Positions 1-64,000 of a stretch of 64,000 nucleotides of DNA are shown piece by piece. Position 1 is the first letter of the stretch, and every line of letters starts with the position of its first letter. Source of the DNA: Flavobacteriales bacterium (GTDB lineage Bacteria > Bacteroidota > Bacteroidia > Flavobacteriales_C > GCA-002722245). A model generated the notes under the pieces. That model was given only the letters and a program-made list of their open reading frames with translations. It had not been told where the DNA came from and ran no database searches. Where the stretch lies: the NCBI GenBank assembly GCA_023251075.1, contig JAHEZM010000007.1:62001-126000 (forward strand). Reading direction: 5' to 3'. Both the position numbers and the translations under genes were made by a program.

Positions 1-3000
1 TTGTAAGAGATACTTATAGCACTATCCATAGAACATAAATTCGCATCAACTACTTTAAGAGAATAATCACCTCCACCCAAACCCGAAAAATTACCATTGT
101 TTTGAGATTGATTGTTAACCTTGAAAGAATAAGGCAATACACCTCCTATAGCATCCATCATTATATTTCCATTCAACTCATTTTTACAATCCACTGAGTT
201 AGCGCTAACACTATTCCATTGTAATAATTGTGGTTGAGAAATATGCACCATAAGTGAATCTTTGCAACTATTTGCATCTTTCACACATACCGTAAAATCA
301 CCTATGCCTAAATCTCTAAAAACTGAATCGCTTTGAAAAGAATTAAACATGCAAAACTTCTTGAACCCAGTACCCCCTTGTGCAAAAACCTGAATGGATG
401 CATCGTGTGCACCAAAACATTTTACATCATCAATATCTACACTATCAATTTGCAAAACCTGATTGGGTTCCGTAACATTAACTGAAACAGAATCTAAACA
501 TCCTTTTTCATCTTTTGAAAAGAATTTATGAATTCCTGCGGGTATCGATTCATAAATACTTTGTGTACCAAAAGCATTAGAATTTAAAGCAAACTCAACC
601 ACCCCTGTTCCTCCATTACCATACAATCTAATAACCGCACTACTGTCTCCCTTACACGCAACATTCGATTGAATTACACTTTGTATTCTCAATGTATCGG
701 TAGGTTCAACCAAATTAATTCCATACGATTTTCCACATCCATTAAAATCTTTAACATGTGCTATATAATTGCTAGCATTAAGATTATTGAAATAATTTGA
801 TCCCTGATAAGTCAGTCCCCCATTCACAGAATAAGTGTAAGGCCCCACTCCACCATTGGCATTTAAAGTTAAATCTCCATCAGAAAAACCTTTACAACTA
901 ATATTAGTTTGATTAATAGATAAAGCCAGTGCAGCGGGTTCATGAACATCAGAAGCAAAACGGAAACCACAACCATATATATCACTCACATACATCGGAT
1001 AAAGTTTAGCTGATAAATTGTAAAACACACCAGTATCCTGAGTATCATACTTGTATAAATTAGTATCATTATCCATTTTATTCATCCAATAAATATAAGG
1101 ATAGGTGCCACCGGAAACACCCACTTCTATAGAACCTGTAGCTGCAGTTGCACATTTAACATCTTCTATTAAATTGTAATTCATCATCAGTTTAGGAGGT
1201 TGAGTAATTTCAATGGTTTGTAGTGTTTTACAATTTCTTATATCCTGAACCAATATATGATAAACACTAGCCGGTAGTTTTTCAAAAACAGGATCTAAAG
1301 TAAAAAGACCTCCGTTTATTGAGTAAAAATAAGGTGCCTTACTTCCATCTGCAATAATGGAAAATGATCCGGTAGTTTCACCAAAACATTTCACGTTATC
1401 CTTTACAACATTAACACTAGGATTAGGATATACAATTACCGACTTCACAACACTATCAGCACAACCTTTATCGCTCCATACATACAATTGTACATTATAA
1501 GTTGCAGCTCCATCATATAAATGTATTGGATTAACATCATTATATACCGTATCGCCATCTCCCAAAATCCATCTATAATCGATGGTTCCCGAACTAATAG
1601 AACTTACACCTTGAAAAAGTGCTTCTGTACTATCGCAAATATTGTCAACCACAAAATTGGCAATAGGCGAAGGATTCACTGTTACTGTTTGGTTTTTAGA
1701 AGTACTACACCCTTTGTTGCTGGTAGATACCAAAGATAAAATATAGGAGTCTGTAGATACATATTTATGAGCCGGACTGGTAACTGATGAAGTAGAGCCA
1801 TCTCCAAAATTCCACAAACTACTTACCGTTCCAACATTAATAGTAGTAGTATTGAGTGGCTTTAATGAATCTACAAAACAAATGTCTCCAATAACGAAGT
1901 TGGTAAGGGGATAAGGATTTACAATTACCGATTGTACAACAGTATCAATGCAACCTAAATCACTTTCCGCAATTAATTGTACCTGAAAAGTTCCATCGTT
2001 TGAAAAAATTCTTTGTGGATCTTCAGCAATGGAAGAAGTTCCCAAATCATCAAAATCCCATGAATAAGAAATCAAATTATCGTAATCGATCACTGAAGTA
2101 TTCGTAAATGAAGTAGTACCCCCTACACATACCTCATTGTAAGTAAAAGAAGGTAGAGGGTTAGCATTCACTACTAAATTTACAAGGTTCGAAGTAACGG
2201 TGCCTGAAGGATTGCTTACAAAGCATTGATAGGTACCTGCATCTCCAACATCAGCAGAATCAATCAACAAACTATCATTCGTTGCCAATAAAACAGATGA
2301 TCCATTATGTTTCCATTGATAGCTAATAGGATTGGTTCCCGAAACATTTACTACAAAAAGATGTTGGCGTGTTTGACAAATGGTTGCTCCGCTTGGTTGA
2401 GTGTTAAAAGTAACAGCCACAGAATTTACAGTAATTGCAATATTATCAATATCTGTTTTAGCGCCTCCTGGTCCAGTTGATCCTTGATCATTAGTACTTA
2501 AGACCAATACATCGGCACCTACATAATCATCATCACTCTTATACACCAAATTATTAAGAGCGGTATTTACATCCGTTTTTTTACCATAAAAAGTAATCGA
2601 AGCATCATAAATTCCGTCTCCAAGAGTAAAACGCAAACCAGCAAGAGAAGACAATGTTACCTTACCATGACTCACTGAAATATTCATTAATAAGGAATCG
2701 CTTGCGATATCCTGATCATTAACAGAAATTCCTGCGATACTAAGATTTGTAAATTCAAAAACCGATTGAGCTCCCGGAACAGTATTCACTGGCGCATCGT
2801 TCACGTTAGTTAAGTTAATAGTGAGTGCTGCATTATCAAATAAAGAACCTGCACCATTATCGGTAGCTCGAATTACCAAATTAAAAACAGGAGTGGTTTC
2901 ATAATCTAGTGCTGAGGAGGTATTTACTGTAAGCTGACCAGTTACCGAATTGATAGCAAAAGCGCCACCTGTATTTCCTGAAACAATGCTATAACTTAAA

Positions 3001-3467
3001 GTTTGCCCGGCATCCACATCAGTACCTGTTACTGTTATAATATTACTTGCATTGGCTGAATTCTCAGCTATACTTACCGAAGCATCATTATATACAGGAG
3101 TTTCATTTACATCATTAATAGTAATTATAAAAACCTTATCATACGCCGCACCACTACCATCAATTGTTCGAATTCTTATAGAGTAAGAATTTTTAAATTC
3201 GTAATTGAATGCAACATTGCCTTTCAATTGCGTACCCACTATGCTAAAAGAAGCATTATTCGTACCCCCTGCTCCTGCAACCAAAGAATAAGTATGAGTA
3301 TCAAGAATATCAATGTCGGCAGAAGACAAATTACCAACAACAGCTAAAGGAGCATTATTCTCTGCTATTGAGGTAGAACTAAGAAAAATGTTAGTGGGAG
3401 CGCTGTTTACAGCACGAAGTGCAAAGGTGCAGAAAAACAATAAAATTGAAAGTAAATTTTTCAGCAT
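1..3467 (-). CDS. Large secreted adhesin with cadherin-like, Ig/PKD and SprB repeats (partial, C-terminus off the left edge)
   Basis: The reading frame opens at ATG 3467 and stays open to base 1, giving at least 1155 residues; the C-terminus lies outside the window. Residues 1-19 form a signal peptide (hydrophobic LLSILLFFCTFALRA). Residues about 20-320 are cadherin-like repeats with acidic calcium-site motifs (DVNE, DVDAGQ). An Ig-like stretch follows at about 345-435. Three PKD-type domains span about 450-680, with SYSWDFDDLGT and SLWNFGDGS. Six SprB-type repeats (core VKCFGETTGS, ISCKGFSDGD, VACKGDSSA, VKCFGAHDAS) fill 680-1155. SprB-repeat proteins of Bacteroidota are cell-surface or gliding adhesins exported by T9SS; that function is inferred. 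A T9SS sorting domain would be expected in the missing end. It is the last gene of the dapF-mltG run, 47 bases after the DUF2279 gene. Confidence 0.85.
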   Translation of the reverse strand, partial: MLKNLLSILLFFCTFALRAVNSAPTNIFLSSTSIAENNAPLAVVGNLSSADIDILDTHTYSLVAGAGGTNNASFSIVGTQLKGNVAFNYEFKNSYSIRIRTIDGSGAAYDKVFIITINDVNETPVYNDASVSIAENSANASNIITVTGTDVDAGQTLSYSIVSGNTGGAFAINSVTGQLTVNTSSALDYETTPVFNLVIRATDNGAGSLFDNAALTINLTNVNDAPVNTVPGAQSVFEFTNLSIAGISVNDQDIASDSLLMNISVSHGKVTLSSLAGLRFTLGDGIYDASITFYGKKTDVNTALNNLVYKSDDDYVGADVLVLSTNDQGSTGPGGAKTDIDNIAITVNSVAVTFNTQPSGATICQTRQHLFVVNVSGTNPISYQWKHNGSSVLLATNDSLLIDSADVGDAGTYQCFVSNPSGTVTSNLVNLVVNANPLPSFTYNEVCVGGTTSFTNTSVIDYDNLISYSWDFDDLGTSSIAEDPQRIFSNDGTFQVQLIAESDLGCIDTVVQSVIVNPYPLTNFVIGDICFVDSLKPLNTTTINVGTVSSLWNFGDGSTSSVTSPAHKYVSTDSYILSLVSTSNKGCSTSKNQTVTVNPSPIANFVVDNICDSTEALFQGVSSISSGTIDYRWILGDGDTVYNDVNPIHLYDGAATYNVQLYVWSDKGCADSVVKSVIVYPNPSVNVVKDNVKCFGETTGSFSIIADGSKAPYFYSINGGLFTLDPVFEKLPASVYHILVQDIRNCKTLQTIEITQPPKLMMNYNLIEDVKCATAATGSIEVGVSGGTYPYIYWMNKMDNDTNLYKYDTQDTGVFYNLSAKLYPMYVSDIYGCGFRFASDVHEPAALALSINQTNISCKGFSDGDLTLNANGGVGPYTYSVNGGLTYQGSNYFNNLNASNYIAHVKDFNGCGKSYGINLVEPTDTLRIQSVIQSNVACKGDSSAVIRLYGNGGTGVVEFALNSNAFGTQSIYESIPAGIHKFFSKDEKGCLDSVSVNVTEPNQVLQIDSVDIDDVKCFGAHDASIQVFAQGGTGFKKFCMFNSFQSDSVFRDLGIGDFTVCVKDANSCKDSLMVHISQPQLLQWNSVSANSVDCKNELNGNIMMDAIGGVLPYSFKVNNQSQNNGNFSGLGGGDYSLKVVDANLCSMDSAISISY

Positions 3468-3514
3468 TGAATCTGCTTACGGCACATTCACTGTTAGGTT
3501 ACAATATTTAAAAA

Positions 3515-4447
3515 TCAAAAAAACAAGGGATGTAAAAACACTCCTCTTCCAGGAGAAAACTCCAGGGCTGGCGCAGGAATTTTAATAAACCCTACTGAAC
3601 TTAAAATGCTTTTCAAAAACTTATTTTTGATACGCATCTGATTAAAATCAATATCAAAAGAAAGATAAAACTGGCGCGATCTATCAAAGTAAGGAATTGC
3701 TTGTCCGTTAACCAGCAAAGGGTTTTCACTCCCCCCTGTCATTCCATCTGCACCATAACCCAAAGCCAAATTCAACCATTTCGGATATTTACTTTGCTCA
3801 GGAAGAAAAGAAGCTACATTCACAGAGAACCAATACGTTTGTCCGTTATAATCTTTCAACCACTGTTGCGATAAATCTTTCCCTAAAACATTCGGGCGAT
3901 ATTGCGCATAAGGAGAAGGCATGAAAGTCCACTTATATTTTATTCTTTGCTCATGCCATAAGGCTTGCTGACCAACAAAAAGCAGTGTACCGCTTGCATC
4001 TGCAGCAAAATCGCCCAAAGAAAATCCCCATTGAGTAGAAAATCCATCCATCACCTCTACCACCGAAGTAAACATTAAGCCTAATGTTCCTCCAGCCCAC
4101 AAAGCATTTCTATCCTTCACTCCGGCCCACTTCAAAACATTGTATCCCGTTTGTCCAACCGAATAAGAAGTTTGGGCATGCCCCATTTTGTCCATCTGAA
4201 GCCACTCATCATTATCATTAAAAAAGTGAAAGGAGGAACGAGGATAATGTGCGTACCACAATTGATCTAAACCAAGCATAATACCTGTACCACCAATAAT
4301 TTCGGCACCCACCACAAAGTTTCTTCTGGTTTTATTAAAGGTTTTACTAGGTTCAAAAAGATTAGCGTGAATAGAATCACTTTTTTGGGCATAAAGACTG
4401 AAAGAAAAAACAAATAATAAAAGAAAAATATTTGCTCGTAATCTCAT
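3515..4447 (-). CDS. DUF2279 family exported protein
   Basis: 310 residues with a signal peptide (about 1-20, ending LYAQ), so probably periplasmic or outer-membrane associated. The central part carries the DUF2279 (YfiM-like) features: a DKMGHAQTSY segment near residue 90, hydrophobic glycine-rich helices around VKDRNALWAGGTLGL, and SLGDFAADASG near residue 145. The function of the family is unknown. Its ATG overlaps the stop of the upstream phosphohexomutase by one base (TAATG), indicating coupled translation. The C-terminal half after residue 180 has alternating aromatic residues (YWFSVNVASF, FYLSFDIDF) that could be beta-strands. Family assignment is from memory of the motifs. Confidence 0.7.
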   Translation of the reverse strand: MRLRANIFLLLFVFSFSLYAQKSDSIHANLFEPSKTFNKTRRNFVVGAEIIGGTGIMLGLDQLWYAHYPRSSFHFFNDNDEWLQMDKMGHAQTSYSVGQTGYNVLKWAGVKDRNALWAGGTLGLMFTSVVEVMDGFSTQWGFSLGDFAADASGTLLFVGQQALWHEQRIKYKWTFMPSPYAQYRPNVLGKDLSQQWLKDYNGQTYWFSVNVASFLPEQSKYPKWLNLALGYGADGMTGGSENPLLVNGQAIPYFDRSRQFYLSFDIDFNQMRIKNKFLKSILSSVGFIKIPAPALEFSPGRGVFLHPLFF

Positions 4448-5856
4448 TAACTCAACAATAATTGATGTGCTTTTTTAAGCAAAGAAAATGCTTCTTCACT
4501 TGAAGAAGATTCGCAATAAGTACGCAAAACAGGTTCTGTACCACTTGGACGAATCATTAGCCACTCGTCATCACCAAAGAAAAATTTATATCCGTCGATT
4601 TTCTCAACTCTTGTTATTTTTCTCCCGGCAAACTCAGTATACTTATCATTTTTACAGTTGTCCATCACCTTTTGTTTAATGGCTTCGCTAATATGCAAGT
4701 CAATTCTTTCAAAAGCGAAAGCGCCCACTATTTCGTAAACTTCTTTCACTAAATCATCTAAAGTTTTTCCTGTTTTCGCCATATATTCCCAAATGGTTAA
4801 ACCCATCCAAATACCATCACGCTCAGGAATATGACCTTTAATTGCAACTCCACCCGATTCTTCACCACCTAGTAAAACATCTTCACTAATCAAATGATCG
4901 CAAACATATTTAAAACCTATTTTAGTAGTTACTACTTCTAATCCTAAAGCTTTGCATAATTTTTTAATTCTATCAGAAACCGAAAAAGCAATCACCACTT
5001 TTCCATTCATTTTTTTGTACTGCTTCAAATAATTGATCAATAACAAAATGATATGATGAGAGTCAACAAACTCCCCTTTACTATTGTACAAACCTAATCT
5101 ATCTGCATCTCCATCGGTTGCCAACCCACAGTCAATATCACCCGCCAAATGGATCATTTCAGAAAACTCTTTTAAATTTCTGTGAATAGGCTCAGGTGCA
5201 GTACCGTCAAATCCAGGATTGTAATCGCAATGTAAAAAAGTGATATCCGGTAAAATTCTTCTCATTGCAAACTGTCCGGCACCATACATAGCGTCGTAAG
5301 CAAAGTTCAATCCTGAATTTTTGATCAGGTCTAAATCAAAATTAGCTTCTACTCTTTTGATATATGCACCTTCTAAATCAACACTAAACAACAAGCCTTT
5401 CTTTTTCAAATCTTCCAGAGAGATCGATTCTAAATCGTAATGGTGAGAATCGGGAATCATTGCTTCCACTTCATTCACATGAATATCTAATAAAGGACCG
5501 CCAAATTCACCTTTCAATTTATAGCCATTGTAATCGGGTGGATTATGGCTTGCCGTAATTACCACTCCCACTGCAGCACCTAATTCCAAAGTTCCCAAAG
5601 AAGTCATTGGAGTGGTAACAATTCTATCGCTTAAATAAACTTTAATTCCTTCCGCTCCCAATACTTTTGCTACTGTTTCAGAAAAAAGTTGTCCGCCAAA
5701 TCTGCAATCATAACCTATCACCACACCTTTCCCCTCCTTCTTTTCCTTTCTTAACCATTGCACCAAACCAACAGTAACTCGAGCAACATTTTCAACAGTA
5801 AAGTCTTTTGCGATAATTGCTCTCCAACCGTCGGTACCAAATTTAATCTTCGTCAT
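4447..5856 (-). CDS. Phosphoglucomutase/phosphomannomutase (alpha-D-phosphohexomutase)
   Basis: 469 residues, the normal length for the family. It interconverts hexose 1-phosphate and 6-phosphate in the cytoplasm, feeding nucleotide-sugar and glycan synthesis. All four signatures are present: the phosphoserine loop TASHNPPDYNGYK with Ser103, the metal loop DGDADR at 248-253, the sugar-binding loop GEESGG, and the phosphate-binding RPSGTEP near the C-terminus. The starting MTKIKFGTDGWRAI is the typical N-terminus. Whether it prefers glucose, mannose or glucosamine phosphate cannot be told; the RPSGTEP loop is shared by all. It follows mltG by 61 bases and overlaps the DUF2279 gene by one base. 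Confidence 0.93.
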   Translation of the reverse strand: MTKIKFGTDGWRAIIAKDFTVENVARVTVGLVQWLRKEKKEGKGVVIGYDCRFGGQLFSETVAKVLGAEGIKVYLSDRIVTTPMTSLGTLELGAAVGVVITASHNPPDYNGYKLKGEFGGPLLDIHVNEVEAMIPDSHHYDLESISLEDLKKKGLLFSVDLEGAYIKRVEANFDLDLIKNSGLNFAYDAMYGAGQFAMRRILPDITFLHCDYNPGFDGTAPEPIHRNLKEFSEMIHLAGDIDCGLATDGDADRLGLYNSKGEFVDSHHIILLLINYLKQYKKMNGKVVIAFSVSDRIKKLCKALGLEVVTTKIGFKYVCDHLISEDVLLGGEESGGVAIKGHIPERDGIWMGLTIWEYMAKTGKTLDDLVKEVYEIVGAFAFERIDLHISEAIKQKVMDNCKNDKYTEFAGRKITRVEKIDGYKFFFGDDEWLMIRPSGTEPVLRTYCESSSSEEAFSLLKKAHQLLLS

Positions 5857-5917
5857 TATTTAAAGCTTTAGAAATGAAAGGGGCTAATTTATAAAAAGTA
5901 ATGTGAAATCAATATTC

Positions 5918-6943
5918 CTAATGAATGTTCTGTTTATCCAATTGTTTCCAGTATAACTGAGCATTTTGATTGTGATCTTTCAAAGTACAGGCAAAATTAT
6001 GTTTGAAAGAACCATCTCCGGAAGCACACATAAAAATGTAATTGTTTTTTTCCGCATTCAGCACAGCATCAATTGCTCCCTGAATAGGAAGATAGATTGG
6101 CCCTGGCGGTAAACCCGTATTTCTATAAGTGTTGTATGGAGAATTAATAGCCAGAATATCATGTGTTACTCTTTTGATAGTAAAATCTCCGGAAGCGTAA
6201 ACCGCTGTTGGATCACTTTGTAAAGGCATTCCTGTATGTAAACGATTCAAATACAAACCAGCAATAACAGGCCATTCCTCTGTTACTTTACTTTGCTCGG
6301 CCATCACTATTGATGCTAAAACAGAAACTTCCGACTGCGATAAACTTTGTGCTTTCGCTTTTGCTTTTCTATCTGCATTCCAAAATTTCTTGTATTGCTT
6401 TGCCATTAATCGAATAAATTGATCGGCGCCTGTATTCCAATACATTTTGTATTTATCGGGAAGAAATAAAACCAAAGAATTCTCGGAATTTAAACCAAAT
6501 TTCGACATATACTTATCATCATTCAAATAATATAAAATACTATCTGACTCTGCTTCAATTTGTGCCGATACGCGTTGTGCCAATTCTGCTTTAGTTCTTA
6601 TAGAATGAAAATCCACAAACACTTCATCTATCTTTCCTCTTCTGAAATAAACGATCAAATCGTTATAAGTCATTCCCGAATTCAAAGTATATCGCCCTTC
6701 ATAAATATTGGCAGGTAAATTTCTAAGTTCGGCCATTTTTTGAAACATCCATACATCTTCCACTATACCTTTATCCTCCAATTGTTTCAACAATTGATCA
6801 TACCCTTCTCCCTTGCGAATAAAAACCCTCACACTATCTCCTTCTACATTAATCTTTTTATTCACTACGGTAAACCACAAAACCGCACCCACTACAGCAC
6901 ACAATAAAGCACCAACAAAAAGAATTTTAATCAACTTTTTCAT
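5918..6943 (-). CDS. mltG: Endolytic peptidoglycan transglycosylase MltG (YceG-like)
   Basis: 341 residues, the usual MltG length. One N-terminal membrane anchor (about 7-27) puts the catalytic part in the periplasm, where MltG cuts nascent peptidoglycan strands and sets glycan length. A LysM-like region (about 35-110) precedes the catalytic YceG domain. The hallmark block reads ASIVMAEQ ... LYLNRLHTGMPLQSDPTAVYA, and further on INSPYNTYRNTGLPPGPI, both typical. Glu216 is the likely catalytic acid by position. The ATG abuts the stop of the upstream GNAT gene (TAAATG). Confidence 0.93.
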   Translation of the reverse strand: MKKLIKILFVGALLCAVVGAVLWFTVVNKKINVEGDSVRVFIRKGEGYDQLLKQLEDKGIVEDVWMFQKMAELRNLPANIYEGRYTLNSGMTYNDLIVYFRRGKIDEVFVDFHSIRTKAELAQRVSAQIEAESDSILYYLNDDKYMSKFGLNSENSLVLFLPDKYKMYWNTGADQFIRLMAKQYKKFWNADRKAKAKAQSLSQSEVSVLASIVMAEQSKVTEEWPVIAGLYLNRLHTGMPLQSDPTAVYASGDFTIKRVTHDILAINSPYNTYRNTGLPPGPIYLPIQGAIDAVLNAEKNNYIFMCASGDGSFKHNFACTLKDHNQNAQLYWKQLDKQNIH

Positions 6944-7477
6944 TTATTCTATCTCGAAATTTGCATTTAACATTTGAAACATTTCTTCATCTTTCCATCC
7001 TTCACTGGTTTTGAACCAGGCTTTTTTAACTCCTATTTTAGAAAAACCCAACTTTGTGAAAAGATTAATACTTCTAACATTATCAGAAGTAATATTACAA
7101 TACAACTGTTTAAGTTGTAATCTTTCAAAACTATACTCTATCAATAATTTCAATGCTTCCGAAGCATAACCTTTACCTTGTTCTTTTTCATCTGCAATTA
7201 AAATCCCCACTCCTGCACGCATATGAAAAGGATCAAACTCAAAAAGATCAATCAACCCAATAGGTTTTCTATTTTCCAACTCAATCACCAAACGCAATTG
7301 CTTGGCTTCATATATATCTAAGTGTGCATTTTCTAAATATTTCAATAGAATATGCTTTGAATAAGGAGCAAAAGTATTGCTCACTACCCAATACCGAGTA
7401 TCGTTCTCCCAATTGAACAGAATATTTAAATCCTGGGGTTCAAGAGCACGCAGTGTTATTTTCTCTGATTTTAACAT
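6944..7477 (-). CDS. GNAT family N-acetyltransferase (RimJ/RimL/SpeG type)
   Basis: 177 residues covering one complete GNAT domain. The opening LRALEPQDLNILFNWEND is typical of the RimJ/RimL-SpeG branch. The acetyl-CoA-binding motif A is EQGKGYASEAL (Q100-x-x-G103-x-A pattern), and NVRSINLFTKLGF near residue 135 is motif B. Members acetylate ribosomal-protein N-termini, polyamines or small metabolites; the substrate cannot be inferred here. It is coupled to the upstream unknown gene by a one-base TAATG overlap and runs straight into mltG, so it is co-transcribed with cell-wall genes. Confidence 0.9.
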   Translation of the reverse strand: MLKSEKITLRALEPQDLNILFNWENDTRYWVVSNTFAPYSKHILLKYLENAHLDIYEAKQLRLVIELENRKPIGLIDLFEFDPFHMRAGVGILIADEKEQGKGYASEALKLLIEYSFERLQLKQLYCNITSDNVRSINLFTKLGFSKIGVKKAWFKTSEGWKDEEMFQMLNANFEIE

Positions 7478-8034
7478 TAAGCTCTCCTTGAGTATTTATA
7501 AGATGAATGAATACATTCGTTTACTTCAAAAACAGAATACTGATCGATCAGCAAATCATTACCCACCAAATCATCTTCTAAATGCAAATGGTAAATGTCA
7601 TCTACCAATTGCTGATCTTTTAATTTTGGAAACAAGTCGAAAATCAACTGAACATCTTGCGTATTGGTTTGATAAATTTCGCTGCAAAACTCTTTAATAG
7701 GGGTTAAACAAGTAGCAATACCAATATCTACACGCGGATAAGCAGTAACAATGGAACGAATTTTTTTAAGTAAGTCGGTGGAGCTTATCAATAAAGGTAG
7801 TTTCAATTTCACAAACAAAGTCTTCACTCTTTTATAGCGTAAAAACCTTAGATTCTGTTCCATATTACCATCTATCGACGGCCCTTTAGTACTTAAAGCG
7901 AATATTTTTCCATTGATACTTAAAACCAAATGAGGTGGCGCGGTTGTAGCATGAACTATATGCAAATAAATGCCATGATTCAGCAATTCATCGCTCACCA
8001 ATGGTTTAATATTATCAATTTTAAATACTAACAC
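7477..8034 (-). CDS. Conserved-looking protein of unknown function downstream of dapF
   Basis: 185 residues with no motif I recognise. No signal peptide or membrane segment; the composition is mixed and soluble (TTAPPHLVLSINGKIFALS near residue 35, then a helical C-terminal half rich in Leu and Asp). It overlaps the 3' end of dapF by 14 bases and hands over to the GNAT gene by a one-base overlap, so it is translated in the middle of a tight operon and is unlikely to be spurious. Function not inferred. Confidence 0.75.
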   Translation of the reverse strand: MLVFKIDNIKPLVSDELLNHGIYLHIVHATTAPPHLVLSINGKIFALSTKGPSIDGNMEQNLRFLRYKRVKTLFVKLKLPLLISSTDLLKKIRSIVTAYPRVDIGIATCLTPIKEFCSEIYQTNTQDVQLIFDLFPKLKDQQLVDDIYHLHLEDDLVGNDLLIDQYSVFEVNECIHSSYKYSRRA

Positions 8035-8818
8035 TTATTTCTCCTTTATATACCGTTTTTGCAGGCCCTTCTAAAATCACTTTTCTGTATTTCCCTCCCT
8101 CACTCTCAAAACTCACTCTCAAACTCCCTCCTATTGCCTTAACTGCAAAAGAATGCTCTTTAATTCTTCCCGAATGAAATGCTGCTATTACTGCCGCCGT
8201 TACACCTGTTCCACATGCCAAGGTTTCTTCTTCACAACCTCTTTCATAAGTTCGAATGTGCAATATATCATTAATTATTTCAACGAAATTAACGTTAGTA
8301 CCTTTTTCTTTGAAGCGATCGTTATATCTTATTTTTGGGGCCTCTTCCACTACTGGAAAATGTGCTAAGTCTTTTACAAAAACCACATAATGAGGCGATC
8401 CTGTATTCATATACAAATAATCGGAACCCACTTCTACTTCCGCCACATCAATCATTTGCAATTTCACCCAATATTCATCCTTATTTAAAGTCAATTCTGC
8501 TTCATGATCTCCATCTACCGCCAAAAAAGTATACAGTTCTTTTTTTAATCCAATCTCATTGGCAAAAGCAGTGATACATCTGCCTCCATTTCCACACATA
8601 GAACTTTCATTACCATCTGAATTGTAATAGATCATATGAAAATCGTAACCTTTTTTATTTCTCAGCAACATCAATCCATCGGCCCCAATTCCAAATTTTC
8701 GGTCGCATAAAAATTTCACCAATTGGTTATTCTTCTCATCAAAATGCTCATCCCTATCATCAATTAGAATGAAATCGTTACCCGCTCCCTGAATTTTATA
8801 AAACTGAATTGTTGCCAT
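8021..8818 (-). CDS. dapF: Diaminopimelate epimerase
   Basis: 265 residues, full length. DapF converts LL- to meso-diaminopimelate for lysine and peptidoglycan synthesis in the cytoplasm. Both catalytic cysteines are present: Cys75 in MCGNGGRC and Cys202 in ACGTGV. The N-terminus FYKIQGAGNDFILIDDR is the classic substrate-binding strand, and GERGCEE-like YERGCEEETL precedes the second cysteine. It is the first gene of the minus-strand operon leading to mltG; the 110-base gap to the divergent htrA gene holds its promoter, though no clear consensus is visible on this strand. Confidence 0.97.
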   Translation of the reverse strand: MATIQFYKIQGAGNDFILIDDRDEHFDEKNNQLVKFLCDRKFGIGADGLMLLRNKKGYDFHMIYYNSDGNESSMCGNGGRCITAFANEIGLKKELYTFLAVDGDHEAELTLNKDEYWVKLQMIDVAEVEVGSDYLYMNTGSPHYVVFVKDLAHFPVVEEAPKIRYNDRFKEKGTNVNFVEIINDILHIRTYERGCEEETLACGTGVTAAVIAAFHSGRIKEHSFAVKAIGGSLRVSFESEGGKYRKVILEGPAKTVYKGEISVSI

Positions 8819-8870
8819 TGTTTTTTATTGAGGGTATAAAGTTAAAATTTTTTAACACACCATAAGTGTA

Positions 8871-8899
8871 TTGAAAATTCAAAAAACGCGTTATTTTTG
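8871..8899 (+). promoter_or_regulatory. Bacteroidota-type promoter of the htrA/degP gene
   Basis: TTG at 8871-8873 and TATTTTTG at 8892-8899, an exact TAnnTTTG -7 element, are separated by 18 bases. This is close to the spacing of the Bacteroidota housekeeping sigma factor. It lies 29 bases before ATG 8929. Confidence 0.6.
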
Positions 8900-8928
8900 A
8901 AAATCTAAACACCACAAAATTTACACTT

Positions 8929-10356
8929 ATGGATATGAAAAAAATTGGAACAGGATTCCTTTTAGCGCTCACCAGTGGAGCGATAGCCGCTGGAACAACG
9001 CTTTATTTTACAGAAAAAAACAATGCTTCCTCTGAAAATCCAACAAAGTTTAATTTCGTAAGTAATCTTCCTCCCGATGCTGAAAACACCGATTTAACCA
9101 TCGCTGCCGCTGCAACAGTTAACTCTGTTGTACATATTAAAACGGTAAGCAAACAACAGGTTCAGCAAGGAATTGACCCTTTTCAGGATTTCTTTTTCGG
9201 ACAACCTTTTCAGCAACCCCAACAAAGAAATGTATCGGCCAGCGGATCAGGTGTAATTATATCTACCGATGGATATATCGCTACCAATAACCACGTAGTG
9301 GATGGAGCAACCGAAATTGAAGTTACCCTTAATGACAATAAAACTTACAAAGCAGAGGTAATTGGTACCGATCCTACTACGGATCTGGCCTTGATTAAAA
9401 TAGATGCTAAAGATCTTTCTCCTGCTATGTATGGTAATTCTGATGATGTTAAAGTAGGACAATGGGTGTTGGCAGTAGGTAACCCTTTCAATCTTACCTC
9501 TACCGTTACTGCCGGTATTGTTAGCGCCAAAGGAAGAAATATACATATTCTTCAAGATCAATATGCCATTGAATCATTTATTCAAACCGATGCTGCTGTA
9601 AATCCCGGAAATAGCGGTGGTGCTTTGGTAAATACCCGTGGAGAATTAGTGGGAATCAATACCGCTATTGCCTCTAATACCGGCTCTTATTCTGGTTATT
9701 CATTTGCTATTCCAGCCAATATTGTGAAAAAAATTACTACCGATTTATTGAAATATGGTAAAGTACAGAGAGGTTTATTGGGTGTTCAAATTCGTGATAT
9801 CGATCAAAAACTCGCAGAAGAAAAAGGACTTTCTGAAGTTCAAGGTGTTTATGTGGCAGGTGCCTTCGATGAAAGTGCTGCTAAAGAAGCAGGTATCAAA
9901 GAAGGTGATATCATTACCAAAGTGGGCAATATCAAAATAACTAAATCCTCTGAACTTCAAGAACAAATGTCGCTCTTCCGTCCAGGCGACAAAGTGAATA
10001 TTACCTATATGAGAGATGGCAGTGAAAAAACTGCTGAAGTGATTCTTAAAAATACCAACGGCAAAACCGAAATAGCCGAAAAAGAAGAAAATGTGCTGGG
10101 TGCAACTTTAGAACTGGCTTCAAAAGATGAATTGAAAAAATTGGGTATCACCAACGGCGTGAAAATATCTAAGTTGGATGCCGGTAAATTAAGAGCACAA
10201 GGTATTACTCAAGGCTTTATTATCACCAGTATAGATAATCAACCCGTTAAAAGTCCTGATGAAGTAAGCAGTAAATTACTGAATAAAAAGGGAGGCATTT
10301 TGATTGAAGGGGTTTATCCGAATGGAATGAAAGCTTATTATGGTTTTGGACTATAA
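8929..10356 (+). CDS. degP: HtrA/DegP-family periplasmic serine protease
   Basis: 475 residues. Degrades or refolds misfolded envelope proteins in the periplasm. An N-terminal hydrophobic segment (about 4-26) is a signal peptide or anchor. The trypsin-like domain has the full triad: His122 in TNNHVVDGA, Asp152 in DPTTDLALIKI, Ser229 in NPGNSGGALV. Two PDZ domains follow (about 280-375, beginning RGLLGVQI, and about 390-475). The start could be ATG 8929 or the in-frame ATG 8935 two codons later; the first is used. It stands alone between its own promoter and a strong hairpin at 10401. DegP, DegQ and DegS types cannot be separated with certainty; two PDZ domains favour DegP/DegQ. Confidence 0.93.
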   Translation: MDMKKIGTGFLLALTSGAIAAGTTLYFTEKNNASSENPTKFNFVSNLPPDAENTDLTIAAAATVNSVVHIKTVSKQQVQQGIDPFQDFFFGQPFQQPQQRNVSASGSGVIISTDGYIATNNHVVDGATEIEVTLNDNKTYKAEVIGTDPTTDLALIKIDAKDLSPAMYGNSDDVKVGQWVLAVGNPFNLTSTVTAGIVSAKGRNIHILQDQYAIESFIQTDAAVNPGNSGGALVNTRGELVGINTAIASNTGSYSGYSFAIPANIVKKITTDLLKYGKVQRGLLGVQIRDIDQKLAEEKGLSEVQGVYVAGAFDESAAKEAGIKEGDIITKVGNIKITKSSELQEQMSLFRPGDKVNITYMRDGSEKTAEVILKNTNGKTEIAEKEENVLGATLELASKDELKKLGITNGVKISKLDAGKLRAQGITQGFIITSIDNQPVKSPDEVSSKLLNKKGGILIEGVYPNGMKAYYGFGL

Positions 10357-10400
10357 TACATAATAAGATAAAACAACTCTCGTTAGTGCCTCAGAATAAA

Positions 10401-10440
10401 CTAAGATTCTTTGATTAATTTCAAAGAATCTTAGTATTTT
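10401..10440 (+). terminator. Hairpin terminator after degP
   Basis: A perfect 14-bp inverted repeat, 10401-10414 with 10421-10434, has a six-base loop and is followed by TATTTT. The stem is AT-rich, but there are no mismatches. Confidence 0.7.
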
Positions 10441-10503
10441 CGCACACGCACAAACTTTAAGTTAAATTAATATTGGCTTAACAAGGAAGCGGCGATTTAA
10501 TAG

Positions 10504-10511
10504 TATGTTTG
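10504..10511 (+). promoter_or_regulatory. Candidate -7 element for the exbB operon
   Basis: TATGTTTG fits TAnnTTTG, 55 bases before the exbB ATG. No TTG lies at the usual distance upstream, so this is a partial promoter match. Confidence 0.4.
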
Positions 10512-10565
10512 CCGCGCTGTGTGAAAGAGCTTTAAACTTGAAAAAAATATTATAAAACCACCTTT

Positions 10566-11381
10566 ATGGAGAACAACAATTCAGCACTAGAAACTTTAAA
10601 ATCAGTTTTTGCATCTGCTACTATCTTAATTGCATTTGGATTGGCTTACGCTATATACATCGGTATTTTGGGCAATCCCGCAAATTTTGAAGACAATAAT
10701 CCTGAAAACAATCCTATTAATATTTTAGGTACCGTTCACAAAGGCGGAATTGCTATTGTACCAGTTCTTATTGCTATAAACATTATTGTTTTGGCTTTTT
10801 CTATAGAAAGATTCATCACCATCTTTAAAGCCAAAGGAAAAGGAAGAGTTACCTCTTTCATTAAAAACATCAGAAGCTTTATTTCAAACAATCAATTAGA
10901 TGCCGCTATCTCTGCATGTGATGAGCAAAAAGGGTCTTTAGCCAATGTGGTAAAATCAGGATTGGAAAAATATAAATTGGTTCAAAATGATTCATCATTG
11001 AGTAAAGAACAAAAAGTTGAATCTATTCAAAAAGAACTGGAAGAAACTACTGCTCTGGAATTACCAATGCTATCTAAAAACCTAGTGATTCTCTCTACTT
11101 GTGCTTCTATTGCCACTTTGGTTGGTTTAATAGGAACGGTGTTCGGTATGATTAGAGCGTTTGGTGCTTTGGCTCAGGCGGGTTCTCCAGATACTGTTGC
11201 TCTTGCAACTGGTATTTCTGAAGCACTGGTAAACACTGCTCTAGGTATTATTGCATCTGCTATCGCTATCGTTATGTACAACTTCTTTACTACTAAAATT
11301 GATGCGATTACTTACGGAATGGATGAAGCTGGTTTCAGTATAGTGAAAACAGTTTCTGTTCAAAACGAAGTAGCTGCTTAA
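10566..11381 (+). CDS. exbB: MotA/TolQ/ExbB proton channel protein
   Basis: 271 residues. Forms the pentameric inner-membrane channel that uses the proton-motive force to energise TonB. Hydrophobic segments lie at about 13-34, 62-85, 170-195 and 215-240. The conserved channel region LVGLIGTVFGMIRAF followed by ALVNTALGIIASAIAI is the family signature. It heads a seven-gene set exbB-exbD-exbD-tonB-small membrane protein-phosphate-binding-like lipoprotein-TPR protein with gaps of a few to about 100 bases. The arrangement with two exbD genes is common in Bacteroidota. Confidence 0.93.
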   Translation: MENNNSALETLKSVFASATILIAFGLAYAIYIGILGNPANFEDNNPENNPINILGTVHKGGIAIVPVLIAINIIVLAFSIERFITIFKAKGKGRVTSFIKNIRSFISNNQLDAAISACDEQKGSLANVVKSGLEKYKLVQNDSSLSKEQKVESIQKELEETTALELPMLSKNLVILSTCASIATLVGLIGTVFGMIRAFGALAQAGSPDTVALATGISEALVNTALGIIASAIAIVMYNFFTTKIDAITYGMDEAGFSIVKTVSVQNEVAA

Positions 11382-11401
11382 TTCTTTTTTAGAAAAATAC
11401 C

Positions 11402-12031
11402 ATGCCTAAAATCAAAGTACCCAGAAGTAACCCATCCTTGGATATGACTCCAATGGTTGATCTTGCTTTCTTATTGGTTACCTTCTTTATGTTAACAGCG
11501 AGTTTTAGAACAGAAGAGGCAATTGTGGTGGATGCACCAAAATCGGTTTCAGATGAAATGCTACCCGATAACGCGATGATGGTAACTATGGATACCGCTG
11601 GAAGAGCTTTTTACACTATTGACGGAGAAGAAATTAAAAAAAATACTCTTATGCAAATGGGAGAAAAATACAGTGTCACTTTCTCTGAAGATGAAATTAA
11701 AGAGTTTCAGTTGATGAAAGATTTCGGTCATCCTTTCTCCGAATTAAAAACTTATTTGAATGCCACTAAAAATGAAAGAACCAAGATGGACAAAAATGCT
11801 CCCGGCATTCCAATGGATTCTTTAAACAATGAATTGGGAGACTGGATTACCTTCGGAAAAATCTCCGCTTATGGCGAATCTCAAACAAAAGGAACCGATT
11901 TCTCTAATTTCAGGTACTCTATTAAAGCCGATGCCAGAACAGATTTCAGGGTGATGAGGAAACTATTTAACGCATTTGAAAAAAGTAATATACACACCTT
12001 TGATTTGGTTACTAATCTGGAACAGGAATAG
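11402..12031 (+). CDS. exbD: ExbD/TolR family biopolymer transport protein (first copy)
   Basis: 209 residues with one N-terminal membrane helix. The signature LDMTPMVDLAFLLVTFFML (about 14-32) carries the Asp that binds protons in ExbD. The periplasmic part is longer than in E. coli ExbD (about 141 residues), with an inserted region between 70 and 160 typical of Bacteroidota ExbD. It lies 20 bases after exbB. It differs clearly from the second copy in its periplasmic region, so the two may form a hetero-dimer in the ExbB channel; that is inference. Confidence 0.92.
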   Translation: MPKIKVPRSNPSLDMTPMVDLAFLLVTFFMLTASFRTEEAIVVDAPKSVSDEMLPDNAMMVTMDTAGRAFYTIDGEEIKKNTLMQMGEKYSVTFSEDEIKEFQLMKDFGHPFSELKTYLNATKNERTKMDKNAPGIPMDSLNNELGDWITFGKISAYGESQTKGTDFSNFRYSIKADARTDFRVMRKLFNAFEKSNIHTFDLVTNLEQE

Positions 12032-12049
12032 TAGTTAAAAAGATTAATT

Positions 12050-12670
12050 ATGGCTGAGTTAAACACCGACGATAGTTCCAAAGGAGGCAAGCACCAGAAA
12101 AAGCGCGCTAAAAAATCATCTACCAAAGTAGATATGACTCCTATGGTTGACTTGGCTTTCTTGTTACTTACTTTCTTTGTTTTAACGGCCACTTTCGGTA
12201 AACCGAAAACCATGCAGCTCAATATGCCTGTAAAAGCTAAAAATGAAGATCAAAAACAAAAAGTTAGCGATAATGCCATTACGATGTTGTTGACCGACAA
12301 CATTGATTCTATTTATTATTACAACGGTATTTACGACCCTGCAAAAACAGTAATCAGAATTACCAATTACTCTAAGGAAGGGGTAAGAAAACTCTTGTTA
12401 GAAAGCAATAAAGATGTAGTTACAAAAGTACATGAACTGGAAGAACAGTATAAAAAAGGTGCTATTGCTGATTCAACTTTAAAAAAATTAAAAGAAAAAG
12501 TTCAAAGCGACGTAAATACCTTAGCTGTTATTGTAAAAACAGAAGATAAAACAAAATACAAAAACATTGTTGACCTAGTAGATGAATTAAACATTTGTGA
12601 TGTTGCAAAATTCTCTATCGGAGATATTAGCACTCAAGAACAAAATCATTTAACGAAACTGAAATTATAA
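12050..12670 (+). CDS. exbD: ExbD/TolR family biopolymer transport protein (second copy)
   Basis: 206 residues. A basic N-terminus (KHQKKRAKKSSTKV) is followed by the ExbD signature VDMTPMVDLAFLLLTFFVL with the functional Asp at about residue 34. The periplasmic part contains a charged helical insert (about 110-165, rich in Lys and Glu). Located 18 bases after the first exbD and 3 bases before tonB. The membrane helix is nearly identical to that of the first copy while the rest has diverged. Confidence 0.92.
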   Translation: MAELNTDDSSKGGKHQKKRAKKSSTKVDMTPMVDLAFLLLTFFVLTATFGKPKTMQLNMPVKAKNEDQKQKVSDNAITMLLTDNIDSIYYYNGIYDPAKTVIRITNYSKEGVRKLLLESNKDVVTKVHELEEQYKKGAIADSTLKKLKEKVQSDVNTLAVIVKTEDKTKYKNIVDLVDELNICDVAKFSIGDISTQEQNHLTKLKL

Positions 12671-12673
12671 ACC

Positions 12674-13471
12674 ATGGAACAAAACAACATGTTTGTTCCT
12701 GAATGGAACAGCCCGGTATCGATCGACAGAAATGAAATTGTTTTTGAAAAAAAGAATCAAAAATATGGTGCCTTTGCTCTTAGAAAAAACTACAATAAAA
12801 CAATCTTATTGGCTTTACTCATCACAGGTTCTCTTGTATCATCGGTATCAATGATTCCTTTAATTGCTATTTGGCTAAAACCAGCACCTATTATAGAGAA
12901 AGTGGTTAAAAAGAAAAATAAAGTAACTATAAAACAAATAGAAAAAGAGGAGAAAAAAGAAGAAAAACCTCTGGAAATCCCTAAAATAGCAACAGTTAAA
13001 TTCACTGAGTTTAAACCCAGTGAAACTCCTGATAAAGATCCTATATTCGATCCTAAAGATATGAATCCCGGAATTGAGAATCAGGATGGTGATAAAAATC
13101 CAGCATTTATTGACCCCTCTCTATCGGGAGGAATTATTACCGGAGGAGGAAAAAAGAATGGACCCCAAAAATACGTTTCAACCGAACCAAAATCTAGCGT
13201 TGATTATCAAACTTTTTTTGAAAACAACATTGAATATCCAGAATTCGAATATTCAAATGGAATTGAAGGAGTAGTTCAAGTTTCCTTTGTGGTAAATGCA
13301 CAAGGAAAAGTAACAAATGTAAAAGTACTAACACCTTCCACTCCTGCCTTCAATAAAGAAGCTGTTCGTGTGGTTTCTTTATTGCCTAAATTCCGCCCGG
13401 CTATTCAAAATGGTAGTCCGGTATCATTTACTATTACTTTGCCCATCTCTTTTAGCATAGTTCAGCAATAG
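12674..13471 (+). CDS. tonB: TonB energy transducer
   Basis: 265 residues. Links the ExbB-ExbD motor to TonB-dependent outer-membrane receptors. The cytoplasmic N-terminus has the Bacteroidota element QKYGAFALRKNYNKT (about 32-46) before a single membrane helix (about 47-70). A Lys/Glu-rich stretch (about 76-100) and a Pro/Asp linker (110-150) span the periplasm instead of classic Pro-Lys repeats. The C-terminal TonB domain (about 180-265) begins with IEYPEFEYSNGIEGVVQVSF and ends with FRPAIQNGSPVSFTITLPI. The ATG is 3 bases after the second exbD. Confidence 0.93.
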   Translation: MEQNNMFVPEWNSPVSIDRNEIVFEKKNQKYGAFALRKNYNKTILLALLITGSLVSSVSMIPLIAIWLKPAPIIEKVVKKKNKVTIKQIEKEEKKEEKPLEIPKIATVKFTEFKPSETPDKDPIFDPKDMNPGIENQDGDKNPAFIDPSLSGGIITGGGKKNGPQKYVSTEPKSSVDYQTFFENNIEYPEFEYSNGIEGVVQVSFVVNAQGKVTNVKVLTPSTPAFNKEAVRVVSLLPKFRPAIQNGSPVSFTITLPISFSIVQQ

Positions 13472-13476
13472 TATTT

Positions 13477-13692
13477 ATGAAACAAGCATTGAATATATTC
13501 AACCTCGTAATGGTTATCGTATATATTATTGCTGCGCTCACCTTATTGTTTAACGACTCCATCGCACCCAATCTTAAATCAACCAACAGAATTATATTAG
13601 CTAGCGTTATACTTCTTTACGCTGCTTTTAAGTTCTACCGTTTCAACATTAACAGAAAAAAAATATCTATTCAATCGAATGAAGAAAAGTAA
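13477..13692 (+). CDS. Small two-helix membrane protein
   Basis: 71 residues with two hydrophobic segments (about 8-26 and 39-57) and a basic C-terminal tail (RFNINRKKISIQ). Function unknown. It starts 5 bases after tonB and overlaps the next gene by 14 bases, which supports translation. Its place between tonB and the binding protein suggests an accessory role in the same envelope machine, which is inference only. Confidence 0.75.
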   Translation: MKQALNIFNLVMVIVYIIAALTLLFNDSIAPNLKSTNRIILASVILLYAAFKFYRFNINRKKISIQSNEEK

Positions 13693-14623
13693 TCTATATT
13701 ATTTTTCTCTTACAGCAACTATTCTTTTAGTTTTTATCTTTTCTTGTGCTGAACCCGGTGCTAAGTTCACCGACACACCCACTTCCGGCAATATAAAAAT
13801 TGCTGTCGATAATTCTTACGAACCTATTATTGATGCTGAAATATACACCTTCGAAGCCTTTTACAAGAAGGCAAAAATAAATGCAAAATACGCTCAAGAA
13901 AGTGAAGTTTTTGATTTATTAATGAACGATTCTGTTCGCTTGATTATTTGCAACCGAGAATTAAACAAAGAAGAAAAAGCAAATTTTTCTGCTAGAAATC
14001 TGAAACCCAGAATCACAAAAATTGCTTATGATGCTTTAGCGATAATTGTTCACCCAAATAATTTGGATACCCTTATTTCTATGGAACAATTGAATTTGAT
14101 TTTCAACGAGAAGATATCATCGTGGAAAAACATCAATCCTAAATCTGATTTAGGAAAAATAAAAATAGTATTCGACAATACGGAATCTTCCAATGCCAGA
14201 TGGATGCGAGAAAAATTTCTTAACGATAAAGCTTTACCGGAAAATTGTTACGCCGCTTCTTCACATGCTGAGGTAATTGATTATGTATCGAAAAACAAAA
14301 ATGCAATTGGAATGATTGGTGTAAATTGGGTAAGCGATAAAGACGATACTTTAACCATGAGTTTTCTGAAAAAAATAAACATGGTCTCTCTGTCTCAAAA
14401 AACAAATGCGTCAATTGACGAATATTACAAACCTTACCAGGCCTACATTAAGCTAAACCAATATCCACTTACCAGAAACGTGTACATTATCAGCAGAGAA
14501 GCACGGGCCGGATTGGGCACGGGCTTTGCATCGTTTGTGGCTGGTATCAAAGGACAACAAATTTTATTAAAATCGGGTATGGTTCCAGCAAAAATGCCCG
14601 CACGAATTATACAAATGAATTAA
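13679..14623 (+). CDS. PstS-like phosphate-binding lipoprotein (periplasmic binding protein fold)
   Basis: 314 residues. The lipobox FIFSC puts the lipidated Cys at about residue 23. The body resembles PstS-type substrate-binding proteins: GNIKIAVDNSYEPI at the start, LNLIFNEKISSWKNI (the segment usually written as IFxGKxxxW), and late SxEA-like ISREARAGLGTGFASFV. There are no pstCAB genes nearby, so this is probably not part of an ABC importer here. Encoded after tonB, it may bind a ligand for TonB-linked processes; that role is inferred. Overlaps the small membrane protein gene by 14 bases. Confidence 0.75.
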   Translation: MKKSNLYYFSLTATILLVFIFSCAEPGAKFTDTPTSGNIKIAVDNSYEPIIDAEIYTFEAFYKKAKINAKYAQESEVFDLLMNDSVRLIICNRELNKEEKANFSARNLKPRITKIAYDALAIIVHPNNLDTLISMEQLNLIFNEKISSWKNINPKSDLGKIKIVFDNTESSNARWMREKFLNDKALPENCYAASSHAEVIDYVSKNKNAIGMIGVNWVSDKDDTLTMSFLKKINMVSLSQKTNASIDEYYKPYQAYIKLNQYPLTRNVYIISREARAGLGTGFASFVAGIKGQQILLKSGMVPAKMPARIIQMN

Positions 14624-14646
14624 ATGAATTATTTTAGCGCTATGAA

Positions 14647-14695
14647 ATATCCATGTACCACAGTACACTAATAGAGATAAAGATAACATGGATAT
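14647..14695. repeat. 10-bp inverted repeat before the TPR gene
   Basis: ATATCCATGT (14647-14656) and ACATGGATAT (14686-14695) are perfect inverted copies, 29 bases apart, just upstream of the TPR gene start. It could be an operator or an mRNA hairpin. No T-tract follows, so it is not a terminator. Confidence 0.45.
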
Positions 14696-14727
14696 AACAT
14701 ATGACCTTTAAAAAAAAATACCGACAT

Positions 14728-16326
14728 ATGAATACTTCTATCAAAAAAATCAGCTTGCTATTTATTTTAGCTTTCTCTGCAAATGGCATTTTTGCCCAAA
14801 CACTTAATGATGCTATTAAATTAACTCAAGGGGAAAAATACTCTAAGGCATCTGCCGCTTTTCATCAACTCATTAAAAATGATCCCACCAATGCAGAAAA
14901 TTATTTCTATTGCGGTGAAAATTATCTCAAATGGAATAAAGCCGATTCTGCTAAAATTATATTCCAACAGGGAATTGCGGCAAACCCTAAAAGCGGATTA
15001 AACTTTGCTGGTTTAGCACAAGTTCAATGGTCGCAAAAAGACACCATTGTTGCAAACATTAATATTGCAAGCGCATTAAAACTGGGAAAAAAGAACATTG
15101 CTGTTATTTTAGCTATTGCCGATGCTTACATCAACTACGATTATAAAAAATTAAATGAAGCTCAATTACTTCTGAGTAATGCCGAAAAGAAACATTTTAA
15201 AAATGTGCAACTGCATCTGCTAAAAGGAGATTTGTTTGATCTTAAAAAAGACAATAACAATGCTTATGATTCTTATTTAACTGCTTACGAAATCGACTCC
15301 ACTTCTTTTGAAGCCTTAATAAAATTAGGAAATTTCAATGCTGCTATTAAAAATTATGAGAAGGCACGTGAATATTTCATTACAGTAAATATTTTAGATA
15401 CCGCTTTCGCTCCTGCCTATAAATACAAAGCGCAAATGGGTGAGAATACTGAAGATTATGAATTCGCTGTAATTCAATACAGAAAATACTTAGAGTTCAA
15501 CGAAAATCCTCAAACAAGAATCGACCTAACAAGAAACCTGTTGTTAAATCAAAATTATAGAGAAGTAATTAGCGAAGTTCAACGCTTTCAAGCCTATGAC
15601 ACCACTAATTTGTATATGTATCGCTTGGGAGGTTATAGCTTCTTTGAATTGGGGAAATATGACAGCTGCGCAATGTATATTCAATCATTCGTTAATAAAT
15701 CATTCCTTGATACCAACTACAAAGTAATACCTACTGATTACTTGTATTTAGGCAAAAGTTATTTCAGAATTGCTAATGATTCTTTAGCCGTTATTTATTT
15801 GCAAAAAGCTATCGCAAATGATCCTAATAATTTAGAGTTGTACTCTGATATGGGAAATGCACATTACCGCTTAAAACAATTTCCTGAAGCTATAAAATAC
15901 CATCAGATTAAAATTCAGAAAAAAGGAGATAAATCAGATACACGTGATTACGACTTTTTAGCGAAAGCATATTATTACAATCAGGAATACAAAATTGCCG
16001 ACAGCTTATTTGCTAAAGTAATCGAGTTAAAACCAGAAGTATTTCCTGGCGCATATTACTGGAGAGCTAAATCGAATGCTAAATTAGATCCTCAATGTAC
16101 ACAAGGAACAGCCATCGCCACCTATGAAACTGTTTTAACAATGGCTAACCCTGAAAAAAACAAAAAAGAAATCATCGACGGATGTCTGTATTTAGGTTTC
16201 TATTACATTCAAAAGAAAGATTACAAAAAAGCAAAAGGATATTACACAAAAATTCTTGAATTAGATCCTAATAATCCCCAGGCCAATAATTTCATGAAAA
16301 CACCAACGGCCAAGGCTATTAAGTAA
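14728..16326 (+). CDS. Exported TPR-repeat protein
   Basis: 532 residues from ATG 14728, which gives a clean signal peptide (NTSIKKISLLFILAFSANG, cleaved near FAQ). An in-frame ATG at 14701 adds nine basic residues and is less likely. The mature protein is built of tetratricopeptide repeats from about residue 30 to the end (for example AENYFYCGENYLKWNKADSA, ANDPNNLELYSDMGNAHYRL, YYIQKKDYKKAKGYYTKILE). TPR proteins act as periplasmic scaffolds. Final member of the exbB-tonB set. The partner is unknown. Confidence 0.85.
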   Translation: MNTSIKKISLLFILAFSANGIFAQTLNDAIKLTQGEKYSKASAAFHQLIKNDPTNAENYFYCGENYLKWNKADSAKIIFQQGIAANPKSGLNFAGLAQVQWSQKDTIVANINIASALKLGKKNIAVILAIADAYINYDYKKLNEAQLLLSNAEKKHFKNVQLHLLKGDLFDLKKDNNNAYDSYLTAYEIDSTSFEALIKLGNFNAAIKNYEKAREYFITVNILDTAFAPAYKYKAQMGENTEDYEFAVIQYRKYLEFNENPQTRIDLTRNLLLNQNYREVISEVQRFQAYDTTNLYMYRLGGYSFFELGKYDSCAMYIQSFVNKSFLDTNYKVIPTDYLYLGKSYFRIANDSLAVIYLQKAIANDPNNLELYSDMGNAHYRLKQFPEAIKYHQIKIQKKGDKSDTRDYDFLAKAYYYNQEYKIADSLFAKVIELKPEVFPGAYYWRAKSNAKLDPQCTQGTAIATYETVLTMANPEKNKKEIIDGCLYLGFYYIQKKDYKKAKGYYTKILELDPNNPQANNFMKTPTAKAIK

Positions 16327-16359
16327 ATTAAAGTCTATTCATGAAAATATTCCTCCACC

Positions 16360-16367
16360 TATCTTTG
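16360..16367 (+). promoter_or_regulatory. Candidate -7 element for the nitrilase-family gene
   Basis: TATCTTTG matches TAnnTTTG, 17 bases before ATG 16384. There is no clear -33 TTG, so the match is partial. Confidence 0.35.
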
Positions 16368-16383
16368 GTTTAAACAATTAAAA

Positions 16384-17334
16384 ATGGAAAAACTAAAAGT
16401 TTCAACAGCTCAATTCGAAAACAAAAGTGGCGATAAAAAATACAACTTATCGGTAATAGAAAAATTAGCAAAAAAAGCAGCTGATGAAGGATCTAATGTT
16501 ATCGCCTTTCATGAGTGTTCCATAACAGGATACACCTTTGCGATGAAACTTTCAAAAGAAGAAATGTTAACCCTGGCCGAACACATTCCTTCGGGAGAAA
16601 GTATTTTGAAATTGCAGGAAATAGCCACAAAATATAACATTACGATATTGGCCGGATTATTCGAAAAAGATAAAGACAATAACCTTTTCAAAGCATATGT
16701 GTGCGTCGATAGTTCGGGCTTAAAAGCAAAATACAGAAAACTACATCCTTTCATTAATCCTCACCTAACCCCTGGCAATAGCTATTGTGTATTTGAATTA
16801 CATGGATGGAAATGTGGAATATTGATATGCTACGACAATAATGTGATTGAAAATGTAAGAGCTACTACACTGCTGGGTGCTCAAGTAATTTTTATGCCTC
16901 ACGTAACCATGTGCACCCCTTCCACTCGTCCGGGCGCAGGCTTTGTTGATCCTAAACTTTGGGAAAATAGAGAAAATGATCCTACCTCTTTACGCAAAGA
17001 ATTTGATGGTTTAAAAGGCAGAGAATGGTTGATGAAATGGCTACCAGCACGTGCTTACGACAATGGAATATATGTAGTATTCTCTAATCCCATTGGTATG
17101 GATGACGATCAATTGAAAAACGGGCACTCAATGATATTAGATCCATTTGGAGATGTGCTTGCTGAATGTACCAACTTCGATGATAGTTTTGTAACCACTA
17201 CCCTAATTCCAGAAAAGCTTACACAAGCAGGTGGATATCGATATATTAAAGCACGCCGACCAGATTTATATAGAAATATTTTAAGTCAGGAACATCAACC
17301 AGAACAAAAAGTAGTTTGGTTGAATAATAAGTAG
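16384..17334 (+). CDS. Carbon-nitrogen hydrolase (nitrilase superfamily)
   Basis: 316 residues, one complete domain. The Glu-Lys-Cys triad is visible: Glu44 in FHECSITGY, Lys119 in KYRKLHPF and Cys149 in GILICYDN. Members hydrolyse amides or nitriles such as N-carbamoylputrescine, deaminated glutathione or beta-ureidopropionate; the substrate is not evident. The region after the cysteine has an insertion with MPHVTMCTPSTRPGAGFV and later GHSMILDPFGDVLAE, typical of aliphatic amidase branches. It is a single gene, followed by a palindrome and a two-way terminator. Confidence 0.88.
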   Translation: MEKLKVSTAQFENKSGDKKYNLSVIEKLAKKAADEGSNVIAFHECSITGYTFAMKLSKEEMLTLAEHIPSGESILKLQEIATKYNITILAGLFEKDKDNNLFKAYVCVDSSGLKAKYRKLHPFINPHLTPGNSYCVFELHGWKCGILICYDNNVIENVRATTLLGAQVIFMPHVTMCTPSTRPGAGFVDPKLWENRENDPTSLRKEFDGLKGREWLMKWLPARAYDNGIYVVFSNPIGMDDDQLKNGHSMILDPFGDVLAECTNFDDSFVTTTLIPEKLTQAGGYRYIKARRPDLYRNILSQEHQPEQKVVWLNNK

Positions 17335-17420
17335 GAATAAAAACGGAATTACTACTTGATGCAGAGTAATATTTTATTCCATAAGAACCAGAACTTTAAA
17401 ACACTTTCAAGTAATTTTCG

Positions 17421-17575
17421 GGCATGGGATTCCCTCTCGGAGGAGAGGGGTGTGGTGGAATCGTGTGATGGCAGGGAGATGGATTCAATAGATATTCCTA
17501 ATCCTTTATTTCCATCTCCCTACTTCCCGCGAAAAAGCTTTCACACCCCTCTCCTCCGAGAGGGAATCCCATGCC
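17421..17575. repeat. 155-base palindromic element with perfect 34-bp arms
   Basis: Arms 17421-17454 and 17542-17575 are perfect inverted copies (outer ends GGCATGGGAT and ATCCCATGCC). A second, inner pair of 11 bp lies at 17473-17483 and 17511-17521. The arms are far richer in G and C than the flanks. It occupies most of the 342-base gap between the nitrilase gene and the RRM gene; no gene is seen there. It resembles a small non-coding palindromic mobile or REP-like element, which is inference. Confidence 0.8.
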
Positions 17576-17620
17576 TAAAAAACTAGATTTCTGCTCCACG
17601 TTAAGGGACAATTAGAAACA

Positions 17621-17655
17621 AAAAAACTGCAGAAAGAACTTCTGCAGTTTTTTTG
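17621..17655. terminator. Two-way terminator between the nitrilase and RRM genes
   Basis: A 14-bp stem, 17621-17634 with 17640-17653 (core ACTGCAGAA / TTCTGCAGT), has a five-base loop and A- and T-tracts on the two sides. It can therefore stop both converging transcripts. Confidence 0.85.
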
Positions 17656-17676
17656 TTTTTTTATCGATACTATCTC

Positions 17677-18105
17677 TTAATAACTCGATCTTCTTGGGCC
17701 ACCTGATTTACCAAAACCACCACCACTACCTGGTCTTCCTCCACCCTTTCCGCCAAAGCCACCTTTAAATCCACCACCACCTTTCGGTTTATCTGCATTT
17801 CTAAATTTTCCTTTACTGGAACCGCCGCCTCCGCCACTATATCCACCGCCGCCTCCGGTGCTTCCTCTTTCTTGTGATTGACTTACCGCAATATTTCTAC
17901 CCAATACCTCCGAACCATTCAACTCCTCAATGGCTTTATTTGCCTCTTCATCATTCATCATCGTAACAAAACCAAAACCTTTGCTCTGACGAGTAATTTT
18001 ATCGATAATGATTTTACAAGATTCAACAGTACCATGTTGTTCAAACAACATTCTTAGTTCTTCTTCTTTTAATTTAAACGGTAAGCTACCTACAAATATG
18101 TCCAT
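17677..18105 (-). CDS. RRM RNA-binding protein with glycine-rich tail (copy 1)
   Basis: 142 residues. An RNA-recognition motif (1-78) has RNP2 IFVGSL at 3-8 and RNP1 KGFGFVTM at about 43-50, so single-stranded RNA binding is expected. The tail from about residue 88 is almost all Gly with Ser, Lys, Phe and Arg, like eukaryotic GRPs and cyanobacterial Rbp proteins. Such proteins in bacteria are often linked to cold or RNA stress; no regulation is visible here. A related gene is at 25907, with a different tail. The glycine tail ends with GGPRRSSY. Confidence 0.92.
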   Translation of the reverse strand: MDIFVGSLPFKLKEEELRMLFEQHGTVESCKIIIDKITRQSKGFGFVTMMNDEEANKAIEELNGSEVLGRNIAVSQSQERGSTGGGGGYSGGGGGSSKGKFRNADKPKGGGGFKGGFGGKGGGRPGSGGGFGKSGGPRRSSY

Positions 18106-18270
18106 ATAATTTTTTAATTGATTTCGGGTGAAGGTAAGCTTAGTTTTAAGGAATAACTAGTTTATTTCTAAAATAGGCCGAAATAATTGAGTTTACAGGA
18201 TTTTTACAAGTTGAGGCCCATAAATTTTTAATTTATCGGTGGTGTAGTATATTTACCCTTAAAAAAGGAA

Positions 18271-19962
18271 GTGTCCACAGCAAAAGCTCATATCAAGAAT
18301 TTGGTAGATATATGCGTAGAAAAAGGTTTACGTCATATTGTAATTTCTCCCGGTTCACGCAACGCACCATTAATTATCGCCTTTAATCGCAATAAAAAAA
18401 TCAACTGTATTTCTATTATTGACGAGCGTTCGGCCGCATTTTTCGCTTTAGGAATGGCTCAGCAATTGAGTGAACCCGTGGCAGTAGTTTGTACCAGTGG
18501 TACCGCAGCATTAAACTATGCTCCGGCTATTGCAGAAGCCTACTACCAAAAAGTTCCTTTACTGGTTTTTACTGCTGATCGTCCGATGGAATGGATTGAT
18601 CAGGTGGACGGGCAAACTATTCGTCAACAAAATATTTACAACAATTACATCAAAAAGAGCTTTCAATTACCTCAGGAACCATCGCATGCCGATGATTTTT
18701 GGTATGCATCGCGCATTGTTTCTGAAGCTATTGAAACTACAAAGTTTCCTGAGTTCGGACCAGTACACATCAACATTCCATTGCGCGAACCTCTTTACAA
18801 TACTATAGAAAGCAAAAACACACATCAAAATACTTTCGAAACATTAAGCACTCAACTTTCTCTTCCAACCGAAAGTATTAAAGAGTTGCAAAAAGAATGG
18901 AACAAGGCAAAAAAGATTTTGATTATTACCGGACTGCTTAAACCAAATAAAAAAGTTAACGAAGCACTCAATAAAATTTCAAAACAAAATAAGGTGGTGG
19001 TGCTTACCGAAACTACATCGAACTTATTTGGAGAAAATTTCAACAGAAGTATTGATCGCTTAATTATAAGCATTGAAGATGAAGGTGCAGCTGAGTTTAT
19101 TCCCGATTTATTGATCACTATTGGTGGCCCCATTGTATCAGCGAAAGTGAAAACTTTTTTAAGAAAAAATCAACCCAAAATACATTGGCACATCAATGCT
19201 TCAAACGATTTTGTAGATACCTTCAAATGCTTAAGTAAAATTATTCCGGTTGCACCTGAGCAGGTTTTACCTCACTTTGAAAAGGCGAATAAAACCACAT
19301 CGAATTATAGAGAATTATGGATCAACAAAGACAGAAAACTATTTAATGTTTTTAAAAAATTCTTGAATAAAATTCCTTTCTGCGATTTAACAGCTTTCGA
19401 TATTGTATTGGATCATATTCCCTCGAAAAGCAATGTGCAATTATCGAATAGTACCCCTGTTCGATATTCCAACCTCTTCAACACTATGGCCAAAAGAAAT
19501 TTATTTGGGTATAGTAATCGAGGAACAAGCGGTATTGACGGAACCATCAGTACTGCTGCGGGTGCAGCTTATGCATCAAAAAAATTAACTACGGTGATTA
19601 GTGGTGACTTATCGTTTTTTTACGATAGCAATGCATTGATGAATCAGCATCTACCCTCCAATTTACGCATCATCATTATCAATAATGGTGGAGGAAATAT
19701 TTTCCGAATCATCGACGGACCATCACAAACTCAAGAGCTGGAAAAATTCTTCGAAACTAAACATCAATGGTCGGCAGAATTTATCGCTAAAGCTTTTACT
19801 ATAGATTATTACCTTTGCACAGAAGGAAAAAAACTGAAATCAACTTTAGAAAAAATATACCACCCCAAATACAATCAATGCTGTGTGGTAGAAATTAAAA
19901 CAAAAGGTGATTTGAATTCAGATATATTATTACAATATTTCGATTATTTAAAACAGAATTAA
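18271..19962 (+). CDS. menD: 2-succinyl-5-enolpyruvyl-6-hydroxy-3-cyclohexene-1-carboxylate synthase
   Basis: 563 residues from a GTG start; no ATG lies nearby in frame and the N-terminus fits the family. MenD is the thiamine-diphosphate enzyme that joins isochorismate and 2-oxoglutarate, the first committed step of menaquinone synthesis. Diagnostic stretches: [29 protein letters not shown] (with the catalytic Glu of the ThDP site region), [21 protein letters not shown], and the C-terminal ThDP-binding [13 protein letters not shown]. It starts the men gene run; menB begins one base after its stop. menF, often upstream in relatives, is absent here. Confidence 0.95.
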
Positions 19963-19963
19963 A

Positions 19964-20785
19964 ATGGCAACAAGAAATTGGACTACCATCAAAAAATACG
20001 AAGACATTCGCTTTGAATTTTTTGAAGGCATCGCAAAAATAACCATTAACCGTCCGCAGGTTTATAACGCTTTCCGTCCGGAGACGAACATGGAAATGCT
20101 AGAAGCAATGGATATTTGCAGAGAACGCGCCGATATTAATGTGGTGGTATTCACAGGCGAAGGCGACAAAGCTTTTTGTTCAGGCGGAGATCAAAATGTA
20201 AAAGGAATTGGTGGTTATATCAGCGAAGATGGAACTCCGCGATTGAATGTTCTTGACCTGCATAAAAAAATTCGTTCGTTGCCTAAACCGGTAATCGCTA
20301 TGGTGAACGGATATGCGATTGGTGGTGGACACGTTTTACACGTGGTATGCGATTTAACAATCGCGAGTGATAATGCGCGTTTCGGACAAACTGGTCCGAA
20401 AGTAGGTTCTTTCGATGGTGGTTTTGGATCTTCTTATTTAGCTCGTCATGTAGGACAAAAAAAAGCACGCGAAATTTGGTTTTTGTGTGAACAATATACT
20501 GCTGAAGAAGCTGAAAAAATGGGCATGGTGAACAAAGTTGTCCCTTTAGCAGAATTGGAAGACACTACTGTTGAATGGTGCAAAATCATCATGAAAAGAA
20601 GTCCGTTGGCTTTAAGAATGATTAAAGCATCGCTAAACGCTGAACTCGACGGACAACAAGGTATAATGGAATTAGCAGGCAATGCAACACTGTTATATTA
20701 TTTAACAGAAGAAGCACAAGAAGGTAAAAAAGCATTCTTGGAAAAACGCGATCCTGATTTTCAAAAATATCCTAAGTTTCCTTAA
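19964..20785 (+). CDS. menB: 1,4-dihydroxy-2-naphthoyl-CoA synthase
   Basis: 273 residues, standard length. Crotonase-fold enzyme that closes the naphthoquinone ring on O-succinylbenzoyl-CoA. Typical features are the N-terminal [17 protein letters not shown], the oxyanion-hole segment [11 protein letters not shown], the [20 protein letters not shown] stretch, and the MenB-specific end [19 protein letters not shown]. Located directly after menD. It needs the CoA thioester made by MenE, whose gene is not in the window. Confidence 0.96.
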
Positions 20786-20790
20786 CACTC

Positions 20791-20864
20791 CGTCATTGCG
20801 AGGTACTCCGAAGCAACCTCATCGTCAAAATAAGTTTGCTTCGTCGTTCCTCCTCGCAATGACG
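20791..20864. repeat. Palindromic element with CGTCATTGCGAGG ends
   Basis: CGTCATTGCGAGG (20791-20803) and its exact inverse (20852-20864) frame an inner pair CGAAGCAA / TTGCTTCG (20809-20816, 20836-20843). It fills the gap between menB and the GT2 gene. Repeats with this core occur intergenically in various bacterial genomes, from memory. It could form a hairpin in the men transcript. Confidence 0.7.
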
Positions 20865-20878
20865 TACTACATAGACAA

Positions 20879-21877
20879 ATGACACAACTGCCAAAAATCA
20901 GCATAATTACCCCTTCCTACAACCAGGGACAATTCATTGAACAAACCATTCAATCGGTATTGAATCAAAATTATCCAAACTTGGAATACATTGTGATTGA
21001 TGGAGGCAGCAGCGACAATACCCTTGAAATTTTAAAAAAATACGATCAGCAAATTACGTATTGGGTGAGTGAAAAAGATCGCGGACAAAGTCATGCTATC
21101 AATAAAGGTTTAGAAAAATGTACTGGTGAAATTTTCAATTGGTTAAATTCTGATGATTATCTGGAACCGGGAGCGCTACACAAAATTGCAAGAACCTATC
21201 TTAGCAGCGGAGGTAATTTTATTATTGGCACTACTAAAATTCATGATCTTGGAAAAAATACCACTTCAGAAATCATAACCAATGAATTTGCCACTTTAGG
21301 AAAAACCATTTCTAAAATAAATTTCTGGCAACCATCGGCATACATGCTTTTAGAGGATGTGAAGAAAGTAGGACAATGTACCGAATCGCTTCATTACGGA
21401 ATGGATACAGAATTGTACATTAAAATACTTTTGATGAAAGGACATAAAGGAATTCGTGTGATTCCTGATACCATTTCACATTACAGAATTCACGACACTT
21501 CAAAAACAGGTTCGCAATTGAATAAATTTCATGGTGATGTATTCTCTATTTTCCATCAGCTGGCTTTAGCAATTAACGATAAAAAAAACGCAAACAAGAT
21601 TGAAAAAATAATTGCGAAAAATCAAATTGTAGAAAAATACAAAATTCAGCTTCCCTTCACATTCGATGAAAAAGAAGTAAGATCTATCAATGAAAATAAT
21701 GTTTACAATTACTTGAATATATTTTATACCGACAAAAATGTGAGTAATGAAGAAATGCGAGATTTAGCAAAACACGTAGATCTTTCATTACTGGAACCTA
21801 ACGATAAAATGATAACCCATAAAATTAGTACACGATTAAAATGGTTTTCATTTTTAAGAAGTATTAAAACTAAATAA
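20879..21877 (+). CDS. Family 2 glycosyltransferase
   Basis: 332 residues. The N-terminal GT-A domain is clear: ISIITPSYNQGQFIEQTIQSV, IVIDGGSSDNTLEIL, and the metal-binding NSDDY of the DxD region near residue 98. It transfers a nucleotide-activated sugar, probably to a surface glycan; donor and acceptor are unknown. The C-terminal third is helical and charged without membrane segments. It is oddly placed between menB and menA, in the same direction, one base before menA, and just after a palindromic element, which suggests it was inserted into the men run. Confidence 0.9.
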   Translation: MTQLPKISIITPSYNQGQFIEQTIQSVLNQNYPNLEYIVIDGGSSDNTLEILKKYDQQITYWVSEKDRGQSHAINKGLEKCTGEIFNWLNSDDYLEPGALHKIARTYLSSGGNFIIGTTKIHDLGKNTTSEIITNEFATLGKTISKINFWQPSAYMLLEDVKKVGQCTESLHYGMDTELYIKILLMKGHKGIRVIPDTISHYRIHDTSKTGSQLNKFHGDVFSIFHQLALAINDKKNANKIEKIIAKNQIVEKYKIQLPFTFDEKEVRSINENNVYNYLNIFYTDKNVSNEEMRDLAKHVDLSLLEPNDKMITHKISTRLKWFSFLRSIKTK

Positions 21878-21878
21878 T

Positions 21879-22775
21879 ATGCTGAAGCATTGGTTACAAG
21901 CTTTTCGATTAAGAACACTACCCTTAGCGCTATCCTGCATCGTTTTGGGTTCTCTCTTAGCCAAAGCCGATGGCTTTTTTCAATGGGATATTTTTATTTT
22001 AGCTATTACTACTACCATCTTTTTACAAATACTTTCCAATCTTTCAAACGATTATGGCGACTCACAAAATGGTGCCGATAATGCACAACGTGTTGGTCCG
22101 CAAAGAGCAGTGCAATCAGGAGTGATTGCACCTACTCAAATGAAAAAAGCAATGATCCTGTTTGTGTTATTGAGTTTGGTTTCTGGAGTATCATTGGTAC
22201 TCATTAGTTTAAAAGACATTGATCTTTCATTTACTCTTTTCTTTATTGTTTTAGGATTGGCTGCCATTGCTGCTGCAATAAAATATACAGCGGGAAAAAA
22301 TCCATATGGGTATAGGGGCTTAGGTGATTTGTTTGTTTTTCTTTTTTTTGGAATTGTAGGTGTTTCCGGTTCGTATTATTTATTTCATCATGAATTCCAA
22401 TGGTCGGTTTTATTACCCGCTTCTTCTATTGGGTTTTTAAGCGCGGCCGTTTTAAACCTAAACAATATGCGCGACCGAATTGGCGATGCTGAAGTTGGAA
22501 AAATTACTATTCCTGTGATGCTGGGAAAACAAAAAAGCAAATTGTATCATCTTTTTCTTTTGCTGTTTGCATTGTATGGAGCACTTGGATATACTATCAC
22601 TCACCTCCACAGCGCATGGCAATTTCTATTTCTTTTGGTATTGCCAGTTCATGTATTGAATATTAAAAAAGTATTCACCTACAATGACCCAAAAGAACTC
22701 GATCCAGAATTAAAAAAAATAGCCTTAACTACCCTCCTATTTTCAATTCTCTTGGGTGTAGGAAGTTTAATTTGA
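21879..22775 (+). CDS. menA: 1,4-dihydroxy-2-naphthoate polyprenyltransferase
   Basis: 298 residues with eight or nine hydrophobic helices; an inner-membrane UbiA-fold enzyme that prenylates dihydroxynaphthoate to make demethylmenaquinone. The two metal-diphosphate motifs appear as NDYGDSQNGAD (about 49-59) and NNMRDRIGDAEVGK (about 195-208). The opening WLQAFRLRTLPLALSCIVLG is typical of MenA. It shares one or more bases with menC (TGATG), showing translational coupling. Confidence 0.94.
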   Translation: MLKHWLQAFRLRTLPLALSCIVLGSLLAKADGFFQWDIFILAITTTIFLQILSNLSNDYGDSQNGADNAQRVGPQRAVQSGVIAPTQMKKAMILFVLLSLVSGVSLVLISLKDIDLSFTLFFIVLGLAAIAAAIKYTAGKNPYGYRGLGDLFVFLFFGIVGVSGSYYLFHHEFQWSVLLPASSIGFLSAAVLNLNNMRDRIGDAEVGKITIPVMLGKQKSKLYHLFLLLFALYGALGYTITHLHSAWQFLFLLVLPVHVLNIKKVFTYNDPKELDPELKKIALTTLLFSILLGVGSLI

Positions 22776-23830
22776 TGAAAGCTTCTTTTCATCCATATCA
22801 ACTTCAATTTAAAAAACCAAGTGGTACTTCTCGTGGGATTTTAACACACAAGAAAATTTGGTTGATCAAATTATGGAAAGAAGAAAATCCTTCTGTTTTT
22901 GGTATTGGTGAATGCAATCCCTTAGTAGGTTTAAGTATTGATGACCGTGATGATTTTGAAGAACATCTTCAGAAAATCACAAATAATATCAATGACTATA
23001 TCGACTCCTCTCTGCAAATCTCACACTCAAAATTTCTTCAATTTCCTTCTATTCGTTTTGCTATAGAAACAGCTCTTCAGGATTTAAAAAATGGAGGAAG
23101 AAAAATTCTTTTTGAAAATGATTTTTCAATGAAAGAAAAAGGAATAGTTATTAACGGATTAATTTGGATGAGCTCACCACAAGAAATGGTGAAACAAATT
23201 GAAGAAAAAATAAAGAACGGATTTCACTGCCTAAAATTAAAAATAGGTGCACTTGATTTTAATAGTGAATTAAAAATAATCAAAGAAATAAGAACTTCTT
23301 TTTCTGCTGATGATTTAGAAATCAGAGTAGATGCCAATGGTGCTTTTTCGGCAGAAGAGGCTTTGTTCAAATTAGATGAGTTGAGTAAATTTTATGTGCA
23401 TTCTATTGAACAACCCATACAACAAGGACAAGTAAAAAAAATGGCCGAACTGTGTAAAAAAACTCCTTTAGCTATTGCGCTGGATGAAGAATTAATTTCG
23501 CACCAAAATCTCAGCGACAAACAAAATTTATTAGATGAAATTCTTCCTCAATACATTATATTAAAACCTAGTTTATTGGGAGGATGGAAAGCAAGCGAAG
23601 AATGGATTGATATTGCCCGTAAAAATAAAATTGGATGGTGGGTTACTTCCGCTCTGGAATCAAACATTGGATTGAATGCTATAGCACAATGGACTGCCAA
23701 TTTTGATTTAAAAATACCACAAGGATTGGGCACCGGGCAATTGTACACCAATAATTTCCATTCACCTCTTCATATCGAAGGAAAAAAATTATACTACAAA
23801 AAAACCGAAGGCTGGAGCATCAGTATTTAA
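22775..23830 (+). CDS. menC: o-Succinylbenzoate synthase (enolase superfamily)
   Basis: 351 residues from ATG 22775, which overlaps the menA stop (TGATG); an upstream TTG codon is not needed. MenC dehydrates SHCHC to o-succinylbenzoate. Enolase-superfamily residues are in place: the catalytic Lys in CLKLKIGA, metal ligands Asp in RVDANGAFS, Glu in SIEQPI and Asp-Glu in ALDEEL, and the second Lys in ILKPSLLGG. The N-terminal capping domain is shorter than in E. coli. It ends the men run; menE does not follow, because a convergent gene does. Confidence 0.92.
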   Translation: MKASFHPYQLQFKKPSGTSRGILTHKKIWLIKLWKEENPSVFGIGECNPLVGLSIDDRDDFEEHLQKITNNINDYIDSSLQISHSKFLQFPSIRFAIETALQDLKNGGRKILFENDFSMKEKGIVINGLIWMSSPQEMVKQIEEKIKNGFHCLKLKIGALDFNSELKIIKEIRTSFSADDLEIRVDANGAFSAEEALFKLDELSKFYVHSIEQPIQQGQVKKMAELCKKTPLAIALDEELISHQNLSDKQNLLDEILPQYIILKPSLLGGWKASEEWIDIARKNKIGWWVTSALESNIGLNAIAQWTANFDLKIPQGLGTGQLYTNNFHSPLHIEGKKLYYKKTEGWSISI

Positions 23831-23956
23831 ACTTATTTTTTTAGTATTTTATGCAAAATAGTGCTTTCGAGTGAAAATTATTTGCGAAAAGTACTTCGAC
23901 TTCTTATATTAGCATCCTATTCTTATCCAACATCCAGAATTTTGTTTAGTTAGGCG

Positions 23957-23989
23957 AAAAACCCCCGGTTCCCAACCAGGGGTTTTTTT
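23957..23989. terminator. Two-way terminator after menC
   Basis: Stem AAAAACCCC (23957-23965) pairs with GGGGTTTTT (23979-23987), with an inner GGTT/AACC and CCC loop and one internal mismatch. T-tracts exist on both strands, so it can serve menC and the converging dehydrogenase gene. Confidence 0.85.
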
Positions 23990-24000
23990 ATTAACTCAAA

Positions 24001-24019
24001 AGCCGAAAGTATTTCGGCT
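24001..24019 (-). terminator. Hairpin directly after the dehydrogenase gene
   Basis: AGCCGAAA (24001-24008) pairs perfectly with TTTCGGCT (24012-24019) around a three-base loop. It begins two bases beyond the stop of the minus-strand gene and is followed on that strand by TTTTG. Confidence 0.6.
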
Positions 24020-24020
24020 C

Positions 24021-25214
24021 CTACGAAGCGTAATCGTTTAAGTAAGAAAACTTATCGGTTAGTTTACCATCTTTACAAATAGTAGCACGGTGAATAATTT
24101 GATCTTTATCCTCCTTATTCAAATAAGGTAAAACCTTTTCTATTAAAGCTTGCCCGAAATCATTGGAAGCATCTCGAGGTAATTCGCAAGGTAAATTATC
24201 TACGGCCATCACGGTTACTCCTTTGGAATCAAAAGCATCTACTTCCTTTCCGCTGATAGGTTCAAAACCATACAAAGGTTGGTCAATTGTTGAAGAGCGA
24301 ATAGTAGAAGGAACAGAGCCATTAATATCACAAGTAATATCGGCAATTACTTTCATTTTGAAATCGCTGGCTACCATGTCTTCTCTAGTAAAAAAAACAT
24401 CACCTTTAGGATCCCAAAAATGACAAGAAATATAAACATCGGCCACTTTGGTATAAGGCGCAAAAACAGAAAAATATCGCTCAGGATGCTCTACCATTTC
24501 TTTCATATCGAATCGGCCATTGTCTTTTCGATGATAGTAATGATCACCATGTAACTGACAAAAAACGGGTTCATCGTAATAATTCACCAACACCTCTTCC
24601 GGACTCACACTTTTCAATCCCAAAGTATTTAGAATCTCTAAAGAACCATTGGCTACTCTTCCCCCACCCGTGATAACAATTTTTATAGGAGGCAGTTTTA
24701 CTTTTTTTAGTTCCTGCTCCATCTCTACTCTATTTATACATTGATAGGCGGGTTTCAAATGATACAATTCATTTCGTAAGCCATAAGCCAATAAAGCATT
24801 ATAGGTTCCCACTATTCCGGCATATCTTCCAAAACCAATAATTCTATCGCCATTAGTATAAGTCAAACACTCATAATCTATCATCGAAATTCTCTTTGCC
24901 AACAAAGCCTTCATTAACTTTTTGTTGTGTGCTTGTTTCTTAATGGTATGAGAAAAGAAAAAATAAGCTTTCCCCTCTATCAACTCATCAAGAGGTACTT
25001 CTTTAACTCCAAAGAGCACATCGCAATCCTCCACACTTTTTATCACTTCAATCCCAACCTCAGCGTACATAGAATCTGGAAAGCATCGCACTTCACTACT
25101 TTGCACCACTACGTTTATACCCAAAGCATTCTTAATGAATTTACATTGTTCAGGTGTAAATGGCACTCTTTTATCGGCCGGAATTTTCCCCTCTCTTATT
25201 ATACCTATTTTCAT
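24021..25214 (-). CDS. AlaDH/PNT-family dehydrogenase, saccharopine dehydrogenase (lysine-forming)-like
   Basis: 397 residues. The N-terminal part (KIGIIREGKIPADKRVPFTP, about 2-21) is the alanine dehydrogenase/transhydrogenase opening, followed by a DVLFGVKEVP segment. The middle holds a dinucleotide-binding loop, IVITGGGRVANGS. The C-terminal block ADITCDINGSVPSTIRSSTI resembles the lysine-ketoglutarate reductase/LYS1 branch rather than true alanine dehydrogenase. The likely reaction is NAD(P)-linked oxidation of an amino acid or saccharopine-type adduct; substrate not proven. It is 2 bases after the amidase gene. Confidence 0.75.
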   Translation of the reverse strand: MKIGIIREGKIPADKRVPFTPEQCKFIKNALGINVVVQSSEVRCFPDSMYAEVGIEVIKSVEDCDVLFGVKEVPLDELIEGKAYFFFSHTIKKQAHNKKLMKALLAKRISMIDYECLTYTNGDRIIGFGRYAGIVGTYNALLAYGLRNELYHLKPAYQCINRVEMEQELKKVKLPPIKIVITGGGRVANGSLEILNTLGLKSVSPEEVLVNYYDEPVFCQLHGDHYYHRKDNGRFDMKEMVEHPERYFSVFAPYTKVADVYISCHFWDPKGDVFFTREDMVASDFKMKVIADITCDINGSVPSTIRSSTIDQPLYGFEPISGKEVDAFDSKGVTVMAVDNLPCELPRDASNDFGQALIEKVLPYLNKEDKDQIIHRATICKDGKLTDKFSYLNDYAS

Positions 25215-25216
25215 AG

Positions 25217-25771
25217 TTACTGAATCATTGAATTAAATTTGCCCCAATCGAAATTCCAAGGATCCGTTTTTCTTCCGGGAGCAATTTGCTCATGACCTTG
25301 AATGTATTTAATACTGTAACGCGATTTAATATCTTTTACCAATCCCACCAAACTTTTATACTGCGCTTCGGTGGGTGATGATTTTTTAGTAGTAATAATT
25401 TCAATTCCTATAGAACAATCGTTTACCTTAGTTCTTCCATCGGGTAAAGAACTTTTACCGGCATGAAATGAAATGTCTTTCTCGTCTACCAAGCGATAAA
25501 TCACCCCTAACCTATCAATAATATAATGAGCACTCACCTGGTAGGTTTGAAATTGCTTGATACAACTGTCCACATTAAAACTATCCCTTCCCGAAGCATT
25601 ATAAGTAGAGTGAATGATAATAGCATCAATGGTTCTAGGAGGATTGGCTAGTTTATAGCCAAAAGAAACCTTTCTATCCACTACAGAGGGACCAACACTT
25701 GCTACAAATGCCAATACAATCGTCGAAAAAACCAATAAAATCAATGTAAATACAATTTTTGAACGCTTCAT
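25217..25771 (-). CDS. N-acetylmuramoyl-L-alanine amidase (Amidase_2/AmpD-like)
   Basis: 184 residues with an N-terminal membrane anchor or signal (about 7-27). The Amidase_2 domain fills the rest: AIIIHSTYNAS carries the first zinc His, SAHYIIDRLGVIYRLV is the typical core, HAGKSS the substrate loop, and QGHEQIAPGRKTDPW holds the second His and the Asp ligand. It would cleave the amide between muramic acid and stem peptide in the periplasm or in peptidoglycan turnover. Adjacent to the dehydrogenase gene in one transcription unit, with no evident functional link. Confidence 0.92.
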   Translation of the reverse strand: MKRSKIVFTLILLVFSTIVLAFVASVGPSVVDRKVSFGYKLANPPRTIDAIIIHSTYNASGRDSFNVDSCIKQFQTYQVSAHYIIDRLGVIYRLVDEKDISFHAGKSSLPDGRTKVNDCSIGIEIITTKKSSPTEAQYKSLVGLVKDIKSRYSIKYIQGHEQIAPGRKTDPWNFDWGKFNSMIQ

Positions 25772-25827
25772 TTTAAGGAATTTAATTCATTTTAAAACTG
25801 AAAATCAATTTGTTACGAAATTATTTT

Positions 25828-25835
25828 TATATTTG
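25828..25835 (+). promoter_or_regulatory. Candidate -7 element for the second RRM gene
   Basis: TATATTTG is an exact TAnnTTTG match. TTTG at 25809-25812 lies 15 bases upstream, slightly closer than usual. It predicts an untranslated leader of about 65 bases. Confidence 0.5.
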
Positions 25836-25906
25836 ACAAATATTGTGCTGTTTCTGTTTTATGACTCATCACAATATTAAAAGTAATTAATTAAAAAATC
25901 AGTACA

Positions 25907-26269
25907 ATGACAATTTACGTTGGAAATCTTAGCTATCAAGCGGGAGAACAAGAATTAACGAATCTTTTTTCAGAATTCGGAGAAGTTAAATCAGTGAAAC
26001 TTATCTCAGATAAATTCACAGGAAGATCTAAAGGTTTTGCATTCGTTGAGATGGCAGAAGATTCAGCAGCAAGCCAAGCTATTGAGGCTTTAGACAAAAA
26101 AGAATTCATGACTAGAACCCTTACTGTAAACGAGGCTAAGCCTAGAACAGAAGGAGAAAGACCAGCTCGTAGCGGTGGCTTCAACAGAGGCGGCGGTGGC
26201 GACAGACGCGGCGGTGGTGGCGGTGGAAGAGACCGTGGCGACAGAGGTGGATACGGTGGAGGTTACTAG
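25907..26269 (+). CDS. RRM RNA-binding protein with RG-rich tail (copy 2)
   Basis: 120 residues. The RRM (1-80) has RNP2 IYVGNL at 3-8 and RNP1 KGFAFVEM near 43-50. The tail from about 88 is Gly/Arg/Asp-rich (GGGDRRGGGGGGRDRGDRGG), different from the Ser/Lys/Phe-type tail of the copy at 17677. The leader between promoter and ATG is unusually long for this region, which would fit post-transcriptional or cold control, but no structure is evident. Ended by a strong two-way terminator. Confidence 0.93.
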   Translation: MTIYVGNLSYQAGEQELTNLFSEFGEVKSVKLISDKFTGRSKGFAFVEMAEDSAASQAIEALDKKEFMTRTLTVNEAKPRTEGERPARSGGFNRGGGGDRRGGGGGGRDRGDRGGYGGGY

Positions 26270-26289
26270 TATTAGTTATACCAAAATTG

Positions 26290-26324
26290 AAAAACCCGTT
26301 AAGCACTGCTTAACGGGTTTTTTG
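26290..26324. terminator. Two-way terminator between RRM gene and the 1.6-kaa protein gene
   Basis: AAAAACCCGTTAAG (26290-26303) pairs with CTTAACGGGTTTTT (26309-26322), with a five-base loop and T-tracts in both directions. Confidence 0.9.
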
Positions 26325-26381
26325 TTTTATTTCCCAGAAATTTCAAAACAAAAAGAGTAAAATAAAGTGGGAAAAATATTC

Positions 26382-29300
26382 TTAAAATATAGGAGTTACT
26401 ACACCTATTCTTTCATTTCTTTGCTTTTTACCTGTTTCAAGATTAGTATTGTACGATAACTTCCATACATAAACATCTTCTTGAACTTTCTTTCCTATAT
26501 AGGTTCCATCCCATCCTTTATCAATGTCATTGCTTTTAAAAATAAGCTCACCCCACCTATCGAAAATCAACAACTCAAATTCCGATACATTGATTCCTTC
26601 CGCTTTAAATACTGCATTTTTACCATCGCCATTAGGAGTAAAAGAATTAGGAATATATAAACTAGATGGGCAATAGCTCCCAATCGCAACCACATCTGTT
26701 ACTTCACAAGCATCCTTACTTATTGTTACCGAATAAGTACCTTCTTTAGTAATCACAATAGATGATGAGGTAGCATTCGTGTTCCATAAATAATTATAGG
26801 TAATTCCATCAATACCAAGCGCCGAAAGAGTGACTCCATTTTTTTCTTCTTCAAAACAATAATATGATTTCACTGGTGCCAATACATCATTCAATACTCC
26901 TTCGGGAAGAACCACCGATACAACATGTACCTGATCAGTATCCTTACAATTTCCATTGCTCACTATTACCGAATAATCTCCTGTATTATTCACCGTTATT
27001 ACTCTTGAAGATACTTTTGTAGGACTCCACAAATAGCTTGGATTCATTATACTATTTGCTGCATCCAAACTCAATGTTTCATTGCCACAAAGCCACGCAC
27101 TATCGGCTCCACTCAATAAATTCACAACAGGCATTGCTTTAAAAACAGCACTCAAACTATCGGTATTATAACAATTGTTGGCATCAACTACCTTTAGGTG
27201 ATATAAGTCGGTACTGGTAATTTGTAATACCCCAGAAGTTGAAATGATACTACCACCACTACTCGCTTTACTCCATTGATAAGTAACTCCTGTTTGTCCG
27301 CTCAAATCCTGAATATTTAAAGTTTTACCAACACAATTATCTATATCAGAACCTAAATCAACAGATGGTTTATTATTTAAAGTAACATTGACACTAGTAT
27401 CTGCAAAACAACCTGTAGAATTATCGGTCACCTTAACCGTATATGCTCCACCAATATTGGTGCTAATGATTGCTGAAGTAAGGTTTCCTGGAGTCCACAA
27501 GTAACTATAACCTGCTCCATAATCGTGACCGATTAAAGCTGCATCACCACTACATACAGAAGAAGTTAGAGGAATTAAATTTAGGTTAGGAGAAGGATTC
27601 ATTAGCACATTAATTCCATCGCTACCTGAACAACCATTTCCATCATCCACGCTCAAAGTAATAGAAGAAGCAGTATTTATAGTAATATTATCGGTGGTAG
27701 CACCGGTACTCCAAATTAAATTATACCCACCAGCTGAATTGTAGTTAGAAGAAAGAGTAAGACTTTCACCAGCACAAAGCATGCTATCAGGATTCGCTAT
27801 AATTTGAACCGCAAGATTTGAACTCACCGATACTTTAGCACTATCTCTTCCTGTACATCCGTATTGATCTGTAACATCTACAAAATGTGTAGAATTACTT
27901 ATTACATTATTAATGGTTAAAGTACTTGCTGTGCTATTATCATCCCATTTATAAGTAAAGGGGCCGTTACCATTATCAAATATACTTTCATCAAAAACAA
28001 CATTATTACCACTACAGGTTTGAACATCAATAATTGTATTGGGAATTGGTTTAGCAATACTATTCACCACTATGGTGTCAGATGCTTTACATCCATTATT
28101 ATCAGTAACCGTTACGTAATATGATCCTGCTCCTTTACTCACTGTTTGAGTATTCTCACCACTACTCCATAAATACGAAGAAAAAACACCTGCATCTAAA
28201 ATGGTGGTGGATACGGAACAAACATTTTTATCATTTCCTAAATTAACTATTGGTGCGGCATACAAGGAAAGATTCATACTTCCATTTCCATTGCATCCAT
28301 TGTTGCTTACGTTTACACTATATGTTCCTGCATTTTTAACTTTAACAGTGGAAGTTGTTTCGCCTGTATTCCATAAAAAAGTATAACCCGCCCCACTATA
28401 TCCGCTATTGAGTATCATGCTATCTCCACTGCAAATACCAGCATTTTGAAGAGTCACTGTTAAATTACTACTCAGCGTAACACTAACACTATCTTTCACT
28501 TTACAACCTTTTCCATCGGTAACTTCTAAAGTATAGAAACCAGCGTTAGAGGCAGTAAAAGAACTCATAGTACCCGAAGCGGCATTACTCCACTGATAAG
28601 TAAAAGAACCATCTCCCCCACCAATTACTGGCTGAAGAAAAATATTTGTTCCTGTACAAATTGTTTTGGTAGCAGCACCAAAGTCAATAGTTACAGCATT
28701 TCCTAAAGAAACCTGTACACTATCTTTCGCCTTGCAGCCATTAATATCTACAACAGCTAATTTATACCAACCAGCAGCATCGGCTAAAATGTTTTTTGCA
28801 TTTCCGGTTTTTACACCTGTCCACGAATAAGATGAAAAAACTGCTCCTGCATCTAAGGTAGCAGTGGCCCCTGAGCACAATGCAAAATCATTTCCCAATT
28901 CAATAGCAGGTAAGGCTTTTACAGTCACATTGGCTGAACCTGTTCCTACTGCCCCACATGATGCATCATAAACCGAATCAACAGTATAGATTCCTGTGCT
29001 TTTCACCCAGTATTTATAAGGGCTAATTAGTATTCCTGTTTTATAAGTCTTCACAGTTCCATCATTCAGTTTTAATTTCCATGGAGCCGTTCCGGTTAAA
29101 GTCACAGAAAGTTCAGTACTATCTCCTGCACAAATAGTAAGTCCCCCTGTTAAAACTGCAGTAGGATTGGTACAAGCAGAACAAAATTTTATAGAATCAT
29201 TTAAAGTAGAATTACATCCACCGGCAGTCATGTGTGTTAATACATAGCTTCCACTGGGAACAGTAGCAGGAATCAATGTATAGGGAGATACATTACTGTT

Positions 29301-31214
29301 GATCGTAACTGTTTTTGTAGCCCCGGTAGCATCCTTATAGTCAATCACAAAAGGAGCTGTACCTGTTAAATCTATTTTCAAATCACCTGATGCACATCCA
29401 TTTACTACCGCCGTTTTATTCCATTTCACTGTAGCATTTCCAGCATTTTGAATAGTAGCAGAAATCATATTACAATTTAAAGTTGCCGCTCCGTTAGCAT
29501 CGGAAAAGCTTATTACCTTGTAGGTTCCTGGTTGATTTACTTTAAGATATTCTGTAGACTTATTGACATTACTTCTAGAATACAACGTGCCATCTGGCCC
29601 CTGAACAACAAAAGAAAAAGGAGGAGTACCCATCAGCTGCACCCATAGTTCGCCTGTTTGTCCCGGACAAATTTTATCACAAGTACTCATCGATATAGCA
29701 GGAGAAGGGCAGGCTCCTTCACCATAAGTTTGTCCCATTCCTTTATCAGGATTATATGCTGGAAAACCCAAAACAATTGCGTCGATCACCGGTCCTAACT
29801 TTGAATAATTTACAACCCCACCTCCCAAAGCATTAAAAGCAGCAAGAGCTTTTGCTTTTATAGCAGAAATATTTGCGGTGGGATACAGCGGACTTAAGGC
29901 ATCAATGAAATCGTTTATATCAATGATGGTGAAAGGTTGATCATAACATCCGTAATATTTATCTGTAGCTGGATCCCAATTTTCCTTGGCGTAATTACCA
30001 TTAAGAGAGGGCCCACCTGGCGAAGTCAAATTGTTATCTAAACGCATTAAATTATTCCTCATTCTTTCCGCATATTGATAACCTGCGGGAACAGCATTAT
30101 TGCTACCCTGAGTTTTTGAAATGGTAAGTGCAATATCGCAATCCGACTGATAAGTAGCTCGTTGGGTTTTAAATACAGGATTGGTACGAGAAACGATATC
30201 CAAACCATCATGATAAGCATAAGCCAGCATCTCTTCTGCTGCGTATTGATCGCAAGTAGTATTAAAAAAATCAAGAGGTTTATAACACATAATTTTATCC
30301 CAATACTCCATAGTGGCATAATCGTAAATGGCTTTTGAAGCACAAGCGGTAACAAAATTATCTCCTGATATAATAGAATTATAATTACCAGGATCAAAAG
30401 CACTCACATCAGGATACAATTGATACAACTGAGCAAAACCCGTAGTTGAAATTTGAAAACATCCATCGGCTACAGAAATTGCCCGATAATCCAAGGGATT
30501 AGGATCTCCCGATGGAGGCATAAAATTTTGATCGCAACCCATTCGTCCCTCAATCATCGATTGTGCAAAAGCATAATTGATAGAGGTAATTTCTTGTCCT
30601 ACCAAATTGGTAAACAATCGATGACTAAATGCTGCGGCCAAAGCCCAACTTTTTCTATTGGTAGGAACCCTTACATCAGCCTCTTCATTCCATTCTCTTA
30701 TGTGTGCTTCACCTAAACAAATATCAGAAGGAGAAGGAATAAAACAATTGGGATCGAAATAAAATTCACTAGGACCTTGATTGTATGATTGCGGCACATA
30801 AGCAGTTTTGGTCACCAATAGTTTAACCGTATCTCCTGTACTCGCTATGCCATAAGCTGGAAAAGAAAAAGGATCATTGTAAGTACCATTAACAGATATT
30901 GTTTTACAGCCATTTGCTCCGGGCATATTCCACGCAGCAGGTGTGAGTTGCCAGGTATCACAAGCCCCTGTACCATTTTGAACACCCAGCAGTTCACCAC
31001 CAGTTAAACTGGTTAACGCAGGCCACTTTATATCAATGCTAAAATTATTTGGTTTTACTCCGCTGTTGTTACATATTACCACATCACCATCGAAAGTATT
31101 TCCTCCGGGGTTTGGACGAGCAGTTAATTTAAATTCTATAGTATATTGAGCATGGAGTTGGAAAGATCCTACCAGCAAAGACAGTAAAATGATTAGTTCC
31201 CTCAGTTTCATCAT
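26382..31214 (-). CDS. T9SS type B cargo protein with a possible lysozyme-like domain, Ig-like repeats and CHU_C domain
   Basis: 1610 residues from ATG 31214, which gives a clean signal peptide (KLRELIILLSLLVGSFQLHA); an in-frame ATG at 31259 adds 15 hydrophobic residues and is less likely. Residues about 25-160 look like a CBM2-type or other Ig-like binding domain (WQLTPAAWNMPGANG). Residues about 200-345 contain SMIEGRMGCDQ followed by ISVADGCFQISTTGFAQLY, a pattern resembling the catalytic Glu and GLMQ strands of lytic transglycosylases and goose lysozymes. Many SprB/Ig-like repeats with CSGD and VNLGNDKNVCS cores follow. The end (IPNSFTPNGDGKN ... FDRWGELIFKS ... DVYVWKLSY) is the CHU_C T9SS signal. 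Enzyme activity is inferred. Confidence 0.85.
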   Translation of the reverse strand: MMKLRELIILLSLLVGSFQLHAQYTIEFKLTARPNPGGNTFDGDVVICNNSGVKPNNFSIDIKWPALTSLTGGELLGVQNGTGACDTWQLTPAAWNMPGANGCKTISVNGTYNDPFSFPAYGIASTGDTVKLLVTKTAYVPQSYNQGPSEFYFDPNCFIPSPSDICLGEAHIREWNEEADVRVPTNRKSWALAAAFSHRLFTNLVGQEITSINYAFAQSMIEGRMGCDQNFMPPSGDPNPLDYRAISVADGCFQISTTGFAQLYQLYPDVSAFDPGNYNSIISGDNFVTACASKAIYDYATMEYWDKIMCYKPLDFFNTTCDQYAAEEMLAYAYHDGLDIVSRTNPVFKTQRATYQSDCDIALTISKTQGSNNAVPAGYQYAERMRNNLMRLDNNLTSPGGPSLNGNYAKENWDPATDKYYGCYDQPFTIIDINDFIDALSPLYPTANISAIKAKALAAFNALGGGVVNYSKLGPVIDAIVLGFPAYNPDKGMGQTYGEGACPSPAISMSTCDKICPGQTGELWVQLMGTPPFSFVVQGPDGTLYSRSNVNKSTEYLKVNQPGTYKVISFSDANGAATLNCNMISATIQNAGNATVKWNKTAVVNGCASGDLKIDLTGTAPFVIDYKDATGATKTVTINSNVSPYTLIPATVPSGSYVLTHMTAGGCNSTLNDSIKFCSACTNPTAVLTGGLTICAGDSTELSVTLTGTAPWKLKLNDGTVKTYKTGILISPYKYWVKSTGIYTVDSVYDASCGAVGTGSANVTVKALPAIELGNDFALCSGATATLDAGAVFSSYSWTGVKTGNAKNILADAAGWYKLAVVDINGCKAKDSVQVSLGNAVTIDFGAATKTICTGTNIFLQPVIGGGDGSFTYQWSNAASGTMSSFTASNAGFYTLEVTDGKGCKVKDSVSVTLSSNLTVTLQNAGICSGDSMILNSGYSGAGYTFLWNTGETTSTVKVKNAGTYSVNVSNNGCNGNGSMNLSLYAAPIVNLGNDKNVCSVSTTILDAGVFSSYLWSSGENTQTVSKGAGSYYVTVTDNNGCKASDTIVVNSIAKPIPNTIIDVQTCSGNNVVFDESIFDNGNGPFTYKWDDNSTASTLTINNVISNSTHFVDVTDQYGCTGRDSAKVSVSSNLAVQIIANPDSMLCAGESLTLSSNYNSAGGYNLIWSTGATTDNITINTASSITLSVDDGNGCSGSDGINVLMNPSPNLNLIPLTSSVCSGDAALIGHDYGAGYSYLWTPGNLTSAIISTNIGGAYTVKVTDNSTGCFADTSVNVTLNNKPSVDLGSDIDNCVGKTLNIQDLSGQTGVTYQWSKASSGGSIISTSGVLQITSTDLYHLKVVDANNCYNTDSLSAVFKAMPVVNLLSGADSAWLCGNETLSLDAANSIMNPSYLWSPTKVSSRVITVNNTGDYSVIVSNGNCKDTDQVHVVSVVLPEGVLNDVLAPVKSYYCFEEEKNGVTLSALGIDGITYNYLWNTNATSSSIVITKEGTYSVTISKDACEVTDVVAIGSYCPSSLYIPNSFTPNGDGKNAVFKAEGINVSEFELLIFDRWGELIFKSNDIDKGWDGTYIGKKVQEDVYVWKLSYNTNLETGKKQRNERIGVVTPIF

Positions 31215-31429
31215 TAGTAAAAAATAAATCGGCCCCAGGTAAAGAAACACCCGATTCATTCAATACTATTTCCATTTTCTAATTATCTGCAAAAACAAAT
31301 CTGGACAAAACACGGATACTAAAACACAAGATATTGATATTCAATTATTTATAATAAAATAAATCGCTACACAAAAAATGTGTGAAAATTTGAATTTTTA
31401 AAAAATGAAAGATGATGAAAAAATTTCTC

Positions 31430-32788
31430 TTAATGAATCTTCGACATATCCAAAGATTCATCGTGCTGAGAAATATCCAATCCTATTTTCTCAGATTCCT
31501 CAGTTACCCGAAGAGGAATAATCATATTGGTAAATTTATATAGAACAAATGCACCAAAGAAAGTGAATGCCGATACAATTAATAAAGCTTGCATCGACAA
31601 AAAGAAATCGTGAAACCCACCATAAATTAAACCTACTTTTTTGCCGGTGGTTGAATCAATTGCATTGGCAAAAACAGCAGTACAAATCATTCCCATAATA
31701 CCTCCTACGCCATGACAAGCAAATACATCTAAAGTATCATCCATTTTTTTCATCTTCTTCCAATTCACTAAAATATTAGAAACTATGCTGGAAATAAATC
31801 CAATAAATACAGCTTGCGGAATAGTTACAAATCCTGCCGCCGGAGTAATAGCAACCAAACCTACCACCGCGCCAATACATGCACCCATTGCAGAAACTTT
31901 CCTTCCATTAATCCTGTCAAAGAAAATCCATGTTAACATCGCCATTGCCGAAGCAGCATTGGTGGTTGCAAAAGCCAAAGCAGCAGTTCCATTAGCCGCT
32001 AATGCCGAGCCTGCGTTGAAACCAAACCAACCAAACCACAACATTCCTGTTCCTAAAAGAACAAAAGGAATATTGGTAGGACCATGACTCGATTTCGATC
32101 TTTTGCCTAATACCAATGCTCCCGCTAAAGCAGCGAATCCTGCCGACATATGCACCACTGTTCCTCCAGCAAAATCCAATACTTTAAAGTTATTTCTCAA
32201 CAAACCATCTGGATGCCAAATCATATGACAAAGCGGAGTATAAATCAACAAACTAAATAAACACACAAATAACAAATAAGAAATGAAACGCACCCTTTCA
32301 GCAAATGAACCGGTAATGAGAGCAGGAGTGATAATGGCAAATTTCAATTGAAAAACCGCAAATAAGATTAATGGAATAGTAGGTGCAAGTTTACTTTCTA
32401 CGGCCTGACTAACATTATCGAACATAAAATAGGTAGAAGGATTTCCAATAAAACCATATCCACCCCAATCTTCACCAAAAGCCAAAGAGAATCCAACAGT
32501 TACCCACAAGATGCTAATTACCCCCAAACAAATAACACTTTGCAACATGGTAGAGATAGTGTTTTTCATACCCACCATTCCTCCATAGAAGAACGACAAA
32601 CCAGGAGTCATCAACAACACTAAACAAGAAGAAGTAAGAATCCACGCTACATCTGCACCCACAATTTTAGGGTCATTGATAACCGTTACAGCAGTGTTTA
32701 CTCCACCACCCATAAATTCCCAAAACACCGCCAAAAGGGCTACTACCACAATTAGCGAAAACGAAATAATCCATCTTTTCTCAATCAT
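31430..32788 (-). CDS. amt: Ammonium transporter (Amt family)
   Basis: 452 residues with a first hydrophobic segment (8-27) that may be a signal sequence, then eleven membrane helices. Amt trimers move ammonium across the inner membrane. The family stretches are present: GADVAWILTSSCLVLLMTPG, SFFYGGMVGMKNTIS, FAGGTVVHMSAGFAALAGAL (with the pore His) and CHGVGGIMG (the second pore His). No glnK/PII gene lies beside it. A near-perfect promoter lies 36 bases upstream of its ATG. Confidence 0.95.
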   Translation of the reverse strand: MIEKRWIISFSLIVVVALLAVFWEFMGGGVNTAVTVINDPKIVGADVAWILTSSCLVLLMTPGLSFFYGGMVGMKNTISTMLQSVICLGVISILWVTVGFSLAFGEDWGGYGFIGNPSTYFMFDNVSQAVESKLAPTIPLILFAVFQLKFAIITPALITGSFAERVRFISYLLFVCLFSLLIYTPLCHMIWHPDGLLRNNFKVLDFAGGTVVHMSAGFAALAGALVLGKRSKSSHGPTNIPFVLLGTGMLWFGWFGFNAGSALAANGTAALAFATTNAASAMAMLTWIFFDRINGRKVSAMGACIGAVVGLVAITPAAGFVTIPQAVFIGFISSIVSNILVNWKKMKKMDDTLDVFACHGVGGIMGMICTAVFANAIDSTTGKKVGLIYGGFHDFFLSMQALLIVSAFTFFGAFVLYKFTNMIIPLRVTEESEKIGLDISQHDESLDMSKIH

Positions 32789-32823
32789 AACAAGGGTTTC
32801 AAAGATTTCTCACAAAGAAGCTG

Positions 32824-32854
32824 CAAAATTAAGAGGTTAATGTTAGGGAACAAA
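32824..32854 (-). promoter_or_regulatory. Bacteroidota consensus promoter of amt
   Basis: On the minus strand, TTTG (32854-32851) and TAATTTTG (32831-32824) are separated by 19 bases, matching TTTG-N19-TAnnTTTG. This is the best promoter match noticed in the window. Confidence 0.75.
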
Positions 32855-32902
32855 ATTTGATTTCATTTTTTTTCAACTAAAAAGAAAAATACTTTTGAGG
32901 TG

Positions 32903-33421
32903 ATGAAAAAATTTAATGAAATAGCATTGGGAATTATTGCGCCTCTTTTCATCGCCGTACTCATTTACCTTTTTTACAGAAACAGCAACCTTGTTATTTT
33001 TAAATGTGTTGATCTATTAAATTTACTTCCCCAGATAAAAATATTACAAACGGAGATTCAAAATCTACTTCCACTTCCTTCATGGGCCATTTATTCACTC
33101 CCGGGAGCATTATGGCTATTAAGCAGTATGAATTTGCTGTTATGGTTGTGGGAATTCAATATTAATTTTAAAAGTATTACATGGATTATCACTCCTTTTA
33201 TTTTTGCAATACTATTAGAGTTTCTTCAATACCTGCATTTTACCGATGGAAGATTCGATTGGATAGATCTGTTGTTTTACAGCATCACAGCACTTTTATT
33301 TTTTGTTGGATCTATTGTAAAAAGAAAGGAAGAAAGTTCAGAAAGATCAATGCATTGGCAAGCATTAACCTTATGTACCATGATGATTTTAATTGTTTAT
33401 GGTGCCGATAAAATGGGGTAA
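32903..33421 (+). CDS. Small membrane protein, possibly VanZ-like
   Basis: 172 residues from ATG 32903 (a GTG precedes it directly). Four hydrophobic segments, at about 8-28, 58-80, 92-108 and 120-138. The segment FLQYLHFTDGRFDWIDLLFY followed by a further helix resembles the VanZ-family core (usually lpgRtfdlwDvlaN). VanZ-like proteins are inner-membrane proteins of poorly known function, some linked to teicoplanin resistance. The assignment is weak. A TACTTTTG sequence at 32890-32897 would make a nearly leaderless transcript. Confidence 0.6.
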   Translation: MKKFNEIALGIIAPLFIAVLIYLFYRNSNLVIFKCVDLLNLLPQIKILQTEIQNLLPLPSWAIYSLPGALWLLSSMNLLLWLWEFNINFKSITWIITPFIFAILLEFLQYLHFTDGRFDWIDLLFYSITALLFFVGSIVKRKEESSERSMHWQALTLCTMMILIVYGADKMG

Positions 33422-33472
33422 AGTATTCGGAATAAAAAATTAATGCAATTCGAACAAGTAAACTTTTTGCAG

Positions 33473-33580
33473 AGGACAATAGTTCCTTCGTACCTCAGGA
33501 TGACAACCACTCCCAAATACAGAGTGAGATCGAGTTTTTAGAGTGATTGTCATCCTGAGGTACGAAGGAACTATTGTCCT
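33473..33580. repeat. 108-base palindromic element with perfect 34-bp arms
   Basis: Arms 33473-33506 and 33547-33580 are perfect inverted copies (outer ends AGGACAATAG and CTATTGTCCT; core TACCTCAGGATGACAA). After one mismatch the pairing continues for five bases (33508-33512 with 33541-33545). It sits between two converging genes and may also end their transcripts. Confidence 0.85.
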
Positions 33581-33628
33581 TAACATAAAAACATAACCGG
33601 AACATTCTTACACCAAAATCTCAGTAAA

Positions 33629-34099
33629 CTATTTTTCCATTAAATACAATTCCATAGCGCAAACACAAGGAATAACACTACACCCTTTACATAAATATTG
33701 CAACTGCTGACTCTCCCCTCTCCAATAATTTTCAACTCTTTTGAGCAATCTTCCATTTTGATTGGATATCCATTTTTTCAAGCCTACACTTCCTTCATAA
33801 TCCCATACCGGAATAACTATATTGCAATGCTTATTATCGATATGGAATTTATTTAAAAGCGCTGTACCTTGCTTTTTATTTCTTTGCTCTACTACTATTA
33901 AGTTAAGCACTAAACAATCTTTTAATTTATCTGATTGCTGATGAATTTTCTGATTTACCAATGCAAATAAACTGGAGTAAATTAGAACAGCATTTCCTGT
34001 GGCCAGCATTTGAAAATCTTTTTTCAACTCCTCTCCTTCAAAATAAACAGCGCTGTAATGATCACCAAAAGATTGATCGATGATATTCCTTACTTTCAA
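33629..34099 (-). CDS. Unknown protein with a C-terminal cysteine cluster
   Basis: 156 residues, not recognised. No signal peptide or membrane helix. The middle (LNLIVVEQRNKKQGTALLNKF) is vaguely like the acetyl-CoA-binding motif of GNAT proteins, but lacks the usual Gly pattern. The C-terminus has four cysteines, CKGCSVIPCVC, in a C-x2-C-x4-C-x-C arrangement that could bind zinc. It is 3 bases after the outer-membrane protein gene on the same strand. Confidence 0.65.
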   Translation of the reverse strand: MKVRNIIDQSFGDHYSAVYFEGEELKKDFQMLATGNAVLIYSSLFALVNQKIHQQSDKLKDCLVLNLIVVEQRNKKQGTALLNKFHIDNKHCNIVIPVWDYEGSVGLKKWISNQNGRLLKRVENYWRGESQQLQYLCKGCSVIPCVCAMELYLMEK

Positions 34100-34102
34100 A
34101 AT

Positions 34103-35515
34103 CTAACGAAATTTAGGGCAAAAAGGAGCTTTCTTAGCACCCGATGTTTTCTCTTTACAATTGGGTGAAGTAAAGAATGGAAGTTTGATCATTAAATAAA
34201 AATCGGCTGCGTTTACATCGCCATATAAAAATGTATTTATTCTATCTGTACCTACCGTAATAAACCATAAACGCATCATTACGCCCAATCGAAAATCCTG
34301 AAAATTAATGGTAGAGACTGGTATAGCCATTTCAAAAAATCTACTTTCGAAACGGGGAATTACACCCAATTGAAAGGGACGTTGCGGTCCGTACCCAAAA
34401 AAATTAGGAATACCAATTACCGTATTCGCTCCGGCATAAAAACCATAACCACAATTAAAATCTATAGCACCTGTTAATGCCGTAGGCAATCCCATAGAAA
34501 ATGAATTGGTAGTGGTAGATTGAACCTTGGTGCCCATTGTACTGAAAAAATTAGCTATATCACTTACTCCGGAAACAGAATTATGGGTGTAATTATTCCA
34601 GTCGTCATTCGAAGTTTTAAAAGTAGTGAGAGTAGCATTTTTATTGAATTTTATACTACCTAAATCAATAATAGCTGCCATTATTTTGTAACGATAATTC
34701 ATTCTGTTACATGATTTTCTATAATCATTGGGACGGTATCCATTCGACCATTTAAAAAATCGCTTGTATGTAAAACCCAAATCGGTACTATATCCTGAGC
34801 CACTTCCAAAACCTGTGGCTATTGCCACTTTAGCATCGAAATTATTAATCTGCATCAACGTTGAACTTTTAACAGTGTAATCCCAATCATCTACCACGGC
34901 AGAAAAAGCAGTAATACCCCATAGTTTTTTTAGTGAAATTCCTGCGGTGAAAACATGCTCATCAAAAGTGCGCACAAAAGTTCCGTAAGTAGCACCGGCT
35001 TCCAACCACGATAATTCATTTATTTTGATGTGCTTCGCATCAACTTCTTTTCCAAAATATTCCGGAAGATTTTGAAAGCCTTTATAAAATCCCCTTGCCG
35101 ACTCCATCTCCACATTTCTTATATCTACCACGGTTCTGAAATTGGTGTTTAATGCCACACTATGTCGACCAATTACTACAGATGCAGAAGGCAGCATCAC
35201 ATTCGCATCAACATAAATGTTTTTATCGAAGGGAGAAGTATTTTCAATTAAATCATTACTGAACTTAAATTTAAACTGAAAGCGATCTGATGGTGATAAG
35301 CCTGAACCGGGAATAGATAAATAGTTATTGTGAAAAAACACGGAAGCTCCTACTAAATTAATATCTAACCAGGTATAGGCATCAACAATAGAAGAAGGAT
35401 TAAAAAGATTGGTGGTTACAGGCATATAATTGCTATTCGCCAAACCTAATCGGTCTTGCGAAAACAACGACGACGTGATAAAACAAAAACAAATTAATAT
35501 CCTTTTTAACTTCAT
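34103..35515 (-). CDS. Exported outer-membrane beta-barrel-like protein (DUF5723-like)
   Basis: 470 residues with a signal peptide (about 1-20, ICFCFITSSLFSQ). The mature part has many alternating aromatic/hydrophobic strands (VDANVMLPSASVVIGRHSVAL, EAGATYGTFVRTFDEHVFTAG, FGYGPQRPFQLGVIPRF) typical of a barrel protein. The opening LGLANSNYMPVTTNLFNPSSI resembles the DUF5723 family of Bacteroidota. A cysteine-containing end (PNCKEKTSGAKKAPFCPKF) is unusual. It lies 2 bases after the YdiJ-like gene. Function unknown; T9SS or transport roles are possible but not supported. Confidence 0.65.
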   Translation of the reverse strand: MKLKRILICFCFITSSLFSQDRLGLANSNYMPVTTNLFNPSSIVDAYTWLDINLVGASVFFHNNYLSIPGSGLSPSDRFQFKFKFSNDLIENTSPFDKNIYVDANVMLPSASVVIGRHSVALNTNFRTVVDIRNVEMESARGFYKGFQNLPEYFGKEVDAKHIKINELSWLEAGATYGTFVRTFDEHVFTAGISLKKLWGITAFSAVVDDWDYTVKSSTLMQINNFDAKVAIATGFGSGSGYSTDLGFTYKRFFKWSNGYRPNDYRKSCNRMNYRYKIMAAIIDLGSIKFNKNATLTTFKTSNDDWNNYTHNSVSGVSDIANFFSTMGTKVQSTTTNSFSMGLPTALTGAIDFNCGYGFYAGANTVIGIPNFFGYGPQRPFQLGVIPRFESRFFEMAIPVSTINFQDFRLGVMMRLWFITVGTDRINTFLYGDVNAADFYLMIKLPFFTSPNCKEKTSGAKKAPFCPKFR

Positions 35516-35517
35516 CT

Positions 35518-38460
35518 CTACTTAATTAAAGCATCATAAAGCGCTTCTACTGTATGCAACGCGGTTTTACCTGTACCATCATGAATTTGATGACGGCAAC
35601 TGTGCCCCGGAGCAACAATTACTGTACCTTCATCTGCTTTTCTAACAGCAGGAAATAAAACCAACTCACCCACTTTCATCGATAAATCGTAATGTTCCTT
35701 TTCATAACCAAACGAACCTGCCATTCCACAACAACCTGATGCAATCATTTGTACTTTATAATTCTTTGGTAACGACAACATCCTTTTGGTGTGAGTCAAT
35801 GAAGATAAAGACTTTTGATGACAATGCCCATGCACTTTCAGCACTTTTTCCTCTGAAGAAAAACGATCAGAAGTAATTTTCCCTTTCTGAACTTCATTGG
35901 AAATAAACTCATCGATAAAGAACGTATTTTTAGAAATTTCTTTCGCTGCTTCCAAATCCTTTTCATCCACCAAATCCAAATATTCATCTCTAAAAGTAAG
36001 CACTGCCGATGGTTCTAATCCTACCATCGGTGTATTTTCAGTCACTACTCCTCTTAGCAATTTCACATTTTCATTGGCCAATACTTTTGCTTTATCTACC
36101 ATGCCTTTCGACAAGTATGTTCTTCCGCTAAAAGTATGTTTTGGAATTTCTACATCATAACCTAAATGAGTGAGTAGCAATACGGCTTTCTCAGCTTGTA
36201 CCACATCATAATAATTAGTGAACTCATCATTGAACAACAAAACTTTTCCTTGCGTTGGTTTCGTTTTTACGCCGAAATTATTTCCTTTATTTTTCCTGAA
36301 CCATTTCTCTACAGTATACTTATAAAGTTTAGGCATTGGCCGCTCTTGCGCCATACCCATTACCCCTTTAATGGCATTTGAAAAACCAGGAGCAGATAGG
36401 AAAAAATTGAATAAACCTGGCGCCATTGCTCCCATTGCATTCGTTTTCATTACATCACCAATCATACGTGAACGGAAAGGAACTCCATGCACTTTATAGT
36501 ATTGATAAGTCGCTTCTGCTTTCATTTTGGCAACGTCAACATTCGACGGACACTCAGATTTACAGCCTTTACAACTCAAACACAAATCCATTACTTCCTT
36601 CACTTCAGGAGCATCGAACTGATTCACCCTACCAGAATAAGTGATGGCTTCACGAAGAATATTGGCACGGGCACGCGTAGTATCTTTTTCGTTGCGCGTA
36701 GCCATATAACTTGGGCACATCGTTCCTCCCGACAATTCGGTTTTACGACAATCTGCAGAACCATTACACATTTCAGCTGCTTTCAACAAGCCTTCTGAAT
36801 ATCTGAAAATCGTATCTAATTTTGGATCTTTTTGACCAACTGTATAGCGCAAAAAAGTATTCATTGGAGGAGTATCCACAATTTTTCCGGGATTGAAAAT
36901 ATTTTGTGGATCCCAAGCTCTCTTCACCGACTTCACCAACTCGTAATTTTTTGCACCAATCATAAATTGAATGAACTCACCGCGTAACCTACCATCACCA
37001 TGTTCACCACTTAATGAACCTTTGTATTTTTTAACCAACGTAGCAATATCTTGTGCTACAGTTCTAAACATTTCATTCCCTTCTTTTGTTTTTAAATTCA
37101 AAATAGGACGCAAATGCAACTCCCCCGTTGCAGCATGCGCATAGTGCACGCAGTACAAACCACGCTCAGCCATTGTTTTATTGAATTCAGCAATGTATTC
37201 AGGTAAATCGTTTACATCAACAGCAGTATCTTCAATTACCGGAACTGCTTTAGCATCACCCGGAATATTAGACAATAAACCCAATCCGGCCTTACGCAAA
37301 GTGAGCGGTTTTTTGGTTTCTTCCCCTACCAAAACAGGGAAGTAATATCCATGTCCTGAAGCGCGCAAATCAGCTTCCATATCTTTCATTACTGCCATCA
37401 CCTCTTCCATCGTATCGCGATGCACCTCAATCATCATAATGGCTTTGGGTGTACCTTGTACCCAATCTCCATTTTTACTTTGTTCAATATTTTCGCGAAC
37501 ACAATCTACTACATAGTGGTCAATCAATTCTACCTGAGATGGCTTATATTTCAATGCCACTAGGTTTCCTCTTAGTGAAGAATCAATAGAATCGAAATGC
37601 GCACACATCATTGCCGAATGTTTCGATAGGGTTGGAGAACAGTTCAATTTAATCTCCGTCATGAAACACAAAGTTCCTTCAGAACCCGCAATCAACTTAC
37701 AAAAATTGAATTTCTCTCCACCAGCCTTAAATGGTTCTGCATCTTTCAGTAAATCGATAGCATAACCTGTATTTCTTCTGGTAACAGTAGCTTTCGGATA
37801 TTCTTTTTCAATCTCCGTACGATTCTCCGGATTGCTTAAAATATCTTTAATGTTTTGATAAATTTTTTGTTCTAGCGGACTTACCACATTCCTTCCAGCA
37901 CACTTATCGTCAAACTCCTTCAAAGTCATTTCTTTGAAAGTAGTTTCTTTACCATCACTCAATATCACTTTCACCTCCAGCAAGTGTTCACGCGTACTTC
38001 CGTATATTACAGAACGGGCACCACAAGAGTTGTTACCTACCATTCCGCCCACCATACAACGATTGCTGGTACTGGTTTCCGGACCGAAAAACAATCCGAA
38101 ATTAGCCAAATGTAAATTCAACTCATCACGAATAACCGATGGCTGAACACGCACCCAGTGCTCTTCTTTATTCACTTCTAAAATTTTAGTGAAATGCAAA
38201 GACACATCCACCACTATACCATTACCTACTACTTGTCCGGCTAAGGAAGTCCCCGCCGTTCTAGGAATCAACGATGTTTTTTCTTTCGAAGCAAAATCGA
38301 TTAATGTATGTAAATCTTTTTGAGTTTTTGGAAAAGCCACTGCCGTAGGCATTTCTCTATACGCCGATGCATCGGTGGCATAAAGCGTCCTCATAGTATG
38401 ATCGTAATGCAGAACTCCTTCGAGTTCATTTGCAAGCTGTTGTAATTTTTGTTTTTCCAT
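35518..38460 (-). CDS. YdiJ-like FAD-linked oxidoreductase with Fe-S and CCG domains
   Basis: 980 residues, a fusion of a flavin and an iron-sulfur half. The N-terminal FAD domain has PRTAGTSLAGQVVGNG and GGMVGNNSCGARSVIYGST; the C-terminal flavin part ends at GEHGDGRLRGEF. The 4Fe-4S region reads CLSCKGCKSECPSNVDV near residue 620, and the cysteine-rich CCG domain follows with GHCHQKSL and ASGCCGMAGSFGYE. Such proteins oxidise D-2-hydroxy acids (D-lactate, D-2-hydroxyglutarate); E. coli YdiJ of about 1018 residues is the closest design. Electrons probably go to the quinone pool, which fits the menaquinone genes elsewhere in the window. Substrate is inferred. Confidence 0.92.
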   Translation of the reverse strand: MEKQKLQQLANELEGVLHYDHTMRTLYATDASAYREMPTAVAFPKTQKDLHTLIDFASKEKTSLIPRTAGTSLAGQVVGNGIVVDVSLHFTKILEVNKEEHWVRVQPSVIRDELNLHLANFGLFFGPETSTSNRCMVGGMVGNNSCGARSVIYGSTREHLLEVKVILSDGKETTFKEMTLKEFDDKCAGRNVVSPLEQKIYQNIKDILSNPENRTEIEKEYPKATVTRRNTGYAIDLLKDAEPFKAGGEKFNFCKLIAGSEGTLCFMTEIKLNCSPTLSKHSAMMCAHFDSIDSSLRGNLVALKYKPSQVELIDHYVVDCVRENIEQSKNGDWVQGTPKAIMMIEVHRDTMEEVMAVMKDMEADLRASGHGYYFPVLVGEETKKPLTLRKAGLGLLSNIPGDAKAVPVIEDTAVDVNDLPEYIAEFNKTMAERGLYCVHYAHAATGELHLRPILNLKTKEGNEMFRTVAQDIATLVKKYKGSLSGEHGDGRLRGEFIQFMIGAKNYELVKSVKRAWDPQNIFNPGKIVDTPPMNTFLRYTVGQKDPKLDTIFRYSEGLLKAAEMCNGSADCRKTELSGGTMCPSYMATRNEKDTTRARANILREAITYSGRVNQFDAPEVKEVMDLCLSCKGCKSECPSNVDVAKMKAEATYQYYKVHGVPFRSRMIGDVMKTNAMGAMAPGLFNFFLSAPGFSNAIKGVMGMAQERPMPKLYKYTVEKWFRKNKGNNFGVKTKPTQGKVLLFNDEFTNYYDVVQAEKAVLLLTHLGYDVEIPKHTFSGRTYLSKGMVDKAKVLANENVKLLRGVVTENTPMVGLEPSAVLTFRDEYLDLVDEKDLEAAKEISKNTFFIDEFISNEVQKGKITSDRFSSEEKVLKVHGHCHQKSLSSLTHTKRMLSLPKNYKVQMIASGCCGMAGSFGYEKEHYDLSMKVGELVLFPAVRKADEGTVIVAPGHSCRHQIHDGTGKTALHTVEALYDALIK

Positions 38461-38622
38461 ACGCGTGTGCGAATTTACGGAAAGAGGAAATAATTTGCCG
38501 ATAAATCTCTACAACATTTATAAACAAAACGCTTCTTAAAAAAGAGAAAAAGTTAATAAAAGGAAAAAGGAATAATTATTGAAGAGGTAAAAAAACTGTA
38601 TTTTCACTTAATAATCAAGCTT

Positions 38623-39189
38623 ATGAAAAAGACAATCATTCTATCCCTCCTCACTATTATAGGGCTTTTCACGTTTTTGTCATCTAATGCCCAACAAGCC
38701 AAAACTCCCACCATTAAATGGATAAGCTTAAAAGAAGCTCTGGAATTAAACAAAACTGCACCAAAAAAAATAGCGATTGATTTATATACCGATTGGTGTG
38801 GATGGTGTAAAAGAATGGACGTTACAACTTTTGCTGATTCAGCAGTAGCAGCTTACATGAATCAAAATTTTTATGCCGTAAAATTCAATGCCGAAACAAG
38901 CGATACTGTTTTTTATAAAAATCAGATCTTAATCAATCAAGGTGTTGCATTCAACAAAAGAGCTACTCATGATTTTGCCTTACAAGTAGGTTCTGATAAT
39001 GGAAGAATGGGATTTCCAACCATTACTTATTTAGATGAAAACAGCAATAAAGCACAAGCAATTCCTGGCTATTTAACAGCCGATCAATATTTACTTTGTT
39101 TAAAATACATCAACGAAAACCATTATAAAACAAAGACTTTCGAAGAGTACTACAATGCAGAAATGACAAAGAAAGCAAATGGTCAGTAA
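38623..39189 (+). CDS. Exported thioredoxin-fold protein
   Basis: 188 residues. A signal peptide (about 1-23, ending SNAQQ) sends it to the periplasm. The thioredoxin-like core has the active site TDWCGWCKRMD (CGWC) near residue 65, with cis-Pro in GFPTITYLDE near 125. This places it with DUF255/thioredoxin_7 type disulfide reductases or chaperones for envelope proteins. It overlaps the DUF983 gene by 11 bases. Confidence 0.88.
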   Translation: MKKTIILSLLTIIGLFTFLSSNAQQAKTPTIKWISLKEALELNKTAPKKIAIDLYTDWCGWCKRMDVTTFADSAVAAYMNQNFYAVKFNAETSDTVFYKNQILINQGVAFNKRATHDFALQVGSDNGRMGFPTITYLDENSNKAQAIPGYLTADQYLLCLKYINENHYKTKTFEEYYNAEMTKKANGQ

Positions 39190-39547
39190 AGGAAGCGCGG
39201 CTTACAGTATTTTAAAATCTAAATGTCCACGATGCAATGAAGGCGATTACTTCATTGGAAAAAATCCTTACAGCTCCCTTGGGTTAAAAATGCACGAACG
39301 CTGTTCTCATTGCGATTTAAAATACGATATGGAACCTGGCTTTTATCTTGGTGCAATGTACATCAGCTATTTAATGGGAGTAGCTTTAACCTTACCTATT
39401 GTATTTATTTGTTTTTTATTGTTCGATGTAGAACTTTATGTCCTTTTAGTTTTAGGACTAGTAATATTGATAGCCATGATGCCTATCTCTTATCGACTGT
39501 CAAGAATAATTTGGATTAATTTCTTTGTGCATTACACACCTACGTAA
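39179..39547 (+). CDS. DUF983 family membrane protein
   Basis: 122 residues. Two Cys-x2-Cys pairs, CPRCNEGDYF (about 13-22) and CSHCDLKYD (about 42-50), form a zinc-ribbon-like head, followed by EPGFYLGAMYISYLMGVALT and a second helix (about 86-106). That is the DUF983 pattern. Function unknown; relatives in other phyla sit beside cytochrome oxidase genes. It overlaps the thioredoxin-like gene, and ends 2 bases before the converging helicase. Confidence 0.88.
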   Translation: MVSKGSAAYSILKSKCPRCNEGDYFIGKNPYSSLGLKMHERCSHCDLKYDMEPGFYLGAMYISYLMGVALTLPIVFICFLLFDVELYVLLVLGLVILIAMMPISYRLSRIIWINFFVHYTPT

Positions 39548-39549
39548 AA

Positions 39550-40881
39550 CTAACGTTTCTTCTTTTTATTTTTATCCTTGTCTTTATCCTTCTTTTTATT
39601 TTTCCAGGTAAAAGATCTATTGAATTTCTTGATATACTCTTGTCCTTTTTTCTCATGAAAAGCACCCTGAAAAGTGGGATCGTCTTTTTTGCGTAAATCA
39701 TCTAATTCACGGGCAATGTCTTTCATCTCAAATTCAATATCATCTCCCGGAAGAACTCCTTCTGGCATGGGATGCCGCGGAATATCCATTCTAATTCTCT
39801 TCTCTATTTTTTTGTAATGGTACAAATCAAGCTGATTAGCAAAACTAATGGCCACGCCTTTATTCATTGCTCTTCCTGTTCTACCTATGCGATGAACATA
39901 ATCATCGTAAATGATAGGTGCATCGAAATTAACAACATGCGTCACCATAGCTACATCAATTCCACGGGCGGTAATATCGGTACTTACTAAAATTCTAATA
40001 TTTCCTTCTTTAAAATCAGCGATGGAATTTAAGCGGGTATTCTGACCTTTATTCGCGTGTAAAACTCTTATTTCTCCAACGTCTCTGCGCTCTAAAAACC
40101 GATATACATTTTCGGCATTGGTTCTGGTTTTAACAAACACAATCACACGAGAAATATCTGTTTCATTTTTAAGCAGGAAAAGAAGTAAATTCAATTTCGT
40201 TTTGAAATTGCGTACTTCAAACAAACGTTGTTCTACTAAGCCTATAGGCGTAGCTTCCTGTTCTACTTCTACTCTTACCGGAAATTCTAGGAAATCACCT
40301 GCCATTTGCTCCACCTTAGGATGAAAAGTTGCAGAGAAAAGAAGTTTTTGTTTTTTTACGGGAATCACCTCCAAAATGCGATTGATTTGCGGACGAAAGC
40401 CCATATCCAGCATTTTATCAGCCTCATCAATCACCATCGTTTTTATTTGCTTCACCACTAAATCTCCTTTCAGGTAAATATCCATAAACCTTCCGGGAGT
40501 CGCCACCACCATATCTGCTCCTTTTTGAATCGCTTCAATTTGCGGTTTCATTCCCACTCCACCATACAAGGCCACCATTCGTAGATCTAAATTTTTCGCC
40601 AGTTGATTGAACTGATCTTCTACCTGAGCTGCCAGTTCACGTGTAGGAACCAAAATTAAAACACGAGGTTCACTACCCTGTGCATAACCTAACTTTTTTA
40701 GAAGAGGTAATAAATAAGCCGCGGTTTTTCCTGTTCCTGTGGGCGCAATACCTAACAAATCATTTCCACCACTGATTACCGGAATACACTTTTTTTGAAT
40801 AGGAGTAACTTCTGTATAGCCCAGCTCCTCTATCGCAGATAGAATTTGCTTATTAAAACTGTATTCTGAAAATCCGTTCAA
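39550..40881 (-). CDS. DEAD-box RNA helicase (RhlE-like), TTG start
   Basis: 443 residues. All motifs are in order: Q-motif (VTPIQKKCIPVI), Walker A (APTGTGKT), PTRELA, TPGRFMD, DEAD, SAT, and in domain 2 TDITARGIDV and HRIGRTGRA. The tail from about 420 is almost all Lys and Asp (KKDKDKDKNKKKKR), an RNA-binding extension. The start is TTG 40881, as no ATG is in frame nearby and the protein begins as expected (FSEYSFNKQILSAIEELGY). It probably works in ribosome assembly or mRNA decay. Divergent from the second helicase at 41002. Confidence 0.94.
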   Translation of the reverse strand: MNGFSEYSFNKQILSAIEELGYTEVTPIQKKCIPVISGGNDLLGIAPTGTGKTAAYLLPLLKKLGYAQGSEPRVLILVPTRELAAQVEDQFNQLAKNLDLRMVALYGGVGMKPQIEAIQKGADMVVATPGRFMDIYLKGDLVVKQIKTMVIDEADKMLDMGFRPQINRILEVIPVKKQKLLFSATFHPKVEQMAGDFLEFPVRVEVEQEATPIGLVEQRLFEVRNFKTKLNLLLFLLKNETDISRVIVFVKTRTNAENVYRFLERRDVGEIRVLHANKGQNTRLNSIADFKEGNIRILVSTDITARGIDVAMVTHVVNFDAPIIYDDYVHRIGRTGRAMNKGVAISFANQLDLYHYKKIEKRIRMDIPRHPMPEGVLPGDDIEFEMKDIARELDDLRKKDDPTFQGAFHEKKGQEYIKKFNRSFTWKNKKKDKDKDKNKKKKR

Positions 40882-40899
40882 CGCTTAAAGTTTGAGGCT

Positions 40900-40907
40900 C
40901 AAAGTTA
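40900..40907 (-). promoter_or_regulatory. Candidate -7 element for the minus-strand helicase
   Basis: TAACTTTG on the minus strand fits TAnnTTTG and lies 18 bases before the TTG start. There is no clear TTG at the -33 distance. Confidence 0.4.
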
Positions 40908-40946
40908 ACATATTAATTAAAGAAAAAATCTTAGTGGGTTTTACAG

Positions 40947-40980
40947 TTGCTGAGTTCTAATTTCTAAAAGACTATTTTTG
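40947..40980 (+). promoter_or_regulatory. Promoter of the plus-strand helicase
   Basis: TTG at 40947-40949 and TATTTTTG at 40973-40980 are 23 bases apart. The element sits 21 bases before ATG 41002, so an upstream TTG codon at 40978 cannot be the start. Confidence 0.5.
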
Positions 40981-41001
40981 CCTCTGGAAAAACATTTAGT
41001 C

Positions 41002-42351
41002 ATGAACACTTTTCAATCTTTCAATCTTTCGAAACAACTTAAATATGCACTAGATGATTTAGGTTTTACAAATCCCACACCTATTCAAGAAGAGGCATTT
41101 CCTGTGATTCTTTCAGGAAAAGATGTAGTGGGCATTGCACAAACCGGAACCGGAAAAACACTGGCTTACATGCTTCCGGTTTTGCAAGAGTTGAAATTCT
41201 CAGAACAGATGAGTCCGAGAGTTTTAATACTTGTCCCTACCCGCGAACTCGTTATTCAACTCGTTGAAAACATTAAAAGCTTATGCAAATACAAAAGCTT
41301 TAGAATACTTGGCGTATATGGCGGAACCAATATCAATACACAAGCAGCAGAAGTTATAAATGGTGTAGATATATTGGTAGCCACTCCGGGAAGATTATTT
41401 GATTTAGCGGTAAGCAGAGCCGTAAAATTAAAAACCATTAGCAAATTGGTGATTGATGAAGTAGATGTGATGTTGGATTTAGGATTTAGAGTTCAGCTTT
41501 CTAATATTTTCGATTTACTTCCTGAGCGCAGGCAAAATATTATGTTCTCTGCAACAATGACCGACGAAGTAAATAGTTTAATTCACGATTTCTTTTTATT
41601 GCCCGTTACCATTGCTATTGCCGCAAGCGGAGAGCCCTTAAAAAACATTGAACAAAGTTGCTATCAGGTAAGAAATTTCTACACCAAAATCAACCTCCTT
41701 GAATATTTATTGGCAAAGTCATCAGAATTCAAAAAAGTAATTGTTTTTGTTTCTACTAAAAAACTAGCCAGCGATGTATTTGAAAAAATGCAGGAATATT
41801 TATCGGGAGTGGGTGTAATACACGGAAATAAAGAGCAAAACTATAGAAACGAAATCATTCAGAAATTTGATGAAGGAACAATAAGAATTTTAATTGCCAC
41901 CGATGTGATAGCTCGCGGAATTGATTTAGATAATGTTTCTCATGTAATCAATTTTGATACTCCAAATTTTCCAGAAAATTATATTCACCGTATTGGTAGA
42001 ACAGGAAGAGCTAATCAAAATGGGAAATCAATTTTATTTTATACCGAAAAAGAGGAGGCCGATAAAATTGCAATTGAGGAAATGATGCACTATCAAATTC
42101 CGGAAATGCTTTTTCCGGATGAAGTAGAAGTAAACGAAAGGCTCACTATAGAAGAGCAAGAAAAAATTCCGGTGAAAAGAAATCGCAAAACCACCATCAA
42201 AGAGCATGGAAAAGGAATTCATGAGAAGAGTGAAAAAAACAGCAAGAAAGTAAACATGGGTTCAAACCTTAAAAGAAAATTAAAAAACAAACATAAAGGT
42301 CCGAGAACAAAAGGAGATAAAACTGCGAACTTGAAGAAAAAAGGTAAATAA
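41002..42351 (+). CDS. DEAD-box family RNA helicase with DEVD motif II
   Basis: 449 residues from ATG 41002; a longer reading with TTG 40978 would overlap the promoter. Motifs are Q (PTPIQEEAFPVIL), Walker A (AQTGTGKT), PTRELV, TPGRLFD, SAT, TDVIARGIDL and HRIGRTGRA. Motif II reads DEVD rather than DEAD, as read from the bases (VIDEVDVMLDLG). The C-terminus is strongly basic (MGSNLKRKLKNKHKGPRTKG...). ATP hydrolysis should be retained since D, E and final D are kept. RNA remodelling role inferred. Confidence 0.93.
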   Translation: MNTFQSFNLSKQLKYALDDLGFTNPTPIQEEAFPVILSGKDVVGIAQTGTGKTLAYMLPVLQELKFSEQMSPRVLILVPTRELVIQLVENIKSLCKYKSFRILGVYGGTNINTQAAEVINGVDILVATPGRLFDLAVSRAVKLKTISKLVIDEVDVMLDLGFRVQLSNIFDLLPERRQNIMFSATMTDEVNSLIHDFFLLPVTIAIAASGEPLKNIEQSCYQVRNFYTKINLLEYLLAKSSEFKKVIVFVSTKKLASDVFEKMQEYLSGVGVIHGNKEQNYRNEIIQKFDEGTIRILIATDVIARGIDLDNVSHVINFDTPNFPENYIHRIGRTGRANQNGKSILFYTEKEEADKIAIEEMMHYQIPEMLFPDEVEVNERLTIEEQEKIPVKRNRKTTIKEHGKGIHEKSEKNSKKVNMGSNLKRKLKNKHKGPRTKGDKTANLKKKGK

Positions 42352-42383
42352 TTTCATTTATATTTATTGCAAACAACTTCACT

Positions 42384-43100
42384 ATGAAACAATATCTTTT
42401 ACTCCTTTTATTATCCGCATTATTCATCAACCTATTGGCTGGTGACACTTATGCCGAATACAAAATGACACGTGGAGAAAACCAGATTTCCATTAGTAAA
42501 ATATATTTGAAAGATGGCAATCGAAGAACCGAAACCAACTTGCATACCGGAACAAAAGAATACACCACTACTACATTAAACTTAACAAGCAATCCCGACG
42601 TTTCTTTGGTATTTAATTCTCTTTCAAAAACCTATACTGAGGTTAAAAAAGAAAGCCCTAAAACCGACACCAATAACTACACCCTCACTGTTATAGGAAA
42701 TGAGAAAATAGGAACTTATAATTGTGAGCATGTACGTATGACCTCCAACAACAATTCATGGGATATGTGGCTCACCAAAGACATCGCTAACTTTGATTTC
42801 TCTCCGAACAATGATGCAGTAACTTCAAAAATGAAAACACTAATGAAAAGCAAAAGCATTGAAGGTTTTCCGGTGAAAATGGCTTTCTTAAAACCTGGTA
42901 CTACCATTGTTACGATGACCATGGAATTAATAAAATACGAAAGCACCACATTGGCTGATTCTCTATTTACTATTCCAGAAGGATATACCAAAAACACCGT
43001 TACTTTAGATCCTGAAAAAATGAAAACAATGGGCGATAAAGAGAAACTTGAATTGATCAAGAAGATGATGGAGCAAAACATGCCAAAGCCAACAGAATAA
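42384..43100 (+). CDS. Exported DUF4412 protein
   Basis: 238 residues with a signal peptide (about 1-20, YLLLLLLSALFINLLAG). The body resembles DUF4412: IYLKDGNRRTETN, a segment LTVIGNEKIGTYNCEHV and a DMWLTKDI stretch, which are typical in small periplasmic proteins of Bacteroidota. The Lys/Glu-rich C-terminus (KMKTMGDKEKLELIKKMMEQ) looks helical. Function unknown. It lies 32 bases after the helicase on the same strand. Confidence 0.8.
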   Translation: MKQYLLLLLLSALFINLLAGDTYAEYKMTRGENQISISKIYLKDGNRRTETNLHTGTKEYTTTTLNLTSNPDVSLVFNSLSKTYTEVKKESPKTDTNNYTLTVIGNEKIGTYNCEHVRMTSNNNSWDMWLTKDIANFDFSPNNDAVTSKMKTLMKSKSIEGFPVKMAFLKPGTTIVTMTMELIKYESTTLADSLFTIPEGYTKNTVTLDPEKMKTMGDKEKLELIKKMMEQNMPKPTE

Positions 43101-43128
43101 AAAAATCCCCTCAATTTCTTGAGAGGAT
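43099..43128 (-). terminator. Terminator of the glycine-rich T9SS gene
   Basis: Read on the minus strand, ATCCTCTCAA and TTGAGGGGAT form a stem around GAAA, followed by seven Ts. The same 30 bases recur at 52012-52041 after tRNA-His. Confidence 0.8.
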
Positions 43129-43161
43129 ATTGGAAATCAAAAACACACATAAAACCGAATA

Positions 43162-45828
43162 TTACCTTACCAAACTAACACGACCATAAGCTATCACCTT
43201 CTCTTTTTTTATAGTATCGTAATAAATTAATTTCCATACATAAACATCTATTTGTGCTTCACGCATATTGTTATCTCGTTTGCCATTCCAGGCATAGCCA
43301 AGCGTAGAGGTTTCAAAAATCATTTCACCCCAACGATCGAAAATAAAAAAATGATAGTCATCAGTCGGAATATCCGTTCCTACAGGTAAGAAAAAATCAT
43401 TTACCCCATCATTATTCGGACTAAAAGCATTAGGAATAAAAATAGTAAAAGGGCAAATTTCTATTATTGAAGTAGTATCATTCACCCAACAACCTGTAGT
43501 ATCTATTACTTTAACGGTATACAATCCTTCTTTTCTAACCTCTATTGTAGCTGATTTTTCTGTGGTATTCCATAAAAAATCATGTTTACCTTGAACATTA
43601 GGATTCAACAACAATGTACCCTCGTTGAAACAGTATTCTATTTTTTCAGGAAGAAAAGATTTAGGATTTTTATTCAATTTCAAAACCACCGAATCACTAA
43701 CGCTACAACCCAATGCATTTTTCACCTCAACGGTATAAAGCCCTGCCGTAGCAACAGATATTTGTAAAGTAAACTGATCAGTAGACCACAAAATTTGATT
43801 GACATTAGTTCCCTCAACAGAAAAAACAACTGCATGCCCTTCACACACCGTAGTGTCATTGCTCACTTTAATTTTGGGATATGGATAGAAAGTAACTTTA
43901 ATAGAGTCAACACTTACACAAGAACCAGCATTCACAGTAAGAGAATAAGTTTCTGATTGTTTTACATCAATATAGTTAGTGGTTTCTAAAGTATTCCAAA
44001 GATAAGAGTAGCCAACGTGTGTGGGAACACCTATTTTAATGATAGCACTTTCACAGGTGTCGATATTTTTACCCAAATCAAAATTTACCTGATTCAAAGA
44101 AACAGCACAAACTGTATCGCGAGCAAACATACCGCACACTTCAACATAATAGCAAATATTATTTTGCAGAATAAAACTATAATTTTCTCCTTTATAAACA
44201 GGAGTACCTCCTTGCGGCAAAGTGAACCATTCTACATTATTTCCATTGCTTCCTTTTTCTTTGGCCGATAAAACCACTTGATTTCCGCTACAAGCTGTAT
44301 CATCTTTTACATTCAATTCCACAGTTGGCAAAGCAGGAAATACATCAATAGTTCCAGCGCCTCCAGAAGTAGCTCCGTTGGGTATAAATTTTTTAACAGA
44401 AGGACTACTGGTAGTACCATTAACTCCTCCCATTACATTAACAATAGATAAGGTATTGGAAGAAACACCAATATATCCGCCACCACCACCACCACCGGGG
44501 CCCTCATTTTCAGTTTGTGTAATTAATTGATTCCCTCCTTTTCCTCCTTTACAAAGAATACTGATTCCTGAAAGAGAATTATTACATTGAATAATCACTG
44601 ATCCACCGCCGCCACCGCCGCCCGGAGCATCATTGTGACTAGGTTTGGTATTGGGAGCATCTTCTCCATTCGCAACAATACTACCTGTGCCATTAACATT
44701 TCCGTAGTTAAATAAAAATGCCAATCCTCCGCCTTTACCTCCTCCACTTGACGCATTGTTGTTACCATCACCTGCACCGCCACCACCGCCCATAAACACA
44801 CGCATAGCGGTATGCGTAAGTGGCCGACCACCAAAACCGCCCACATTTTTCCTATGATCACCTCCCCACAAATTATTGGAGGGGCCTATTATTAATGGAT
44901 CTTGTGTACTAGATGCGTAAGTATAACCTCCCCTTCCCCCACCGCTGGAAGAACTATTTGCAAAAGCGGCTCCTTCTAAATTCCAGGCGCTAATCCACGA
45001 AGCAGTACTAATATCAGGATTTCCTTTGCCTGTCCACAAAGAAAGATCACCTCCATTTGCGCCTCCACCTCCACCTGCATTATGAGCATTTCCACCACCT
45101 CCACCATTTGCAGGAGCTCCCCTGCTATAGCGTCCGCCATTAGCATCGTATTCTGCATAATAACCTGCAACACCTTCTCCTTTTTCTCCTCCTAAAGAAG
45201 AATTAGGAGAAACATATTCGGTATGAGGATTTGCAAAATCATTAGAAGTATTGTTATCGTAATTTCCACCTCGAAATCCAATTGCAGAAGCATCAATAAC
45301 ACCATCAACAGTACAATTCCCCATTACCTCAACAGCTATTACTCCTCCATATATTCCATTCCATAAATCGCCCTTAATTTTTCCGGAAGAAGTAACTTTT
45401 AGTGAGGTATAACGAGGTACTCTTACTACCTGTGTTTTTCCTTTGTAAGAGTATGAATTTTTGAGCGGACATTTTAATTCAATATTATTAGCGCTTACCG
45501 ATTTTACCTGCGCTAATTCGAACAAACCACAAGTATTATAAGAATTCACTGTTCCATAAGAAACGCTATTGCTGTAATCAATAGTTGCTCCTTGCACTTG
45601 AACAATCAATACTAAATCTCCTGCTGACAAAGAAGAAGGAAAACGATTGTTTGCATTTAAAATGCTTTGACTTACTGTAAGTGTAGTACTTCCGGCTATA
45701 GCATCGACAGTTAAATCGGTGTACTCATTCACTACCCTTGTTGACGTTATAGTAGCACTACCCTCTTTTCCCGATTGTGCAAAAGAAAGAGAAAAAGAAA
45801 ACAATAGAATTAAGGTAATAGTTTTCAT
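43162..45828 (-). CDS. Glycine-rich secreted protein with CHU_C (T9SS type B) domain
   Basis: 888 residues. A signal peptide (1-17) ends SLSFAQ. Residues about 35-190 look like a beta-rich fold (STTLTVSQSIL, GDLVLIVQVQGATIDYS). Residues about 190-450 are extremely rich in Gly, Asn and Ser (GGGGGNAHNAGGGGGANGG and similar). Ig-like repeats follow (VSVDSIKVTFYPYPKIKVSND, ...), and the end is a CHU_C domain (IPNAFSPNNDGVNDFF, FDRWGEMIFETS, DVYVWKLIY) directing T9SS export and surface attachment. Probably an adhesin or matrix protein. Two-residue G-G arrays are encoded by repetitive bases and could slip. Confidence 0.88.
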   Translation of the reverse strand: MKTITLILLFSFSLSFAQSGKEGSATITSTRVVNEYTDLTVDAIAGSTTLTVSQSILNANNRFPSSLSAGDLVLIVQVQGATIDYSNSVSYGTVNSYNTCGLFELAQVKSVSANNIELKCPLKNSYSYKGKTQVVRVPRYTSLKVTSSGKIKGDLWNGIYGGVIAVEVMGNCTVDGVIDASAIGFRGGNYDNNTSNDFANPHTEYVSPNSSLGGEKGEGVAGYYAEYDANGGRYSRGAPANGGGGGNAHNAGGGGGANGGDLSLWTGKGNPDISTASWISAWNLEGAAFANSSSSGGGRGGYTYASSTQDPLIIGPSNNLWGGDHRKNVGGFGGRPLTHTAMRVFMGGGGGAGDGNNNASSGGGKGGGLAFLFNYGNVNGTGSIVANGEDAPNTKPSHNDAPGGGGGGGSVIIQCNNSLSGISILCKGGKGGNQLITQTENEGPGGGGGGGYIGVSSNTLSIVNVMGGVNGTTSSPSVKKFIPNGATSGGAGTIDVFPALPTVELNVKDDTACSGNQVVLSAKEKGSNGNNVEWFTLPQGGTPVYKGENYSFILQNNICYYVEVCGMFARDTVCAVSLNQVNFDLGKNIDTCESAIIKIGVPTHVGYSYLWNTLETTNYIDVKQSETYSLTVNAGSCVSVDSIKVTFYPYPKIKVSNDTTVCEGHAVVFSVEGTNVNQILWSTDQFTLQISVATAGLYTVEVKNALGCSVSDSVVLKLNKNPKSFLPEKIEYCFNEGTLLLNPNVQGKHDFLWNTTEKSATIEVRKEGLYTVKVIDTTGCWVNDTTSIIEICPFTIFIPNAFSPNNDGVNDFFLPVGTDIPTDDYHFFIFDRWGEMIFETSTLGYAWNGKRDNNMREAQIDVYVWKLIYYDTIKKEKVIAYGRVSLVR

Positions 45829-45855
45829 AAGTTTCCCATTTATTAGTGCATTCTA

Positions 45856-45877
45856 AATATGAGGCTTAACTCATATT
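45856..45877. promoter_or_regulatory. Small inverted repeat upstream of the glycine-rich protein gene
   Basis: AATATGAG (45856-45863) and CTCATATT (45870-45877) are perfect inverted copies with a six-base spacer, 28 bases before the ATG. It could be an operator; no regulator is identified. Confidence 0.3.
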
Positions 45878-46003
45878 CAAAACAATTTTAAAATCTATGA
45901 TTTTTACATCCAGACATTACCAATAACGCTGTATAACAACCATTTTCAGTGGAAAACAAGCAGTACTGATTTACAAGTACGAAGCAATGATTCGTGGAAA
46001 AAA

Positions 46004-46033
46004 CCGGAAGCAGAACTTATTCCTGCTTTCCGG
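46004..46033 (-). terminator. Terminator of the metalloprotease gene
   Basis: CCGGAA-GCAG (46004-46013) pairs with CTGCTTTCCGG (46023-46033) with one bulged base. On the minus strand it is followed by a run of Ts, 45 bases beyond the stop at 46078. Confidence 0.75.
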
Positions 46034-46077
46034 ATCAACTACTAAGAGAGAGAGATAAGGAACGAAATTATACAGAT

Positions 46078-48267
46078 CTATAGTTGTTTTTTAATCAGTT
46101 TTGAAGATTGAATTGTGTTGTTTTGAGCATCAAGAAGTTTGAGAACAAAAAATCCTTCGGGTAATTCTTCTGTGTAAATAGTATTTGAATTAACTACACC
46201 ATTCAATAAAAGTCGTCCTGTTATATCATACATTTCAAAAAAACGAATTCCATCAACATTTACAATCAGCTCATCATGAAAAGGATTAGGATAAACTGAA
46301 TTCCTTTCACTTAAATTTACTGCTGTAATGGCCGTAGTTTTATCAGGAAAACAAAAAGACTGATTAAAAGGGGAGGAAAAAGAATTGCTCTGTAAATCCA
46401 CCAACACATCAGAATTAGTTTTATTTTCCAATTTGAAATAAAAATTATTGTCATAACAATTTGAAATTCTATTCCAATCGTTGCTGTTGGGTGGATTAAG
46501 TGTCCACCATTTCGCTTGATAAACACCTCCCTGATAAGAAACTGTTTGTCCGCCTGAATAACTTTGCGAAGAATACACATTGTAATCACTGCACTTATAA
46601 ACCTGCCCGGAAATATTAATGGAATAACAAGCGGTATCCAAACAAAAACTCTGAGAAATAATATTACTACTTGTTATGGTACCAACATTTTTTCCTTGAA
46701 AAACCTGAATATTTTTATCGGTATTTTGAATGGTCCAGCTTACTGGATTAATTGCATTGTAATCAGGATGATTGGTGCTAAAAACAAACTCAGCACCATT
46801 GTGAAATGCAACAAAAACTGAATGATAATTGTTTTGCGGTATTTCGTCAGTAACGGAAATAAGTCCGGTTTTTATTTCAATAGTATAATTCCCGCTAGCA
46901 CGAATAATAGGCGTAACATAAGATACAGAAGACTGTGCGGAAAGAGGATTATTATAATTGGTGCTATCTACAAGAACACCATTTTTATAAACCGATACAT
47001 AATAAGCAGTAATGTTTTGCTGTCCATTATTTTTCAAAGTAAAAGGAATTTGCAAGTGATCGCTACATACCTCACTCAAATTCTGAACACTTTCTAGAAC
47101 GATATCATAATTGGCTTTTAATGAATTTGGAATAAAGCCAATTATTTCATAGTAACCAAAACAACTGTATTTGCTAAAGCCTGTAGTTGGATTAAGCTCA
47201 GCACCTGGATTAATCACCAGATAATATTTTCCTTTGGCGAGAGTGGTATCAATACTAACTTCTCTTTGTGCTATAGGATTTTTATTACTAATGATCACTC
47301 CTTTATCGGAATACAAATCCACCTCAATATCCAAATCGGTATAAGCCACCAAAGGATCAATTAAAAGATGAATGGGAGTGGTTGCAGTAAGTTCAAAATA
47401 AAATGTATCCATATCATTTTGATTTTCAATAATGCCATGATTAGCATTTCCATATAAAGAATCATTAGAGGAAATATTGAGATTCATTTTTTTTATGTAA
47501 TCATCTTTTCTAAATCCCAATTTAGAAGAAATGATAGAAATGTCATCTTGCCCATCTGCACCGCTGTATTCACCTTTACTCCACTGAGCAAAATTTCCAT
47601 AGGTTGCACCTCCCGACATAATAGGCTCCCATTCTCCATATTTTGTGAATCCAGTGTGATGATTCAAACCAACGTTGTGTCCTAATTCATGAGAAGCTAC
47701 ATTTCCGCCAACTACAACATCAATCGCTACATTTTTAGTATTAACTATAGCCGCTCCTTTTCCTGAACCAAAAGAAAAAATAGAAATTCCTCCATTCCCA
47801 CTGAGTCCACCGGTATAACAAGGTCCGAAAACACAAATCGTTTTATTAGTAACAGGATGAGCGTCATACACTGCTCTATCCGTAGTAACATTAACATCAA
47901 AGGCAATAAAATCAGCAGTAATCACCTGCCACATCAATCTTATTTGATCATTAGTGGCATTACACGAACCTATATAGTTCGTTGCAACATTGAAGTCCCA
48001 AGCAATACTATCACCATCAAAATCAAGGTAAACACAATTAGTAGCGCCCGGATTACTTTGTAATTTCAACGCAGCTGCAGTAGCTCCATTGCCATAAGGT
48101 AAATAAACAGGAACTAAGGCACTGGGTAAAGTTATACCCTGTTGATTATTTTGGGGTTGAATGGAACATATTGGAGTAGTCGACTGGGAAAAAACAGGAA
48201 ATAAAAAAAACAATATAAAAAATAAGAAAACACAAAAAGTGATAGGTTGTAGTAGTAATTTTTTCAT
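46078..48267 (-). CDS. Secreted zinc metalloprotease with chitin-binding-like module and T9SS type A signal
   Basis: 729 residues with a signal peptide (about 1-27). The reprolysin-type zinc site HELGHNVGLNHH (HExxHxxGxxH) is near residue 194, with ASG-type Met-turn candidate EPIMSGG downstream. A middle Ig-like/PPC-type region (about 250-540) follows. Residues about 565-600 read SYSGGQTVSYQGGVYQAKWW, the hallmark of a CBM5/12 carbohydrate-binding module. The end (YPNPFHDELIV ... YDITGRLLLNG ... GFFVLKLLD) is a Por-type T9SS sorting domain. It would be exported and bind polymer surfaces; substrate unknown. Upstream of the terminator at 46004. Confidence 0.9.
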   Translation of the reverse strand: MKKLLLQPITFCVFLFFILFFLFPVFSQSTTPICSIQPQNNQQGITLPSALVPVYLPYGNGATAAALKLQSNPGATNCVYLDFDGDSIAWDFNVATNYIGSCNATNDQIRLMWQVITADFIAFDVNVTTDRAVYDAHPVTNKTICVFGPCYTGGLSGNGGISIFSFGSGKGAAIVNTKNVAIDVVVGGNVASHELGHNVGLNHHTGFTKYGEWEPIMSGGATYGNFAQWSKGEYSGADGQDDISIISSKLGFRKDDYIKKMNLNISSNDSLYGNANHGIIENQNDMDTFYFELTATTPIHLLIDPLVAYTDLDIEVDLYSDKGVIISNKNPIAQREVSIDTTLAKGKYYLVINPGAELNPTTGFSKYSCFGYYEIIGFIPNSLKANYDIVLESVQNLSEVCSDHLQIPFTLKNNGQQNITAYYVSVYKNGVLVDSTNYNNPLSAQSSVSYVTPIIRASGNYTIEIKTGLISVTDEIPQNNYHSVFVAFHNGAEFVFSTNHPDYNAINPVSWTIQNTDKNIQVFQGKNVGTITSSNIISQSFCLDTACYSINISGQVYKCSDYNVYSSQSYSGGQTVSYQGGVYQAKWWTLNPPNSNDWNRISNCYDNNFYFKLENKTNSDVLVDLQSNSFSSPFNQSFCFPDKTTAITAVNLSERNSVYPNPFHDELIVNVDGIRFFEMYDITGRLLLNGVVNSNTIYTEELPEGFFVLKLLDAQNNTIQSSKLIKKQL

Positions 48268-48310
48268 AAAATTTAGTTTGAAGTTTTAATAACTATACTC
48301 TTTAAAGAGT

Positions 48311-49096
48311 TTACTGTAGTAGTATTTTACTGGTGGAAATTTGATTTGAAATACCAACGAAAAGCAAATACACTCCGGGAATCACGAGATGAGATAAATC
48401 CAACACCTTATGCACATTTAACTGATGCAGCAGTTCTCTCCCACTAACATCACAAACTTTCACAAATTGAAAAGTTTCTGCGGAATTAAAATTTAAAACG
48501 CCAGAAGAGGTATAAGTAAAAATAGTATTGGTTAAAATTGAATTTACGGGAGAGACTGAAGTTCCTATTCCTACATCACCTGCATTAATAGCTTTGTCTG
48601 GCACATCTTCATAAGCGAAGTCTTTGTATGTATTCGTGCAATTCCCCCCAGCTACTATTCCATTAACTCTAATCCAGCCATAATAAGTATTTGCGCCTAC
48701 CATGAATTTTGCTCCTAAATATGTATCAATACCATTAGGGAAATTATTAGGATTACCAGGAGGATTATAGCTTGGAACTGTAGCTTCAGCACCAGCCCAG
48801 TTAGAGGCAGCATCAATTTTAACACCACCTGCTAAGGGAGCTGCTTCATCCCATCCGGTGGTTTGTATATTTCCCCAAACAATAACGCTGTTTTGACCAG
48901 GAACAGAATCATAGATTAGGTAGTCTATACCATTCCCATTGCCTTGCTTATTCTCAATATCTATTATCGCATCTCCATTAAAATCTATTCCTGTAATAAG
49001 TGGTCCATCAGGTATATCTGTATAGACTATTTTCGAAAAGGCTGTTGATAGGCTTAGGTTAAAAATAGCGGTAATCAAAAAGTACATTTTTTTCAT
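48311..49096 (-). CDS. Small secreted protein with T9SS type A sorting domain
   Basis: 261 residues. A signal peptide (about 1-21) is followed by a beta-rich body: VYTDIPDGPLITGIDFNGDA, YLGAKFMVGANTYYGWIRVNG, YKDFAYEDVPDKAINAGD, a pattern seen in many Bacteroidota T9SS cargo proteins. The C-terminus (VCDVSGRELLHQLNV, LVIPGVYLLFVG) is a Por-type sorting domain. Function unknown; no catalytic motif seen. The gene is divergent from the TPR-like gene at 49340. Confidence 0.85.
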   Translation of the reverse strand: MKKMYFLITAIFNLSLSTAFSKIVYTDIPDGPLITGIDFNGDAIIDIENKQGNGNGIDYLIYDSVPGQNSVIVWGNIQTTGWDEAAPLAGGVKIDAASNWAGAEATVPSYNPPGNPNNFPNGIDTYLGAKFMVGANTYYGWIRVNGIVAGGNCTNTYKDFAYEDVPDKAINAGDVGIGTSVSPVNSILTNTIFTYTSSGVLNFNSAETFQFVKVCDVSGRELLHQLNVHKVLDLSHLVIPGVYLLFVGISNQISTSKILLQ

Positions 49097-49243
49097 AATA
49101 TCTGGTTTAGTGATGATTCAAATGTGAAAAGAGAATGGCACTCAGCACAAGTCATGTTTCCCTCTGCTTTTACAGTTAGGGAAGCTGTAATTAAATCACA
49201 AACAATTGATTTTACGGTAATTACAATAGATAAATCTCTGATG

Positions 49244-49268
49244 AGCCTGAGCTATTTCAGGCTTTTAT
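49244..49268 (+). terminator. Terminator-like hairpin inside the divergent gap upstream of 49340
   Basis: AGCCTGA (49244-49250) pairs with TCAGGCT (49257-49263), a six-base loop, then TTTATTTTTA. It lies 70 bases before the start of the next gene, so it could end an upstream small transcript or act as an attenuator. Confidence 0.55.
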
Positions 49269-49339
49269 TTTTATTGACAATGATTATAAAAAAGCCGTAC
49301 CTTAAAACAATAGAAATTAACAACTACATTAATTCTACT

Positions 49340-50872
49340 ATGGTTTCAGCACAATTATTTGAATTAATTCATTCTCTTTCTCCGAGCGAAAAGGGATACA
49401 TTAAGAAAAAAGCATTGTCTTCAGGAAAAGGAGAGGAAAATTTCTATATCAAATTATTTGATGCTGTGGCGAATCAGCAAGTATATGATGAAGATAAAAT
49501 TATCAAAAAATTTAAGGGGGAGATTTTCATAAAAAATATCTCTAAAAGTAAAAACCACTTGTACAATCTCATATTGAAAAGATTGGTGCATTTTCATGAA
49601 GAGAATATTGTTAAAATTAAAATCAAAGGAATGTTGAATCAAGGCTTTATTTTGTATAAAAAAGGCTTGCATCAACACGCTCTTAGCCATTATGAAAGGG
49701 CATTGAAACTATCGCTTGAAAATGAAGAACTGGTAATTGCCCATGAAATATATTCTAGTATGATCGCTATTTATCTTAGTGGTAACATGGGTGTAAAATT
49801 TCCTTATGAAAATGAAATGGCTGAACTTTCAAAAAAAATTCAGAAGGAACAAAAAATATCTTCTTTGAGTAATCAGATTACTGAATTAATGTTTTCCGAT
49901 AATTTCAACAGAGATGATGAACAAATAAAAAAAATCAATGACATACTCACTCATCCTTTACTGAATGAAATATCCAGCGATGATAGCTTTTATACACAAT
50001 GGGGGAAAATGTGTTTGTTTAGTCATGGCTATTATTTATTGGGTGAAAACAAAATGGCCGAAGAGATAAAAATGAAACAACTCGATTTTTTACGCGCCAA
50101 TAAAACTATTACCAATAAAACACCTATGCGTTATGTAAAACATTTGGTAAATGTGGTTAACGCGAAATTAATAATCAATGATTTCGAGCCCATTCCGGCG
50201 CTTTTGGAAGAATTAAAAAATTACGAATCGGAAGAAACTCTTTTCGAGCATATTGAACCACTAAAAACTTCAACCTATTACATTCAATACTTTACCTACC
50301 TTACTAAAACCAATCAAATAGATAAAGCCTATTCACTGATTGAAGAGAGTTCTAAATGGTTTGAAATGAATGAAAATTCAATTTCCGATTATTTTAAAAT
50401 TTTATTTTACAACTGTATCTTTCTAGTTTATTTTTTAAAAGGTGAATTCAGAAAATGTATTCCGTGGTTGAATAAAATTCTTTTTATGAAAACTTCTTTC
50501 CGTAAAGAATTTCGCTTATCGATGAAATTCCAGCAGCTTATTTTGCATTATGAATTAAAAAACTACGAATTAATAAGCTATCAGATCAAAGCAATTTATA
50601 GAGATATTTTAAAACAAAACAACGATCAGGAAGCAACTAAATATATTCTTCGGTGGTTTCAAAACTTTTTGAAAAAAATTAATCATAGCGATTCGCTTAC
50701 TCAATCCGCTATGGAAATAAAAAGTCGTTTAAATAAAATGACTACTGAAGATGAATGGAAAGTTTTAAATGAAATGAATTTATTTAACGCCTGGATAGAT
50801 TCAAAAATAAGCAATGAGCCTATGGGCGATTGTTATGCTGCACATTTCAAAAAAGAAATTACTGTTGAATAA
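49340..50872 (+). CDS. Cytoplasmic helical-repeat (TPR-like) protein
   Basis: 510 residues from ATG 49340. An open frame runs back to ATG 49124, but that part lies over the hairpin at 49244 and reads as random sequence, so it is excluded. No signal peptide. TPR-like helices are visible (QGFILYKKGLHQHALSHYERALKLSL near residue 100). The opening SAQLFELIHSLSPSEKGYIKKKA is followed by a charged helical body to the end, containing few other clues. Probably a protein-interaction scaffold; the partner is unknown. Confidence 0.75.
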   Translation: MVSAQLFELIHSLSPSEKGYIKKKALSSGKGEENFYIKLFDAVANQQVYDEDKIIKKFKGEIFIKNISKSKNHLYNLILKRLVHFHEENIVKIKIKGMLNQGFILYKKGLHQHALSHYERALKLSLENEELVIAHEIYSSMIAIYLSGNMGVKFPYENEMAELSKKIQKEQKISSLSNQITELMFSDNFNRDDEQIKKINDILTHPLLNEISSDDSFYTQWGKMCLFSHGYYLLGENKMAEEIKMKQLDFLRANKTITNKTPMRYVKHLVNVVNAKLIINDFEPIPALLEELKNYESEETLFEHIEPLKTSTYYIQYFTYLTKTNQIDKAYSLIEESSKWFEMNENSISDYFKILFYNCIFLVYFLKGEFRKCIPWLNKILFMKTSFRKEFRLSMKFQQLILHYELKNYELISYQIKAIYRDILKQNNDQEATKYILRWFQNFLKKINHSDSLTQSAMEIKSRLNKMTTEDEWKVLNEMNLFNAWIDSKISNEPMGDCYAAHFKKEITVE

Positions 50873-50926
50873 CTATTTCTCTATTTTAATTTTTCGAAAT
50901 AAAATGAATCCCGAAATGCGTCATTA

Positions 50927-51817
50927 TTATTCAATCACTATTTTTTGATTGATATCAATACTCTCTCCCCACATTTTAAGAATATAAACTCCAGATGTTA
51001 CATCAGAAACAGAATATTTATGAGAAAACTGACCTTGTGGAATAAAAGAATTATGCAATAATTTCAGCATTTTTCCCTCCAAAGAATAAAGTTCAATCTT
51101 CACCAATTGATTTTGTGTATTGTCGAAAGTTACATTCAAAATATCAATTGCGGGATTAGGAAAAACAGTAAAAGCAGTTTTATCAACAATACCAATGGGA
51201 GTTGTGACTGAGCCTGCACTAAGCTTCAGTGTTCCTTTGTATACATTATCCTTTGCATCTGGTAAGCCATTATTTGAAGAGGCTATACCTGCATAATACA
51301 AATTCACAACGCCCGAAACAGGAGCTGTCCAATTAAAGTTAAAAGAAGCCATATCTTTCGACACACCTCCATTATTAGTTTGAGTAAGTGTAAAACGCCC
51401 TGGCCCTGATCCATAAAGCTGTCTAAGCTGGGTGTGTACCGCATCGGTAACCGTTATTTTACCCAAACCATTATCAATATGCCAATCGGTATTTCCACTA
51501 TCATCCAATGCTTCGAAACTGAAACCAAAAAGAGATTTCCCTTGCTCGGTAACATGTATAGTCATTTGATACACTTGTCCGGGCACATACAAATTATTTA
51601 CTATACTAGGAATACTAGTCAGATAAATACTTCCAGGACCAGCATTATCCGCAAGTCCTCCTGAGGTATTACTTCCATTTCCCGCACCATGACAATTGCT
51701 TTCCGAACAAGTTTGTTCCCCTGGAGCACCTGTGTATTTTAATTTCCCTGAACTGTCTGCCATAAAAACAACAGCCAATACAAGTACACAAACAATAGAT
51801 AGAATTTCCTTTTTCAT
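50927..51817 (-). CDS. Secreted choice-anchor V-like protein with T9SS type A sorting domain
   Basis: 296 residues. Signal peptide about 1-20. The first mature residues TGAPGEQTCSESNCHGAG resemble the choice-anchor V start, which usually carries CxxCH; here the spacing is C-x4-CH, so a covalent heme cannot be assumed. A Reeler-like beta domain follows (FGFSFEALDDSGNTDWHID, WTAPVSGVVNLYYAGI). The end (VFPNPAIDILNVTF, LYSLEGKMLKLLH, GVYILKMWG) is the Por-type sorting domain. Probably an outer-surface protein of unknown role. Confidence 0.85.
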   Translation of the reverse strand: MKKEILSIVCVLVLAVVFMADSSGKLKYTGAPGEQTCSESNCHGAGNGSNTSGGLADNAGPGSIYLTSIPSIVNNLYVPGQVYQMTIHVTEQGKSLFGFSFEALDDSGNTDWHIDNGLGKITVTDAVHTQLRQLYGSGPGRFTLTQTNNGGVSKDMASFNFNWTAPVSGVVNLYYAGIASSNNGLPDAKDNVYKGTLKLSAGSVTTPIGIVDKTAFTVFPNPAIDILNVTFDNTQNQLVKIELYSLEGKMLKLLHNSFIPQGQFSHKYSVSDVTSGVYILKMWGESIDINQKIVIE

Positions 51818-52011
51818 GATTTTTTAGTTTAATTAATAGTGTGATGAATCTACGCCCTAATATTAGTTTAGTAGCAAAGATTTCGCAATCTAATAATCAT
51901 AATTTTTTACATGAAGGAACTGGGGTAAAACAGCATGAAAATAAATACCAGAGGGAGATCAACGTTAATAAATCTCTCACGCATGAGCCTCTATAATTAG
52001 ATCTAATTGCA

Positions 52012-52046
52012 AAAAAAATCCCCTCAATTTCTTGAGAGGATTTTTT
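52012..52046. terminator. Terminator after tRNA-His
   Basis: Stem ATCCCCTCAA / TTGAGAGGAT flanked by A8 and T6, so it can act in both directions. It starts two bases beyond the tRNA 3' end on the minus strand and is identical over 30 bases to the terminator at 43099. Confidence 0.8.
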
Positions 52047-52048
52047 CG

Positions 52049-52123
52049 GGCGACGTATGGGACTCGAACCCACGACCCTCGGTACCACAAACCGATGCTC
52101 TAACCAGCTGAGCTAACATCGCC
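52049..52123 (-). tRNA. tRNA-His (GTG anticodon)
   Basis: Reading the minus strand gives a complete cloverleaf: acceptor GGCGATGT with G at -1, D-arm AGCTCAGCTGGTTAGAGC, anticodon stem TCGGT/ACCGA around loop TTGTGGT (anticodon GTG), T-arm GTGGGTTCGAGTCCCAT, acceptor 3' side ACGTCGC and C73. The G-1:C73 pair is the histidine identity mark. CCA is not encoded. Confidence 0.96.
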
Positions 52124-52172
52124 GTATTGGCGGCAAAGTTAATCAAATTCTCAATTGAACCAAATTTTCACT

Positions 52173-53423
52173 TTAAACTCCATGTAATTCAATAAAAATC
52201 CCTCCTTTCAACTGAAAGGTTTGTTTACCAACCGTAATTTTCTCGCCCTCATGCAAAGTGGCTAAGTTATTTATGTCCTTTTCAATAGTATGAATAGATC
52301 CCTTGGTTTTTAAGGCCAAATTGATGTATTCTATATTTATTCCCATTGTAGCTCCACAAACAATTACTTTAACAGGATGTTTCACTTTCGATAACAATTC
52401 CATATCGCGTGGGGTAGCCCAATTATCAGCAATCATGACATAAGTTGCAGAATCTCCGCATTTCTTCTCTGCCAAAATCATCGTTTCAACATTGTTTTCC
52501 GGACAGTCGCCACCACCACCTTTGTACATGGCCAATTTCGCTTTATTGTAAACAGAATCAAAGGCCATTGCTTTCACATGATAGATTCCTCCTACCTTTC
52601 CGGTTTCTTTTACCGTTTTGTTATCACCATCATTGAAGAAATAAAAATCCTTCACTTTTTTATTCATCGAATTCAATTTATACCATTGGAAAACTTGTCC
52701 TATATAAGGATACATACTCCCGGTCACATCGGTTAAAATCACCATGTTTTTCCATTTTTTATTTCTGTTGAATACTGCCGAAACAACGCTATCAGGGCGA
52801 GTAATTACATTTGTGCTTAATACCACCGAAGAACCATCCAAACGATAAACAATAAGTCCATCAGCGGATTCTATTGCTGCTTCAGAAAATGTACTTAATT
52901 TTTTATTCTCAATCTTTGATAAAGCTTCACAAGTATTTTTAGTTCCCGATTTCTTCCCCAATACCAACTCATCCAGCATATCCACCTGTTTCGCCATTTC
53001 CTCTTTAGTGGGAGCCGGCTGATAGTAAATTTTAAATCCATGAAATAATTTTCCTGCTTCCTCAATGGAATTCGCTTTTTGTCCGATCATTCTGTATTTA
53101 ATATTCTGATTTTTTAGCGAAGGGAATTTAGCATACAAAGCATCGAAACGCTGAACATCTATAGTATTCTGACTAAATACTTCCGCCCTTTGATAATTAG
53201 AATAACAATAGTCGATCATCACCACATTTCCTATTACACCATCACTTACTTTAGTAACGGTAGATTTGGCAAAAGGAAACTCCAGGGTAATTTCATTGAT
53301 TCCCGACTGAACGAAAGCCACTGTTTTTAAGTCATCTACTTTAATCGATTCAGAATTTTTTATGGTTCCTGCTTTCATATTTAATGAAAGTGCTACCATT
53401 AAAGCAAAAGTTAGTTTTTTCAT
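52173..53423 (-). CDS. Exported VWA-like protein
   Basis: 416 residues from ATG 53423; a longer frame to 53492 adds 23 residues before the signal peptide (KKLTFALMVALSLNMKAG) and is not used. The C-terminal half has a VWA-like MIDAS motif, ILTDVTGSMYPYIGQVFQWY (D-x-T-G-S), with a second motif GGGGDCPENNVETMI and VIADNWATPRDME. Those place it with metal-ion-adhesion-type domains of unclear role. The N-terminal part (about 25-200) is not recognised. The gene is divergent from the copper ATPase. Confidence 0.75.
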   Translation of the reverse strand: MKKLTFALMVALSLNMKAGTIKNSESIKVDDLKTVAFVQSGINEITLEFPFAKSTVTKVSDGVIGNVVMIDYCYSNYQRAEVFSQNTIDVQRFDALYAKFPSLKNQNIKYRMIGQKANSIEEAGKLFHGFKIYYQPAPTKEEMAKQVDMLDELVLGKKSGTKNTCEALSKIENKKLSTFSEAAIESADGLIVYRLDGSSVVLSTNVITRPDSVVSAVFNRNKKWKNMVILTDVTGSMYPYIGQVFQWYKLNSMNKKVKDFYFFNDGDNKTVKETGKVGGIYHVKAMAFDSVYNKAKLAMYKGGGGDCPENNVETMILAEKKCGDSATYVMIADNWATPRDMELLSKVKHPVKVIVCGATMGINIEYINLALKTKGSIHTIEKDINNLATLHEGEKITVGKQTFQLKGGIFIELHGV

Positions 53424-53537
53424 ACACGTTTTTTCTTCTTTAATGGGCAAACCTGAAAAAGGTAACCACGAAATTTTCACAAACCTTGACAATTATCAAT
53501 CTTCTCTCTATAGATAATTTAGTACCTTTAAAAACCA

Positions 53538-55655
53538 ATGGAAAAGCAACGCTTAGATATATCGGGAATGGATTGCACCAATTGCGCAATGACCATTAAA
53601 AAAGTTATTGAAAAGACTGGTGCATCTGATGTTTCTGTAAATTTCACCACCGGTGAAGCGGCCTTTGTATTAAAAAACAATGATCTCAACAACATTGTTC
53701 AATCGGTAAAGGATTTGGGTTATGGTGTGGCAATAGCCGCTCCGGAACAAATGCACACAGAAAATCACACTCATTCACACGAAGAAGAAGGAATATTTAG
53801 AATAGAAAATCTATTGATTTTTTGCGCTCTGCTTACTGCACCACTCCTGCTGCATATGTTCCTCGACGAAGATTCTATTTTAAACCAACCTTGGTTACAA
53901 TTGATTTTAAGCACACCTGTTTTCATTGTGGGGTGTTTTCGTTTTGGTAAAAGTGCGTGGGAATCTGTAAAAATTATGATTCCGAATATGGATGTATTGA
54001 TTTTCGTGGGATCGAGTGCAGCTTACTTTTACAGTATTGCCGGTGCCTTCTTTTTACATCCTGATCATGCACATTCTTATCTGTTTTTCGAAACCTCTGC
54101 GTCCATCATTACTTTGGTGCTAACGGGCAATTGGATAGAGCATTTATCGGTGAAAAGAACCACGAGCGCCATTGGTGAATTAAGTAAACTACAAAAATCT
54201 ACGGCTCGTTTGTATTCTCGTTTTGCCGAGGGAGGTTTTATGGAAGTAGAAGTAAAAGACATTCAAATTCATGATGTAGTAATGGTAAGTGAAGGTGAGC
54301 AAATTCCCATGGATGGCATTGTTACTGAGGGAGAGTGCTGGGTAGATGAATCATTAATTTCAGGTGAAAGCATTCCTGTTTTAAAGAAAAAGGGAGATCA
54401 GGTAATAGGCGGAACCTTATGTAAAGAAGGAAATTTTCGATTTTCTGTAAACAGAATTGGAAAAGACACCACCCTTCAACAAATTATTTCTTTAGTAAAA
54501 AGTGCTCAGGAAAATCAACCTGAAATTCAAAGGATAGGCGATAAAGTAAGTGCTGTTTTTGTTCCTGTTGTTTTAGGAATATCGGCCTTAACATTTCTGT
54601 TGTGTTATTTCGTTTTCAATACCAGTAGCGAAGTAGCAGTAATGAATAGCATTGCGGTATTGGTAATCTCTTGTCCGTGCGCCATGGGTCTCGCCACCCC
54701 TACCGCTGTTATGGTGAGCATTGGTAAAGCTGCAAAACAAGGAATATTAATTCGCGGTGGAAATACTCTTGAACAGCTATCGGAAATTAAACAAATTGTT
54801 TTCGATAAAACAGGAACCTTAACAACGGGAGAATTTCGCATAAAAAATATTGAGGTACTAAATAATACCAGCTTATCAGATGTTCAAAATCTTATTTTTT
54901 CTTTGGAAAGCAAATCGGTACACCCCATTGCTAAATCAATTTGTAAAATATTAAAATCAACAGCTCAGTTAGTAGAATTGAATGATGTAAAAGAAATAAG
55001 AGGACAAGGAATTATAGGAAAACACCAAAATCAATCGATAGAATTGAAAGCAGGGAACTTAGCCGGAGAATTAATTTTATTGAAAGAAAATATTGAAATC
55101 GCTCACATTTACATTGAAGATGAAATAAAAAAAGAAGTCAAAGAAGTGATCACCTGGCTTCATCAAAAAGGAATTACACCTATTTTATTATCCGGCGACA
55201 AAAAAGAAAATTGCGAAAACCTGGCAAAAGAAGTGGGCATTAAAGAGGTGTATTTCGAACAAAAACCAGAAGATAAATTGCGCGTAATGGAGGAGCTGAA
55301 CAAAAAAGCGAAAACCGCCATGGTGGGTGATGGAATTAATGATGCCCCCGCTTTAACCAAGGCCTATGTAGGTATTTCATTGGGTGGAGCCACTGATGTA
55401 GCTAAAAAATCGGCGCAGGTTATTTTGCTCAACAACCAAAGCTTAATTCAGGTAAAAGAAGTATTGAGCTTAGGAAAAATCACCTTACGCACCATCAAAC
55501 AAAATTTATTTTGGGCCCTATTATACAACGTTATAGCAATACCATTTGCAGCATTTGGATTTTTAATGCCAATGTTTGCTGCAATTGCAATGGCCTGTTC
55601 AGATGTGTTTGTTATTGGAAATTCTTTACGTATCAAAACAAAAGTGTTAAATTGA
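53538..55655 (+). CDS. copA: Copper-type P1B ATPase
   Basis: 705 residues. An N-terminal HMA domain (1-70) has the metal-binding MDCTNCA with Cys13 and Cys16, followed by a His-rich linker (MHTENHTHSHEEEG). Eight membrane helices follow. Signature residues are the CPC in SCPCAMGLATP (about 378-380), the phosphorylated Asp in DKTGTLTTGEF (about 423), the HP in KSVHPIAKS, and GDGINDAPAL. CPC with HMA indicates Cu(I) export; some relatives supply copper to cbb3 oxidase. A GT4 gene follows seven bases downstream. Confidence 0.95.
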   Translation: MEKQRLDISGMDCTNCAMTIKKVIEKTGASDVSVNFTTGEAAFVLKNNDLNNIVQSVKDLGYGVAIAAPEQMHTENHTHSHEEEGIFRIENLLIFCALLTAPLLLHMFLDEDSILNQPWLQLILSTPVFIVGCFRFGKSAWESVKIMIPNMDVLIFVGSSAAYFYSIAGAFFLHPDHAHSYLFFETSASIITLVLTGNWIEHLSVKRTTSAIGELSKLQKSTARLYSRFAEGGFMEVEVKDIQIHDVVMVSEGEQIPMDGIVTEGECWVDESLISGESIPVLKKKGDQVIGGTLCKEGNFRFSVNRIGKDTTLQQIISLVKSAQENQPEIQRIGDKVSAVFVPVVLGISALTFLLCYFVFNTSSEVAVMNSIAVLVISCPCAMGLATPTAVMVSIGKAAKQGILIRGGNTLEQLSEIKQIVFDKTGTLTTGEFRIKNIEVLNNTSLSDVQNLIFSLESKSVHPIAKSICKILKSTAQLVELNDVKEIRGQGIIGKHQNQSIELKAGNLAGELILLKENIEIAHIYIEDEIKKEVKEVITWLHQKGITPILLSGDKKENCENLAKEVGIKEVYFEQKPEDKLRVMEELNKKAKTAMVGDGINDAPALTKAYVGISLGGATDVAKKSAQVILLNNQSLIQVKEVLSLGKITLRTIKQNLFWALLYNVIAIPFAAFGFLMPMFAAIAMACSDVFVIGNSLRIKTKVLN

Positions 55656-55662
55656 CCCCGTT

Positions 55663-56823
55663 TTGGCAGAGAGAAAAAACATATTATTTCTAAGTAGCTG
55701 GTATCCACATAAAAAGGATCCTACGCTAGGTATTTTCGTTAAGCGACATGCCGAAGCCGTTCACCTTAAAAATAACGTTTGTGTTATTTTCGTGAAGGGT
55801 GTCGACCATCAAAAAAATCATTTCGATACCGTAATTCATTCCGATAAAGGAGTCACTGAAATTATGGTGACCTTTCGCAAAAGCACAAAAAAAATGGGTA
55901 TTGGTAAACTTATCAATAGAGCCCGTTACTACATAGGACACCAGTTGGGATGGAGAGCATTGAAAGTAATGGGATATCGTCCTGATTTAATTCACGTAAA
56001 TGTTGTTTATCCTGCTGGAATCATGGCCCTGATCTGGAAAAAGGTGAAGGGTATTCCTTATATTATTACTGAACACTGGACCGGTTATTTACCAGAAGAC
56101 AATAGATATACTGCTTCTAAAATGATGCAGTGGATATCTAAAAAAGTGGTGAAAAATGCAGAAGAAGTAATTGCTGTCTCTGGCGGATTAAAAGAAGCGA
56201 TGCGGCATCATGGATTGGAAAACAAATACAGTATCATACCGAATGTAGTTGACACCAATTTCTTTTATTACACCACTCCTATCGAAACCCGAAAACATCA
56301 GTTTGTGATCGTAGCCGATTTGTACGATAAACAAAAAAATATTTCGGGTACCATTCTAACCTTTAAACATTTGGTTGAAAGAGATTCCCATGCCAGCTTG
56401 GTTGTAATTGGAGATGGTAGAGACCGTGGTGTATTAGAACAACTCGTTACCAATTTAGAACTCAATGAATTTGTGAAATTTTTAGGCGTTTTAGATCCGA
56501 TAGAAGTGAGAAATCATATGCAAAATGCCACCGCAACAGTTCTCTTCAGCAATTTCGAGAACCAACCTTGCGTTATAGCTGAGTCGTTTGCCTGTGGCAC
56601 TCCTGTTATTGCAACCAATGTAGGTGGAATAAAAGAACATTTACTAGAACAGCACGGATATTTAGTGGAAGCTAACGACAATGAAGCACTGTTGAATGCA
56701 ATGCAAAAAATGATGCGACATAAAACATTCGATCCTCACGTAATTCGTCAGTATGCACTGGAACACTTTGGATCAAATGTGATTGGTAGTAAGTTAAACG
56801 ATATTTATTTAAAGCATATTTAA
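55663..56823 (+). CDS. Family 4 glycosyltransferase, TTG start
   Basis: 386 residues from TTG 55663 (MAERKNILFLSSWYPH), since no in-frame ATG is near and an in-frame stop lies upstream at 55648. The GT-B fold is clear: ILFLSSWYPHKKDPTLG, DLIHVNVVYPAG, VSGGLKEAMR, SIIPNVVDTNFF, and the donor site FENQPCVIAESFACGTPVIA. Retaining glycosyltransferase for a surface polysaccharide. It begins the four-gene glycan run after copA. Confidence 0.92.
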   Translation: MAERKNILFLSSWYPHKKDPTLGIFVKRHAEAVHLKNNVCVIFVKGVDHQKNHFDTVIHSDKGVTEIMVTFRKSTKKMGIGKLINRARYYIGHQLGWRALKVMGYRPDLIHVNVVYPAGIMALIWKKVKGIPYIITEHWTGYLPEDNRYTASKMMQWISKKVVKNAEEVIAVSGGLKEAMRHHGLENKYSIIPNVVDTNFFYYTTPIETRKHQFVIVADLYDKQKNISGTILTFKHLVERDSHASLVVIGDGRDRGVLEQLVTNLELNEFVKFLGVLDPIEVRNHMQNATATVLFSNFENQPCVIAESFACGTPVIATNVGGIKEHLLEQHGYLVEANDNEALLNAMQKMMRHKTFDPHVIRQYALEHFGSNVIGSKLNDIYLKHI

Positions 56824-56824
56824 G

Positions 56825-58186
56825 TTGGTTCGTTCCCTTTTTAATAAATACACTGCAGCTACAAAGGAAAAATCTTTCAAAGGAAAATACCTTAAAAACC
56901 TAAGTTCAAGTTTTATTTTGAACGTAGGTTCCATTCTAATCACCTATCTCACCAATCTTATTTTAACCAATATTACCAACAAGGCTGAATACGGTGCTTA
57001 TGTGGCGGTAAATAATTTAGCAAGCATTATTGCTTTGTTCGCTCCGCTAGGGTTGAGCACTTTGGTAATCCGACAAATTGGAGAATATAAATCGGGAAAA
57101 CAATTCGCTTTAATTAAAGGCATGAATCACTTCAGCGCCTGGTTTATTTTCACCAGCTCGGCTATTCTTTCCTTTCTTACTTATCTAGCTTGTGTGCATT
57201 TTGATTTGATTAAAGGTCTCGACAATCCGGTGTACTTAATTATTGGTTTATCTACTGTGCCCTTTTTGGCTTTAATGAGTTATCACCAGGCAGTACTTAG
57301 CGCATTACAACACACGGGAAAAGCTTTGTTGGGCGAAAAAATTATTCGTCCGATTTTATTGGCCGCAGGAAGTGCACTTATTTTTTATTTCTATGGATTA
57401 CCCGATGGCGGTGATTTGATCAATTTATTTTTGATTGCATGCATCATTGTTTTCCTGATCAATTATTCATTAATGCGTCGTGGATTAAAATTTGAAATTC
57501 CGGAAGGACATGGCAAAGAATACGATAAATTAAATTGGATCAAACAGGGATGGATTTTTGTACCTATCAGTATGCTCTCGGTGATCAATGCAAAAATTGA
57601 TGTACAAATGATTGGAATGTTAATGGACAAAGGTATTGCACTAGATAAAATTGCCGTTTACAACGTTGCCAACAAAGCTGCTCAAGGGGTATCATTGGCA
57701 TTGCTTATTGCCAATTATGTTTTAGGTCCGTCGGTTGCCGAACTCTATTATTCCAACGAAATGGATCGCTTACAAAATGTAGTTACTAAAACTGCAAAAC
57801 TGGTAACGTTAATCACTATTCCTCCGGTTATTATTTTAATCATCTTTGGAAAATGGTTGCTTGGATTGTATGGTGAAGGCTATGAAGAAGGCTATACCTC
57901 TATGATCATTTTAACGATCGGACAATTCATTAATGTGTTTACAGGATCAGTAGGATATTTATTGCTCGTAACAAAAAATGAAAAATATTCCTTTTGGGGT
58001 ATGGGCATTAGTGTTGTTTTAAATATTGCTTTAAATTATTTGCTTATTGATGAATACGGTATTGAAGGTGTTTCTTTTGCAACAGCATTGGCTATAGCCG
58101 CGTGGAATTTCATTATGCTTTATTACCTGCTTAAAAAAACGGGTATTAATCCTTTGCCCTTTAGTTTACCAAAACGAAAAAATTGA
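56825..58186 (+). CDS. Polysaccharide flippase (Wzx/MATE-like), TTG start
   Basis: 453 residues with about 12 membrane helices. The start is TTG 56825 (MVRSLFNKYTAATKE); an in-frame stop at 56810 excludes anything earlier. The sequence SSSFILNVGSILITYLTNLI and LAPLGLSTLVIRQIGEYKSG-like N-terminal helices fit the oligosaccharide flippase superfamily. It would move lipid-linked glycan units across the inner membrane. One base separates it from the GT4 stop; its own stop overlaps the sulfotransferase start. Confidence 0.9.
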   Translation: MVRSLFNKYTAATKEKSFKGKYLKNLSSSFILNVGSILITYLTNLILTNITNKAEYGAYVAVNNLASIIALFAPLGLSTLVIRQIGEYKSGKQFALIKGMNHFSAWFIFTSSAILSFLTYLACVHFDLIKGLDNPVYLIIGLSTVPFLALMSYHQAVLSALQHTGKALLGEKIIRPILLAAGSALIFYFYGLPDGGDLINLFLIACIIVFLINYSLMRRGLKFEIPEGHGKEYDKLNWIKQGWIFVPISMLSVINAKIDVQMIGMLMDKGIALDKIAVYNVANKAAQGVSLALLIANYVLGPSVAELYYSNEMDRLQNVVTKTAKLVTLITIPPVIILIIFGKWLLGLYGEGYEEGYTSMIILTIGQFINVFTGSVGYLLLVTKNEKYSFWGMGISVVLNIALNYLLIDEYGIEGVSFATALAIAAWNFIMLYYLLKKTGINPLPFSLPKRKN

Positions 58187-59088
58187 CAAATACTGAAACA
58201 AAATATCCTAATTTCTTTATTGTTGGGGCGCCTAAATGCGGCACCACATCATTGGTACACTATTTACAACAAAGTCCCAATATCTTTTTTGCCCCCAAAG
58301 AAATTCACTTCTTCGGCAGAGATTTACAAATTGTAAATCAATTAAAAGACACTGAAAAATATTTGAATTACTTCAACAAATCCACTCAACCGTTAAGAGG
58401 TGATGCTTCGGTTTGGTATCTCTATTCTCGAAGTGCTCCACAAGAAATAAAACAAATGATGCAGAATCCTAAAATCATTATTTGTTTGCGACATCCGGTA
58501 GAAATGATTCACTCCTTACACAGCGAAAATTTGTACAATGCCGATGAGAATGAAAAAGATTTTGAAAAAGCATTGGCCCTGGAATACAGCAGAACTACGC
58601 ATCAAAACATTCCACTTAAAGCACGATTTGAACAATGTTTATTTTACAAACAAAATGGTTTATATAGTGGGCATATAGAACGTTGGCTAAAAGAATTTGG
58701 AAAAGAAAATGTGCATTTTGTTTTATTAAATGAATTAAGAAGTAATGCCTTAGAAACAACCAATGATTGTTTAAAGTTTCTGGGAGAAAAACCATTAGAA
58801 AACATGAACTCTGATGTGAAGAACGAAGGGAAATCATATGGCTCATTAGTACTTCATCAAAAATTTAAAACAGCCAATAACTTCGAAAAAAATATCATTC
58901 GCTTTCTTCTCCCTTCAAAAAAATTGCGCAAAAAAATATTAGATAAAATTTACCAAAAGAATATTCACGTGGGTCAACAAGAAAACATGAGTAATGAACT
59001 ACGCTCACAATTGCTCTCTTTCTTTAAAGAAGACATTAAAAAAACTTCCGAATTAATTGATAAAAATTTAAATCACTGGTTATTATAA
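58183..59088 (+). CDS. Sulfotransferase, TTG start
   Basis: 301 residues from TTG 58183, overlapping the flippase TGA (TTGA). The 5'-phosphosulfate loop is FIVGAPKCGTTSLVHYLQ (about 12-29) and the 3'-phosphate element is IICLRHPVEMIHSLHSE. These fit PAPS-dependent sulfotransferases of the NDST/heparan-sulfate type. It would add sulfate to a sugar in the polymer encoded by this cluster; substrate inferred from context. No PAPS synthesis gene is nearby. Confidence 0.9.
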   Translation: MTNTETKYPNFFIVGAPKCGTTSLVHYLQQSPNIFFAPKEIHFFGRDLQIVNQLKDTEKYLNYFNKSTQPLRGDASVWYLYSRSAPQEIKQMMQNPKIIICLRHPVEMIHSLHSENLYNADENEKDFEKALALEYSRTTHQNIPLKARFEQCLFYKQNGLYSGHIERWLKEFGKENVHFVLLNELRSNALETTNDCLKFLGEKPLENMNSDVKNEGKSYGSLVLHQKFKTANNFEKNIIRFLLPSKKLRKKILDKIYQKNIHVGQQENMSNELRSQLLSFFKEDIKKTSELIDKNLNHWLL

Positions 59089-59089
59089 A

Positions 59090-61009
59090 ATGTGTGGAAT
59101 AAGCGGCATAGTGCAATTCAACCCTGCTTTCAATACTGCTGCTGCGGTAAAGAAAATGAATAGCAAGATTGCACATCGCGGACCCGATGATGAAGGATTT
59201 GTATTATTCAACAAAGAAGAAAAAAGAATATGTTTTAGCGAAATTACACCTCAAAATGTACGTGAAAGTTCTTTTTCTTTTTCACCCAAAAACAATATCG
59301 ATGATACTTCAAAACCTTATACCATAGCATTAGCACACCGACGATTATCCATTCTTGATCTCTCCCCTTCTGGTCACCAACCCATGTGTTCACAGGAAGA
59401 AAATATTTGGATTACTTTCAATGGTGAAATATACAACTACAAAGAATTACGAGAGCAACTACAACAAAAAGGATATTCATTTGTTTCTCATTCCGATACA
59501 GAAGTGATCATCAACAGCTATAAAGAATGGGGCAACGATTGTGTAAACTATTTCAATGGAATGTGGGCCTTTGTGATTTACGATCAAGAAAAAAATATTT
59601 TATTCGCTAGTCGCGATCGCTTTGGTGTTAAACCCTTTTACTATTCTATCGATCAAAATAAATTCTTGTTTGCATCAGAACAAAAAGCACTTTTACATTC
59701 AGGATTAATTGAAAAGAAAATAAATCCTCAAGCCGCTTTCGATTATTTAAGCTTCAACGAAATTGAAACAACACCTCAAGGATTATTAGAAGGAATCATA
59801 GAATTGGAGCCTGCTCACAATTTATATCTTGATCTATCCACACACAAAGTTGAAATTAAAAAATACTATTCTCTCACTTACAATACTTCTAGTGTTGTGG
59901 TTAATTCAAAACAGATTAATGATTATGTAGAAGCCGTAAAAGAAAAAGTAATCTCCTCTGTAAAACTTCGTTTGCGTGCCGATGTGGAAGTAGGCTCTTG
60001 TTTGAGTGGTGGATTAGATTCCTCTGTGATTGTCGGGTTAATGCATCACTTGGTTCCTAAACAAAAAATTCATTTGTACACAGCAGGTACAAGTGATAAA
60101 AATTTGGATGAAAGCTCTTGGGCTAAAAAAGTGGTAGATCATGTGAACGGACAATGGCATTTGATTCAACCCACTTCCAATGAACTATTGAAAGACCTTG
60201 AAGAACTAACCCTTTGCCAAGATATTCCTCTTTTCTCCACCAGTACCTACGCCCAATGGCGCGTGATGAAACAAGTGAAAGAAAGTGGGATTAAAGTAGT
60301 ACTCGACGGACAAGGTGGCGACGAACTTTTTGGTGGATATGCACACCACAAATATTTTTTAGCGAGAGAAAATAACTCAGGGAAATTCAGCAAAGAATGG
60401 TTGAAACAACACGGAATAAAATCGCTACCCACTTCACTGCTGAAACAAATGTACAAAGCAAATTTCAGTGATTTTAAAATGATTAGTGATGATTTGTATA
60501 GCAATTATTCCACTTCAGCATTCAAGCATTTTAAAAACGATAAGCAATATTCTTTAAACGAAAGATTAGCGAGTGAATTTTACAATACAAGTTTAAAATC
60601 ATACCTCAAATGTGAAGACCGCTGCTCTATGTGGTTTTCAGTAGAATCGAGAGTTCCTTTTGCCGATGACATAGAATTAATTGAATTGCTTTTTTCTATT
60701 CCGGGAACATACAAAATCATCAACGACTCTATGAAACATTTGCTGAAGGAAAGCATCAAAGGATATATTCCTGAAGATGTTCGTTTGCGCAAAGACAAAC
60801 TTGGATACGTTACTCCCAACAACGAATGGCTCTATCAAATAAAAGAGGATGTTCGCGATTATTTCTCCAACGATTTAAAAGATTATATTAATCTTGATTA
60901 CCTCAACAAAAACTACCATAAGTTTTTCGATCAACGCCATTTACCAGAAAACAGAAGGATATTTAAACTGTTGAGTTTTGCTGTTTGGAAAAAGGTGAAT
61001 GGAGTTTAA
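59090..61009 (+). CDS. asnB: Glutamine-hydrolysing asparagine synthetase-like amidotransferase
   Basis: 639 residues. Starts MCGISGIVQF with catalytic Cys2; the glutaminase domain includes AHRGPDDEGF and HRRLSILDLSPSGHQPM. The synthetase domain has the ATP pyrophosphatase loop GSCLSGGLDSSVIVG. In glycan clusters such proteins often amidate uronic acids rather than make asparagine, which is plausible here. It begins one base after the sulfotransferase and overlaps the converging gene at the 3' end. Confidence 0.88.
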   Translation: MCGISGIVQFNPAFNTAAAVKKMNSKIAHRGPDDEGFVLFNKEEKRICFSEITPQNVRESSFSFSPKNNIDDTSKPYTIALAHRRLSILDLSPSGHQPMCSQEENIWITFNGEIYNYKELREQLQQKGYSFVSHSDTEVIINSYKEWGNDCVNYFNGMWAFVIYDQEKNILFASRDRFGVKPFYYSIDQNKFLFASEQKALLHSGLIEKKINPQAAFDYLSFNEIETTPQGLLEGIIELEPAHNLYLDLSTHKVEIKKYYSLTYNTSSVVVNSKQINDYVEAVKEKVISSVKLRLRADVEVGSCLSGGLDSSVIVGLMHHLVPKQKIHLYTAGTSDKNLDESSWAKKVVDHVNGQWHLIQPTSNELLKDLEELTLCQDIPLFSTSTYAQWRVMKQVKESGIKVVLDGQGGDELFGGYAHHKYFLARENNSGKFSKEWLKQHGIKSLPTSLLKQMYKANFSDFKMISDDLYSNYSTSAFKHFKNDKQYSLNERLASEFYNTSLKSYLKCEDRCSMWFSVESRVPFADDIELIELLFSIPGTYKIINDSMKHLLKESIKGYIPEDVRLRKDKLGYVTPNNEWLYQIKEDVRDYFSNDLKDYINLDYLNKNYHKFFDQRHLPENRRIFKLLSFAVWKKVNGV

Positions 61010-62166
61010 TCTACCTTATACATTACACAGCGAAATCCTAAATTAGAATTACTTCTTAGTTCATTCATACTATCTCTAATACAAATCTTTCTTTTTTCAT
61101 CATACTTTACAATGACTTTGTTTTTTCCTTTTGAATAAATAGGAACGCCATAAGAAAAATCCAAATTAGCTCTGAATTGCTTTGACTCATACATATCATA
61201 AATTCTATCAGAACTAACATGCCTTTTCACCGCAATGGGCTTTCCATTCACATCTTCACCAATCACTACAAAAGGCATTTTCCCTAAACTATCTTTTATC
61301 TCAAGTGTATTATGATCATTAGGAACACTAAATCTCTCATACAATTCTACAGCACTATTTTGACCCATATCTATTGAATATTCATTGTAAATCCACTCGT
61401 TGATATTGTTATGAAATCCAAAATCATTACTTGAAAAAAAAGTATTATCACCTCCTTTGATACCGTAAAATTTAGTCCACAAATTAATGTAATATTTGTC
61501 GCTACTTAAATACATGTTCATTTCTGATTCTAATTGTTCTTTATTGATTTTCAATATTTTTTCGCGAGCAATTTTCCATTCATATTCAGAAGGCAAACGC
61601 AAAGCAGGTAAATAAATTCGATCTTCCCATTTCACAAAATTCTTCTCTGCACTTTTTCGATTACCATAATATTGCTGCATCATTTCTGCTTCCGTATTAA
61701 AATTATCTTCATCTAGTTGTACAGAATTAAAATTCAATATTTTTTCCTGTATCAATATATATTCATTTAACCGATCAGTCTTCCACTCGCAATAACGTTG
61801 AATTTGTTGCCAATTCAAACCAACCACGGGATAATACGAAAATGCAGGATGAGAAAAATAATTATCATCCATGGGATCATTGAAATTAGAATTATTCCAA
61901 ACAGAATCGGGTATAGCTTTTTGATAAACTTCAGGATAAGATTGTGCAAACACCTCACGCAACCACTTGAGATAAGTTGCATAATCAATATTTGTTTCTT
62001 CATGCATTCCAATATAAAAGGCAGGTGTTATAGAATCGCCTTCTATCAATAACATATCTTTTGGTATATATTTAGAACGAATACTCTTTTGATTATTTAT
62101 AAAAGAAACACTTATTATGGAAATAAGAATAAATATACCCACTAAGGCTAACCTAAATACTTTCAT
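61006..62166 (-). CDS. SUMF1/FGE-fold lipoprotein-like or exported protein (GldJ/GldK-like)
   Basis: 386 residues with an N-terminal hydrophobic segment (about 5-24) but no lipobox. The fold is suggested by YYPVVGLNWQQIQRYCEWKT, LRLPSEYEWKIAR, NINEWIYNEY and NLGFRCVMYK, the pattern shared by formylglycine-generating enzymes and GldJ/GldK of the gliding/T9SS machine. The catalytic cysteine pair of true FGEs is not evident, so a structural role is more likely. It converges with asnB, overlapping by four bases. Confidence 0.8.
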   Translation of the reverse strand: MKVFRLALVGIFILISIISVSFINNQKSIRSKYIPKDMLLIEGDSITPAFYIGMHEETNIDYATYLKWLREVFAQSYPEVYQKAIPDSVWNNSNFNDPMDDNYFSHPAFSYYPVVGLNWQQIQRYCEWKTDRLNEYILIQEKILNFNSVQLDEDNFNTEAEMMQQYYGNRKSAEKNFVKWEDRIYLPALRLPSEYEWKIAREKILKINKEQLESEMNMYLSSDKYYINLWTKFYGIKGGDNTFFSSNDFGFHNNINEWIYNEYSIDMGQNSAVELYERFSVPNDHNTLEIKDSLGKMPFVVIGEDVNGKPIAVKRHVSSDRIYDMYESKQFRANLDFSYGVPIYSKGKNKVIVKYDEKRKICIRDSMNELRSNSNLGFRCVMYKVD

Positions 62167-62310
62167 TTTAATTAATTTGTGATTTTCCAGATTCCACTAA
62201 AATAGGAAAATAAATATTATTTTAAATTATACTTTCGTTCACTTAATTCTCGTTAGGAAAATTATGTGGAAGAGTATGAATATTAAAGTGCAGTAATATA
62301 TTATTTCTTT

Positions 62311-62318
62311 TACATTTG
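62311..62318 (+). promoter_or_regulatory. Candidate -7 element for the 62340 gene
   Basis: TACATTTG fits TAnnTTTG and lies 21 bases before ATG 62340, which excludes an earlier TTG start at 62316. No clear -33 element. Confidence 0.45.
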
Positions 62319-62339
62319 CAGGCAACTAAATATCAATTC

Positions 62340-62879
62340 ATGAAACATTTATTACTTTTCTCCACCGCTTTTTTCTGTTTAAATATTTTCGCCCAAAGCG
62401 ATACTGAAGTAGATTCAACAGCATTCGAGAAACCGAAATTCAAAATAGATTACACAAAGGTTTATGGAATTTCACTAGGTGCAAATTATGCCGAATATCT
62501 TTTTGCCGAAGTGGGCTTTTATAAAAGTCATGTTTTTAAAACAGGAAAATATCCCCAATTTTCTGCCTTAGCTAATTATGCCTGTGAAATTTCAATGGCC
62601 GATAAATTAGTACTTGGTCCTAAAATTCAAACCCGATTACACATTGGATATTTCTGTCCTTCTATTACTACCGTTCTATATACCGATTTACAAAAAGGAT
62701 ATGCCCTTAAATTTCGTCCGGAAATTGGTTTTGGAATGTGGTTTTTCGACGTATCATATGGATACAATTTCAATATTGCCAAATCAGGATTAGACCAATA
62801 CAATCGCCATGTTTTATCGCTGCATACTTATTTAGGACTTAAAAAAGTTAAGAAAACAAAATACAGTAGTGAATTTTAA
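62340..62879 (+). CDS. Small exported protein, possibly a beta-barrel
   Basis: 179 residues from ATG 62340 with signal peptide KHLLLFSTAFFCLNIFAQ. The mature part alternates hydrophobic and polar residues (YGISLGANYAEYLFAEVGFY, LGPKIQTRLHIGYFC, FRPEIGFGMWFFDVSYGYNF), resembling an outer-membrane beta-barrel of small size. Not recognised further. The stop overlaps the archaemetzincin start region by 11 bases, so the two are probably co-translated. Confidence 0.7.
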   Translation: MKHLLLFSTAFFCLNIFAQSDTEVDSTAFEKPKFKIDYTKVYGISLGANYAEYLFAEVGFYKSHVFKTGKYPQFSALANYACEISMADKLVLGPKIQTRLHIGYFCPSITTVLYTDLQKGYALKFRPEIGFGMWFFDVSYGYNFNIAKSGLDQYNRHVLSLHTYLGLKKVKKTKYSSEF

Positions 62880-63525
62880 ATCCATCATAAAGCATGGCTT
62901 TAAAGGATATTTTTCAATATTCTTACTACTTCAACTTTTCTCTTTCAGCTCTTGCGAAGATGAACCTAAAAACAAAGTCATTGGTTTACAAACGCTCAAT
63001 TACTTTCCCGATTTTTATTTAGATTCTATTTCGGCCGCTATTCATCGATGTTATGGATACGACACCTATGTAATGCCGAACATTAAAATTCCAGATAGCC
63101 ATTTTATTAAAGTAAAATCGCCCCGCTACAGAGCCGATTCTATAATAAACATGCTCAATGAACGCAAACCCGATAGTCTTGCTCATATTTTAGGACTCAC
63201 CTGCGTAGATATCTCTGTAACCAAAAGAGATAAACTCGGCAGAATTTTAAAACCCGTGGCCTTTTATACCGATTGGGGAGTTTTTGGCTATGGCTATGTT
63301 GGAAAACCAGGATCGGTGGTTTCCACCTTTAGAGTTCAGGGTCCCAATCAAAAACTGGTGATAGACAGAATGCAGAAAATTAGCCTGCATGAACTGGGAC
63401 ACAACATGGGCCTACCCCACTGCCCCAACAAAAACTGCTTTATGCGCGATGCAGTTGAATCTATTAAAACCGTTGATAAAGAAGGGAAAACGCTATGCTC
63501 CGATTGCAAAAAAAAGCTGCGTTAA
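62869..63525 (+). CDS. Archaemetzincin-family zinc protease lipoprotein
   Basis: 218 residues. The N-terminus has a lipoprotein signal ending FSSC (Cys about residue 29). The zinc signature HELGHNMGLPHCPNKNCFM (about 168-186) fits archaemetzincin HExxHxxGxxHCx4CxM, and exactly 17 residues follow the Met before CSDC, completing the full family motif. Archaemetzincins are usually cytoplasmic or archaeal/eukaryotic small proteases; a lipidated, exported one is unusual. Substrate unknown. Overlaps the small barrel-like gene by 11 bases. Confidence 0.9.
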   Translation: MNFKSIIKHGFKGYFSIFLLLQLFSFSSCEDEPKNKVIGLQTLNYFPDFYLDSISAAIHRCYGYDTYVMPNIKIPDSHFIKVKSPRYRADSIINMLNERKPDSLAHILGLTCVDISVTKRDKLGRILKPVAFYTDWGVFGYGYVGKPGSVVSTFRVQGPNQKLVIDRMQKISLHELGHNMGLPHCPNKNCFMRDAVESIKTVDKEGKTLCSDCKKKLR

Positions 63526-63551
63526 AAACAGGTTAAAAAAACTCTGTTTTT
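63524..63551 (+). terminator. Weak A/T hairpin after the archaemetzincin gene
   Basis: AAAAACAG (63524-63531) pairs with CTGTTTTT (63544-63551), loop of 12 bases, ending in T6. Mostly A:T pairs, so efficiency is doubtful. Confidence 0.4.
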
Positions 63552-63608
63552 TACTTACATATCTCCACAAAAAGACTTATTATTGCGGGTATTTGTTTTT
63601 TAACGAAA

Positions 63609-64000
63609 ATGTCGAGTGAGATTCAAGGAAAAGTAAAGCAGATTTTTTCTGCCTATCTGGAGAAAAACGGTCACCGTAAAACTCCCGAAAGATTTGCCAT
63701 ACTTGATCAAATCTACTCCCAAAAAGGTCATTTTGAAATAGAATCACTCTATGAAAAAATGAAAAAGAAAAACTATCGTGTAAGTAGAGCTACCCTGTAT
63801 AACACTATGGATTTGCTGCTGGCTTGCAACTTAGTTAGAAAACACCAGTTTGGAAAAAACCTCGCACAGTTCGAAAAATCACACGAATTCAAGCAACACG
63901 ACCATCTTATTTGCACCGAATGTGGCAAAGTGATGGAGTTTTGCGACCCTAGATTGCAAAATATTAAATCCACAGTAGGCGAACTACTCGATTTTGAGGT
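63609..64000 (+). CDS. Fur-family transcription regulator (partial, right edge)
   Basis: At least 130 residues from ATG 63609; the 3' end is outside the window. The winged-helix part is typical of Fur: KNGHRKTPERFAILDQIYSQ and RVSRATLYNTMDLLLACNLV. The metal region begins with HDHLICTECGKVMEFCDP, where the His-rich lead and CTEC are the zinc and sensor site elements. Which metal or peroxide it senses cannot be told. It lies 83 bases after the archaemetzincin gene on the same strand. Confidence 0.93.
   Translation, partial: MSSEIQGKVKQIFSAYLEKNGHRKTPERFAILDQIYSQKGHFEIESLYEKMKKKNYRVSRATLYNTMDLLLACNLVRKHQFGKNLAQFEKSHEFKQHDHLICTECGKVMEFCDPRLQNIKSTVGELLDFE

Follow-up and report, generated by a model that had tools for sequence, protein, structure and literature searches.

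The 64,000-nucleotide stretch of DNA analysed here (the window) carries, at 62869..63525 on the plus strand, a gene for a protein of 218 amino acids (GTG start, TAA stop) which, as judged by its signature and its modelled fold, is a true archaemetzincin of peptidase family M54. Conserved features of its N-terminus give strong grounds to predict that this protein is exported and anchored by a lipid. The exact coordinates, strand and length agree with those of a preliminary description of the same DNA. Archaemetzincins are known from archaea, bacteria and mammals; they are usually intracellular and their biological role is poorly understood. No description of an exported or lipoprotein archaemetzincin was found in the open-licence literature, and the window protein thus appears to belong to a known family in an apparently undescribed, exported variant.

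Family membership and fold

The protein has the layout MNFKSIIKHGFKGYFSIFLLLQLFSFSSC(29)EDEPKNK...HELGHNMGLPHC(185)PNKNC(190)FM-17 residues-C(210)SDC(213)KKKLR. The full archaemetzincin signature, HEXXHXXGXXHCX4CXMX17CXXC, is present at residues 174-213 as HELGHNMGLPHC-X4-C-F-M-X17-CSDC, and its X4/X17/CXXC spacing equals that of the published signature (PMC3427221). The catalytic zinc motif HELGHNMGLPH (residues 174-184, with His174, Glu175, His178 and His184) is encoded at 63388..63420, plus strand, and is followed on the same strand at 63421..63507 by a Cys4 site (Cys185, Cys190, Cys210 and Cys213) together with Met192 of the Met-turn.

The metzincin/archaemetzincin domain, delimited by NCBIfam, AlphaFold2 and Foldseek, covers residues 37-217 (62977..63519, plus strand). 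Profile matches put membership of the family far beyond chance. The Pfam M54 profile (PF07998) matched with an E-value of 4.8e-16 and 59.8 bits, above its cut-off of 24.4. The NCBIfam archaemetzincin model NF033823 aligned residues 38-217 with model positions 2-170 of 170 (E=2.7e-29), at a score of 102 bits that lies below the cut-off of 145 of that stricter subfamily model. PDB entries 2x7m, 3zvs and 4axq were matched both by sequence and by fold. An AlphaFold2 model built from an alignment of 18 relatives had a mean pLDDT of 87.7, with blocks from residue 41 on at 80-97, and its best Foldseek matches were 3zvs, 2x7m and 4axq, with TMt values (target length) of 0.83-0.89. Solved archaemetzincin structures, along with one related zinc peptidase from archaea, made up the top five matches (E-values from 1e-14 to 2e-11). 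Other metzincins matched far less well. Signature, Pfam profile and fold bear out the family assignment of the preliminary description, which had proposed a lipoprotein archaemetzincin with the complete family motif, X17 and CxxC included.

The three PDB entries represent AmzA of Archaeoglobus fulgidus and Methanopyrus kandleri (3zvs, 4axq and 2x7m; PMC3427221), which has the same full signature and the same fold, at 26% identity in the structural alignment. AmzA chains are 160-195 residues long, whereas the window protein adds a signal peptide, a lipid-attachment cysteine and 30-odd residues ahead of the domain. The exported metzincin lipoproteins of Bacteroides (TIGR03952, BF0631 type) are also zinc metzincin lipoproteins of Bacteroidota, but they form a different family, as the window protein scored 11 bits against their cut-off of 208.

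Predicted signal peptide, and membrane anchors predicted in Bacteroidota relatives

Residues 1-28 (62869..62952, plus strand) form the predicted signal peptide. Its n-region bears positive residues at K4, K8 and K12 (K/H/K) and is followed by a run of hydrophobic residues that leads into the lipobox F-S-S-C, these features being kept in relatives. The phenylalanine at lipobox position -3 is slightly unusual; L/F-F-S-C is found in many relatives. Cys29 (62953..62955, plus strand) is the predicted lipid-modified residue 1 of the mature protein and is followed by EDEPK. Signal and lipobox calls were made with our own hydropathy and pattern rule plus conservation. Cys29 was aligned to a cysteine in 72/72 lipobox-type proteins, rows that had been picked for having that cysteine, and it was nearly invariant in a separate, independent alignment check. 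As a test, the preliminary description had set the conservation of the lipobox in close homologues; in each of the four copies from the same genus (G001-G004, at 53-60% identity), a signal was followed by the lipobox cysteine.

An ordinary cytoplasmic archaemetzincin, with the signal an annotation artefact and the true start further in, would fit the GTG start codon, which lies within an 11-base overlap with the 3' end of the preceding gene. However, no in-frame ATG, GTG or TTG other than the GTG at residue 1 precedes residue 69, which is the next possible start and lies inside the fold. The NCBIfam match starts as early as residue 38, nine residues past Cys29, so the signal must be translated. 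The hydrophobic N-terminus and the cysteine are moreover kept across the subfamily. A cytoplasmic start further in was rejected on these grounds and is considered extremely improbable.

A profile-guided scan of named genomes yielded 80 related loci, nearly all from Bacteroidota by name; a single-sequence search of the genome contigs had returned no relatives, and it was the alignment-based search that found them. Four loci with truncated or unreadable frames (L100, L104, L141 and L156) were not judged. Among the 76 assessable relatives, 71 had a signal ending in a cysteine (65 fitting the lipobox pattern and six with a hydrophobic stretch that leads to an atypical box) and five had an N-terminal membrane helix; no full-length relative without a membrane anchor was seen in this set. 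The helix stands in place of the lipobox in L091, L101, L130, L149 and L150, is preceded by mostly positive residues and, in L091, contains a cysteine. The lipobox is therefore a rule of the Bacteroidia subfamily and not an oddity of the window gene. In contrast, a signal was found in 0/42 M54 loci from other classes of the phylum, which encode short proteins; the two that our rule had flagged as "helix" correspond to the first strand of the domain. The survey for lipoboxes that had been proposed thus gave a divided answer to the earlier statement that most family members lack export signals, which holds for the other classes and fails for Bacteroidia, where export is the rule.

In the phylum as a whole, an M54 match was obtained in 57/395 sampled genomes. 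The gene is patchy within Bacteroidia, being present in 5/5 genomes of the window's genus and in 0/5 of the sister genus. In a tree built on the domain alone, from which the signal was mostly excluded, the signal-less forms fell on one side of a branch (support 86), and a starred group (99) was formed by the window's subfamily and a type with a shorter spacer. The helix-anchored copies were nested in the lipoprotein group in two places, which indicates that the type of anchor changed while anchoring itself was kept. This swap of lipid anchor and helix on the tree leads us to raise, tentatively and as less probable than its contrary, the idea that Bacteroidia possess an exported, membrane-tethered archaemetzincin branch with a dedicated envelope function, in which tethering itself was selected. 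Such a function might be, for example, the removal of signal-peptide remnants or the cutting of one specific envelope protein.

A second, longer M54 type of about 290-315 residues, mostly with a lipobox and with an extra N-terminal stretch, was also observed (L055-L062, L065, L068-L074 and L013, the last in the same-genus genome G002). Its motif reads HEIGHMFGxxHCxxAxCVMNGTNSxxETD, several copies having Ser or Thr aligned to the motif Gly, and it was set apart on a long branch of the domain tree, where its placement is unsure. Two loci from MAGs of the same source, L144 (titled Thiomicrospira cyclica) and L146 (titled Draconibacterium orientale), encode archaemetzincins whose N-termini look the same, and the names of these records are likely the result of mis-binning or mis-naming.

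Probable orientation in the envelope and possible activity

Taken together, we consider the window protein to be, with better than even probability, an envelope-anchored M54 zinc peptidase of an exported Bacteroidia subfamily that faces the periplasm, its side and its activity being what we infer. After synthesis with its signal peptide, the protein would receive a lipid at Cys29 and become tethered to a membrane, most probably the outer membrane at its inner leaflet, and its catalytic domain would project into the periplasm. His174, His178 and His184 would bind the zinc, and Glu175 would act as the general base. The Cys4 site, as a second zinc site or as disulfides in an oxidising periplasm, would hold the C-terminal subdomain. 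Targets may be short or unfolded peptides, or one specific envelope protein.

The side was considered from the residues after the lipobox cysteine, since an acidic stretch at this place often brings Bacteroidetes lipoproteins to the surface; the published export motifs are K-(D/E)2, Q-A-(D/E)2, SDDDD and SDDFE (PMC5080379). A surface-exposed lipoprotein peptidase, flipped across the outer membrane to digest proteins or peptides outside the cell, be it for nutrition or in competition, could be read from the E-D-E at +2 to +4 of the window copy and from the T-E-E after the cysteine in its nearest relative. However, a published motif was found after the cysteine in 0/72 members, and 67/72 had at most one acidic residue at +2 to +6. 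None of the others in this set of 72 is as acidic at these positions as the window copy (EDEPK), yet K, Q or S is lacking ahead of its acidic run. SusD, which was sought in the window's genome to calibrate the motif, was not found there. A helix preceded by K/R, as in the helix-anchored relatives, would put the domain on the periplasmic side and so supports that orientation for the family; helix-anchored proteins cannot reach the surface by the lipoprotein route. Around the relatives, no broadly conserved neighbour (a component of an uptake system, for instance) was observed, none being common to more than 21 loci. The absence of the motif and the helix-anchored relatives thus favour a periplasm-facing family, and the surface reading is thought unlikely. 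For the window copy itself, surface exposure may still apply, since EDEPK is the most acidic sequence of the set and export signals vary between species.

In a comparison of 161 loci, made with no preselection on the motif, the HE..H and the third His were intact in 160, the remaining one having N for the third His, and the cysteines of the Cys4 site were kept in nearly all. The X4/X17 spacing was exact in 64/73 relatives, most of the others having X5 and one being truncated. Two further cysteines (C-X4-C) in the loop that precedes the active-site helix were present in 55/72 and 35/72 relatives and possibly form a disulfide; the window copy has neither, with V at residue 144 and S at residue 149.

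The closest bacterial comparison is CarG of Myxococcus xanthus, an archaemetzincin homologue with a regulatory, non-proteolytic role (PMC3427221). The preliminary description, which knew of no bacterial function for the family, was not quite right on this point; such non-proteolytic archaemetzincin-like proteins have an NCBIfam model of their own (NF033824, CarG type). CarG is a bacterial M54 homologue with a Cys4 site, as is the window protein, but it has Gln for the catalytic Glu and acts in transcription control, whereas the window protein keeps Glu and is predicted to be exported; the latter matched NF033824 weakly, at 38.9 bits where the cut-off is 250. This precedent, together with the inactivity of crystallised enzymes (PMC3427221), could suggest an exported protein that does not cleave at all and serves as a zinc- or peptide-binding or regulatory envelope module similar to CarG. 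Against this, the catalytic Glu and the three His persist in all but one of the 161 loci, while CarG lost its Glu. In addition, AMZ-tk of Thermococcus kodakarensis, an archaeal M54 protein with a zinc-binding motif like that of the window protein, is an active zinc-dependent protease that degrades casein (PMC4681839); the text of that paper makes no mention of signal peptides or lipoproteins. A non-proteolytic module is therefore regarded as rather improbable, and a periplasmic peptidase is preferred. Intact catalytic residues are nevertheless no proof of activity, since the Archaeoglobus archaemetzincin that was crystallised proved inactive towards many substrates (PMC3427221) and CarG is non-proteolytic.

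A subfamily fixed in the envelope narrows the compartment in which substrates of archaemetzincins are to be sought. In culturable carriers such as Flavobacterium, strains that lack the gene, its catalytic activity or its anchor could be set side by side.

Gene neighbourhood

The gene upstream, whose 3' end overlaps the archaemetzincin start, encodes a small barrel-like outer-membrane protein with a signal peptide (62340..62879, plus strand; Pfam OMP_b-brl, E=0.044, below the cut-off). It had been suggested as a partner, and the neighbourhood comparison proposed for it spoke against this: the four other genomes of the genus lack the gene, it stood beside the archaemetzincin in 0/80 named relatives, and it had a single weak homologue among 60 related genomes. 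The barrel-like gene was therefore rejected as a conserved partner.

Downstream lies a gene for a Fur-family regulator (63609..63998, plus strand; PF01475, E=1.1e-26), which is cut by the end of the window. A Fur-family gene that is 93-94% identical adjoins the archaemetzincin gene in L085, L086 and L087, and is followed by a purA-like gene in L085 and L086. As it is kept only within the genus and together with the purA-like gene, this arrangement was taken as plain synteny and the Fur-family gene was rejected as a functional partner. The most widely shared neighbours among the relatives lie downstream on the opposite strand, mainly at Flavobacterium loci, and were likewise read as synteny.

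In the window, the barrel-like gene and a gene with an FGE-sulfatase domain (PF03781; 61006-62166, minus strand) are located between an asnB-like gene and the archaemetzincin gene. Since the asnB-like gene lies directly upstream of the archaemetzincin gene in L086 and L087, these two genes look added in the window, or lost elsewhere.
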